From: Candidatus Thermoplasmatota archaeon
GTDB lineage: Archaea > Thermoplasmatota > SW-10-69-26 > JACQPN01 > JAJPHT01
Direction: 5' to 3'
Assembly: GCA_035540375.1 (NCBI GenBank)
Contig: DATLGO010000045.1
Location: forward strand, 1 to 50,944
DNA: 50,944 nt
In this document: positions 1 to 50,944 of the stretch, piece by piece
How positions within the stretch are numbered: the first letter of the stretch is position 1
How the letters are laid out: the number at the start of each line of letters is the position of its first letter
Made by a program: the position numbers and the translations under genes
The notes under the pieces: generated by a model
Told to the model about the DNA's origin: nothing
The model's input: the letters and a program-made list of their open reading frames with translations, nothing else
Databases searched by the model: none

Positions 1-13
1 CCCTTCGCCCCCC

Positions 14-514
14 GTGGACCCCACCACGGCGGCCTATCTCGTCCTGAAGTCGATCCACGTCATCGCGGCGTCGCTCTTCCTCGGCTACTGGGTGTTCGCG
101 GCGTACTGGAAGGTCTCCACGGACCGCGCGCGCGACCTGCGGGTCATCGCCGCGACGTCGGACCGCCTCCTGCGGGCGGATCGGGCCTTCGTGCTCCCCA
201 CGGCGCTCGTCCTCTTCGTGACGGGCTACGTCATCGTGCGGCCGCTCGGGTACTACGGCGGCGCGATCGCGGAGGCGCCGTTCGCGCTCTACGGCCTCTT
301 CATCCTGTTCGGCATCGTCGCGCTCTGGTACTTCGCGGTGAAGCCGGTCGGCGTCAAGCTCGCGGACATCGCGGACGGCGCCGTCGCATCCGACGCGCGC
401 GAGCCGACCCCGGAGTACATCGCGTCGAGCGCGACGTGGCTCCTGCTCGTCGCCCTCATCGTCCTCGCGACGCTCGTCTCGGCCATTCTCATGGTGTGGC
501 GACCCGGGTCGTGA
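14..514 (+). CDS. DUF2269-like integral membrane protein
   Basis: A 166-residue protein with four predicted membrane helices (about residues 7-30, 57-77, 88-110 and 140-162) and almost no soluble domain. The first helix carries a Lys-x-x-His pattern (LKSIHVIAA) followed by a glycine, which is the look of the DUF2269 family of predicted integral membrane proteins; no biochemical role is established for that family. The start is a GTG only 13 bases inside the window, so an upstream promoter cannot be seen. The stop lies directly against the 3' end of the convergent methyltransferase gene, leaving no room for a separate terminator. Family assignment is by pattern only. Confidence 0.7.
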   Translation: MDPTTAAYLVLKSIHVIAASLFLGYWVFAAYWKVSTDRARDLRVIAATSDRLLRADRAFVLPTALVLFVTGYVIVRPLGYYGGAIAEAPFALYGLFILFGIVALWYFAVKPVGVKLADIADGAVASDAREPTPEYIASSATWLLLVALIVLATLVSAILMVWRPGS

Positions 515-1525
515 TCACGCCTTCCGGTGGACCGCGAACCAGCGCGTGAGGCTCTTGTGCACGCGCCACGGGTGCAGGAGTTCCAAATCGAGGTGGCGCT
601 CCCCGACGCGCGCAAGCGCTTCGCTCGGGTACGTGGCCGCGACGCGGCCGCCCGGCGCGAGCACGTCCGCGGCGCCCGCGAAGAAGCGTTCGTACAAATC
701 TTCGATGGGCTCTCGCTGCAGGCTCGCCGCGCGGCCGAAGGGCGGGTCGGTGACGATGGCGTCGACCCGCGGCGCGACTTCGCGCATGCGCCCCACGTCG
801 GCCGCGACGTACGTCGCGTCGGCAGCGAGGCCGAAATGGGCGAGCGTGATCCGCGTGCCTTCGACCATCCTCGCGTCGACGTCGCTCGCGACGATGCGCG
901 CTCCCACGAGCGCGGCTTCGAGGAGCATGCCGCCCGTGCCGGAGAAGGGGTCGTACACGAGGTCTCCCGGCTTCACGCGCGCGAGGTTCACGAGCGCGCG
1001 GACGTGCCTCGGATGCAGCGAGACGGGCGAGAAGAAGGGACGGTGCCTCACCGCGCGCGCGTCGAAGGGCTTGCGGTCGACGCGCTTCACGAGCGCGCCG
1101 ACGTGGGCGTGTTCGCCGAGGACGATGCGCACCTCGACGTCGGGCGATCCGAGATCCACGACGCCCGTCTCGGCGAGAACGGCGCCCGCGGAGCGAGCGG
1201 TGTCCTCAAGCGGCAGTTCGGGGTGGAGGCCGAGCATGCGCGTCCCGCGCACCGCGAAGCGCGCCCCCTCGAGGTTCACCTGGGCGAGCGGGGGCAGGAT
1301 CGCGCGCGGCGTCGCCGCGGCCGTGTACCAGTGCGCGCTCACCGCGTGGAGGAGCCCGGCGCGATCGGCGATGGCCTTCGCGTCGAGGTCGTCGGCGACG
1401 TCGACGAGGATCGCGAGCGCGTCGCGTTCAGCTTCGGTCCCGCCTCCAAGCACGTCGAGGATCGCGAGCGCCTCGGCTCGGGCGAGTTCGGGGTGCTCGC
1501 CGGAGAGCTCCAGGACGAGGCGCAC
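515..1525 (-). CDS. tRNA (guanine-10-N2) dimethyltransferase, TrmG10/Trm11 type
   Basis: A 336-residue class I SAM-dependent methyltransferase that, by family, methylates N2 of G10 in archaeal tRNA. The first ~150 residues form a THUMP-like RNA-binding region. A conserved linker RPFFSPVSLHPRHVRALVNL (about 162-181) leads into the UPF0020 methylase domain with SAM motif DPFSGTGG at 192-199 and catalytic motif IV DPPFGR at 260-265; the usual form is DPPYG, so Phe replaces Tyr. Length fits the archaeal family. The ATG start lies about 26 bases from a TATA element shared with the divergent hydrolase gene, which argues for a leaderless mRNA. Confident family call; exact nucleotide specificity is inferred. 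Confidence 0.88.
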   Translation of the reverse strand: MRLVLELSGEHPELARAEALAILDVLGGGTEAERDALAILVDVADDLDAKAIADRAGLLHAVSAHWYTAAATPRAILPPLAQVNLEGARFAVRGTRMLGLHPELPLEDTARSAGAVLAETGVVDLGSPDVEVRIVLGEHAHVGALVKRVDRKPFDARAVRHRPFFSPVSLHPRHVRALVNLARVKPGDLVYDPFSGTGGMLLEAALVGARIVASDVDARMVEGTRITLAHFGLAADATYVAADVGRMREVAPRVDAIVTDPPFGRAASLQREPIEDLYERFFAGAADVLAPGGRVAATYPSEALARVGERHLDLELLHPWRVHKSLTRWFAVHRKA

Positions 1526-1546
1526 GCGGCCCGAGCGTCTCGTCGA

Positions 1547-1556
1547 CCTTAAAACC
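1547..1556. promoter_or_regulatory. Shared bidirectional TATA element
   Basis: The sequence CCTTAAAACC is centred about 26 bases from the GTG at 1577 (plus strand) and about 26 bases from the ATG at 1525 (minus strand). That is the spacing expected for archaeal leaderless promoters in both directions, so one AT-rich element in the 51-base gap probably serves both genes. Inferred from spacing and composition only. Confidence 0.6.
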
Positions 1557-1576
1557 CGCCGCGCCGATCACGCCGC

Positions 1577-2296
1577 GTGCGGCTGACCGTCCTCGGGAAC
1601 GCGGACCGCTACCTCGCGCCGCAGGCCGAGGGTTCGGCCTACCTCGTCGAGGCCGCGGGCCGGCGCGTTCTCCTCGATTGCGGCCACGGAACGCTCGCGC
1701 GCGTGCCGGAACCGGAAACTCTTGATGCGGTCGTGATCTCGCACTTCCACTACGATCACGTGATCGACCTCGCGCCGCTCATGAAGTGCCTCCGCGCGGG
1801 GACGACGCTCGTGGTTCCGCCGGGCGGCCGCGAAGCGCTCGACCGCTACGCGCGGGCGTTCGAATTCCGGGGGGCGTTCGATGCGCCGGGGCCCGTTTTC
1901 GAGGCAGCCGCGGGGGCGGAATTGGCCCTCGAAGCCGGGAGCCTGCTCCTCAAGTTCGCGGCCACCGAACACGGGGTCCCTTCTTTTGCGACCCGCGTCG
2001 AGGGCGACCGCCGGTCGCTCGTGTACGCCTCCGATACCGCCCGGTGCGCCGCGCTCGGCCGCCTCGCCCGCGACGCCGATGTCCTCCTCGCGCACACGCT
2101 CCTGCCGTCGGTCGAGTCGGGATCCGATCACGCCCGTCGCCATCTGACGGCGCGCTCCGCCGCCGACCTCGCGCGCGATGCGCGGTCGGGGGCTCTCCTT
2201 CTCAGCCACCGCTTCCACGAGGTGCCGCGCGCGGCCTATCTCGAAGCCGCGCCCTCCGCCCTCCTCGCGGAAACCGGGCGGACCTACGAGATCTAG
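1577..2296 (+). CDS. Metallo-beta-lactamase-fold hydrolase, RNase Z-like
   Basis: A 239-residue MBL-fold protein. The metal motif HFHYDH is at 56-61 (His56, His58, Asp60, His61), with a further His at 132, Asp153 in the YASDTA segment and a C-terminal SHRFHE motif, together enough for a binuclear zinc centre. The short N-terminus with early glycines and the ASDT segment resemble the RNase Z/phosphodiesterase-like (lactamase_B_2) branch rather than glyoxalase II. Substrate cannot be told from sequence; tRNA 3' processing is possible, but the protein is shorter than typical RNase Z and I see no flexible exosite arm. Start is a GTG placed by the TATA element at 1547-1556. Confidence 0.8.
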   Translation: MRLTVLGNADRYLAPQAEGSAYLVEAAGRRVLLDCGHGTLARVPEPETLDAVVISHFHYDHVIDLAPLMKCLRAGTTLVVPPGGREALDRYARAFEFRGAFDAPGPVFEAAAGAELALEAGSLLLKFAATEHGVPSFATRVEGDRRSLVYASDTARCAALGRLARDADVLLAHTLLPSVESGSDHARRHLTARSAADLARDARSGALLLSHRFHEVPRAAYLEAAPSALLAETGRTYEI

Positions 2297-2334
2297 CTCG
2301 CGAGCCTTATGCCGCGCGCGGGGCATCGCCAATC

Positions 2335-3624
2335 GTGGCGACGGGCCTTGCGGACCCCTGCAGCCGATGCGGGCGCACGCTTTTGGAGCTCCGCGCGGTC
2401 GTCGGCAAGGAGGCCTTGCGCGGGAGCGCGCCGCTTTGCAGCATTCCCGCCTGTCCGCTCGTCGGGCGCGTGGCGGGCCTCGCGTCGGCCATGCCGCCGG
2501 GCGCCCGGGATCTCCAGGGGCCGTCGCCCCCCGCGGTCTTCGTGGGGCGGCATGGTTATCCGAACGTCGCGGTCGGTCCGCTCCTGCCCCCTTCGCCGGA
2601 GCTCGATCCGCGCCTGTCGGCGACGCCCCGCGACTGGCTTGACCTCGACATCGCGGCGACGCTCGCGATGCGCGCGCGGCTCGTCCGCTCGAAATCGGTC
2701 GTCGCGGTCGACGCGCCGCGCGATGCCTCGCGCGCGCTTGACGTGGCGCGCGAGCTCGCGATGTCCGAATCGCCGGTCGACACGGAGGTGACGCTCGCGA
2801 AGCCGCGGGCGCTCGACCTCTCGCCGCGCGTCGACGGCATCGCGACGCCGATGGGTCCTAGCGTCGACGTGGTGAGGGCGCGCCTCACGGCGAGCCCGAA
2901 GGTTCCGCGCCGGGTCGACGCCGCGGTGGGCGACGTCCACGCGACGGCTTCGGACGTCGCCTGGGAGATGTACGACGCGGGCGTGAGCCCTTACCACATC
3001 AGCCGCGTGCTCTCGGTCGGGCTCCTCGGGGAGGCCGCGCGGCGCAGGCTCGTCCCGACGCGATGGAGCATCACCGCGACGGATGATCTCCTGGGCAAGG
3101 AGCTCATCGAATCGGTGAAAACGATGGAGACGATCGGCGGGATCGAGTACCGCGCCGCGTCCCTCCACGGAAACCACTTCCACGTCATCCTTCTTCCGCG
3201 CGCCTGGAGCTACGAGATGATCGAGGCGTGGGCGACGGGCCGCGGATTCGACACGGCCGTCGACCGCGAGGGGCACTCCGGACGGACCGCCTACGCATCG
3301 AACATCACGGGCGCGTACTACGCCGCGCGGCTTTCGATCCTCGAGCACTTGCGCGATCGCGCGCGGCAGGCCGCCGGCTTCGTGTATCGCGAGATCACGG
3401 AGGATTACTGGGCTCCGCTCGGCGTTTGGGTGATCCGCGAGGGGGTCCGGCTCGCGATGGAATCGAAGCCGCTCGCGTTCGGGGAGGTGCCGGCCGCGGT
3501 CGCGCACGTCCTGCGCCGTTCCCGGTGCCGCGATTGGCCGCGCGAGGCGAAGCTCCTCCAAGAGACCGCGACGCAGAGGACCCTCCGCGATTTCCTCGAC
3601 GCCTCGGGCGCGCGCCGGTCTTGA
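2335..3624 (+). CDS. nreA: NreA-family archaeal DNA repair protein
   Basis: A 429-residue protein matching the archaeal Nre family (DUF650/DUF651), implicated with PCNA in DNA damage repair. The N-terminus has a four-cysteine knuckle (Cys9, Cys12, Cys35, Cys40). The body contains family-like segments such as SPYHISRVLS and YRAASLHGNHFHVILLP. The last ten or so residues hold QRTLRDFL (about 414-421), a PIP-box-like PCNA-interaction motif in the usual C-terminal place. The frame stays open far upstream through the MBL gene, but family resemblance begins only at the GTG at 2335, 39 bases after the previous stop, so I place the start there. It probably follows the MBL gene in one transcript. Confidence 0.85.
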   Translation: MATGLADPCSRCGRTLLELRAVVGKEALRGSAPLCSIPACPLVGRVAGLASAMPPGARDLQGPSPPAVFVGRHGYPNVAVGPLLPPSPELDPRLSATPRDWLDLDIAATLAMRARLVRSKSVVAVDAPRDASRALDVARELAMSESPVDTEVTLAKPRALDLSPRVDGIATPMGPSVDVVRARLTASPKVPRRVDAAVGDVHATASDVAWEMYDAGVSPYHISRVLSVGLLGEAARRRLVPTRWSITATDDLLGKELIESVKTMETIGGIEYRAASLHGNHFHVILLPRAWSYEMIEAWATGRGFDTAVDREGHSGRTAYASNITGAYYAARLSILEHLRDRARQAAGFVYREITEDYWAPLGVWVIREGVRLAMESKPLAFGEVPAAVAHVLRRSRCRDWPREAKLLQETATQRTLRDFLDASGARRS

Positions 3625-3731
3625 CGGGTCTGCCCATGGACCTTGCGCGGCCTCCCGGGAAGGTTCAAGCCTCCCGTCGTCGCCTCGTCAACAAGGCTCA
3701 AATACCGACGCCTTCGGTTGAGCCCTTGAAC

Positions 3732-4877
3732 ATGTCCCGCGCGCTCGTCGTCGTCGTGCTGCTCGCCGCCGCCGTCGCGAGCGCGGGCTGTCTCGGCGCG
3801 AAGTCGCCCGCGGCCGGCAGGCCCATCGAGGACGTGAAGCCGCAGACGACGCCGTCCACGCCGACGGCGCCCGTCGTACCGACGCGCCCGCCGCCGGAGG
3901 AGCGGTGGCACTTCCACAACTACTGGGGCTCGACTCCCAACATCACGCTTCTCGACGGCCCCGTCTCCATCCCGCTCACGCCGCCGAAGCGCGACGCGAC
4001 GGGCGTGCGCGCGGGGGAGGTCTTCGTCGGTCTCGAGCATGGCAAGATCGTTCCGCCCGAAACCGGAGCGATCCTCGTCACGATCAACTGGAGCGCCGGC
4101 GGCTCGCTGCCCGCGCGTCTCAATCTGTCGTATCGTCCCGCGAACGCGGAGAACTTCACGAGCGTCGGCCCCGTGAAGCCCGGGAACACGACGTCCATCT
4201 TCGTGTGGGACGCGATGACGGACATCCCGCACCGCGGCCGCAGCGTCTGGACGTTCCACCTGACGGGCGAACCCGATCGCGCGGGCGGTCTCGCCATCGC
4301 GAACGGGACGGTGCGCATGAAGGTCGAAGCGTGGATCGGCCGCCCGATCTTCATCGATCCTCCGCATCTCGACCATTGGAACGGGAGCAAAACGCTCCCC
4401 GTCGTCGACCGTTCGCTTGAAGTCTCGGGGGCGAAGGTCGGCGACCGCGGCTACGCTGTCGCCGGCGAGAGCGGTCTGCAGAAGCATCTCGCCGAGTTTA
4501 GGGTGGTCGATGGCGACGTCGTCCCCGCGGGGACGAAATACGTCTACGCGCGATTGTCGTGGTCCGGCGCCTCGCCCGCAAGCGCGAAACCTCTCGCGCT
4601 CTCGTATGCCGAGGACAATGCGAACACGTCGGGCGCGCCGAAGCCCTTCGCCTCGGGCGACGACTGGCGCGCGTACCGCATCGAGGTCATTCCGCGAATG
4701 ACGGATTCCCCCTATACCAACCAGTCCACGTGGGCCTTCCGCGTCGCGATCGACCTTCCCGCCGGAGCCTTCGAAGGCGTCGTGAAGCTCCAGGCTTGGG
4801 CGACCCGGGTCGAGAGCGACGAGCCGCCCGAGGGCGTGCTGCCGAAGGCCGAGGCGCGCCGCCTTCGCGCGGGCTGA
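3732..4877 (+). CDS. Secreted lipoprotein with two tandem beta-rich domains
   Basis: A 381-residue exported protein of unknown function. Residues 1-20 are a signal peptide ending in an SAGC lipobox, so the mature N-terminal Cys is probably lipidated and membrane-anchored. A Pro/Thr-rich linker (about 30-55) follows, then two domains of similar make-up: each has an EVFVGL/AEFRVV-like strand, a TNWSAGGSLPA or RLSWSGASPAS segment, an LSY strand and a late WTFHLTGEP or WAFRVAIDLP segment. They read as diverged copies of one beta-sandwich fold. Start chosen at the ATG that opens the signal peptide; an AT-rich element (CAAATA near 3698-3704) lies about 30 bases upstream. Not recognised as a named family. 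Confidence 0.75.
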   Translation: MSRALVVVVLLAAAVASAGCLGAKSPAAGRPIEDVKPQTTPSTPTAPVVPTRPPPEERWHFHNYWGSTPNITLLDGPVSIPLTPPKRDATGVRAGEVFVGLEHGKIVPPETGAILVTINWSAGGSLPARLNLSYRPANAENFTSVGPVKPGNTTSIFVWDAMTDIPHRGRSVWTFHLTGEPDRAGGLAIANGTVRMKVEAWIGRPIFIDPPHLDHWNGSKTLPVVDRSLEVSGAKVGDRGYAVAGESGLQKHLAEFRVVDGDVVPAGTKYVYARLSWSGASPASAKPLALSYAEDNANTSGAPKPFASGDDWRAYRIEVIPRMTDSPYTNQSTWAFRVAIDLPAGAFEGVVKLQAWATRVESDEPPEGVLPKAEARRLRAG

Positions 4878-4898
4878 CAGGTACCAGACGGGTCCGCA

Positions 4899-5318
4899 GT
4901 GACGTTCCGCAAGGATTCACGTCCTTGCGGGCTTACCAGGCGACACCGCGAGGGTCTCAGCGGCCCGAGGTCGATCATCCTGGACGAACCCCAACTCCTG
5001 TCCGCGCTCAAGGAAAATGGTCTCACCGGCTACGCGTCGAAAGCGTACGTCACGCTCCTGCGCCTCAAACGCTCGAAGGTCATGCCGCTCGCCCGCATCA
5101 GCGGCATCCCCCGCAACAAGCTCTACCACGTGCTCGTCGACCTCGAAGCCGTCGGCCTCGTCGAGCGCCTTTCGGACGATCCGCTCGAGTACGCGGCGAA
5201 GCCTCTTCGACCGTACCTCGAGGCGCGCATCGTCCGGGCCCAAGCGCTTCTCGGCGCGATCGAGCGGATCCCCGTCCCCGTCACGGGCGATTCGCCGGTC
5301 GCGGCGCACGGCAACTGA
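4899..5318 (+). CDS. TrmB-like winged-helix transcriptional regulator
   Basis: A small (about 139-residue) DNA-binding protein. After a poorly conserved N-terminal ~30 residues, LLSALKENGLT...AYVTLLRL leads into a winged helix (IPRNKLYHVLVDLEAVGLV) followed by a wing and an amphipathic helix. This is the pattern of the TrmB/GntR-like archaeal HTH domain. It lacks the sugar-binding C-terminal domain of full-length TrmB. The start is uncertain: the only in-frame conventional start is GTG 4899, but homology begins near codon 30. Downstream, a GC-rich hairpin separates it from the convergent CNNM gene. Target genes unknown. Confidence 0.65.
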   Translation: MTFRKDSRPCGLTRRHREGLSGPRSIILDEPQLLSALKENGLTGYASKAYVTLLRLKRSKVMPLARISGIPRNKLYHVLVDLEAVGLVERLSDDPLEYAAKPLRPYLEARIVRAQALLGAIERIPVPVTGDSPVAAHGN

Positions 5319-5354
5319 GCGCGTCTCGTCGAAGCGACCCGCGAGGTTGGCGCC

Positions 5355-5373
5355 CCGGCCGCGACGCGGCCGG
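5355..5373. terminator. GC-rich hairpin between convergent genes
   Basis: An 8-bp perfect inverted repeat CCGGCCGC/GCGGCCGG with a 3-base loop lies in the gap between the TrmB-like gene and the convergent CNNM gene. No clear T-run follows on either strand, so a termination role is inferred from position. Confidence 0.45.
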
Positions 5374-5423
5374 TCCGTCGGCGATGCCGGCGGCGCGGTT
5401 CTCACGCATCACCGGGCGGGCCG

Positions 5424-6779
5424 TCAAGGCTCGCCCGCTTCGGGCTCCTGCTCGCCCATCGTCATCGCTGGCGACGCAGGGCGTTTGACGATGCGGACGC
5501 GAACGATGCGTCGGTTCACGACCTTCTCGACCGTCATGGTGAACCCTTCGCCCTCGATCGCTTCGCCTTCCTTCGCGAGGCGGCCGAGCTTGATGGAGAC
5601 GTAGCCCGCGACGGTCTCGTACGGCTCGTCCTCCGGAATCGAGAGGCCGAGCTTCTCGTTCACGTCGGCCACGTGCGTCCGCCCTTCCACGACGGCCGTC
5701 GACTCGTCGAGCACGCTGATCGGCTCGCGCCGGAGATCCGTCTCGTCGAAGATGTCGCCGACAATCTCCTCGAGGACGTCCTCGAGGGTCACGAGACCGG
5801 CCGTGCCGCCGAACTCGTCGATGACGATCGCCATGTGGACGCGGCGCTCGCGCAGCTCGGAGAGCAGGTCGTCGAGCTTCTTCGTCTCGGGGACGAAGTA
5901 CGCTTCCTTCATGAGATCGCGCACGTGGAGCTTGCTTCCCTTGCCTTCGAGGAGGGCGAGGAGAATCTCCTTCACGATGACGATGCCGACGACGTTGTCG
6001 ACGCTGCCCTGGTAGACGGGCAATCGGGAATAGCCGGAATCGAGCACGAACATCCGCACGTGGTCGAGCGTGGCGTCGCCGGGAACGGCGACCATGTCGG
6101 GGCGCGGGACCATGACCTCGCGCGCCGTGATGTCGCCGAACTCGATCACGGAGTGGATCATTTCCTCCTCTTCCTCCTCGAGGATGCCCTCCTCCGTTCC
6201 GAGCGTGATGAGCGTCTTGAGCTCCTCCTCCGACCGGAAACGCGATTCGCCCTCGTCCGGGTCCGTGCCCGTCGCGCGGAACGCGGCCCTCGAGACGCGC
6301 TCGAAGAGCCACACGGGCGCCGCGAGAAGGTCGACGAGGACGCGCATGGCCGGGGCGGCAAGGAGGCTCAGGCGCTCGGCGTACCGCACGGCGAAGGCCT
6401 TCGGAAGGACTTCGCCCGCGGCGACGAAGACGACGCCGGCCACGATGATGACGAGGATCTCACCCCAGGTTCCGACCGCGCCGAAGGCGGCCACGGTGGC
6501 GACCGCCGTCGCGGCGATCACGAGGAGCGTCTTCGCGGCGATGACCGCGAGCACGAAGCGGCTCGGCTTCTCGAGAAGCTTCTCGACCGCGCCGATGCGC
6601 GGGTGCTCCTCCTCGACGAGTTGGCGTCGGCGGATCTTCGAGAAACCGATGAGGGCTCCCTCGCTCGCGGCGAGGATGGCGTGGAGAAGCACGAGGGCCG
6701 CGAAGATCGCGGCGTCCGGGAGCAGCCCGCCGACGTTGACGGCGTCCAGCTGGGCGATTGCAAGGGGGGGTGTCGGCAT
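5424..6779 (-). CDS. CNNM/CorC (HlyC) family ion transporter
   Basis: A 451-residue membrane protein with the full architecture of the HlyC/CorC/CNNM family: an N-terminal DUF21 transmembrane domain (helices about 18-48, 75-100 and 105-125), a linker with EEELKTLITLGTEEG, a CBS pair (about 205-335, with motifs REVMVPRPDM and VIDEFGGTAGLVTLEDVLEE), and a C-terminal CorC_HlyC domain ending near 435. Family members move or sense Mg2+ and related divalent cations. The acidic run LEEEEEEM just ahead of the CBS pair is typical. The start codon is followed by a seven-C tract (codons 4-6), the only long homopolymer in the gene; the frame is intact here. Confidence 0.88.
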   Translation of the reverse strand: MPTPPLAIAQLDAVNVGGLLPDAAIFAALVLLHAILAASEGALIGFSKIRRRQLVEEEHPRIGAVEKLLEKPSRFVLAVIAAKTLLVIAATAVATVAAFGAVGTWGEILVIIVAGVVFVAAGEVLPKAFAVRYAERLSLLAAPAMRVLVDLLAAPVWLFERVSRAAFRATGTDPDEGESRFRSEEELKTLITLGTEEGILEEEEEEMIHSVIEFGDITAREVMVPRPDMVAVPGDATLDHVRMFVLDSGYSRLPVYQGSVDNVVGIVIVKEILLALLEGKGSKLHVRDLMKEAYFVPETKKLDDLLSELRERRVHMAIVIDEFGGTAGLVTLEDVLEEIVGDIFDETDLRREPISVLDESTAVVEGRTHVADVNEKLGLSIPEDEPYETVAGYVSIKLGRLAKEGEAIEGEGFTMTVEKVVNRRIVRVRIVKRPASPAMTMGEQEPEAGEP

Positions 6780-6890
6780 GGAGGCCTTGGAGATCGCAAG
6801 AACGGCATTCCGGGAAAGCCTTTGCCTTCGGGGACCCCCGGGGGAGTCGCGCCGCCGCTCCCCTGGAGCCCTGCGGCCCGGGTCGTCGGA

Positions 6891-7793
6891 TCAGGCGAGG
6901 AGGCGGGCAAGGGTATGGGCGAGGCCCGAGGCCGATGGGCCCACCATGTAGGTTATCGGCTCGATGCCGAAGTCGCCCCGGTGGTAGAGGACGTCCGGAA
7001 CGGGCCGGCCCCCCAGGAGGTCCGCGAGCCGCGCGGGGGCCCGATCCACCGTCGCGGGGATCTCCCTCGTCGTGAGGCCTGCGCCGCGCGCCGCCTCGAG
7101 GAACGCGTCGGTCGTCGCGAGGTTCACGCACGCCCGCCGGGCCGGGTCCGCGCGGCGGATCGCAAGCAATATCTCGGAGACGTGCTTCGAGGCCCCGAAC
7201 TCGGGCGGCGCCGCGGAGCGCACGCGCCCGCGCATCTCGAAGAGGCCGCCCGGCACCGCGGCCACGTCGGCCGCGTCTCGGGCCCGCGCGAGGGTCATGG
7301 CGACGTTGGAGCCCACGTGCGGGATCGCGGCCGCGAACCCCGGCGCCGCCTCGAGGGTCCGGACGGCCTCGCGCACGTCGGCGAGAACGGATTGCTCCTC
7401 GAGGAGATGGCCCCCCGGGGGACGCACGCAGAGATCGCACCCGAGGCCCTTGAGCGCCGGCATGGCCTCCTCGTGCAGCGCGCAGATGGGGCCCCGGTTC
7501 TCGAAGGCGCGGACGACGTCCGCGAAGACCGCGAGGGCCTCGATCGGCGCAAGGCGGCTCTCCGCGAAGCCGGCCGCGACCCGTTCGACCGCGTCCTTCA
7601 GGCGCGGGTCTCCCGCGAACGTGGGCTCGATCGCCACGCGGGCAAGGAGGTATTTGCTCACGGCCGTCTGCGAAACGCCGAGGTGCTGGGCGATCTCGGT
7701 CTGGTTCATCCCGCGCGCCTCGAGCGCGCGGGCGAGGAGCGCGCGGACGGTGGGGACGAAGTGGGACGCGACGATCTCCTCGGGGAAGCGCAT
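6891..7793 (-). CDS. ThiR-like HTH-ThiN transcriptional regulator
   Basis: A 300-residue regulator. Residues ~15-50 form an HTH (MNQTEIAQHLGVSQTAVSKYL). The middle holds a Cys/His set (ICALHE ... GCDLC) seen in this architecture. Residues ~150-300 are a ThiN domain (IPHVGSNVA, FGASKHVSEILL, ACVNL, HRGDFGIEPITYMVG), the module that binds thiamine phosphate. Proteins with this layout (ThiR) control thiamine biosynthesis and uptake genes in archaea. No thiamine gene is next to it, so targets must lie elsewhere or include itself. An inverted repeat between its TATA-like element and start codon suggests autoregulation. Family call is firm; effector is inferred from the domain. Confidence 0.83.
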   Translation of the reverse strand: MRFPEEIVASHFVPTVRALLARALEARGMNQTEIAQHLGVSQTAVSKYLLARVAIEPTFAGDPRLKDAVERVAAGFAESRLAPIEALAVFADVVRAFENRGPICALHEEAMPALKGLGCDLCVRPPGGHLLEEQSVLADVREAVRTLEAAPGFAAAIPHVGSNVAMTLARARDAADVAAVPGGLFEMRGRVRSAAPPEFGASKHVSEILLAIRRADPARRACVNLATTDAFLEAARGAGLTTREIPATVDRAPARLADLLGGRPVPDVLYHRGDFGIEPITYMVGPSASGLAHTLARLLA

Positions 7794-7798
7794 TGAAC

Positions 7799-7828
7799 AC
7801 CCGGTTCAGCACCGGGTTGGGGAATAAG
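7799..7828 (-). promoter_or_regulatory. ThiR-like gene promoter and candidate operator
   Basis: Inverted repeat ACCCGG-N7-CCGGGT occupies 7799-7817, 6 to 24 bases upstream of the ATG at 7793. Just behind it (7821-7828) is the AT-rich element CTTATTCC on the minus strand, 28-35 bases from the ATG. A regulator bound to the repeat would cover the transcription start. Operator role is inferred. Confidence 0.5.
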
Positions 7829-7927
7829 GGTTCCGGAGGCTTCGGCGGGCCCCGAGCGGGGCGGCGCGCGTCCGGAAGCCTGGCGCACGCGGGCCCGCGC
7901 CGGGCCGACGACCGCTCCGCTCGCGCC

Positions 7928-8398
7928 TCAGACGCCGACGCGGCGCTCCTCCTTCATCGTGTTCAGGACGAGCTGCGTCGTTGTGCGCTCGACGTGCGGC
8001 ATCGAGAGCAGATCCTTGATGAAATCGTTGAGGTCCTCGCGATCGCGGAAACGCGCGATGATGACGGAGTCCCACTCGCCCGTCACGTCGTACACGGCGA
8101 AGACGCGGGGATTCTTGCCGATTTTCTGCTGGACCTCGATGAGCTTGCCGTGCGCGATCTTGACGCCGACGATGACGTGGAGGTCGAAACCGAGCCGCGT
8201 CGCGTCCACGAGCGGCACGTAGCCGCGGATGATGCCTTCGTCCTCGAGCCGCTTCACGCGGTTCGAGACGGTGGAGAGCGCGAGGCTCAGCTCCCGCGCG
8301 ATGTCGCGGAAGCTTTTGCGCGCGTTCTCGTTCAACGCCTTCAGGATGCGTCGGTCGACGTCGTCGGGAACGTAACTCTTGCGCGCGCTTTCGGGCAC
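7928..8398 (-). CDS. Lrp/AsnC family transcriptional regulator
   Basis: About 156 residues with the canonical Lrp layout: an N-terminal helix VDRRILKALNENAR, an HTH (FRDIARELSLALSTVSNRVKRLEDEGII), and a C-terminal RAM/ligand domain (about 65-150) with VIVGVKI and AVYDVTGEWDSVIIARF strands. Such proteins respond to amino acids; divergence from glutamine synthetase suggests nitrogen or glutamine control. The start is uncertain: GTG 8398 is preferred because the frame upstream is not family-like, GTG 8416 is possible, and the promoter at 8466-8472 rules out starts further upstream. Confidence 0.85.
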   Translation of the reverse strand: MPESARKSYVPDDVDRRILKALNENARKSFRDIARELSLALSTVSNRVKRLEDEGIIRGYVPLVDATRLGFDLHVIVGVKIAHGKLIEVQQKIGKNPRVFAVYDVTGEWDSVIIARFRDREDLNDFIKDLLSMPHVERTTTQLVLNTMKEERRVGV

Positions 8399-8421
8399 AT
8401 CCGTGCAATTGCGCACGCGAA

Positions 8422-8472
8422 GAAAGCGCTTTCGGTCAATCGACCGGAAACATTGAGAAAAAGAAGATATAC
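8422..8472 (-). promoter_or_regulatory. Lrp gene promoter with two palindromes
   Basis: A TATA box (GTATATC on the minus strand, 8466-8472) precedes the lrp-like gene. Between it and the start are a perfect 12-bp palindrome GAAAGCGCTTTC (8422-8433) and an adjoining inverted repeat CGGTC-AATC-GACCG (8433-8446), lying at or just after the expected transcription start. They are good candidates for autoregulatory Lrp sites, and glnA starts only about 100 bp away in the other direction. Confidence 0.6.
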
Positions 8473-8526
8473 GATCACCACCCCTCAGGCGTCGTTGCTC
8501 CCGCACGGTCGCCGCTAGCCGGTTGG

Positions 8527-8532
8527 CTTAAC
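8527..8532 (+). promoter_or_regulatory. glnA TATA-like element
   Basis: CTTAAC, 38-43 bases before the glnA ATG, is the most AT-rich hexamer in an otherwise GC-rich leader and is followed by a perfect CCACCGGTGG palindrome (8532-8541). It is a weak TATA match, supported mainly by position. Confidence 0.4.
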
Positions 8533-8569
8533 CACCGGTGGCGCCTGGGGGCGACGGGAACGTGGGACC

Positions 8570-9913
8570 ATGGCTTCCAATACGACGACTCCGACCCCCG
8601 CCGAGGTCCTGAAGGCTGCGAAGGCCGCGAACGTGAAGTTCGTGCGTCTGGTCTTCAGCGACATCAACGGCACGCCCAAGAACGTCGAGCTGCCCGTCGA
8701 GCGCCTCGAAGAGGTCCTCGAGCACGGCGTCCAGTTCGACGCCTCGTCGATCGCCGGCTTCGCCGAGATCCACGAGTCGGACATGATCCTCAAGCCGGAC
8801 CCCGCGACGTGGAACGTCCTCCCCTGGACGAGCGTCGACGGCCGGGCCGCGCGCCTCATCTGCGACGTGTACCTCCCGGACGGCCGCCGCTACGAGGGCG
8901 ACCCCCGCTACGTCCTGCAGCGCGCGATGAAGAAGGCCGCCGAGGCGGGCTACTCGTTCTACACGGGCCCCGAGTGCGAGTTCTTCCTGTTCAAGCGCGG
9001 CCCCGACGGCACGCCCGACGTCACGCCCCACGACGCGGGCGGCTACTTCGACGTCGGCGTGAGCGACTACGGCGAGGACGTCCGCAAGGAGACGGTGCTC
9101 TACCTCGAGCAGATGGGCTTCAACATCGAAGCCGCGCACCACGAGGTCGCGCCCGGTCAGCACGAGATCGACTTCAACTACGGCGACGGTCTCGTCTCCG
9201 CCGACCGCATCCTCACCCTCAAGTGGGTCACGAAGGTTGTCGCGCAGCGCCACGGCCTCCACGCGAGCTTCATGGCGAAGCCGATCTTCGGCGTGAATGG
9301 CTCGGGCATGCACGTCCACCAGTCGCTCTGGAAGGACGGCAAGAACGCGTTCTACGACGAGAACGGCCGCTTCGGCCTCTCGGGCACCGCGTACAACTAC
9401 CTCGGCGGCCTCCTCACGTACGTCCCCGAGATCACCGCGGTCCTCAACTCCACGGTCAACTCGTACAAGCGCCTGGTTCCCGGTTACGAGGCCCCCTGCT
9501 ACATCGCGTGGGCCAACAAGAACCGCAGCGCGCTCATCCGCGTCCCCGCCGCCCGCGGCAAGGGCACGCGCCTCGAGCTCCGCTGCCCCGACCCCGCCGG
9601 CAACCCGTACCTCCAGACGGCCGTCATGCTCGCGGCCGGCATGGAGGGCGTGAAGAACAAGCTCACGCCCCCCGACCCCGTCGAGCAGGACATCTACCAC
9701 ATGACGCCGGCCGAGAGGAAGAAGAACGGCGTCGGGTCGCTCCCCGGCAGCCTCCGCGAGGCGCTCGACAAGTTCGAGAACTCGAAGATCGTGCGCGACG
9801 TCCTCGGCGAGCACATCTTCGACCAGTTCGTCCACGTGAAGAACAAGGAGTGGGACGAGTTCCGCCTCCGCGTCCACCCGTGGGAGCTCGCGAAGTACCT
9901 GCCGAAGACCTAG
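8570..9913 (+). CDS. glnA: Glutamine synthetase, type I
   Basis: A 447-residue GSI enzyme, making glutamine from glutamate, ammonia and ATP in the cytoplasm as a dodecamer. Visible signatures are FSDINGTPKNVELP at the N-terminal domain, GPECEFFLF (133-141, metal-binding glutamates), the segment HHEVAPGQHEIDF (190-202), GSGMHVHQSL (244-253) and NSYKRLVPG (297-305). The short length and the DIYHMTPAERKKNG segment in place of the NLYDLPPEE adenylylation region point to the GSI-alpha branch, which is regulated by feedback and protein partners rather than adenylylation. The Lrp gene is divergent upstream and a series of strong hairpins lies downstream. Confidence 0.95.
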   Translation: MASNTTTPTPAEVLKAAKAANVKFVRLVFSDINGTPKNVELPVERLEEVLEHGVQFDASSIAGFAEIHESDMILKPDPATWNVLPWTSVDGRAARLICDVYLPDGRRYEGDPRYVLQRAMKKAAEAGYSFYTGPECEFFLFKRGPDGTPDVTPHDAGGYFDVGVSDYGEDVRKETVLYLEQMGFNIEAAHHEVAPGQHEIDFNYGDGLVSADRILTLKWVTKVVAQRHGLHASFMAKPIFGVNGSGMHVHQSLWKDGKNAFYDENGRFGLSGTAYNYLGGLLTYVPEITAVLNSTVNSYKRLVPGYEAPCYIAWANKNRSALIRVPAARGKGTRLELRCPDPAGNPYLQTAVMLAAGMEGVKNKLTPPDPVEQDIYHMTPAERKKNGVGSLPGSLREALDKFENSKIVRDVLGEHIFDQFVHVKNKEWDEFRLRVHPWELAKYLPKT

Positions 9914-9948
9914 AACAGTTGAGTTCGGGGCCTTCAGCGGTGCACTCC

Positions 9949-10005
9949 GTGACATGAGTTTCACACCGAGGGCCGCGCTGCGGCGCGGCCCTCGGCTCAT
10001 GTCAC
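9949..10005 (+). terminator. Long two-part hairpin downstream of glnA
   Basis: An outer 10-bp stem GTGACATGAG/CTCATGTCAC (9949-9958 with 9996-10005) encloses a perfect 13-bp stem CCGAGGGCCGCGC/GCGCGGCCCTCGG (9966-9978 with 9983-9995) closed by a TGCG loop, with a 7-base bulge on the 5' side only. It starts 35 bases after the glnA stop. It may protect or end the glnA mRNA. Confidence 0.55.
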
Positions 10006-10011
10006 TTCGTG

Positions 10012-10046
10012 CCAGAGGAGGGGCGCTTCGCGCGCCCCTCCTCTGG
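10012..10046. repeat. Perfect 15-bp inverted repeat
   Basis: CCAGAGGAGGGGCGC (10012-10026) pairs perfectly with 10032-10046 around a 5-base loop TTCGC. It begins only 6 bases after the previous hairpin. Confidence 0.7.
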
Positions 10047-10061
10047 ACTCCTCCCCCAGCG

Positions 10062-10081
10062 CCAGGGGCTGCCGCCCCTGG
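10062..10081. repeat. Third hairpin, related in sequence to the second
   Basis: CCAGGGGC/GCCCCTGG with a TGCC loop. The flanks (GGACTCCTCCC after the second hairpin and GGACCCCTCCC after the third) are nearly identical, so hairpins two and three look like diverged copies of one unit. Confidence 0.6.
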
Positions 10082-10272
10082 ACCCCTCCCAAACCCGCGG
10101 TGCTCTCGAACGCGCGCCTCGGGTTGACGGCCCCCCCGGATCTCGGCGTTTGGGTTCATCACCCGCGCGGCCCCCGACTCGCGGGTCTGCTTTTCCTTTT
10201 CTCGACATCACCGCGGCGGCCGCTTCGCTCGCAGGGTGCGAGATGAACGTATGATTCCCCGCCGCGTTCGCT

Positions 10273-10887
10273 CTATGACGCGCCGCTCGCGATGAGGGCG
10301 AGGACGGCGGCAAGACCGATCGCGAGGCCGATCCACGACGCGCGCGCAGCGCGGTGCGCGGCTTCCGAGCGCTCGTCCGGCTTCGCGGCGCGAAGCACGC
10401 GCTGGGCCGCGGGCCGCGCGTCGACGAACGCGAGCCACAAGGCGCCGGCCGCGAGGGCGGCGCCCGCGAACGTCGCGATCGTCGCGGCGGGACCCGCGAG
10501 CATCGGCGTTCCGAGGGCGCCGAGCAGGATGGCGGCGAAGCTGAAGACGAGCGTTCCGACGGGGCCCGCGACGGTCCAGTACGGGCCGCGCTTCGCAAGC
10601 CAACCGAGCATCGGGCCCGGGTCCGGATCTCCGGCGAGGCGGCCGTAGAGGAGGCCCGCGCCGGCCCAGAGGCCGAGGAACATGATGGCGACGCCGCGCG
10701 TGAGGCCCGCGAAGCGCTCCGGCGCCGGGTCGCGCGCGAGGTCCCACGCGACGACCGCGAGGGCCGAAAGGGAGAACGCGAGCACGACACGCGCCTCGTT
10801 GCGCCGCTCCTTCGCGTAGAGGAAGAACGACACGAAGAGGGCGAGGTGGAAGATCACGAGGGCCGCGACCAGGATTCCGCTCGCCAT
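10273..10887 (-). CDS. Predicted six-helix membrane protein, function unknown
   Basis: A 204-residue protein dominated by six hydrophobic segments (about residues 3-24, 31-49, 63-84, 100-122, 132-152 and 186-203), with positively charged residues (KERR, KRG, RRAARAS-like) in the connecting loops. No enzymatic motif is visible and I do not recognise the family. The ATG start is immediately followed by the first helix. It lies tail-to-tail with nothing obvious and head-to-tail with the small gene at 10926-11273, which is upstream in the same direction, so the two may be co-transcribed. Confidence 0.6.
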   Translation of the reverse strand: MASGILVAALVIFHLALFVSFFLYAKERRNEARVVLAFSLSALAVVAWDLARDPAPERFAGLTRGVAIMFLGLWAGAGLLYGRLAGDPDPGPMLGWLAKRGPYWTVAGPVGTLVFSFAAILLGALGTPMLAGPAATIATFAGAALAAGALWLAFVDARPAAQRVLRAAKPDERSEAAHRAARASWIGLAIGLAAVLALIASGAS

Positions 10888-10925
10888 GGACGGCCTCGGA
10901 ACGGCGCTTCCCCTTATTTACGCCT

Positions 10926-11273
10926 TCATGCGCGCCGGGCCGCGGAAAGCGCCTCCGCGGTCGCCGCGAGGAGCCTTTCCGCGAGGGCGGCGTCGCCGCC
11001 GACGTCCAGCTGCGTCTCGCCCGTCTCGATCTCGAAGACGTGCGCCCACGCGGTCGCGGGCGACCCGAAAAGGAGCGGCCGCGAGCGGATCGCGACGCGC
11101 CCCTCCTGGGGCCGCTCCTCCACGATCTCGACCCGCTTCAGCCCGGCGGCCGCGGTCACGAGGGCCGCGAGCACGGCGTCGTGGCCTTCGGCGAAGGCGC
11201 GCGACGCGACGCGGGACCCCGCCGTCGTCGGGACGAGGAGGACGAGCGGGAGCGCGCGCATGGGCCGGGCCAA
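10926..11273 (-). CDS. Small hypothetical protein
   Basis: A 115-residue soluble protein with no recognised family. The N-terminal MRALPLVLLVPTT strand starts at Met5, so the true start may be ATG 11261 rather than 11273. The middle has alternating strands (KRVEIVEER, RVAIRSRPLLF, WAHVFEIETGETQLDV) and an alanine-rich C-terminal helix, suggesting a small alpha/beta fold. It is divergent from the HAD gene with a 122-bp gap and lies 38 bp ahead of the six-helix membrane protein in the same direction. Confidence 0.5.
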   Translation of the reverse strand: MARPMRALPLVLLVPTTAGSRVASRAFAEGHDAVLAALVTAAAGLKRVEIVEERPQEGRVAIRSRPLLFGSPATAWAHVFEIETGETQLDVGGDAALAERLLAATAEALSAARRA

Positions 11274-11395
11274 AGCCGCTTCCCTCCATCAAGCCTTCGG
11301 GTCCTGCCGCCCGCTCGCCGCCACCGTCCTCGAGGGTGGGCCGGCCCCGCCCATCCCGCAAACCCTTTGTGCGAGGCCGTCCGCTCCGGGGGGCG

Positions 11396-12181
11396 TTGCG
11401 CGCCGAAGCCGTGTTCTTCGACATCGACAACACGCTCTACGATTTCGAGGGGTCCGTCCGCAAGACCCTCGGCCGCCTCGCGCGCGAGTTTCCCGGCGCG
11501 CTCTCCCGCTACGCAATCCCCGACCTCGAGGTGCGCTACTGGAACGCGAACGCGTCCATCCCGCAGGAGGTCCGCCTCGGCCTCATCCGGGCCGACCTCA
11601 TCGCGTACCGCCGCGCGACATGGCTGCGGTTCTTCGAGCAGGAGCGGCTGCCGCGCGACGAGACGCTCGCGGGCAAGCTCGCCGTCGCGTGGGGTCGCGA
11701 ACGCCACGCGGAGATCCGTTCCTCGATGTTCCCCGGCGCGCGCGCCACGATCGAAGCCCTTCAGCGCCGCTTCGTCGTCGGGATCATCTCGAACGGTCCC
11801 TCCCCCATCCAACGCGACAAGCTGCTCGCGATGGAGCTCGCGTCCGCGTTCGAGGACGACCTCGTGCTCATTTCCGGCGAGTTCGGCGCCGACAAGCCCG
11901 ACCCGAGCATCTTCGAAGCGGCCGCGAAGCGCGCCGCGGTCGATCCGCGCGCGTGCGTGATGGTGGGCGACAGCCTCGAGAACGACATGCCCGCCAAGCG
12001 GATCGGCTACACAACCGTCCACTTCACGGGCGCGACGCTTGCGGGCCCTGCCGCCGCGGCCGCGCACCAGGTCTGGAACCCGCGACCGGGTCCGTCGCCC
12101 TCGAACCTTTCGGGCGGCGAGACCTGGAAACCCGATCATGTCGCGGCGGACTACGGGACTCTCGCGAAGCTCCTTCGCTAA
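11396..12181 (+). CDS. HAD-superfamily hydrolase
   Basis: About 261 residues with all HAD motifs: motif I FFDIDNTLYDF at the N-terminus (nucleophile and acid/base Asp of DxD), motif II IISNG, motif III Lys in FGADKPDPSIF, and motif IV VMVGDSLENDM. A helical cap of roughly 90 residues sits between motifs I and II (C1 type). The layout resembles the YjjG/HAD-IA nucleotidase and phosphatase subfamilies; the substrate is unknown. No ATG precedes motif I; TTG 11396 gives a family-like N-terminus and GTG 11411 is the alternative. The C-terminal ~35 residues (Pro/Ser-rich) extend past the usual end. Confidence 0.82.
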   Translation: MRAEAVFFDIDNTLYDFEGSVRKTLGRLAREFPGALSRYAIPDLEVRYWNANASIPQEVRLGLIRADLIAYRRATWLRFFEQERLPRDETLAGKLAVAWGRERHAEIRSSMFPGARATIEALQRRFVVGIISNGPSPIQRDKLLAMELASAFEDDLVLISGEFGADKPDPSIFEAAAKRAAVDPRACVMVGDSLENDMPAKRIGYTTVHFTGATLAGPAAAAAHQVWNPRPGPSPSNLSGGETWKPDHVAADYGTLAKLLR

Positions 12182-12263
12182 GCGTGCCTGAGGCGTCCTG
12201 CTGTCAAAGTTCCGATCCAGAACCCTTTCGCATACGATCGGTGGTCGCGGCGCGAGGCCGCAG

Positions 12264-13121
12264 ATGGTCCGCCGGTTCTTCTTCGTCGCTCTCGCGCTCG
12301 TGGTCCCGACCGTGGTCCTCGCCGCGCCGGTCGAGGAGTGCGCGCCGCCCGAAGGCTCCGTGAGCGCGCCCTCGGGAACGTGGACGCGCGCCCGGTTCGT
12401 CGTCGACGACGGGTCGCTCGTCGACGACATGCTCGTCTTCGATACGCCGGCGCCGGGCCTCGGATCCGAGCGGGCCATCACCGCGGTGTTCCTCTGGAAG
12501 GAGGGCGCGTATCCTCCGCGCCTCCACCTCGGCGCGGCCGTGACCGGGGGCGAGCTCGACGTCCAATCCGGGCCCACGTCGTCGGCTTCCGCGCTCAATG
12601 CCGCGACCCCGTGCTCAGCGGGAGGAGCCTCCGTGGGGCTGCTCCTCTGGCCCGGGAACTGGTCCGTCGTCGTCATGACCGAGTCCGAAAGCGGCCGCGC
12701 GACCGGTTCCTACGCGATCCCGGGCCATCCGATGGAGATCGTGGACACGGGCGCCACCCAGTTCATGGGCCCTGAGACGATGACGTGCGACGCGAACGCG
12801 CGCCTCGCCTCGCGCAGCGAACTCGCCGCGCAGGCGCTCATCGGCTGCGAGGCCGCCCACGTCGCCGAGGATCCCGCGTTCTTCCTGACGCACGTCCGCC
12901 GCGCGCGCGACGCGGACCACACGGTGGACCTCTACGCCCCGAACGCCCAGAAGGTGCACATCCAGCGCCCGAACGTCGCCTTCGCCTGGCGCGCCGCGGC
13001 GATGCCCGGCGCGTGGTCGCTCGAGATCCCGCGATGGGTCACGACCGAGACGGGCGCCAAGGCCGAGCACGGCGCCGACAGCGTCATCGGCGTCTTCGCG
13101 GGCGTGCCGCTCGACACTTGA
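12264..13121 (+). CDS. Secreted protein, founding copy of a local paralogous family
   Basis: A 285-residue exported protein: a signal peptide (about 1-20, ending VLAAP) and no C-terminal anchor. I do not recognise a named family, but the C-terminal half aligns with the secreted protein at 16767-17633: both share Cys-x2-NARL, a GC-x4-V-x-E-x2-AF segment, a charged AR-x4-D stretch and a closing G-x-W/Y-x-LEIPR-x3-T ... GV-x-A-x-V block. The earlier SGP ... WSVVVMTESESGR part also has a counterpart there. Cysteines (near 26, 113, 174 and 193) may pair outside the cell. A function cannot be inferred; a surface or secreted role is likely. Confidence 0.72.
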   Translation: MVRRFFFVALALVVPTVVLAAPVEECAPPEGSVSAPSGTWTRARFVVDDGSLVDDMLVFDTPAPGLGSERAITAVFLWKEGAYPPRLHLGAAVTGGELDVQSGPTSSASALNAATPCSAGGASVGLLLWPGNWSVVVMTESESGRATGSYAIPGHPMEIVDTGATQFMGPETMTCDANARLASRSELAAQALIGCEAAHVAEDPAFFLTHVRRARDADHTVDLYAPNAQKVHIQRPNVAFAWRAAAMPGAWSLEIPRWVTTETGAKAEHGADSVIGVFAGVPLDT

Positions 13122-13124
13122 GGC

Positions 13125-13592
13125 TCAGAGGAGCCCGCGCCCCCGCTTCGCGGCGGCCCACCCGTGCACGAACTCCATCTGCCCGGTGCGGCGCATGAGC
13201 GACTCGCTCCCGCGCACGCGCCGCCAGAAGTGCAGGAGCGCGTCGCTTGCGCTCCACCCGCGCTCGACGAGCGCGCACGCGACGGCTGTGCCTGTGCGGC
13301 CCCAGCCGGCCTTGCAGTGCACGACGACGGGCGCGTCGCCGAGCGTCGCGAGCTCGTCCACGAGGCGCGCCATCTGCGGGCGCGTGGGAGGCGCGTTGTC
13401 GGTCCAGAAGTGCGGGGACCACGCGAGCCCCGCGCCCGCGACGAGCGCGGGGTCGACCTCCTCCTCGAGGCTCACGACGCGCCGGATGCCCGCGCGCCGG
13501 TAGGCCTCAACGTGCGCGCGCGTCTGGGGGATCGGCGACCGCCAGAGGTTGCCCTCGACGTGCACGAGGCCGCCGAGGTCGTCGAACCACAT
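13125..13592 (-). CDS. Dual-specificity / tyrosine-type protein phosphatase
   Basis: A 155-residue cysteine phosphatase. The P-loop HCKAGWGRTG (92-101) gives the catalytic CX5R (Cys93, Arg99), and Asp65 in FWTDNAPPT is placed to act as general acid. The N-terminal ~50 residues carry the usual GIRRVVSLEEE strand. Length and layout match small archaeal/bacterial DSP-type phosphatases, which act on phosphotyrosine/phosphoserine or small phosphates. It ends 3 bases from the stop of the convergent secreted-protein gene. Confidence 0.85.
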   Translation of the reverse strand: MWFDDLGGLVHVEGNLWRSPIPQTRAHVEAYRRAGIRRVVSLEEEVDPALVAGAGLAWSPHFWTDNAPPTRPQMARLVDELATLGDAPVVVHCKAGWGRTGTAVACALVERGWSASDALLHFWRRVRGSESLMRRTGQMEFVHGWAAAKRGRGLL

Positions 13593-13662
13593 CGGAGGGG
13601 CGAGGGCCCTCCTATATCATGAGCCGCATGTGACCGGGCGGTCTGTGAAATCATGGCGAGGA

Positions 13663-13670
13663 TTTATATG
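13663..13670 (+). promoter_or_regulatory. TATA box of the first secreted-protein block
   Basis: TTTATATG, a strong archaeal TATA box, is centred 27 bases before the ATG at 13693. This spacing selects that ATG, and not the one at 13653 which lies upstream of the TATA box, as the start of a leaderless mRNA. Confidence 0.75.
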
Positions 13671-13692
13671 TCAACAAATTCATCGTTTTTCG

Positions 13693-14354
13693 ATGTCCGA
13701 GGGGCGCTCGCGAATCGTCTTGGTCTTGATGGCTTTGGCTGCCCCCCCCTGCTTCAAAGCGTGACGGCCGACGGTGTTCAAGGTTGCTTCGAGCGGACGG
13801 TTCTTTCATCGTCCCAGCGAAGTGAGCGCGACGTCAGTTTCGGTCCCGTTTCCGTGGCCTGCGACGCCATGTGGGAGCAGGCGGACCAGATGATTGCTGC
13901 CGGGTCTGAGTTGTTCTGGATTCACTATCCCCATTGCACTGCTGAAACTTGCCTCGTGGGTATCAACCTCGATGGTTGGCAAGTCGCCCCGTATGACGAG
14001 GCGTTCTTTTTCCAGGATACCAAGGGTCAATGCCTGGAAAATAATAGATGCTTTTATGTTGTCAAGGCTTCCGCGGGAACATTGGGGTGGCTTGGACCCG
14101 TCAACCTGCATTGTTTGCCGGGAACTCGTACGACGTCCGTTGTGTACGCCGCCCAGTGCGTTCGTGAAGGAGTCTCAGCGGGCCCGGTAGGGGTCGATGT
14201 ATTGACCCGGCACCCCATCGACGTTCCATTCGGGGAATGTCGAGATGAGCCCGTTGTTCAGAGTGCCCGGGCCGAAGATCCTTTGACCGGCTTCTGGGTC
14301 GTCAATACCCGAACTATCACGATCAAAGTGTGCAATTTCATCAAGGTGGACTGA
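13693..14354 (+). CDS. Cys-rich secreted protein, frame interrupted at a poly-C tract
   Basis: The ATG at 13693 opens a convincing signal peptide (core IVLVLMALAAPP), but this frame ends at a TGA about 70 bases on. The rest of the protein, about 200 residues with ten or more cysteines (for example VACDAM, HCTAETC, GQCLENNRC, GECRD), continues in another frame to the stop at 14354. The two frames meet exactly at a run of eight C's (13742-13749); one extra C would join them as ...LAAPPLLQSVTADG, giving a normal signal-peptide end. Either the tract is variable or a base was missed. An ATG at 13653 also opens the second frame but lacks a signal peptide and precedes the TATA box. Function unknown. 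Confidence 0.65.
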
Positions 14355-15202
14355 TGGTTCGTATCCTCCTGTTTGCGCTGGTTGCCATCGCCCTCGTCTC
14401 GTCCACGATGTGGAGCAGCAGCGCCGCAAGCCCAGCAACCACGATTTCGGGCAAGGGTTTCACGAACGGGTGGCGCCTTCTGGAGGTCGACGCCACCGGT
14501 GCGGAATTGGGCCTCTACCTCCGGAATGGCTTAGGCAGCCCTTCCGCATTCGGGTATGCGATTTACAATAGAACAGGCGACCTCATGGACCTTGGTTGGA
14601 CGGCGAGTCCCGGGGACGATGGCCTCCACTTCCATGTCATCGGGACGGACCTGATCGACCTCTCGACGAGCGCGGGCGGCCTTTATCACGCGAAGCCAAG
14701 AACGGTTCCCCTTCATGGGGACGGGCCATACAGGGTGCTGTTCTTCGTTGCGGGAGAGACATTCGGCTGGAACTACAGTCTTCATGCTCAAGGGCTCTCG
14801 CTCTTGAGCAGCCGCGAGGGTTCAAGTTCGCATCATTTCACTTCGCGTGATTTCGACGGTGTTGCGGCGGCAGGGGCGAGCGAGAATCCAATGGTCGTGC
14901 GGGTCCATCACGAAGGGTCTCTCGTTGTCGATGTCGAACACACGCTTTTCGGCTTTGCCTTCGAGGGTGTCAATTTCGATCGGAACGTTTCGAGTCGAAC
15001 GGCTGGCAACGTGGATCCCGAGTCGCTGCGTCTCGTTCACGCGGACGGCCGGGTGGACGAGTGTGACTGCAGGTTTGACCGGAACCCGCACGGCCCCGGT
15101 CGTTACGTGTTTGAGCTTGATGGTTTCTCGGCTGGGAATCCAGGAAGCGAAGAAATTGCCGTCGTCGTCGTGGATGCTCCGATTTGGCAGGTGCAAAAAT
15201 GA
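14354..15202 (+). CDS. Secreted protein, probable distant member of the same family
   Basis: A 282-residue exported protein with a clear signal peptide (MVRILLFALVAIALVSS, cleavage near SAAS). The start overlaps the previous stop as TGATG, implying translational coupling. The organisation parallels the proteins at 12264 and 16767: a first beta-rich half ending in a YRVLFFVAGETFGWNYSL segment, then a second half with a paired Cys-x-Cys (DECDCRFD) and a closing PGRYVFELDGF ... IAVVVVD block. Sequence identity is low, so the relationship is inferred. No catalytic motif is visible. Confidence 0.65.
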   Translation: MVRILLFALVAIALVSSTMWSSSAASPATTISGKGFTNGWRLLEVDATGAELGLYLRNGLGSPSAFGYAIYNRTGDLMDLGWTASPGDDGLHFHVIGTDLIDLSTSAGGLYHAKPRTVPLHGDGPYRVLFFVAGETFGWNYSLHAQGLSLLSSREGSSSHHFTSRDFDGVAAAGASENPMVVRVHHEGSLVVDVEHTLFGFAFEGVNFDRNVSSRTAGNVDPESLRLVHADGRVDECDCRFDRNPHGPGRYVFELDGFSAGNPGSEEIAVVVVDAPIWQVQK

Positions 15203-16719
15203 AGAACTCTCTCGCAATCGTCGTGATGTCGCTGACGATGATCGGCCTTTCGATTTCGATTCCGTCGGGGGCGGCGACTGCATCATGTAATGCAACGCCA
15301 GCGGGAGTTGGCATCTGCGAATTTCAAAGCGGAACGGTATCGGGGGCATATGTTTGGGACGAAATCCGAGTGCCTCTCGGCGTTCAGCTCACCGTTGACG
15401 GTGCCGTAGCGATCCGCGGAATTCTTCGACTCGAAATCGACGGGTCCATCAGCGGAGGATCCTTGATCGAGTTGGTCTCGGACGGCTTCGTCCGCATCGA
15501 CGGGATCGTCGAAGCAGGCTCAGGTCGAGAGGCGGGCGGCGACGTTCACTTGGCAGGACATCGCGACGGCGTTCTGATCAATGGTCTCGTCGCCTCCGGG
15601 GACGGGTTTTCCGGAGCCCCGGCGTCTGCTATTGAAGAGGGACTCATCGGCGCCCGGGCCGTAGGCGAACCCGGGGGGCGCGGAGGTTCAGTCCACGTGA
15701 CGGGGACGCGCTTGTTCTTCGGTGATGAGGGGCGGATTATCGTTGGAAATGGTGGCCCTGGGGGAGAAGCGCTCGCCATGGTCTCCCCCAGCATGGTTCC
15801 CGGGCTAAGTGCTACTGCCATCGGAGGGTTGGGCGGCGCTTCGGGTGTTGTGACACTTCCCGCGGGCGAAGTGGCTTTGTACCTGATCAATGCCGGTCGG
15901 ATCATCGGGGGCATTGCGGGCGAGGGCGGGAATGCCCTGGCTTGCGTGGGGCGGTTCGCCACGCACAAATGTGGTCCGGATGGCATCTCCGACATGGACG
16001 AAGATGATGAGTCCTCTCGCGTCGCGCCCGCAGGTGATGACTACAATTGGCAGGCCGCCAATCCAGAGAGTGCCCGGAACGGAGGAAACGGTTCGAGCGG
16101 TCACTCGGCGGAGGCAAAGGGAGGGGATGGTGGTGACGGCCTGATTCGAGGAGGTCGAGGGGGGAGTGCCTTTGCACTCGCAGGCGTCGGGGGAACTGGG
16201 GGGATTGGCACGCGCGCTTGCCTTTGCGGAGAAGGATTCTGGGAACAAGTCAATCCTGGTCATGGTGGTAGCGCCGGTGACGGAGGGAGTGCTGGCGCGG
16301 AAGGTGGCAAGGGTGGAACGGCGCTCCTCGACGGCGGCCACGGCGGGAATGCTACAGCTTTCGCGGGTGTCGCCGGCCTCATTGGTATCGGGGGCCATGG
16401 TGATCACCTTCCCCGCGTGGGTAACTTCGAATGTCCGTCCTACGAATCGAAAGACATTGCTTATTGTTACAGATCCTCCAATGCAGTGTATATTTGCAAG
16501 CTTCCAACGTGGGGCGGCCAAGAAGGATTGGCGGGAGCAGTCATGTCGGAAGGAGGCATCGGGGGCTTCGGAGCCCGCGTGCAGGGTCAGGATGGTCTTG
16601 AAGCATCCGGCGTAACCGGGAATCCAACGGTGAAGAATTGGGATTGGGACAAACCGTACAATTACGTCCAGGAAGCCGGGAAACCAGGCTATGGTTACCT
16701 GTATGGAAGTTGCCACTGA
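15199..16719 (+). CDS. Glycine-rich secreted repeat protein
   Basis: A 506-residue exported protein: signal peptide (about 1-30, ending GAATAS), then a strand-rich segment (about 40-110) and a long region of irregular Gly-Gly-x repeats (about 110-290, and more densely 300-405) with motifs such as GGDGGDG, GGRGGSA and GGHGGNA. This style resembles PE-PGRS-like and other polyglycine-helix or beta-helix surface proteins. An Asp-rich DMDEDDESS patch interrupts the repeats near residue 275. The C-terminal ~90 residues are non-repetitive, with several Cys and aromatic residues and no membrane anchor. Its ATG overlaps the previous stop (ATGA). Role unknown; an adhesin or matrix component is a guess. 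Confidence 0.7.
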   Translation: MKNSLAIVVMSLTMIGLSISIPSGAATASCNATPAGVGICEFQSGTVSGAYVWDEIRVPLGVQLTVDGAVAIRGILRLEIDGSISGGSLIELVSDGFVRIDGIVEAGSGREAGGDVHLAGHRDGVLINGLVASGDGFSGAPASAIEEGLIGARAVGEPGGRGGSVHVTGTRLFFGDEGRIIVGNGGPGGEALAMVSPSMVPGLSATAIGGLGGASGVVTLPAGEVALYLINAGRIIGGIAGEGGNALACVGRFATHKCGPDGISDMDEDDESSRVAPAGDDYNWQAANPESARNGGNGSSGHSAEAKGGDGGDGLIRGGRGGSAFALAGVGGTGGIGTRACLCGEGFWEQVNPGHGGSAGDGGSAGAEGGKGGTALLDGGHGGNATAFAGVAGLIGIGGHGDHLPRVGNFECPSYESKDIAYCYRSSNAVYICKLPTWGGQEGLAGAVMSEGGIGGFGARVQGQDGLEASGVTGNPTVKNWDWDKPYNYVQEAGKPGYGYLYGSCH

Positions 16720-16766
16720 GGCGCACGTGTCGCAAGAATCAATACGGAGATTCGAGTGGACGCCTC

Positions 16767-17633
16767 ATGAAGACTCGGGTCGAACCTTGGCCGATCCTGA
16801 TCGGGGCCTGCATCCTCCTGTCGATCCCCTACGTACCTGTTGGCATCAGCTCAACATGCAATCAGGACCCATGGGCTGCAAATCTCGAGGGCAGCGAGCA
16901 CCTCGTCGCGGAATTCGAGATCGAAACCGATCGGGTCGTTGCACTAGATCAGACTCAGATTACGGCTGAATCAGTCGGCAACGCCTTCCTTGCCGTCTTC
17001 ATCTTCGAGCGCGATACTCCTACAAAGGCGGCTGCAATGACCGTGATGGGAGCCGGTTCACCGCATCTGGCCATCGGAGCCGGGAGTGAAGACGTGAGGC
17101 TTTCTTCCGGTCCGAGCTGCAGACCGGACATCTGGCACGCCTCGATCCCGCTTACGAGCGGCTCGTACAAGCTGGTCGCCATCGCGGCTGCGGATCAACC
17201 GGGCTTTGCTGCCGGGCTCGCTCTTCGAGGCATAGAACTCGAAAATGTGACCCGGGGGTCGGCCTTGACGTTTCACGAAGCCACGTTCGCATGCGGCGTC
17301 AACGCGCGTCTGGAAACCCCCTTTGGGGGATTCCGCGCCCTGGAGGGATGTTCGGAGCGCTACGTGATCGAACACGCCGCATTCTGGGTCATCGCCATTC
17401 CCGATGCCCGCTCGGATCTGCGGCAGGCGGATTGGATCTCCCCGGATGGCACGCGGAAGCCTCTTGTGGGACCGAAACAACCCCTGTCGAATGCAGGTCT
17501 TGCTGGCCCGTCAGGCGAATACGCGCTTGAAATTCCGCGCTATATCACAGGCCTCCGTCAAGGCGGCGGCATTATGGGCGTCATCGCGGACGTGAATCTC
17601 ACAGCCACGCCCTCTCGAGCACCGGAAGCGTGA
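16767..17633 (+). CDS. Secreted protein, paralogue of the gene at 12264
   Basis: A 288-residue exported protein with a signal peptide (hydrophobic core about residues 8-26). From about residue 90 it parallels the 12264-13121 protein: SSGPSC then a GSYKLVAIAAADQPG strand, FACGVNARLETP, LEGCSERYVIEHAAFW, a charged ARSDLR stretch, and the closing EYALEIPRYITGLRQGGG-GV block. It is the fourth gene of the close-packed block, 47 bases after the glycine-rich gene. Its last 35 bases overlap the 3' end of the convergent TctA-like gene. Function unknown. Confidence 0.7.
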   Translation: MKTRVEPWPILIGACILLSIPYVPVGISSTCNQDPWAANLEGSEHLVAEFEIETDRVVALDQTQITAESVGNAFLAVFIFERDTPTKAAAMTVMGAGSPHLAIGAGSEDVRLSSGPSCRPDIWHASIPLTSGSYKLVAIAAADQPGFAAGLALRGIELENVTRGSALTFHEATFACGVNARLETPFGGFRALEGCSERYVIEHAAFWVIAIPDARSDLRQADWISPDGTRKPLVGPKQPLSNAGLAGPSGEYALEIPRYITGLRQGGGIMGVIADVNLTATPSRAPEA

Positions 17634-19017
17634 GCGCCGCCATCGCGTGCGTGCGGCGCACGCCCCATCGCCACGGGAGGAGCCCGACCGCGGTGCCCGT
17701 CGCGAGCACCACGAGGCCGGGCGCGCCCGTGAACGCCCACGACGCGAGGGCGAGGAGCGCGAGCGCGCCCGCGGGGAGCGCGGCGGGGGGCGTCCGCGCC
17801 GCCATGCGCGCGAGGCCCCGCGCGGCGAAGCGCGCGAGCGCGAACCCCAGAAGCGCCCCGACGAGCGCGGCCGTGAGCGCCGTGGTCGCGTCGGGCGGCG
17901 CGGGCCAGAGCGGCGACCACCGCTCGGGGGTCGGCGCGGCCGCGAGCGCGCCGCTTCGCGCGCGCCCGAGCGCGAGCCACGCGGCGACGCTCCACGCCAT
18001 CGCGCCGCCCGCGGCCGCGCCCGTGACGGCAAGCGCCGTCTCGCGGTCCGCGACGCGACCGCGCGCCGCGGCGAACGCGACGGCGACGGCGTGACCGGCG
18101 CTGAGCGTCGGGAGGAGGCCGACGAGGCTTGCGCTGAGCGCGCCCGCGGCGAGGGGCCCTGCGCGCGGCGGCGGCACGCGGTCGGCGACGAGCTGCGTCG
18201 GCGCGGCCGCGCCGTGGCCGAGCGCGAGGACGAGGGCGGGGGCGCCGAAGAGGCCCGCAAGGAGCGGGAGGAGCATCGTGCCTCCCGGAAGGCCGAGCGG
18301 CGATTCGGCGCCGAGCGCGAGCGCCGCCTGGCCGAGGGCGCCCGCAAGGAGCATCACGGCGAGGCCCGGCGCGAGCCCGAGCGCGCGCGAGAGGGGGCCG
18401 TGGACGCGCGTCGCGGCGACGGGCGCATCGCGGACGACGTCGCCCTCGATCCAACCGAGGTCGTCCACGAGGCGCGTCCCGTCGGCGAGGGTCGCGACCG
18501 CGCCGTCGCGCGCGACGACGCGGCCGGAAACGCGACGCTCGGGCGCGGCGGGCGCGATGCGCCACGCGCGACGGTAGGCGAGCCGCTTCCCGTCGGTCGC
18601 GAGGAAGAGCGCGAGGAGCGCGACGAGCGCCCACGGCGTCGCAGCCGAAAGCAACCGCAGCGCGTCGCGGCCCTGGAAAGCCCACGCGAAGAGCGGGAGG
18701 AGCGCGAGCGCGAGGAGGAAGCCCGCAAGCGCGCCCGAGACGAGCCGCCGCACGGCTTCGTGGCCGCGGCCCTCGTGGAGGAGCGCGTGCGCGGGCAAGT
18801 TCGCGGCGGCCGCGCCCTCGTCGGGGGCGCCGAGGAAGACGCCCGCCGCGAGCGCGGCGAACCCCGCCGAAACGAACGCGGCGACGAGGAACGGCGCGGG
18901 CGCGCCCGTCGCGAAGGCGGCGAGCGTGTTCACGTGGAAGCCGGGCGCAAGCGACGAGAGGGCGCCGAGGAAGGCGCCCGCGACCGCCTCCGCGAGCGCG
19001 GCCGCGTCGTCGCTCAC
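17599..19017 (-). CDS. TctA-family membrane permease (archaeal type)
   Basis: A 472-residue protein with about ten membrane segments. The N-terminal GALSSLAPGFHVNTLAA motif and a second, symmetry-related GLLPTLSAGHAVAVAFAAA motif are the paired signatures of the tripartite tricarboxylate transporter TctA fold. Between the halves (about residues 155-205) is a hydrophilic, beta-rich insertion with a VSGRVVARDGAVATLADGT pattern that looks like a small OB-like barrel. No periplasmic binding protein is nearby, so it may not be a classical TTT system. The GTG start overlaps the stop of the upstream OB-fold gene (GTGA), implying a two-gene operon. Substrate unknown. Confidence 0.75.
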   Translation of the reverse strand: MSDDAAALAEAVAGAFLGALSSLAPGFHVNTLAAFATGAPAPFLVAAFVSAGFAALAAGVFLGAPDEGAAAANLPAHALLHEGRGHEAVRRLVSGALAGFLLALALLPLFAWAFQGRDALRLLSAATPWALVALLALFLATDGKRLAYRRAWRIAPAAPERRVSGRVVARDGAVATLADGTRLVDDLGWIEGDVVRDAPVAATRVHGPLSRALGLAPGLAVMLLAGALGQAALALGAESPLGLPGGTMLLPLLAGLFGAPALVLALGHGAAAPTQLVADRVPPPRAGPLAAGALSASLVGLLPTLSAGHAVAVAFAAARGRVADRETALAVTGAAAGGAMAWSVAAWLALGRARSGALAAAPTPERWSPLWPAPPDATTALTAALVGALLGFALARFAARGLARMAARTPPAALPAGALALLALASWAFTGAPGLVVLATGTAVGLLPWRWGVRRTHAMAALTLPVLERAWL

Positions 19018-19610
19018 CGCCAACGGTCCACCTCGAGCGCGTACGCCGCGCGCTTCGCGTCGTAGCGCAGCGTTCCCCAGGCCTCGATGGGACCGGGCTC
19101 GGGCGCTCGGACGAAGGCGGCCGCGAGGCTCGCGCCGGCGCCGTCGTGCACGACCCACCCGCCGAGGTGCCGAGTCGCCTCGCCCCGCACCGCGACGGGG
19201 AGCCCTTCGAGCGCCCGCGCGCGGGCCGTCACGTCCGCGACGCTCCGAGGCGATTCGGCGGGCTCGAGGCGCGCGAGGTCCGCGGCGCGGGCGGAGAGGG
19301 CGGGCGCGCCGTCGGGGCCGCGGCCGGCAAGACCCACGGCGGCCACGCGGTCGCCGCGCGAAAGCGCCGGTTCGGGCGGCGCGTCGAGCCACACGTCCAC
19401 GCGGCGCGCGTCGTCGACGAGCGCGACGACGGCGCCGCGCGCGTGCACGCGCAGGCTCGCGACGTGGCCCGTGACGCGCACACGGCTCCCTTCGGCGGCG
19501 GCGAGGTCCTCGAGCGCGACGTCGCGGGGCGCGGCGAGGCCGGCGATCGCCTGGAGGCCGGCGATGCCCGCGAGCGCAAGGGCGACGAGGACGCGGTCGT
19601 GGAGCTTCAT
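19014..19610 (-). CDS. Membrane-anchored OB-fold protein
   Basis: About 198 residues: an N-terminal hydrophobic helix (LVALALAGIAGLQAIAGL, about 8-25) that should anchor or export it, then two beta-rich segments with OB-fold character (VRVTGHVASLRVHARGAVVALVDD; LPVAVRGEATRHLGGWVVHDGAG) typical of nucleic-acid or ligand-binding OB modules. ATG 19610 is chosen because it puts the hydrophobic helix at the N-terminus; ATG 19637 and the more upstream 19682 are possible. It is translationally coupled to the TctA-like permease, so an extracytoplasmic role with that permease is more likely than nucleic-acid binding. Confidence 0.6.
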   Translation of the reverse strand: MKLHDRVLVALALAGIAGLQAIAGLAAPRDVALEDLAAAEGSRVRVTGHVASLRVHARGAVVALVDDARRVDVWLDAPPEPALSRGDRVAAVGLAGRGPDGAPALSARAADLARLEPAESPRSVADVTARARALEGLPVAVRGEATRHLGGWVVHDGAGASLAAAFVRAPEPGPIEAWGTLRYDAKRAAYALEVDRWR

Positions 19611-19770
19611 CGCCGAGGCGACGCGCGCGAGGATCATGGCGGCTCTCCGGCCTTCGCCGCAGGCGGCCCATCGAGGCGCCATTGCCGACCCCGGCCAGGT
19701 CCGGGCATCGGCAGCCCCCTAGTCCGACCCCGAAAAGCCTTTGACCACGGAGCCCCCCAATGCGGCTATC

Positions 19771-20538
19771 ATGCCGACCGACGCGACCCGGGACGTCCTT
19801 GCCTCGCCGGGCCGTGCGGCCGGCGCCCCGCGTCGCGGGCCTTCCCCCCGCCGGCTCGCGGACCTGGCGCGCATCGAAGCGCGCTACGGCGTCCCCGAGG
19901 AGGTCGCGATCCAGGTGGAGATGAATCCCTGGGAGTACAGCCTCCTGCGCTACAGCAAGCGCGACGGGCGGTACCGCGACACGACGATGCTCATCCCCTG
20001 GGAGGGGAAGCTCGTCTGCATCGCGAAGCACGGCTACCCGGACGGCATCGCGCGCCCGCCCTCGGGCGGCGTCGTCCCCGGGGAGCCGCTCGACGCCGCC
20101 GCGATGCGCGAAGCCTGGGAGGAGACGGGCCTTCGCGTCCAGATCGACCGCTACCTCCTGCGCGTGCGCTGCGACTTCTCGTCCGGTCGCTCGAAGGAGA
20201 TGCCTCCGCACGCGCTCGCGGAAGCCTCGACGAGGGGCGCGCGCAACGGCGGCGGCCTCCCGGAGGCGCTCGCCGCATTCGACGCCGAGCATCCGGCGGC
20301 CCCGGGCGCGACCGAGTACTGGGAGAGTCACGTCTTCTGGGCGACGCCCCTCGGGGGCGACCTGAAGCCCATCGACACCCGGGAGATCAAGAGCGTCGTC
20401 CTCGTGGATCCCGCCCGGCTCGAGGGCACCATCCACCCGCTCATGGAGGCAAGCGGCGTCGGCGGCTTCCGGTACCGGGTGGACCTCCAGAAGCGAGGCC
20501 TCGCGGCGGCGCGCGCGGCCGGGCTGCTGCCGAATTGA
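19771..20538 (+). CDS. Nudix hydrolase
   Basis: About 255 residues with a perfect Nudix box: G-x5-E-x7-RE-x2-EE-x-G-x, read as GGVVPGEPLDAA then AMREAWEETGL (about residues 104-126). Such enzymes cleave nucleoside diphosphates linked to another moiety using Mg2+. The region after the box contains an unusual ~50-residue Ala/Gly-rich insertion before the TEYWESHVFWATP strand. The TTG at 19741 would add ten residues; ATG 19771 is preferred. The precise substrate cannot be read from sequence. It is followed by the acyl-CoA synthetase gene, which has its own TATA box. Confidence 0.82.
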   Translation: MPTDATRDVLASPGRAAGAPRRGPSPRRLADLARIEARYGVPEEVAIQVEMNPWEYSLLRYSKRDGRYRDTTMLIPWEGKLVCIAKHGYPDGIARPPSGGVVPGEPLDAAAMREAWEETGLRVQIDRYLLRVRCDFSSGRSKEMPPHALAEASTRGARNGGGLPEALAAFDAEHPAAPGATEYWESHVFWATPLGGDLKPIDTREIKSVVLVDPARLEGTIHPLMEASGVGGFRYRVDLQKRGLAAARAAGLLPN

Positions 20539-20566
20539 GGCGTCCACGGGCGCGGCTTCGGGCAAC

Positions 20567-20576
20567 GTTTATAGAG
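20567..20576 (+). promoter_or_regulatory. TATA box of the acyl-CoA synthetase gene
   Basis: GTTTATAGAG is centred about 36 bases before the ATG at 20607, so transcription should start roughly ten bases before the start codon. Confidence 0.6.
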
Positions 20577-20606
20577 AGCCAGGCTCGTCGCTCGACCGGG
20601 AAGACA

Positions 20607-22484
20607 ATGCGCATTTTCGCGGGACCCCCGCTCGACTACAAGGAGACCAGCCTTCCGGCGATGTTCTTCAAGAGCGCGTCCACGTATCCGAGCCGGATCG
20701 CGGTGCGCACGCGGCGGAGCGCGTCCGAAGCCTGGGCCGAGCAGACGTTCCGCGAGGCCGCATCCGACGTCAAGGCCGTTGCCGCGGGCCTCGCCGCGAT
20801 CGGGGTCAAGCCGGGCGAGCGCGTCGCGCTTCTCGGCGAGACGTCGTGGAACTGGACGCTCGCCGACTTCGCGATCATGGCCGCGGGCGGCGTCGTCGTC
20901 ACCGTCTATCCGACGCTCACGGCGGACCAGATCTCGTATCTTCTCAACGACTCCGAGTCCGTCGCGATCTTCGCCGACAACCCCGACCTCCTCGCGCGCG
21001 CCCTCAAGAACGAGTCGCAGCTCGAGCACACGAAGCAGTTCATCCTCTTCGAAGGCCGCCACCCGAAGGCGATGACGATCGACGAGCTTCGCGAGAAGGG
21101 CCGCGAGAAGCTCGCGGCGAAGCCCACGCTCGTCGAGGAGCGCATCGCCGCGGTGAAGCCCGACGAGATGGCGACCATCGTGTACACGAGCGGCACGACC
21201 GGCGTCCCGAAGGGCGCCGTCCTGACGCACAGGAACTTCTACACGGCGGCCGTCGCCGCAAAGCAGGCGCTCGGCCTCAAGAACTACACGGACACGCTGA
21301 CCCACCTCGTCTTCCTCCCGCTCGCCCATTGCTATGGACGCCTCGGCGTCTTCCTCCTCTATGAGATGGGCGGAACGGTTTCGTACTCGCATCCCTCGCG
21401 CCTCGGCGACGATCTGCGGTCCGTGCAGCCCCAGGTCATCACGTGCGTTCCGCGCCTGTACGAGCGCATGTACGACCAGATCCAGAACGCGATGGCGAAG
21501 GAGTCTGGCGCGAAGCAGGCCATCTTCGCGGGCGCGTCCAAAACCGCGAAGGAATACGGCCGCGCGCTCTCGGGCGGCGGCACGCCCGGCGCGCTTCTCT
21601 CCGCGAAGCACGCGCTCTTCGAGAAGCTTGTGTACGGCAAGCTCCGCGAGAAGCTCGGCTTCACGAAGCTCATGATCGGCTTCACGGGCGCGGCCGCGAT
21701 CCGCCCTGAACTCCTCTACTTCTTCCGCGGCATCGGCGTTCCGATCCTCGAGGGCTACGGCCTCACCGAGACGTCGGCCCCGTCGAACGTGAACCTCCCG
21801 ACGAAGTTCAAGGTCGGCACGGTCGGCCCGCCGTTCCCCGGCATGCAGCAGACGCTCGCCGAGGACGGCGAGGTGCTCATGAAGGGCCCCAACATCTTCG
21901 AGGGCTACTACAACCTCGAGAAGGAGACCGCCGAGGCGTTCACGCCGGACGGCTGGTTCCGCTCCGGCGACATCGGGCAGTTCGACGAGGACGGCTACCT
22001 CCGCATCATCGACCGCAAGAAGGAGCTCGAGGTCCTGAACACGGGCAAGAAGATTGCGCCCATCGTCGTCGAGGAGAAGCTCAAGTCGAGCCCCTACATC
22101 GGCGAGGCGCTCCTCGTCGCGACGGACCAGAAGTACGCGGCCGCGCTCATCCAGCCCAACTACGACCGTCTCGTGGCATGGGCCGAGAGCAAGAACCTCC
22201 CGTTCGACCGCAAGGGCGTCATCCAGGACAAGGATCCCACCGGGCAGCTCACCACGTACGGCGTCGGCCGGGACCTCCTCGACCACGCGGACGTCCAGGC
22301 GCTCTACAAGGCCGAGGTCGAGCGCATCAACCTCGAATGCGCCGACTTCGAGCGCGTGAAGGCGTTCCGGCTCGTGCCGCACACGTTCACGATCGCCCGC
22401 GACGAGCTGACGCCGACGCTCAAGAAGAAGCGCCGTGTCATCCGGGAGCACTACAAGGATCTCATCGCGCAGTGCTTCGCGTGA
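20607..22484 (+). CDS. Long-chain acyl-CoA synthetase (AMP-forming)
   Basis: A 625-residue ANL-superfamily enzyme that activates a fatty acid with ATP to acyl-AMP and then acyl-CoA. Visible motifs are the P-loop YTSGTTGVPKG (193-203), FLPLAHCYGR, the ILEGYGLTETS motif near 383, FRSGDIGQFDEDGYLRIIDRKKE near 460, and the C-terminal lysine region TLKKKRRVI. The internal TCVPRLYERMYDQI segment is typical of the FadD15/eukaryotic-like long-chain branch. Length matches that branch. It could feed acyl-CoA to the hydratase (MaoC) step of the PHA genes 20 kb away, but that link is inference. Confidence 0.92.
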   Translation: MRIFAGPPLDYKETSLPAMFFKSASTYPSRIAVRTRRSASEAWAEQTFREAASDVKAVAAGLAAIGVKPGERVALLGETSWNWTLADFAIMAAGGVVVTVYPTLTADQISYLLNDSESVAIFADNPDLLARALKNESQLEHTKQFILFEGRHPKAMTIDELREKGREKLAAKPTLVEERIAAVKPDEMATIVYTSGTTGVPKGAVLTHRNFYTAAVAAKQALGLKNYTDTLTHLVFLPLAHCYGRLGVFLLYEMGGTVSYSHPSRLGDDLRSVQPQVITCVPRLYERMYDQIQNAMAKESGAKQAIFAGASKTAKEYGRALSGGGTPGALLSAKHALFEKLVYGKLREKLGFTKLMIGFTGAAAIRPELLYFFRGIGVPILEGYGLTETSAPSNVNLPTKFKVGTVGPPFPGMQQTLAEDGEVLMKGPNIFEGYYNLEKETAEAFTPDGWFRSGDIGQFDEDGYLRIIDRKKELEVLNTGKKIAPIVVEEKLKSSPYIGEALLVATDQKYAAALIQPNYDRLVAWAESKNLPFDRKGVIQDKDPTGQLTTYGVGRDLLDHADVQALYKAEVERINLECADFERVKAFRLVPHTFTIARDELTPTLKKKRRVIREHYKDLIAQCFA

Positions 22485-22545
22485 AGGTGCCGACGTCTCG
22501 CGGGCGCCGTAGGGATCTTACAATGCTCCGCCAATAAGCTCTTGA

Positions 22546-23612
22546 ATGAGCCTGCAGTTTGGACACGTCATGGCGAGAGCTAATTTTTCGGCGGCCCGGT
22601 CATTGATTTTGTTCATAGCCCCGATGCTCATCCTGACGTCGTCCTTCTCAGGTGTCTCGGGGTCTCCCACGGTCGGCGGCCAGGTGAAACCGACCCCCAC
22701 GCCCCCCCGCCTGAGGATTCAAAGTACTTTTGTCAGCCGGAGTTTCAGAATGACTGCGCCGACGACCCGCCGCCGCCCCCGCCGGAGCGGCCACCTTACG
22801 ACGAAAACGGTAGCCGCGACCCCTGTATGACCGAACTCGAGCGGCGTGTCAGTCCGGACACCGACGGGGACGGGATCAAGGACTGCGACGACCCGGACGA
22901 CGATAACGACGGGGCGACGGACGAACTCGAGGATCACGTGTTCGGAAGGGAAAAGGCCGCGCATATTCAACGCGACCAAGATGGGGATGGAATACCTGAC
23001 CCAGAAGAGTTCTTTCCGTTGCTGCCTTCTGGCAAGGTCGCGGTTTCTATTCAGCTCCTTAATTATACGCACGATGGCAGTGGCTGCGATCCTTATCCGT
23101 GGCTGATCGAGGAGCGCGCTGACCCTTACTTCACAACGTTGCTTGTCGAGGGGCTTCCTGGAGGCGCGGTCGATCTCACAGCCGACACGGCCGTCCAGAA
23201 TGGATGGTCGAAAAACAATCACGTGGACAACCGGGCTTCAGGGCCAATGGGTCTCTCGTTCCCATTGGTCGGCCTCTCGCCCAGGATTAATGAATGGTAT
23301 GTCCTCGACCTGCCGCTCTTCATGATCGAGGCGGTTCTGATGGACCATGACGATGGCGTCTTCGACGATCAAATGGATCTGTCCCACGCAAGTGATGAGA
23401 AATTGGGTTTCAGCAATCATCGTTTGTCTTACGATCTACCACAAACGAAGTTCATGCAGGGCAACGCCTCTTGCGAGGCCAAATTGAATCTCAAGCTGTC
23501 GGACAATGTGCCCTTCAAGGAGGTCGCCATCGCGACAGCCTGGTATCACGCGAAGCTCCAGGGTAGAATAGCCACGTTGACCGATTACAAAGCCGTCTCG
23601 CCCGGTGGCTGA
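22546..23612 (+). CDS. Secreted Ca2+-repeat protein, frame interrupted at a poly-C tract
   Basis: The signal peptide (SLILFIAPMLILTSSFSG) lies in one frame from ATG 22546 (or 22570) to a seven-C run at 22702-22708. Beyond it the coding frame changes: a Cys/Pro/Asp-rich stretch (SKYFCQPEF, DCADDPPPPPE, SRDPC) leads into thrombospondin type 3-like calcium repeats (DTDGDGIKDCDDPDDDNDG and DQDGDGIPDPEE), then a ~200-residue domain of unknown fold ending at 23612. One extra C in the run restores a continuous reading frame of about 355 residues. The conventional ATG at 22827 would discard the coding-looking upstream part. A TATA-like CTTACAAT (22517-22524) lies about 26 bases before ATG 22546. Confidence 0.65.
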
Positions 23613-23655
23613 TCCGATCATCGAAAACCCCTCGGGCGAAAGCGGAAGGGTGTGA

Positions 23656-24450
23656 ATGAAGAGGACTGAAGAACGGCACGCCATACTCACCCGTCACGTG
23701 CCGAAAAATCAGCGGTCCGCACTCCGTCTTGCAGGTTGGCTCACGGCCCTCTTCTTGCTTATGGTTCCGACCACAGTTTCGGCCGGCATCGTGTATCCTC
23801 ATCCCAGAACGCACGCGGAGGCCGGGCCCGTCCAGATCGATCTCTGGATCGCGCATCCGGAGAATGGTTGGCGGACAACCGAGGAATCCAGTTCACTCAA
23901 GGGCGCTTTCCTTACGTACTATATTTCATGGCCACGCGGCCCGCCTCGACCCGGCTTCGAAATCCGCTTGATGGACGCCAGCGAGGACGTGCTCGTCGTG
24001 GACGACTCTTGGAGGGTTGAACCGGGGCGCCGGCGCGCCGCGAGCGAATGTCCTGGCGATCGATTGTGTGAAACGTACGCCTTCCGGGTTGCGCCCGGGT
24101 CGGGAGAACGTTCACGGATCATCTTGACCTTCGAACTCCTCGCCTGGGCCGATCCGGCGACGGGCCGGAAGGATTCATGGCGAGCCTCGTTCGAGGTGGT
24201 TGTGAACTTCAAGGGTGAGGGCGTGCCAAGAGGGAGCGAATGGAAGTTGTTCTCCCCCGCCGTCGAGTTGAATTCGCCGCCCACAATGAGAGCCGAGCCT
24301 GGGGCGGGTATTGCTGGGGTGGTCGCCGCCGTCCTCGTGGGAGCCGCTCGAACGGCGAAGTCGCGGTTGCGCCGCCACCGGTTGCAGGCCGCGAGCAGTC
24401 AAGGCCAGTTAGCCACGAAGCGAGATGATGAGAATGCTCCGAGGTATTAG
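23656..24450 (+). CDS. Surface protein, copy A of a tandem duplication
   Basis: A 264-residue protein with a signal peptide (hydrophobic core about 24-42, ending VSA), an ectodomain of ~160 residues and a C-terminal hydrophobic helix (GIAGVVAAVLVGA, about 222-234) followed by Arg/Lys, i.e. an anchored surface protein. It is nearly collinear with the next gene: IVYPHPRTHAEAGPV, AHPENGWRTTE, PPRPGFE, SEDVLV, RVEPGRRR, DPATGRKD, VVVNFKGEGVP and PTMRAEPGAG are shared. Two cysteines flank ECPGDRLCE and may form a disulfide. Family not recognised. The charged tail after the anchor differs from that of copy B. Confidence 0.72.
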   Translation: MKRTEERHAILTRHVPKNQRSALRLAGWLTALFLLMVPTTVSAGIVYPHPRTHAEAGPVQIDLWIAHPENGWRTTEESSSLKGAFLTYYISWPRGPPRPGFEIRLMDASEDVLVVDDSWRVEPGRRRAASECPGDRLCETYAFRVAPGSGERSRIILTFELLAWADPATGRKDSWRASFEVVVNFKGEGVPRGSEWKLFSPAVELNSPPTMRAEPGAGIAGVVAAVLVGAARTAKSRLRRHRLQAASSQGQLATKRDDENAPRY

Positions 24451-25159
24451 GTGTGTCATCATGGCGCCTTCGCGCTTCGCCATTCTCACGATCGCTGCAG
24501 GAATGTTGCTGCTGTCCCCAATCGCGGACGCGGCCATCGTCTATCCGAAGCCATATATGCATGCAGAGGCGGGCCCAGTCCATGTCGCCCTCTACGTCGC
24601 ACATCCCGAAAATGGGTGGCGAACGACTGAGACATCCAGTTCGCGTGCAGGCGCCGAGTTGTCTTCTTTCATTTCGTGGCCCCGCGATCCACCGCGTCCT
24701 GGTTTTGAATTAAAATTGACGGGCACGAGCGAGGACGTGCTTGTCACGCATGATCATTATCGGGTGGAGCCGGGTCGGCGTCGGCCTTGGGATGAGTGCC
24801 CGGGCCAGCGAGCGTGCGAGCCGTTCATTTTTCGTGTCGCGCCGGCTTCGGGTGAAACGACACGCGTAGTTCTCACGTTTGAGCTTCGAGGATGGTCGGA
24901 TCCCGCGACGGGCAGGAAAGATGCTTGGCGAACCTCCTTCGACGTGGTTGTGAATTTCAAAGGTGAGGGCGTGCCAGAAGGGAGTGAATGGAAGTTGTTT
25001 ACGCCCGCCGTCGAGTTGAAACCGCCTCCCACGATGCGAGCCGAGCCGGGGGCGGGCGTCATCGTGGGCGTCGTCGCCACGCTCATGGCGGCGTTGGTCG
25101 TTCGAACGGTGCGGAGGGTCCGTGCTTCCGGGGTCGAGAGCGGCCATTCGGGGGATTGA
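24425..25159 (+). CDS. Surface protein, copy B of the tandem duplication
   Basis: A 244-residue protein overlapping the 3' end of copy A by 26 bases. It has a signal peptide (AILTIAAGMLLLSPIADA), an ectodomain closely matching copy A, and a C-terminal helix (VIVGVVATLMAALVV) followed by arginines. The same ECPG-x3-CE cysteine pair is kept. The start may be ATG 24425 or ATG 24461; the latter puts the hydrophobic core closer to the N-terminus. Being next to an ABC-2 transporter operon, it could be a substrate or accessory part, but no sequence feature proves that. Confidence 0.72.
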   Translation: MMRMLRGIRCVIMAPSRFAILTIAAGMLLLSPIADAAIVYPKPYMHAEAGPVHVALYVAHPENGWRTTETSSSRAGAELSSFISWPRDPPRPGFELKLTGTSEDVLVTHDHYRVEPGRRRPWDECPGQRACEPFIFRVAPASGETTRVVLTFELRGWSDPATGRKDAWRTSFDVVVNFKGEGVPEGSEWKLFTPAVELKPPPTMRAEPGAGVIVGVVATLMAALVVRTVRRVRASGVESGHSGD

Positions 25160-25190
25160 TCCGACGTCGGAGGCGGCTCCCCCTTCCGTG

Positions 25191-26084
25191 ATGACCATCC
25201 GCGCCGTCGGAAAGCGGTTCGGAAGGCGTGACGTGCTTCGCGACGTTTCGTTCGCGCTTTCGCCGGGCGAGGTCGTCGGTCTCGTCGGCCACAATGGGGC
25301 GGGTAAATCCACGCTCTTCCGCATCGTGGCGGGGCTCCTGGAACCGGATGCGGGCGGAATCGAATTTTCTCCAACCGGCGCCCGAATCGGTTTCCTCCCG
25401 GAGCGTCCGGCGATCTACCCGGAATTGACCCCTCGCGAATTCGTCGCGCATTTCGCCGAACTTGCCGGCCACGATCCGGGGGAGGCATCGCGCCGAGCCG
25501 AGGCGCACCTGGACGAAGTCGGGTTGACCGAATACAAGAATACGGTCATGAAACGGTTCAGCAAGGGGATGATGCAGAGGGCGAGCTTGGCTCGGGCTCT
25601 CGTCGGTGAACCCGCGATCCTTCTCCTGGACGAGCCCGAGTCGGGCCTGGATCCGATCGCGAGGCGGGACCTCCGGGAAATCGTAGACGCTCGGGTTTCG
25701 CGGGGGATGGGCGCGATCCTCGCGAGCCACGATCTCAAGACCGTTCAGTCAACGTGCGATCGGGTCCTGATCCTGAGGAACGGGTCGATCGTGCGGGCCG
25801 TGGATGCGCTCGATCGCCGAGCCACCGGTCAGACGTTCGCGCTCCAGGTGCCTGAGGCGCAGGCGGAACGCGCAGCGCGCTTCGCGGCTTCGCTCGCGAT
25901 GGTGGCCGAGGTTCGGCGACGGAATGGCGTCATGACGGTGGGTTTGCGGAACAACGGTACCCCCGACGCGCTGCTTGCGGCGATGGTGGGGGCGGGCATC
26001 TCCATCCTTTTCTTCGGACCGGCGTCGGTCGATCTGGAGGGCGAATACGCGAAGCACGCGGGGGATCTGGCGGAGGTCGGATGA
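25191..26084 (+). CDS. ABC transporter ATP-binding protein
   Basis: A 297-residue ATPase: Walker A GHNGAGKS (33-40), Q-loop region around GFLPERP, signature FSKGMMQRASLARAL, Walker B ILLLDEPESGLDP, and H-loop SHDLKTV. The signature SKGMMQ replaces the usual LSGGQ, as is common in ABC-2/CcmA-like exporters. A C-terminal ~70-residue extension is typical for this group. The ATG (25191) lies 31 bases after copy B and its stop overlaps the permease start (ATGA), so the ATPase, permease and following ectodomain protein form one operon. Exported substrate unknown. Confidence 0.88.
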   Translation: MTIRAVGKRFGRRDVLRDVSFALSPGEVVGLVGHNGAGKSTLFRIVAGLLEPDAGGIEFSPTGARIGFLPERPAIYPELTPREFVAHFAELAGHDPGEASRRAEAHLDEVGLTEYKNTVMKRFSKGMMQRASLARALVGEPAILLLDEPESGLDPIARRDLREIVDARVSRGMGAILASHDLKTVQSTCDRVLILRNGSIVRAVDALDRRATGQTFALQVPEAQAERAARFAASLAMVAEVRRRNGVMTVGLRNNGTPDALLAAMVGAGISILFFGPASVDLEGEYAKHAGDLAEVG

Positions 26085-26803
26085 GGGCGCTTCGGATCCT
26101 CGCGCGTCGGGAGTTGACGTCAACGTGGCGCGACCCGAGGACGGCCGTGGTGATCGGTGTCATCGTGTTCGTGGGCGTTTTCACCAGCGCGGCGGACCCG
26201 CCCCGGTCCTACAGCGATACCGTCGAATCGACGATCGCGCTGACGCTTTTTGCGGTGGCGGTCTCCGTCGCTCTTGCGGGAGGGGACACCTTTGCGCGCG
26301 AGCGCGCGATGGATACATCGTCGCTCGTTCGACTCTCGGGGTCGCCGGCTTATGCCGTCGTCGGCGCCAAATGGATTGCCCTGGTCTCGGTCGCCCTCTT
26401 CAGCGTCATGATCATGGCGCTCTTCGGAGCCGCGAAAGTCATCGCCTTCGGGATCGCTCCCCCGAAGTGGATCGCTGTCGCCTTTCTCGCCGTCGCCCCC
26501 CTCGCCGGGCTCGTCATATCCGCTGCCGTCCTCGCGGTCGCGGCGTGGATGCGGATGCCGCGGGTCGCGACGCCCGTCGCCCTCGTCGCCTCCTTCATCG
26601 TTGTGCTCCCCGTCTTCTTGAATCGCGCGCTTTATCCGACGCCGGTCGCGCCCTTGGCCGAGGTCATGCGCGCGCTCGCCTGGGGGGATCCGCTCGACCC
26701 TTGGATGCCGGCGATCGGGACGGCGGCCGCCCTTGGCGCCGGTTACGTCGTCGCCGTCATGGGTTATGCGTGGCTGCGGACCGCGCCCCCGGGTGGTGAG
26801 TAG
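26081..26803 (+). CDS. ABC-2 type transporter permease
   Basis: A 240-residue membrane protein with six predicted helices (about 22-38, 50-68, 88-112, 125-155, 165-182 and 215-235). ARRELTSTWRDPRTAVVIGV at the N-terminus and FARERAMDTSSLVRLSGSP after the second helix are the conserved features of ABC-2 permeases. Start overlaps the ATPase stop as ATGA. It would dimerise and pair with the ATPase at 25191-26084. The direction of transport (export) is inferred from family. Confidence 0.85.
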   Translation: MRALRILARRELTSTWRDPRTAVVIGVIVFVGVFTSAADPPRSYSDTVESTIALTLFAVAVSVALAGGDTFARERAMDTSSLVRLSGSPAYAVVGAKWIALVSVALFSVMIMALFGAAKVIAFGIAPPKWIAVAFLAVAPLAGLVISAAVLAVAAWMRMPRVATPVALVASFIVVLPVFLNRALYPTPVAPLAEVMRALAWGDPLDPWMPAIGTAAALGAGYVVAVMGYAWLRTAPPGGE

Positions 26804-28292
26804 GATTTCGTTCAATCGGATGGCGCTCATGCTCATGCTCGTCGCGCTGCCGCTCGCCGCCGCGCAATCCACGCGCGAACCCGAAGCGGAGGTTTACTCG
26901 GGTGCGCCCGCCTACAGTGGGCTTCCGAGCGAGGTCGGCCTCTTCGTGCGGGTCACCGGTCTGGAGAACCAGCAAATCATCCTCAACCTCACAAGTGATT
27001 ATCCGCTCTCGTGGCGAGAGACGACCTTGGCGCTCGACCATGAAGCCACGGCGCGCACGAAGGTCGTGGTGACTTTGCCCCCGGGCCGGACGCACATCGT
27101 CGCGCACTTGCGCAGCGTCAATGGCTCCTGGAGCGATCGGCTGCTCGTGAGCGTCGATGCGCTCGACGCGCTCGACGTCCAGATTTCGGTGAACGGACAA
27201 CCTTTCGGAAACCGCGCATGGGCCATGGTCGGCGACCCGCTCGCCGTCACTGCGCGGGTCACCAACGTCGGGCCGCATCCGTCGCTCGCGCACGACCTAA
27301 AGTTGGGTGTCGAGCCGGCGGCGCCCTGGGTTACCGTTCCGCCATTGGAACCTGGGACGACGTTCGAAGCCGAACTATGGACGCAGAACGCGAGCGAGGA
27401 TTTCGAAGGCGAGTATTTGGCGCTTCGTTGGGGTCAAAAAGGAGGTTGGAGGGCGGAAGCACTTTCGCTCTATGAAAAGGGTATCGTCGAGGTTTCGCCG
27501 GCCGTCGTCCGCGTGCAACGCGTCATGGGTCCGACGGTGGGCGTCGCGCTCGCCGCTTCGGACGAAATAAGCGACGCTTGGCAGGTGAACATGACCCTGA
27601 TCAACCCTGGTGAAAACGAAATCCTGGCCACGGCGATCATCCGCCTTCTCCCTGAGGCTCCTGGCGCGGCGTTGCGGTCGCGCGGAGCTGAATGGCTATG
27701 GTCGACGAAGGTTCCCGCTCGCGGATACGTCGAGCGCGTGGAGTTTGCGACGACGTCCGTCGAAGGCCCTCACATCGTGACGGCGTCGCTTCTCGAACCC
27801 GGAAGGAGCTATGCTCACGCGAGCGCGGGCGATGCCTCTCCGATCGCGGGTTATCTGACGCTTCCCGTGCGACCGAGGGCCGGCGAGGAGGTCACGGTCC
27901 AGGTCCGGGCGCTCGCGCCTCCCGCCTCGGGCGAGGCGCCCTTGCTCAGCGTGTTTCCCGAGACGCATGATCCACCGATCGGGCGCCTCGGTCATTTCGT
28001 CACGGAGCGGGATTTCCTGAGTATCCTTTCCATCACGCCTGGAACGGATGGGCGGTCGTGGACGTACACCGTCGTGTTTCCGGTGGCTCAGGCGTTGGAC
28101 GTGTCCGCGTATTGGAATCTCAACGGCACGCTCATGCCGTTGGCGGCCGTCGAACCCGGTCCCGCGAACGTCGAAGTCGTTCCCGTTGCGCACGACGGGG
28201 TCCTCACGCACGCCGCTTGGATCGGGCCCGTCGTGGTGGCGGCTTCCATGTTCCTCTCCGTCCGGATGCGGGTCCGCCCGTCCAGACCGTGA
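26796..28292 (+). CDS. Large membrane-anchored ectodomain protein of the ABC-2 operon
   Basis: A 498-residue protein with a signal peptide (MALMLMLVALPLAAAQ), four or so beta-sandwich modules (repeated patterns of the type VTARVTNVGPHPSLAHDLKL and VNMTLINPGENEILATAII, like CARDB/NEW3 domains of archaeal surface proteins) and a C-terminal helix (WIGPVVVAASMFLSV) followed by Arg residues. The GTG at 26796 overlaps the permease by 8 bases; ATG 26820 is the alternative start. Co-expression suggests an extracellular partner of the transporter. No catalytic residues recognised. Confidence 0.75.
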   Translation: MSRISFNRMALMLMLVALPLAAAQSTREPEAEVYSGAPAYSGLPSEVGLFVRVTGLENQQIILNLTSDYPLSWRETTLALDHEATARTKVVVTLPPGRTHIVAHLRSVNGSWSDRLLVSVDALDALDVQISVNGQPFGNRAWAMVGDPLAVTARVTNVGPHPSLAHDLKLGVEPAAPWVTVPPLEPGTTFEAELWTQNASEDFEGEYLALRWGQKGGWRAEALSLYEKGIVEVSPAVVRVQRVMGPTVGVALAASDEISDAWQVNMTLINPGENEILATAIIRLLPEAPGAALRSRGAEWLWSTKVPARGYVERVEFATTSVEGPHIVTASLLEPGRSYAHASAGDASPIAGYLTLPVRPRAGEEVTVQVRALAPPASGEAPLLSVFPETHDPPIGRLGHFVTERDFLSILSITPGTDGRSWTYTVVFPVAQALDVSAYWNLNGTLMPLAAVEPGPANVEVVPVAHDGVLTHAAWIGPVVVAASMFLSVRMRVRPSRP

Positions 28293-28338
28293 TGTGGAAA
28301 AAGAGCGCGCTGCGTCGTCCGGGCGCACGGCAAGGATC

Positions 28339-28368
28339 TCATCGCCCAATGCGTCGTCGGGGCGATGA
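28339..28368. terminator. Hairpin after the ABC-2 operon
   Basis: TCATCGCCC (28339-28347) pairs perfectly with GGGCGATGA (28360-28368) around a 12-base loop, 47 bases after the operon's last stop and before the protease gene. No T-run follows; termination role inferred from position. Confidence 0.45.
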
Positions 28369-28444
28369 CTCCCGCGGCGCGCCTCCACCGGGGCGACCGC
28401 AAGCCTCATGGGGCCTCAAACCACGTCAGGTCCGGAGGCTCAAC

Positions 28445-29206
28445 GTGGGACCCCAGCCCGCCCGTTCCGTCTTCGCCGTCCTCGCGATCACCGCGCTCCT
28501 CGCGCCGGCGCTCGCGGGCGTCCCCACGGCGCGCGCCTCGAGCGAGCCCATCCAGCCGGGCGACGCCATCTCTACCTCGATCGGCGGATGCACGCTCAAC
28601 TTCGTGTTTGATTCCCTCGCAACCGAAGGTCCGCACGTCGGCAAGGTCTGGATCGGGACGGCGGCGCATTGCGTCGCGCGCGAGGGCGAGCGCGTCTGGA
28701 CGACGGGCATCGGCCCCTTCGGCACGGTCGACTACATGGGCGATTCGAGCGGCGGGGAACGCAATGGGAGGCCAGGCGCGCAGAGCGACTTCGCGCTCAT
28801 CCTCGTCGATGCGCATCTGCGGGGCAACGTGCGCGCATCCCTCAAGGGGCACCCAACGCTCCCGACGGGCGGCCTGCAGCCGTCCGTCGAGTCGAAGCTC
28901 GGGGACCGCGTGCAGTTCTCCGGTTACGGCACCGGGTACAGCCTCACGTTCGCGACGCGCGAGCAGCGGGTCGGTGTGCTCGTCCACCAGGACCTTCTCC
29001 GGTATTCGCTCGAAGGCCCCATCATCTACGGCGATTCGGGAGGCCCCGTCGTGCACGCCTCGGGTCGCGCGCTCGGCATCGTGAGCATCATCGACCCGGT
29101 CCCCCTCGAAAACTCGCTCGAGGGACACATGCAGGGTCCGACGGTCGAGGGCGTCATCCGGGAGCTCGCGCCGCTCGGTTTCGCGCTCTCGCTCAGAAGC
29201 GTCTGA
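28445..29206 (+). CDS. Secreted trypsin-like serine protease (S1 fold)
   Basis: About 253 residues with a signal peptide (core FAVLAITALLAPALA) and a chymotrypsin-fold protease domain. The catalytic triad is visible: His75 in GTAAHC, Asp115 in SDFALI and Ser198 in GDSGGP. Cys49 and Cys76 could form the disulfide next to the active-site His. The domain is small, without extra C-terminal modules, so the enzyme is probably released outside the cell. The start is a GTG with the AT-rich sequence CCTCAAACC about 27-33 bases upstream. It is convergent with the multicopper oxidase gene. Confidence 0.85.
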   Translation: MGPQPARSVFAVLAITALLAPALAGVPTARASSEPIQPGDAISTSIGGCTLNFVFDSLATEGPHVGKVWIGTAAHCVAREGERVWTTGIGPFGTVDYMGDSSGGERNGRPGAQSDFALILVDAHLRGNVRASLKGHPTLPTGGLQPSVESKLGDRVQFSGYGTGYSLTFATREQRVGVLVHQDLLRYSLEGPIIYGDSGGPVVHASGRALGIVSIIDPVPLENSLEGHMQGPTVEGVIRELAPLGFALSLRSV

Positions 29207-29242
29207 TCCGGCGAAACGGCGATCGAGGCCTCGGCCGATGCG

Positions 29243-29302
29243 CAGGATCGGGCCGCGAGCGCCCGGTTCACCGGTTCGAGGCAGCGGGCGGGTCCGATCC
29301 TG
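29243..29302. terminator. Inverted repeat between convergent genes
   Basis: CAGGATCGG (29243-29251) and CCGATCCTG (29294-29302) are perfect complements 42 bases apart, within the 103-bp gap between the protease and multicopper oxidase genes. The long loop has its own GC-rich complementarity. A bidirectional terminator is plausible. Confidence 0.4.
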
Positions 29303-29309
29303 ACCGTGG

Positions 29310-30614
29310 TCAAGGCGGGAGCGCCGTGTACCAGCGCACGAAGTGGTGCGCGACGGTGCCGCGCACCTGACCGTCGAGCACCGGGTGGCCCGTGCGCATC
29401 GTGGCGTGGCCGTGGCCGCCGCCCGCGCCGGCCTGCGCGGCGAACGATTCGTACACGAACATCGTCATCATGCCGCCGGGCCAGATGTAGTCGTTCTGGA
29501 GCGACGTGCCCATGTGGTCGTGCAGGTCCCAGACGCCCGGGTTGTCGCCCTTGACGTAGAGGTCGTACCGCTCGCCAGGCCCGATGAGGACCGAGTCCGC
29601 CCAGTAAGGGCTCGCAAGAAGGATGCCGTCCTTGTGCGTGACGAGGAAGTGGTGCCCGTGCAGGTGCATCGCGTGCACCTGGTCGCCCGCGTTGATGAGC
29701 CGGATGCGCAGCACCTTGCCGTCGGGCATCATCACGGGCGCTGTCGAGGGGAACGACGCGCCGTTGATGAGGAACGTGTTGTAGTGCGCGCGGTAGGGCG
29801 CCTCGGTGTCGGGATACCACGACCGCTTCGGCGTGAGCGGCGAGTCGGGGGCGCGCCCCTTCGCGTCCTGCACCTGCTGGTTGCGGTTCGCGACGTCCTG
29901 CGCCTGACGCTTCCCGTAGTCCGCGAAGTCGAACGGGTCGCCCGATTGCGGCATGTTCGTCGTCGACGGGTTGCCGCCTTCCAGGTGGAAGCGGTCCATC
30001 TCGTCGAGCATGAGCGTGACCTCCGCGTCGAACGGCGGGTCCGATTTCGGGTCCTGCGGCTCCACGACGAGCGGGCCGTACATGCCCATGTCGAGGTGGT
30101 GCTGCACGTCGTAGTGGCAGTGGTACCAATACGTGCCCGCGGGCTTCGCGATGAACGTGTAGACGAATTCCTGGCCGCTGAAGACCGGTTCCTGGGAAAC
30201 GTAGGGAACGCCGTCCATGTCCCAAGGAACGTGCTGGCCGTGCCAGTGGATCGAGTGCTCGAAGCCGCCCACGAGCGGCCGGAAGCGCACGACGACCTTG
30301 TCGCCTTCCGTCACGCGGATCTCGGGGCCGGGGAACTGCGCGCTTTTGGGATCGGGCGAGAACGAGAAACCCCACATCGCCATCTTGGCGCCCGGGTACA
30401 CCTCGTGCTCCGGCATCGGATGGAGGTAGAGGTCGAACTCCTTCGTGATGCCCGTCTCCTTGACCTTCGATCCGGGCGGGTCGAGGAGCATGGCGGCGGC
30501 GCGCGAAGCCGCGTCGGTGGACGCGGGCGCGAGGCCCTCTCCGGCGCCGAGGCACCCCGCGAGGACGATGGAGGACGCGAGGAGGCCGACGAGCGCGAGG
30601 CGACGGGGAAGCAT
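29310..30614 (-). CDS. Two-domain multicopper oxidase, lipoprotein
   Basis: About 434 residues. The start at ATG 30614 gives a signal peptide with lipobox VLAGC (Cys21), so the enzyme is tethered outside the membrane. Copper motifs: HWHG (123-126) and YHCHYDVQHHLDMGM (164-178) in domain 1; HAMHLHGHHF (314-323) and DLHDHMG (363-369) in domain 2. Domain 1 carries the type 1 copper Cys166 with Met178; at the matching place domain 2 has Asp366, so it lacks a type 1 site. Such two-domain enzymes work as trimers with the trinuclear centre at subunit interfaces and oxidise phenols or metals, or reduce nitrite. The substrate is not readable from sequence. A His/Gly-rich tail follows. Confidence 0.88.
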   Translation of the reverse strand: MLPRRLALVGLLASSIVLAGCLGAGEGLAPASTDAASRAAAMLLDPPGSKVKETGITKEFDLYLHPMPEHEVYPGAKMAMWGFSFSPDPKSAQFPGPEIRVTEGDKVVVRFRPLVGGFEHSIHWHGQHVPWDMDGVPYVSQEPVFSGQEFVYTFIAKPAGTYWYHCHYDVQHHLDMGMYGPLVVEPQDPKSDPPFDAEVTLMLDEMDRFHLEGGNPSTTNMPQSGDPFDFADYGKRQAQDVANRNQQVQDAKGRAPDSPLTPKRSWYPDTEAPYRAHYNTFLINGASFPSTAPVMMPDGKVLRIRLINAGDQVHAMHLHGHHFLVTHKDGILLASPYWADSVLIGPGERYDLYVKGDNPGVWDLHDHMGTSLQNDYIWPGGMMTMFVYESFAAQAGAGGGHGHATMRTGHPVLDGQVRGTVAHHFVRWYTALPP

Positions 30615-30986
30615 GCGGGAGGACTCCGGGAAGACCGTCCGGTCTTGCCTTTCATTCATCCGAGGTCCGATAAAGAGGCTTCTTGTCTGCGTCTTGACCA
30701 TGCCGGCCGGGCCTCAGGGGCACCGGGCAAAGCGGCATGAAGGTCCTCCCCGGGGACGAGGGGCGTCCCTCGGGGATCGGGGAAGGCGCCGAGCGGCGCA
30801 GAACGAGGTGAAGGGGAAAGGACCGGCCGCAGGGCGAGACTTCACCCCCAGAAGGAAGGATCGTGAAGTCCTGACGGCCGGTCCCTCCTTGGGAGCGGGG
30901 GAGGTTGGATCCCCCGCCCTCGGGGGCAGGCAAGCCGACAGGAGCGAGGTGGGGGATGCCTTTGTTGGCTCAAGCCTTTGATGAAT
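30615..30986 (+). ncRNA. Candidate structured non-coding RNA, class unknown
   Basis: No protein gene is visible in these 372 bases. Between 30748 and 30970 there are six strong stems: CCCCGGGGACG/CGTCCC-T-CGGGG (30748-30775), GCGCC/GGCGC (30786-30799), a long rod with GGACCGGCCG/CGGCCGGTCC (30820-30884) enclosing GACTTCAC/GTGAAGTC (30838-30870), a basal helix AAGGGG/CTCCTT (30811-30890), GCGGGGG/CCCCCGC (30895-30917) and AGCCGACA/TGTTGGCT (30933-30970). Two stems contain one G-T pair each when read on the plus strand, which would be C-A mismatches on the minus strand; this favours a plus-strand RNA. I tried and failed to match RNase P and SRP RNA. The strand and existence of a transcript are inferred. 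Confidence 0.4.
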
Positions 30987-31277
30987 CTAAGACTCCACGA
31001 TGTATCCTTTCCGCTCAAGGATTTCGCGGACCTTGCGGCGGTGGTCGCCCTGCAGCTCGATGACCTGTCCGCGAGACGTCCCGCCGCTTGCGACCGCCGA
31101 TTTCAGCTCCGTCGTAAGGTCCGCGATCGCGTGGTCCGGGAGGCCCTCGACGTCGAGCACAGTGACGTTCTTCCCGTAGCGGCGCGCCTCCACGCGGAGC
31201 CGGAACTTGGCCTCGCTGACCTCGAGGTCCCCGAAGGGGTCGAGCTCGTCCGGGAGACCGCCGATCTTCGGCGTCAT
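30987..31277 (-). CDS. Translation initiation factor aIF1 (SUI1)
   Basis: A 96-residue protein with all SUI1-domain landmarks: GLPDEL at the N-terminus, the basic RRYGKNVTVLDVEGL strand-loop, LKSAVASGGTS and the highly conserved IELQGDHRRKVREIL. It binds the small ribosomal subunit and helps start-codon selection. The usual acGGT zinc-knuckle cysteine is replaced by Ser in this copy (SAVASGGT). The start lies 1 base from the end of the valyl-tRNA synthetase gene on the same strand, so the two are likely one transcript. Confidence 0.92.
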   Translation of the reverse strand: MTPKIGGLPDELDPFGDLEVSEAKFRLRVEARRYGKNVTVLDVEGLPDHAIADLTTELKSAVASGGTSRGQVIELQGDHRRKVREILERKGYIVES

Positions 31278-31278
31278 C

Positions 31279-40425: not shown

Positions 40426-41063
40426 TTCGATCCCGCCTTGTCGCGGTCGTCCGCGCGCTCGCGCGACCGGCCTCCGCGCGCCTTTGCCGGCGCGGTGGCC
40501 TTGGAGGGAACGATCTCGTCCTCGACGAGGAGCGCGAGGTCATGGACGCGTCGTTCGAGCTCGATGAGCCGCTTTCCGACCTCCTCGACATCCGTGTGCG
40601 TCGCGAATCCCATCTCGCGGAGCTGGTTGGCGCCCGTCCGGCGGGCCTCTCCCCGGGCCTGCGAGACGGCGTTCACCCATTCCCCCGTCAGGGCCGCGAA
40701 CGAGGCGTCGGAGACGACCGCCTGCGCGAGCTCGGAGGCGGCCTTCGACCACAGGTCAACGTAGGCGTCGGGCGTCACGAGCTGACCCTTCTGCATCGCC
40801 TCCTGCGTGCGGCGCGTGGCCTCGTTCATGGTCTCGAGCCAGATGCGGCCAACGTCCGCGAAGGGGGCGCCCGCAAGGGCGGCGCGCGGCGAGTCGACGG
40901 GAACGCGAAACGCCCGTTGGGTGTCCGCGGAGGTCTTCTGGAGATCCGCGAGCGAACGCGCCCACGCGTCCATGAACGCGCGGCCCACCTGGAGGTTGAA
41001 CGCGACCGCCTGCTCCGCGGCGCGGGCGAAAGGCTCGACGCTGGTCGTCGGTGTCTCGGGCAT
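40422..41063 (-). CDS. phaE: PHA synthase subunit PhaE
   Basis: A 213-residue, almost wholly helical protein matching the PhaE family. The landmarks are the N-terminal helix VAFNLQVGRAFMDAWARSLADLQ, a WLETMNEATRRTQEAMQKGQL region, the YVDLWSKAASELAQAVVSDASFAALTGEWVNAVSQAR core, and the late ATHTDVEEVGKRLIELERRVHDL coiled segment, which contacts PhaC in homologues. A basic, low-complexity tail (SKATAPAKARGGRSRERADDRDK) ends it. Overlap with phaC implies stoichiometric translation. Confidence 0.85.
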   Translation of the reverse strand: MPETPTTSVEPFARAAEQAVAFNLQVGRAFMDAWARSLADLQKTSADTQRAFRVPVDSPRAALAGAPFADVGRIWLETMNEATRRTQEAMQKGQLVTPDAYVDLWSKAASELAQAVVSDASFAALTGEWVNAVSQARGEARRTGANQLREMGFATHTDVEEVGKRLIELERRVHDLALLVEDEIVPSKATAPAKARGGRSRERADDRDKAGSK

Positions 41064-41078
41064 GGGGTCACCGCGTCG

Positions 41079-41669
41079 TCACATCGAAGGACCGCGCGAG
41101 AGCGCCGAGCCGGCCTCTCCCGTCGCGTTGAGGGCCGCCTGCGTCGCGTCGAAGAAGGCCGAAACCCAGGCGCCGGTCACGCGGGCGGCCATGGCCGACG
41201 CGTCCTGGACGCCGGACTCCAGGGAGCGGATCGACTCCTTCGAGCGCGTCTCGACCTCGTTCAGCGCCTGCTCGTACTGCGAAACGCCCTTGTTCGTCAC
41301 GTCCCGCATCGTCTCGCCCGCCCGGATCGCCGTCTGCTGGATCTCGTTCATCGCGCTCGCGGCGTCGCGGGCGAGGCGGTCGGCGGCCGGCGGCGCCAGT
41401 CCCGGCATGGCGCTCATGAGGCCCGTCGTCGACCGGGTGAGCGCCGCGGTGTCCATGAGCGGCTGCGGCGTGCGCAGGGCGACCTCCATCGCGCGCGAGA
41501 GCGTCGTGAGGCCCGTGCGCTGGAGCGCGATCGAGAACTCGAGGCCCGCGCGCGCGGTCTCGAGGACGTTCTTGTGCAGAGCGAGCTGCGCGCCGTAGGC
41601 CGCGCCGACCGCTTCCGCCACTCGCGTCCTTGTCTCCTGCAGATCAGTCTTCGTCGTGGGGTTCGGCAT
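41079..41669 (-). CDS. phaP: Phasin, PHA granule-associated protein (PhaP-like)
   Basis: A 196-residue amphipathic, helical protein without enzymatic motifs, Ala/Thr/Ser-rich and with few cysteines, as expected for phasins that coat PHA granules. A long heptad-like stretch (EIQQTAIRAGETMRDVT ... YEQALNEVETRSKESIRSL) probably forms the coiled-coil. Its 5' end overlaps the AbrB-domain gene by 26 bases and phaE follows 15 bases downstream. Assignment rests on composition and on the phaR-P-E-C order known from haloarchaea. Confidence 0.75.
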   Translation of the reverse strand: MPNPTTKTDLQETRTRVAEAVGAAYGAQLALHKNVLETARAGLEFSIALQRTGLTTLSRAMEVALRTPQPLMDTAALTRSTTGLMSAMPGLAPPAADRLARDAASAMNEIQQTAIRAGETMRDVTNKGVSQYEQALNEVETRSKESIRSLESGVQDASAMAARVTGAWVSAFFDATQAALNATGEAGSALSRGPSM

Positions 41670-41955
41670 GATGATTCACCTGGTTGCGATGGCGTCCGAG
41701 CGGAATCACGACGACCTGCACGAGGTCGCCCTCGTCGAGCCCGATCGCTTCCCGTTCCGCGTCCGGAATCGATATGCGTCCGCTCTTCTGGACGCGGGTC
41801 TTGAAGACGGCGTTCGCGCCGGCCATCGAGAGCCAATGGCGTCGCCATTCGTCGGCGACCTGCTGTTGGGTCTCGGCGGCGCGGGCGAGCATCTGGAAAG
41901 GCGTCGCCCAGAGGGTTGCCGGACTCGCGCCTCGGACAGGCTCGTTCGGCGCCAT
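41644..41955 (-). CDS. phaR: PhaR-like regulator: phasin-like helix plus AbrB domain
   Basis: A 103-residue protein with two parts. Residues ~10-45 form an amphipathic helix (FQMLARAAETQQQVADEWRR) like those of the neighbouring granule proteins. Residues ~53-86 (TRVQKSGRISIPDAEREAIGLDEGDLVQVVVI) are an AbrB/SpoVT swapped-hairpin DNA-binding domain. This matches the PhaR regulators of haloarchaea, which sense PHA granules and control phaRP. A perfect 14-bp palindrome at its own promoter supports autoregulation. A His/Asp-rich tail follows the domain. Confidence 0.8.
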   Translation of the reverse strand: MAPNEPVRGASPATLWATPFQMLARAAETQQQVADEWRRHWLSMAGANAVFKTRVQKSGRISIPDAEREAIGLDEGDLVQVVVIPLGRHRNQVNHHAEPHDED

Positions 41956-41979
41956 GCGAGGGCGCTAGCGTCCGCGCAG

Positions 41980-41999
41980 GGAAAAGGTTGGCGCCAACC
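41980..41999 (-). promoter_or_regulatory. phaR promoter with 14-bp palindrome
   Basis: GGTTGGCGCCAACC (41986-41999) is a perfect palindrome 31-44 bases upstream of the phaR ATG. It adjoins the AT-rich TATA candidate CTTTTCC (41980-41986, minus strand). Binding there would block the TATA/BRE region. Half-site-like GCCAAC recurs near 42684 in the maoC/phaB intergenic region. Confidence 0.6.
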
Positions 42000-42035
42000 G
42001 GTGGCTTTCCTTGGCTCCTTGAGAGGACAAGGACG

Positions 42036-42653
42036 CTATGGCTCGGGCCCGAGGAGCACCTTCGCTTCGCCGTCGGCGATGACGGTGCCGTCTTCAAGGA
42101 GGCATTCGGTCCGAAGGCGCGCCCAGGACTTGCCTTCTGGACGCTCCGTGACCGTGATCCGGGCGGTGATGACGTCGCCGGGCCGGGCGGGACCGATGAA
42201 GCGCAGCTCCTGCGAGAGGTAGATGACAAGCCCGGGGAGCCGCGAGAGCGCCGCGCTGATGAACGCGCCCGTGAGCATGCCGTGCGCGATGCGGCCGCCG
42301 AACCGTGATTTCGCGGCGTAATCCTCGTCGAAATGCAGGCGCGCGACGTCGCCGCTCACGTCGCCGAAGGCCTCGATGAGGTCCGTGGTGACGCGGCGCG
42401 TGAACTCCAGGCGGTATCCGACGGCGACATCGGCGATGGAGCCCTGCGCCTTCTCAGCCGCGGGACCGTGTCCCGGCGTCTCGGCCGGATCCCCGCGCAC
42501 CTCCGGCGCCGCGGAGGTGCCCGTGGGCGCGAGACCGAGGAGGTAGCGCGTCGACCGCAGCCAGTGATCCGAAGCTGCGCGGAGCGCGGCGGACTGCGCG
42601 GCGACGACGGTCGAGGTCCACGCGAGGGCCGGATTCGTTGAGGCGTGCGTCAT
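42036..42653 (-). CDS. MaoC-family (R)-specific enoyl-CoA hydratase with phasin-like N-terminus
   Basis: A 205-residue hot-dog-fold hydratase. Residues ~72-205 form the MaoC domain with the hydratase 2 motif FGDVSGDVARLHFDEDYA (97-114), giving catalytic Asp102 and His107, and RIAHGML after it. PhaJ-type enzymes of this family supply (R)-3-hydroxyacyl-CoA from beta-oxidation for PHA. The first ~45 residues (ALAWTSTVVAAQSAALRAAS ... WLRSTRYLLGL) are an extra helix resembling the phasin/PhaE N-termini, joined by a Pro/Ala linker. ATG 42653 is the start; a promoter shared with the divergent phaB-like gene lies in the 141-bp gap. Confidence 0.85.
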   Translation of the reverse strand: MTHASTNPALAWTSTVVAAQSAALRAASDHWLRSTRYLLGLAPTGTSAAPEVRGDPAETPGHGPAAEKAQGSIADVAVGYRLEFTRRVTTDLIEAFGDVSGDVARLHFDEDYAAKSRFGGRIAHGMLTGAFISAALSRLPGLVIYLSQELRFIGPARPGDVITARITVTERPEGKSWARLRTECLLEDGTVIADGEAKVLLGPEP

Positions 42654-42794
42654 GGCCTGGGCCTGCCGTTCGCGAACCGACCTGCCAACGGGTAAAACCT
42701 TTGCCGCACACCCATCGAAATTGGTAGGCGCAACAATCTTGCATCCGGGCGCGATCGGACGGGGCACCGCCTCATCCGGGCGGTCCATGGGAGG

Positions 42795-43601
42795 GTGATC
42801 CTTGTGGCATCCGTGACGCATCCTTACGCTACCGTCTCCACCTCGCGCCCGCGGCTCCTCGAGGGAGCAAACGCCTTCGTGACCGGAGCATCGCGCGGCA
42901 TCGGCCGGGCGATCGCGCTCGCCCTCGCGGAAAACGGCGCGAATGTCGCCATCAATTACAACCGGTCGGAGGAATCCGCGGCCGAGGTCGCGAAGCGGTC
43001 TCGCGAGAACGGCGTCAAGACTTGCATCGTCAAGGGCGACGTGACTTCCGTCGACGACCTCGCGCGCATGAAGCGGGAGGTGAACGCCTCGCTCGGCATC
43101 GTCGATGTCCTCGTCAACAACGCCGGCATCAACATGGACGCCTCTTTCAAGAAGATGTCCCTCGACCAGTGGAGGTCCGTGGTCGATACGAACCTCACGG
43201 CGGCGTTCAATGTCACGAAGACGTTCCTCGAGGACGTCACCGCCTCTCCGGGCCGCCGCCGGATCGTGAACGTCGCGTCCTTCGTCGGCCAGCGCGGCAA
43301 CTTCGGCCAGACGAACTACGCCGCCTCGAAGGGCGGCATCATTGCGTTCACCCGCGCGCTCGCCGTCGAGCTCGCGCGCGACAACGTGAACGTGAATGCC
43401 GTCGCGCCCGGATTCATCGAGACGGAGATGCTCATGGGGGTTCCGGAGCGCGTGCGGGAGAAGCTCCTCGCCGAGATCCCGGTGCGCCGGTTCGGCCGCC
43501 CCGAGGACGTCGCGAACGCCGTCGTCTTCCTTGCCTCGCCCAACGCGGACTACCTCACGGGCGAGGTGCTGAACGTGAACGGCGGGATCTACATGGGCTG
43601 A
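42795..43601 (+). CDS. 3-oxoacyl-CoA reductase, PhaB/FabG-type SDR
   Basis: A 268-residue classical short-chain dehydrogenase: NADP-binding TGASRGIG (30-37), NNAG (108-111), catalytic Ser162, Tyr175 and Lys179 (YAASK), and the PGFIETEML segment. An Arg in NYNRS after strand 2 favours NADPH. Reduction of acetoacetyl-CoA to (R)-3-hydroxybutyryl-CoA for PHA is the likely role given the neighbours; a general FabG role is possible. Starts at GTG 42795 or 42804; the family begins near residue 20. Divergent from the MaoC hydratase. Confidence 0.88.
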   Translation: MILVASVTHPYATVSTSRPRLLEGANAFVTGASRGIGRAIALALAENGANVAINYNRSEESAAEVAKRSRENGVKTCIVKGDVTSVDDLARMKREVNASLGIVDVLVNNAGINMDASFKKMSLDQWRSVVDTNLTAAFNVTKTFLEDVTASPGRRRIVNVASFVGQRGNFGQTNYAASKGGIIAFTRALAVELARDNVNVNAVAPGFIETEMLMGVPERVREKLLAEIPVRRFGRPEDVANAVVFLASPNADYLTGEVLNVNGGIYMG

Positions 43602-43663
43602 GCCGCGGTGGCGCCGCGCCGGGGCGTCGCAACCTAGTTGTCGCTTCACGCCTTCGTCTTTCC

Positions 43664-44152
43664 GTGGCCCGCGTTCCCGTGCGCATCGCCGAAGGCCGGC
43701 TCGACCCCGCGCTCGCCGAGACCTACGTCTGGAACTGCGGCGAGCACGTCGCGGCCAAGACGGGCATCTGTCTCGAGGAGTGCTGCGGGGCATGCTATTT
43801 CCTCGCCCCGGGCACGGGCTGTCAGCTCAAATCGATGCGGCCGCTCAGGTGCAAGACCTATCCCCTCATTCCCCAGAAGGATCGGGTCATCGTGCACAGC
43901 CGCTGCCCGGAGTCGAAAGCGTTCATCGCGGCGCTCGAGCGGCGCGATCCGAAAGCGCTCGCGTTCCTCGACGTGGCCGTCGCCCTTGGAGACATGGTCC
44001 AGGAAAAGGGCGACGACAACAGCCTGGAGATCGCCTGGCTCATGCGGTACACGCGCGACGGGTACGGCGGGCGCGTCGTCTGGAAGCGCGGAAAGGGGAT
44101 CACCGTCCCTGAGAAGAAGCGGGGCCGGGCGAAGCGCCCGGCCGCGGTGTGA
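43664..44152 (+). CDS. YkgJ-type CxxxCC protein
   Basis: About 162 residues with the zinc/iron-chelating YkgJ pattern: GICLEECCGACYFL near 33-46, a GCQL Cys, and MRPLRCKTYPLIP near 60-72, plus a Cys at SRCPES. The metal-binding N-terminal half is followed by a helical half with a basic tail. The GTG at 43664 is preferred because AACCTAG (43631-43637) lies about 30 bases upstream; GTG 43679 is an alternative. The biochemical role of the family is unproven. It is 62 bases after the phaB-like gene but probably independent. Confidence 0.75.
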   Translation: MARVPVRIAEGRLDPALAETYVWNCGEHVAAKTGICLEECCGACYFLAPGTGCQLKSMRPLRCKTYPLIPQKDRVIVHSRCPESKAFIAALERRDPKALAFLDVAVALGDMVQEKGDDNSLEIAWLMRYTRDGYGGRVVWKRGKGITVPEKKRGRAKRPAAV

Positions 44153-44190
44153 TTCCCGCGTGGACCCCGCGAAGCGTCGCGGAGACGGCG

Positions 44191-44607
44191 TCAGACGGCC
44201 TGTCCGCCGCGGGGCTGCGTCATTGCGTCGCGGTTCATCATCGCCACCGCGAGCGTGACCGCGCCCACCACGATGTGGAGGACGTTGTCCACGACGCCAA
44301 CGTGCCAGACGCCGATGTCGGGGGCCACGAAGCCGCCGAGCCCGACGACGACGAACGCGACGCCGAGGATGTTCGCGAGGTTCCTCGCCATCGCTTCGTC
44401 GCGGATGCCGAAGGCGATGCCGAGCGTCACGATGCCGAGGACCCAATGGAGGACCATCTCGCCTTCCTCGAGATGGATCGGGATCGTGTGCGGCTCGCCC
44501 GTGAACTGCGGGACGAGGCCGAGCACGCCCAGAAGGATCAGCACCGCGCCCAGGGCGGTGAGCCACGCTCGCACGACCGTCTTGCCCATGATCGTCTTCT
44601 CCGTCAT
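44191..44607 (-). CDS. Four-helix membrane protein, DUF4383-like
   Basis: A 138-residue protein with four membrane helices (about 12-32, 50-68, 76-98 and 106-124). Two His-containing repeats, VLHWVLGIVTLGIAFG and VLHIVVGAVTLAVAMM, give an internal two-fold look, as in DUF4383 and related small membrane families. Function unknown. It is convergent with the CxxxCC gene. The region upstream of its start contains no other gene for about 600 bases. Confidence 0.6.
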   Translation of the reverse strand: MTEKTIMGKTVVRAWLTALGAVLILLGVLGLVPQFTGEPHTIPIHLEEGEMVLHWVLGIVTLGIAFGIRDEAMARNLANILGVAFVVVGLGGFVAPDIGVWHVGVVDNVLHIVVGAVTLAVAMMNRDAMTQPRGGQAV

Positions 44608-45216
44608 TGGTCAACCCACCTGTGCCGCACGTGGCGGCACCCATTCGAGCGGGCCGCCCGGGGATGAAGCCGCCGAAATCGATTCACCCTGACCATCGTC
44701 GTCATGATCGGCAAATCGCGGCTTTGTGACGGCGCAATCGCAAACAGCCGGTCCCATGCCGACTATATGGGGCCAGCGGCGGAGGACGGCCGGGGTCCTT
44801 AGGGGAAGTGTCGCAAACCTTAAGCCCGAGCCGTGCGGTCGATCGCTTGTCGAAAGCGGCGCGACGGCGCGCCGCGCGATCCGTTGCCGGATCGTTGCTG
44901 GAGATCGCCGTCACCGAGTGGGCCCCGTCAAGCCTCCCGCCTCCCTCCTCCTCGGGGCCCACTCATGACTTTCATGCCGGCCGTGTCGGGGGCCGATCGG
45001 GGCCTTCCTCCGCCGCCTTCGGATGCCTTGCCGGCCTCCCGGGGACGGCCGCTCGCCTCGCGCCACAATCCTTAATATCGGCATGCGCGTCGATCGCCTC
45101 GGGTTTCCACCCGCTCCGGCGCATCATGCCGGGCGCCACCCCGGGGACGACGTTCTCACGAACGCTAGCCTCCCTCCCCTCCTCCCCCCGGGGGCGTTGA
45201 TGGCCAAGCGGAGCCG
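44608..45216. other. 609-bp interval without a recognisable gene
   Basis: Open frames here are short and do not look like proteins. What I can see: two TATA-like elements, CAAACCTTAAG (44814-44824) and CCTTAATATCGG (45071-45082), either of which could start an RNA; a perfect 12-bp inverted repeat GAGTGGGCCCCG (44916-44927)/CGGGGCCCACTC (44953-44964); and a C-rich stretch near 45170-45195 close to the 3' end of the CBS-ParB gene. A small non-coding RNA is possible but unsupported by a known family. Confidence 0.5.
44916..44964. repeat. Perfect 12-bp inverted repeat
   Basis: GAGTGGGCCCCG (44916-44927) and CGGGGCCCACTC (44953-44964), 25 bases apart, about 95 bases downstream of the TATA-like element at 44814-44824. 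It could be the terminator or body of a short RNA. Confidence 0.5.
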
Positions 45217-46014
45217 CTATTCCTTCTCGCGCTTGAGGAGCCGACTCGTGATCTCGACGAGCGGGTGCTGGCCGAAGTCGTTGATCTCCACGTCCTTGAG
45301 CGCGTTCAGGCCGGAAGCGCGCGCGTTGCGCTCGAGGCCCAATTCGAGGTCCCGGTCGAGCGTCAGCACGTAGGCGTCGAGCTTGTCGAGGCCCAATTGG
45401 AGGGCCGCGAGCGCGCGATGATGACCGTCCACCAGGATCGGCTGGGGACGCTTGTCGATGATCATGATCGGCTCGGCGAGGCCGCGCTGGATCTCGCGCT
45501 TGCGACCTTCGAGCTCGTCCGCGTAGATGCGCTTCTGGGTCGGAAGCAGGTTCGCAAGCGGCACGACGGATCGGTCGATCGCGACCTCGAGACCGTAGAG
45601 GCTCTCGAGCGTCTCCTTGAGCTTGAGCATCTTGCGCGGGGTCACGCGCTCGATGTGGCTTCGGATGATGTCGGTCGTCGAGACGATGCCGACCATCTTC
45701 CCCGTGTCCTCCACGACGGGAAGCTCCTTCACGCCCATGCGGAACAGGATGCGCGCGGCATCCTCGATGTCCATCTCCGGGTGGGCCACCACGGTTCCAT
45801 GCGCGATGATGTCGCGCAGCTGGCGGTCTCGCTTGTCGAGGTTGCGAAGCAACTCTTTGGGCGTGATGAAGCCGACGAGCCTGTCGCCGTCGGCCACAGG
45901 GAGACCGACGTGCCCCTCGCGGACGACCTTCTCGATCGCGGCCTGCACGGTGATGTCCGGGCGGAGGCTCACGACCTCGCGGGTCATGTAGTCCTTCACG
46001 AGGGGTTTCTTCAC
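45217..46014 (-). CDS. CBS-pair plus ParB/Srx-like protein
   Basis: A 265-residue two-domain protein. Residues ~5-125 are a CBS pair (VKDYMTREVVSLRPDIT ... GHVGLPVADGDRLVGFIT; GVKELPVVEDTGKMVGIVS), which usually binds adenine nucleotides. Residues ~145-260 resemble the ParB/Srx fold, with LLPTQKRIYADELEGRK and the DGHHRALAALQLG motif. This fold includes the archaeal ADP-dependent serine kinase SerK and free-serine kinase SbnI as well as partition proteins; no other partition gene is present. A kinase role controlled by the CBS pair is therefore at least as likely as DNA partition. TATA CTTTAACC lies about 31 bases upstream. Confidence 0.78.
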   Translation of the reverse strand: MKKPLVKDYMTREVVSLRPDITVQAAIEKVVREGHVGLPVADGDRLVGFITPKELLRNLDKRDRQLRDIIAHGTVVAHPEMDIEDAARILFRMGVKELPVVEDTGKMVGIVSTTDIIRSHIERVTPRKMLKLKETLESLYGLEVAIDRSVVPLANLLPTQKRIYADELEGRKREIQRGLAEPIMIIDKRPQPILVDGHHRALAALQLGLDKLDAYVLTLDRDLELGLERNARASGLNALKDVEINDFGQHPLVEITSRLLKREKE

Positions 46015-46040
46015 GCGGCGCGGCTAGGGCGCGTGGGTTC

Positions 46041-46050
46041 CTTTAACCTT
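46041..46050. promoter_or_regulatory. TATA element between divergent genes
   Basis: CTTTAACCTT reads as GGTTAAAG on the minus strand, 27-36 bases before the CBS-ParB ATG (46014), the expected leaderless spacing. On the plus strand it lies about 50 bases before the cupredoxin-Ig ATG at 46098. Confidence 0.55.
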
Positions 46051-46097
46051 TGGCGTTCGTCCGGAGGCCTCAAGACGCCCTGACTTCTTCCGAGGCC

Positions 46098-47972
46098 ATG
46101 CGCGTCGCGCTCGTGGCCCTCGCCCTTGTCACCGTCCCCCTCGCGTTCGAGAGCGCCGGGGCCGCGACCGCGGGCGTGTCGATCCAGGGATTCGCCTACG
46201 CGCCGAATCCGCTCACGATCGCGGTGGGCGACACCGTGACGTGGACGAACATGGACGGCGCGCCGCACACGGCGACCTCAAGCTCAGGACCGGCCTCGTT
46301 CAACACGGGCACCATCTCGAACGGCCAATCGCGCTCGCACACGTTCACGACGGCGGGCACGTACAGCTACTTCTGCTCGATCCATCCCTCGATGACCGCA
46401 TCGCTCACGGTGCAGGGACCGCCCGCGAACGCGGCGCCGAGCGTCGCGTTCTCGACCCCGGCCTCCGGCGCGACCGTGTCAGGCACCGTGAGCGTGACCG
46501 GCACCGCGTCCGACGCGGACGGCGACGCCCTCACGATCACGCTCGCGATCGACGGCGGCGCGCCGTTCGCCGTCACCGGCTCCACGTCGTGGTCATATTC
46601 GTGGGACACGACCGGCGTCGCGGACGGCGCGCACACGCTGCGCGTCACGGCCAATGATGGGAAGATGACCTCCTCCGCGACGCGCGCGGTCACCGTCTCG
46701 AACGCGCCGCCGAACGCCGCGCCGGTCGTGAGCATCGAAACGCCCGCGGAGGGCGCGACCGTGACGGGCGTCGTGCGCGTCGCGGGCGCCGCGAGCGACG
46801 CGGACGGGGACGCGCTCACGGTCACGCTCGCCATCGACGGCGGGACCCCCATCCCGGTGACCGGCGGCGTCTCCTGGGCCTACTCCTGGAACACCGCGTC
46901 CGCCAGCGAGGGGACCCACACGCTCGTGGCGACCGTCTCGGACGGAAAAACCACCGCGTCGTCCGCGACGCGCACCGTCCACGTCGCGCGCCCGCCGCCG
47001 CAGAACCGCGCGCCCGTCGTCGCCATCACCGAGCCCGTCGACGGCGCCACGGTCACGGGCGTGGTCCAGGTGCGCGGCACCGCCTCCGACCCGGACGGAG
47101 AATCCTTCACCGTTCGCCTGCGCGTCGATGGCGGCGCGCCCGTCGCCGTCGCGGGCGGCGCGTCGTGGAACTACACATGGGACACGACCGCACTTGCGCC
47201 CGGCGCGCACACGCTCCTCGCCGTCGCCGACGACGGCCGGGCGACGTCGACATCCGCCACCGTGACCGTGACCGTGCGCGAGGCGCCGCCCCCGAACCGG
47301 CCGCCGAACATTGTCATCCTCTCGCCGAGCGAGGGCGCGCGTGTGTCGGGCGTCGTGGACGTTCGCGGCATCGCGAGCGACCCTGATGGCACGCCCGTTG
47401 TCGTCCGAATCCAGGTCGACAACGATCTCCCAACAATCGTGCCGCACGGGAGCTGGACGTACACATGGGACACGCACGACCTCGAGCCCGGCTCCCACAC
47501 GCTCGTCGCGACCGCGGACGATGGGCGTCTTGCCACGAGCGTCGCGATCGTCGTGGAGGTCGTCGCTCCGACGGCGAACCGGGCGCCTACGCTCCGCATC
47601 CTCTCGCCCGCGAACGGTAGCCTCGTTTCGGGCGTCGTCGTCATCGAGGGCGAGGCGACGGATCCCGACGCCGACGATGTCTTCTACCAGATCGGCATCG
47701 ACGACGGTTCCTGGTTCGCGCTTCCCTCGGGCGCGTCGTTCTCGTACGCTTGGAACGCGACGCTCGAAGCGCCGGGACCCCATGTGATCACGATCCGCGC
47801 GGGCGATGGAAAAGGAGGGGCCGCCACGGCCGTGCTGACGCTCCTCGTCGAGGCGCCCGACCTCATCGCCGGAGGTCCGTCCGGCGATGGGCCTTCAGCG
47901 ACCCCCGGCCTCGCGCCCCTCGTCGTCGCGCTCGTCGGCCTCGTCATCGCCGCCCTGCGGCGGCGATCGTGA
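46098..47972 (+). CDS. Cupredoxin plus five Ig-like repeats, anchored surface protein
   Basis: A 624-residue protein. A signal peptide (about 1-22) precedes a plastocyanin-like domain with a full type 1 copper set (His57 in GAPHTAT; Cys93, His96 and Met99 in YFCSIHPSM). Five Ig-like repeats of about 95 residues follow, each opening with N-x-APxV-like sequence, a GATVTGVV-type strand and a DADGD or DPDGD calcium-type motif, and each closing with WDTTGVADGAHTL-like and DDGR-like segments. A Pro/Gly linker, a C-terminal helix (APLVVALVGLVIAAL) and an Arg-rich end anchor it. It is likely an extracellular electron carrier on a stalk. Its 3' end overlaps the convergent UPF0248 gene by 78 bases. Confidence 0.82.
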   Translation: MRVALVALALVTVPLAFESAGAATAGVSIQGFAYAPNPLTIAVGDTVTWTNMDGAPHTATSSSGPASFNTGTISNGQSRSHTFTTAGTYSYFCSIHPSMTASLTVQGPPANAAPSVAFSTPASGATVSGTVSVTGTASDADGDALTITLAIDGGAPFAVTGSTSWSYSWDTTGVADGAHTLRVTANDGKMTSSATRAVTVSNAPPNAAPVVSIETPAEGATVTGVVRVAGAASDADGDALTVTLAIDGGTPIPVTGGVSWAYSWNTASASEGTHTLVATVSDGKTTASSATRTVHVARPPPQNRAPVVAITEPVDGATVTGVVQVRGTASDPDGESFTVRLRVDGGAPVAVAGGASWNYTWDTTALAPGAHTLLAVADDGRATSTSATVTVTVREAPPPNRPPNIVILSPSEGARVSGVVDVRGIASDPDGTPVVVRIQVDNDLPTIVPHGSWTYTWDTHDLEPGSHTLVATADDGRLATSVAIVVEVVAPTANRAPTLRILSPANGSLVSGVVVIEGEATDPDADDVFYQIGIDDGSWFALPSGASFSYAWNATLEAPGPHVITIRAGDGKGGAATAVLTLLVEAPDLIAGGPSGDGPSATPGLAPLVVALVGLVIAALRRRS

Positions 47973-48230
47973 GCGCCGCTCCCACAGGGGCTCGCCCGCC
48001 TCCACGATGCGGAAGACGCGGTGGTAGGGGATCATCGCCGTGCCGCCCATGCCCCGCTCGCGCGGCGCGCGGACCTCCATGAAGCTCGCGTGGAGCGCGA
48101 CGACGTCCGAGCCGCGCACGATCCGCGTGTCGTTCGCCACGCCCCGGTGCACGTACCACACCTCCACGGTTGCGAGGTCGCGGTCGGCGCGCCACTTCAG
48201 TTCGTTCAGGACCTCACGCGGACCGTGCAC
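47895..48230 (-). CDS. UPF0248 (DUF504) protein
   Basis: About 111 residues. The first ~80 match the archaeal UPF0248 family: PREVLNELKWRADRDLATVEVWYVHRG, GSDVVALHASFMEV and the closing MIPYHRVFRIVEAG. The family is widespread in archaea and thought to be RNA-associated, without firm function. The remaining ~28 residues (acidic and Arg-rich) lie antisense to the coding end of the cupredoxin-Ig gene and look like run-on. The GTG start at 48230 overlaps the end of the upstream CxxxCC gene by 17 bases. Confidence 0.78.
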   Translation of the reverse strand: MHGPREVLNELKWRADRDLATVEVWYVHRGVANDTRIVRGSDVVALHASFMEVRAPRERGMGGTAMIPYHRVFRIVEAGEPLWERRSRSPPQGGDDEADERDDEGREAGGR

Positions 48231-48885
48231 GCGCGCGGCCTCCCGGAGCGTAGTCGAGCACGTCCACGCGCGGCCAGCGCGCGCCGAGCTTCCGGGCCGC
48301 TGCGAAGGAGAGCCCGGCGCGGAACCGCGCGCGCGGGTCGTCGAGGAGCGCAAGGGCGCGCGCCTCGCGGGCCGCGTCCTCGGCGTCGAGCGCGCGGCGC
48401 GCGGCGGCCTCGCCGCCGAAGTAGACGGGAAACGATGCAAGGCCCGTCCGCTGCTTCGCGCGCGCAGGAGGCCCCTCGGGGCAGAGCGGCGCGAGTCGCC
48501 ACGGCGCGGGACTCGAGACTGGGAAGGCGCGGCACACGAGCGGGCGGTCGTCATACACGGTGCAGCGGAAGCCGTCGAGGAAGGTGCACGGCGCGTGCGC
48601 AAGATGCCACGCGACGACGACCACGCGGCGGGCGCGCGCGTCGAGGAGGAACGTGCGCGGATGGAGCTTGAGCCGCAACCCGCGCGACTTCGCGACGGCC
48701 TTGAGGCGCGCGGCTTCCGGGGGTGAGACGACGAGGCCGTTCGGACCGTCCTCGCACGTGTAGACGCCCATCTCCGCCATCGCGTCGATGAAGGCCCGTT
48801 CCTCCGCAGCGGCCTCGGGCGTGCGCTCGGGCTGGAGCCGGCAGCACTTCGCGCAGTCGCTCGGACACGCGAAGCCCGTCACCAC
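48214..48885 (-). CDS. YkgJ-type CxxxCC protein, second copy
   Basis: A 223-residue protein with the CxxxCC metal-binding pattern: FACPSDCAKCCRLQ at the N-terminus (Cys7, Cys11, Cys14, Cys15), then CTFLDGFRCTVYDDRPLVCRAFP near 100-122 and a late CPE. The core is the same as in the gene at 43664-44152, but the spacing differs, so the two are distant paralogues. It sits between the MBL hydrolase and UPF0248 with overlaps on both sides, i.e. a compact three-gene operon. Function unproven. Confidence 0.78.
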   Translation of the reverse strand: MVTGFACPSDCAKCCRLQPERTPEAAAEERAFIDAMAEMGVYTCEDGPNGLVVSPPEAARLKAVAKSRGLRLKLHPRTFLLDARARRVVVVAWHLAHAPCTFLDGFRCTVYDDRPLVCRAFPVSSPAPWRLAPLCPEGPPARAKQRTGLASFPVYFGGEAAARRALDAEDAAREARALALLDDPRARFRAGLSFAAARKLGARWPRVDVLDYAPGGRARARSA

Positions 48886-49544
48886 GCGCCCCCTTCGAGC
48901 ATGAGGCGCGCGTTGTCGAGGCTCTCGAGGATGGCCTCACGCGCCCCTCCGATCACGGGCCGCATGTGACCCGGATAGAGGTCGCGCGCGTCGAGCGCCG
49001 CGAGGCGCTCGATGGAGCGCACGAGCGCCTGCGGGTCGCACCCGGGGAAGTCGACGCGCCCGAAGGATCCGCCCTCGAACACGACGTCGCCCGCAAAAAG
49101 CGCGCGCGACTCCGGCTCCCAGAGCGCCGTGTGCGCGGGCGAGTGGCCCGGAACGAGCAGGACCTCGAAGCGGCGGCCGCCGACCTCGATCGCGTCGCCC
49201 TCCCGGACTTCGATCACGTCGCACGGCGGCTGGTCGGCGCCCATCGCGGCGCCGAGCGTGAGCGTCGCGTCCCCCTCGCGCACCGCGCGGGCTTCGTCGG
49301 CGTGGATCGTGGGCGTCACGCCGGTGAGGCGGCGCATCGCGGCGGCGCCCCGCACGTGGTCGACGTGCCAGTGGGTGAGGTGGAACTTGCGGACGCGCGC
49401 GACGTCGATCGCGGCGCGGACGGCGCGTTCGACCGCGGGGAAGTCGAGCCCGCTCGAAGCGTCGACGACGAGCGCCTCGTCGCCGAGGTCGACGACGTGG
49501 ACGTTGACCTCGAAGGGCGCCGAGACGACGGTCTTGACTTTCAC
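48879..49544 (-). CDS. MBL-fold hydrolase, glyoxalase II-like
   Basis: A 221-residue metallo-hydrolase with THWHVDH near 57-63, LLVPGHSPAHTAL (His near 154), ALFAGDVVF (Asp near 173) and LYPGHMRPV (His near 205): the complete binuclear metal ligand set of glyoxalase II-like enzymes. The short C-terminus lacks the glutathione-binding domain of true glyoxalase II, so another thioester or lactone substrate is likely. First gene of the operon with the CxxxCC and UPF0248 genes. Confidence 0.82.
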   Translation of the reverse strand: MKVKTVVSAPFEVNVHVVDLGDEALVVDASSGLDFPAVERAVRAAIDVARVRKFHLTHWHVDHVRGAAAMRRLTGVTPTIHADEARAVREGDATLTLGAAMGADQPPCDVIEVREGDAIEVGGRRFEVLLVPGHSPAHTALWEPESRALFAGDVVFEGGSFGRVDFPGCDPQALVRSIERLAALDARDLYPGHMRPVIGGAREAILESLDNARLMLEGGAW

Positions 49545-49646
49545 GCGCGGGCGATCATCGGCTTTCCGGATGAGCCTTCCCGGCGCTCCGTCCGGAAAGC
49601 AACGTTCTTACGGCGCGCGAACGCTTGCCTGCCTGGAGTCGGGATC

Positions 49647-50213
49647 ATGGCTGAACCGCGTTCCCCAAGGGGCCAGAAACTGAACCTCGGCGTCGCCTCG
49701 ACGACGCTTTCTACCGTCGCCCCGCCCTCGATGGCGCCCGCGCCGGCCGCCGCCCAGCAGGGCCGCCCGACGGGGGTGACCATCCTCGGCGTGCTCGAGT
49801 TCATCGCCGGAGGCTTCGCCATCCTGATCGGCCTCGGGATGTTTGCCGGCGGCGCGATCTTCGGCTCGCTCATGGCCTCGAGCGGCGCCGAAGCGGGTGG
49901 CGCGGTCGGCGGCATGTTCGCCGCGCTCTTCGGCATCCTCGGGTTCATCCTGCTCGGGCTCGGTGCGCTCTACATCGCGCTTGGCGCGGGCACGATGGGC
50001 GGGAAGCCCTGGGCGTGGACCGCCACCATCGTCCTCCAATGGATCGGCGCCGTGTTCGCCGTCCTCTCGCTCGTGGCCGGCGACATGAGCGCGGTCCTCT
50101 CGCTCGCGATCGCGGGCCTGATCCTCTGGTACTACTACGAGCCCGGGCCGAAGGCCTGGTTCGGCAAGAGCGACAAGACCGCTCCCTGGGCGAGCCTCGT
50201 CGGCAACAAGTGA
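49647..50213 (+). CDS. Small glycine-rich integral membrane protein
   Basis: A 188-residue protein: a disordered Pro/Ala/Ser-rich cytoplasmic-looking head (1-40), then four hydrophobic helices (about 45-68, 85-110, 122-140 and 145-160) rich in Gly/Ala, ending with a WYYYEPGPKAWFGK segment. The helices and terminal motif resemble small archaeal membrane proteins of unknown function. The ATG follows a TATA-like TTCTTACGG (49605-49613), about 38 bases upstream. Confidence 0.65.
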   Translation: MAEPRSPRGQKLNLGVASTTLSTVAPPSMAPAPAAAQQGRPTGVTILGVLEFIAGGFAILIGLGMFAGGAIFGSLMASSGAEAGGAVGGMFAALFGILGFILLGLGALYIALGAGTMGGKPWAWTATIVLQWIGAVFAVLSLVAGDMSAVLSLAIAGLILWYYYEPGPKAWFGKSDKTAPWASLVGNK

Positions 50214-50221
50214 TCGGACGT

Positions 50222-50262
50222 GGGGCGGCTGGGAGGCCGCCCCCCGTTTCTCCTTTTCTCCA
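50222..50262 (+). terminator. Hairpin plus T-rich run
   Basis: GGGGCGGC/GCCGCCCC (50222-50229 with 50236-50243) with a 6-base loop, followed by CCGTTTCTCCTTTTCTCC. It lies 9 bases after the stop of the membrane-protein gene and has the best terminator-like form in the window. Confidence 0.65.
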
Positions 50263-50301
50263 CCGGAACCGTGAAGTAGCGGGCCCCTTCTGGGCCGGAG
50301 C

Positions 50302-50944
50302 ATGACCGCCCCCGACGGGAAGCCCTCCGCGCTGAAGCTCCTGCGCGACCGGCCCGCGGGCGGGTTCATCCAGGGGAAGCTCCCCGTCGGATGCGTGATG
50401 TGCGAGCAGGGCAAGAAGATGGTCCTGTTCGTCACAGGCGTGTGCCACTACAAGTGCTTCTACTGTCCCATCAGCGAGGAGCGCCGCATGGCGACCGACG
50501 CGTGGGCGAACGAAAAGCGCGTCGCCGCCGACGACCTCGCGGCCATCGCGGCGGAAGCCCGCACGATCGGAGCGACCGGCACGGGTCTCACGGGCGGCGA
50601 CCCGATGTACGACCCCGAGCGGACGCTGCGCTACATCCGATTCCTCAAAAGCGAGTTCGGCCCGAAGCACCACATCCACATGTACACGCAGATTCCCTTC
50701 GACGCGAAGTGGCTGCGTCCCCTCGCGGAGGCGGGGCTCGACGAGATGCGGTTCCACCCGCCCGACGAGACGTGGGTGGACCCGGACGCGCCGGAGCACG
50801 CGCACTACAAGCGCCTCTGGCTCGAAGCGAAAAAGCTCGAGGACGAGGGCCTCTGGAGCGTCGGCTTCGAAATCCCCTGCATCCCCGGCAGCGTCGAGCA
50901 GATGACGCGCCTCGTCGGGTGGCTCGCGCGGCACGGGTTCAAGT
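50302..50944 (+). CDS. Radical SAM protein (partial, runs off the window)
   Basis: The first 214 residues of a radical SAM enzyme. The [4Fe-4S] motif C-x3-C-x2-C is in VTGVCHYKCFYCPIS (near 46-60), followed by a GTGLTGGDPM segment typical of the SAM-binding GGE-like motif, and partial TIM-barrel strands (HIHMYTQIPFDAKWLRPL; MRFHPPDETW; VGFEIPCIPG). Two extra Cys (GCVMCEQG) precede the cluster motif and may bind metal. It looks like the pyruvate-formate-lyase-activase-related archaeal group (COG2108). The reaction is unknown. The 3' end is missing. Confidence 0.82.
   Translation, partial: MTAPDGKPSALKLLRDRPAGGFIQGKLPVGCVMCEQGKKMVLFVTGVCHYKCFYCPISEERRMATDAWANEKRVAADDLAAIAAEARTIGATGTGLTGGDPMYDPERTLRYIRFLKSEFGPKHHIHMYTQIPFDAKWLRPLAEAGLDEMRFHPPDETWVDPDAPEHAHYKRLWLEAKKLEDEGLWSVGFEIPCIPGSVEQMTRLVGWLARHGFK

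Follow-up and report, generated by a model that had tools for sequence, protein, structure and literature searches.

Long runs of C or G in this archaeal genome cluster at the 5' ends of genes for secreted proteins, a pattern that probably reflects some ten poly-C/G contingency loci, spread over the genome, that control secreted proteins. Some of these would switch the reading frame after a start codon or signal peptide, others would switch the spacing between a TATA box and a leaderless start, and both kinds would be helped by a NucS that is blind to small indels. For the calcium-repeat gene that starts at position 22546 of the window (the whole stretch of 50,944 nucleotides analyzed here), we lean, a little less firmly, toward the reading that it is one such simple-sequence contingency locus, a phase-variable gene sequenced in its OFF state. 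The claim for this locus is weaker than the claim for the genome, as the locus has only a C7 tract, of a class that is not enriched, in a gene with no relatives for comparison.

Two split secreted-protein genes in the window

The window belongs to contig 45 of a 110-contig draft genome of 3.13 Mb, estimated as 97% complete, with a GC content of 70%. An archaeal rRNA operon identifies the host as an archaeon, and TATA boxes ahead of start codons agree. Across upstream regions genome-wide, the TATA signal peaks 26-28 nt before start codons (range given as -24 to -28), which is the mark of leaderless archaeal transcripts. The features of the two split genes, plus one control, are as follows.

22517-22524, + strand: TATA-like box, CTTACAAT, some 25.5 nt upstream of ATG 22546, matching the genome-wide TATA peak
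22546-22830, + strand: signal-peptide ORF of 94 codons, start leaderless; past the C tract its frame differs from that of the body
22702-22708, + strand: C7 tract between signal peptide and body, presumed and likeliest site of the frame break
22709-22826, + strand: Cys/Pro/Asp-rich linker, without a start codon, readable in the body frame
22827-23612, + strand: body ORF carrying calcium repeats of DxDGDG form, putatively thrombospondin type-3-like
13663-13670, + strand: TATA-like box of the first gene (TTTATATG), 26.5 nt before ATG 13693
13693-13764, + strand: signal-peptide ORF of the first gene, MSEGRSRIVLVLMALAAPPCFKA
13742-13749, + strand: C8 tract at the end of that signal peptide
13752-14354, + strand: body of the first gene, in a different frame from its signal peptide
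6764-6770, - strand: control, C7 tract that stays in frame at codons 4-5 of the CNNM gene

Frame 1 from ATG 22546 encodes MSLQFGHVMARANFSAARSLILFIAPMLILTSSFSGVSGSPTVGGQVKPTPTPP, a signal peptide, and continues to a TGA at 22828-22830. The body lies in frame 0, which is open from 22584, following a TAA at 22581-22583, to 23612, and its codon score is 99 nats above that of noncoding sequence. Signal peptide and 300-codon body are both open and their frames differ, which is the in-frame/out-of-frame arrangement of a phase-variable gene. The first-pass annotation had described this second secreted-protein gene as split in just this manner, with the C7 tract between the two parts, and the split is borne out, as is its observation of a body-frame linker ahead of the first ATG at 22827; no ATG, GTG or TTG occurs in the body frame upstream of that codon. 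Chance placement of a TATA box and signal peptide at 22546 is unlikely, because only 18 signal-peptide starts with a matching TATA-like box occur in 4.49 Mb of strand, and the resulting estimate of about 0.001 is somewhat favorable because the hexamer list behind that count included the locus's own box.

The break probably sits at the C7 tract. Codon and amino-acid statistics assign 22709-22826 to neither frame, and ATG 22827 overlaps TGA 22828 of the upstream ORF as ATGA, so the tract is a presumed break point, and the break could sit elsewhere between about 22665 and 22827. A coding hidden Markov model (HMM), described below, made no frameshift call at 22702 or at 13742 and began the two bodies at ATG 22827 and near 13653; the evidence for a break in each gene consists of the signal peptides and the TATA positions. 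The putatively thrombospondin type-3-like body had no match in Pfam or PDB. Its calcium repeats are matched by repeat proteins of relatives, and no homologs of the part outside the repeats were found in 60 relatives or in genome or viral contigs. Beside the broken gene, at 23656-25159, are two tandem paralogous secreted genes, 64% identical, whose signal peptides are intact and whose products have a membrane anchor at the C terminus; a third copy is found on another contig (C31:15338).

The first gene of the window is broken in the same sense, as the first-pass annotation had said, but its tract is C8 rather than the C7 named there. This gene's body frame also extends upstream, uninterrupted, to an alternative ATG at 13653, a start that an automatic gene finder would pick. 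Paralogs of the body occur on contig C101 (26% identity, E about 4e-6) and contig C14 (30% identity, E about 1e-13). The paralog at C101:86160 has a C8 tract at the same place, the end of the signal peptide, and is in frame, or ON, where the gene in the window is OFF. Selection for a switch would leave just such a picture, a run held in place between strongly diverged paralogs of which one is ON and one OFF. The contig C14 paralog (C14:4815-5255; locus L021, about 4853-5700, minus strand) has no C/G tract; its leaderless signal peptide runs into a TAA in the same frame, and its body of 267 codons is intact. This copy shows that plain gene decay occurs in this genome too.

Genome-wide placement of long C/G runs

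The whole genome contains 17 C/G runs of at least 8. We defined a 5' zone as -300 to +150 around the 5' ends of genes of atypical composition with low third-position GC (GC3), and scored runs in 2.24 Mb. All six runs of at least 9 fall in such zones, where 0.14 were expected (p=1.8e-10); one pair, on contigs C17 and C24, represents paralogous copies, so these runs amount to five independent cases. Runs of 8 fall there in 4 of 11 cases, against 0.26 expected (p=9e-5). The enrichment expected of contingency loci is thus seen both for runs of at least 9 and for runs of 8. By contrast with the 10 runs of at least 8 in 5' zones, only one lies in a 3' zone. A second-order Markov null gave 2.4 runs of at least 8 and a mean of 0.64 runs of at least 9 (maximum 3 in 300), where 10 and 6 were observed. 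In the same 2.24 Mb, runs of 6 showed no enrichment at the 5' ends of atypical genes, and the C7 class, with 6 seen and 3.4 expected, showed no significant excess. A genome-wide scan, proposed by the first-pass annotation for runs near the 5' ends of secreted-protein genes, therefore shows an excess for runs of at least 8 and no significant one for C7. The other runs of 8 lie between genes, within a CRISPR spacer, or inside genes whose frame they preserve. The CRISPR array, with repeat CGGATCATCCCCGCGCAAGCGGGGAACGC, lies around position 6460 of locus L062 on contig C75, and its G8 run falls within one spacer.

The genes that bear long runs are atypical in composition, low in GC3 and mostly encode secreted proteins; such genes look laterally acquired or fast-evolving. 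In the nearest relative with a genome, which is of the same family, none of five runs of at least 9 lies at such a gene, so the pattern does not simply follow from the composition typical of this family. In that relative, an apparent frame change occurs at a C10 tract in a gene resembling universal stress proteins (locus L160, 1502-1511). In another member of the phylum (genome G010), long runs are mostly poly-glycine or intergenic. There, a C10 tract just past the signal peptide of a gene is in frame (locus L177, 285-294), a run of 79 C on contig C48 encodes poly-glycine on the opposite strand (locus L178, 1502), and glycine-rich genes contain further very long poly-G/C runs.

The sibling loci in the genome under study are as follows.

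contig C58, position 14201: C9 tract directly past ATGACT, signal peptide out of frame
contig C99, position 12451: G9 tract after the signal peptide, with the frame of the body shifted in the direction opposite to that of the pair in the window
contig C104, position 6149: C10 tract between TATA box and ATG of a signal-peptide gene
contig C76, position 1677: C11 tract between TATA box and ATG of a signal-peptide gene
contig C37, position 15160: G8 tract between TATA box and ATG of a signal-peptide gene
contigs C17 (position 1820) and C24: G9 tract just upstream of, or at, signal-peptide starts
contig C48, position 35168: G8 tract just upstream of, or at, a signal-peptide start
contig C9, position 18683: G8 tract that may mark the beginning of a gene with a signal peptide

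Members of the set are found ON as well as OFF: the C8 tract on contig C101 is in frame, and C45:13742 (the first gene of the window) and the tracts on contigs C58 and C99 are out of frame. The two genes of the window are off by the same amount, as had been noted for them, but contig C99 shows that this agreement does not extend to the set. The copies on contigs C17 and C24 (L024, 1079-1905, and L030, 18309-19121) are about 99% alike through the upstream region, the G9 tract and the signal peptide, and their secreted-gene bodies are only 47% identical at the protein level. They may be strain alleles that lie at the ends of contigs, or their bodies may have diversified in a cassette-like manner.

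In the mechanism we propose, the TATA box at about 22520 would drive leaderless transcription of the calcium-repeat gene, with the signal peptide first, and replication slippage at the C7 tract would alter run length by one. From the sequenced consensus, with the body out of frame, only a 94-residue peptide would be made, and slippage in the other direction would restore the complete secreted protein; run length is expected to vary between cells. At sibling loci the runs would act from the end of the signal peptide, from directly past the start codon, or from the interval between TATA box and start, where their length would alter promoter spacing. The benefit may be surface variation against viruses or neighbors. 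Sibling tracts of 8-11 match the hypermutable tract that such loci carry in the 5' coding region or promoter; the tract at 22702, at C7, is short and of a class that is not enriched, so this locus is the weakest case in the set, and its contingency reading is suggested by analogy with the others.

The genome encodes NucS, and no canonical MutS was found in it, the only related signal being a helix-hairpin-helix protein that partly matches MutS_V. Mycobacterial NucS leaves indels of one or two bases unrepaired, a property that the authors of that study connect with phase variation at homopolymers (PMC11551767). The archaeal NucS may, by analogy, share this blindness to indels.

Sequencing error, decay and other explanations for the breaks

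Sampled stretches of the genome were analyzed with a two-class coding HMM with frameshift states, for which training used a third-position GC filter and a second gene class was added for low-GC3 genes, and every C/G run of at least 6 was classified. In 1.86 Mb, 464 runs of 6, 75 C7 tracts and 4 C8 tracts inside genes keep the same frame on both sides; runs with differing frames on their two sides sit at gene boundaries as the HMM sees them. None of 42 frameshift calls in the 1.86 Mb falls on a run of at least 7, and no run of the same length was found to break an unrelated core gene. The 95% upper bound on per-run error is near 4%. General undercalling of poly-C is therefore not seen. The first-pass annotation had named frameshifts in core genes at C7 or longer as the sign of sequencing error, and had pointed to the CNNM gene start as a C7 tract that stays in frame; the latter is correct, and the former are absent from the stretches covered. 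Of the two shared mechanisms it had offered, contingency loci are favored by the genome-wide evidence over a common site type for undercalled bases.

The main rival is ordinary loss of function, in which an accessory secreted gene was lately inactivated by a fixed or drifting indel at or near the C7 tract, with no switching. We consider it unlikely, though it has several observations in its favor: such genes are atypical in composition and seem laterally acquired or fast-evolving, the contig C14 paralog, which has no tract, is interrupted by an in-frame stop past its signal peptide, and runs of C7 show no enrichment. Two of these weigh directly against the contingency reading, as C7 is short, being below the length of a typical contingency tract, and a paralog broken without a tract looks like ordinary decay. 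Decay does not readily account, however, for a body that apart from the break is intact over 300 codons and has a strong coding signal, for lesions just past the signal peptide rather than scattered, or for long runs that are enriched only at these 5' ends, with one ON. Next comes consensus error, a wrong run length in the assembly of a gene intact in the cell. Homopolymers are the commonest sites of indel error, both genes of the window are off in the same sense, and the genome is a draft in 110 contigs; yet the many in-gene runs of 7 and 8 that remain in frame, the in-frame C8 sibling on contig C101, the opposite direction of the break on contig C99, and promoter runs that miscounting would leave unexplained combine to make this explanation rather improbable.

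Two further explanations dispense with a lesion. The locus might be two genes, a small exported peptide at 22546-22830 and a downstream protein made from ATG 22827 by translational coupling. The overlap of TGA 22828 with ATG 22827 is a common coupling arrangement, and statistics leave the frame of the linker unassigned, but the calcium-repeat protein would then have no export signal, the Cys/Pro/Asp linker readable in the body frame would go unexplained, and siblings are split likewise without needing such an overlap; we regard this arrangement as very unlikely. Full protein could also arise from the present sequence through programmed -1 ribosomal frameshifting at the C run, or through slippage of transcription there, C homopolymers being slippery and both genes of the window needing the same direction of shift. 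The gene on contig C99 would require the opposite shift, however, and that on contig C58 a shift within a few codons of its start, while runs in promoters could not act in this way. On account of the promoter runs and the opposed directions of shift, this explanation has the lowest standing of all.

Relation to known phase-variable systems

To our knowledge, repeat-driven phase variation has been studied almost wholly in bacteria. Our full-text literature search found no report of it in archaea, and a 2025 review leaves the matter of how it is distributed among archaea to future work (PMC11868660). Bacterial homopolymer contingency loci include the poly-G genes of Campylobacter and the poly-C/G loci of Neisseria (reviewed in PMC11868660). 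The set described here resembles them in the placement of C/G runs near the 5' ends of a subset of surface or secreted genes and in the presence of both ON and OFF members within one genome. It differs in its archaeal host and leaderless TATA promoters, and it is known from one genome sequence.

Phase variation by promoter spacing is known in Neisseria porA and opc. The runs on contigs C104, C76 and C37 are similar in that they lie between a promoter element and the start, where length sets spacing, but here an archaeal TATA box stands in place of -35/-10 hexamers, and the effect of spacing is a prediction. Distal promoter repeats have been described for NadA (PMC2791445). A survey that included 18 archaeal genomes proposed homopolymeric tracts at 5' ends as a general form of prokaryotic regulation (Orsi et al. 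2010, PMC2831843). Those tracts, too, lie near gene 5' ends with phase variation proposed for them, although they are mainly poly-A/T and occur in all kinds of genes, whereas here C/G runs of at least 8 occur at secreted genes.

The mechanism itself is a known one; what is unusual is an archaeal set that has both frame and TATA-spacing forms. If the reading is true, an environmental archaeon hedges its secreted proteome by a trick of pathogens, including a promoter-spacing form that operates on archaeal TATA boxes.
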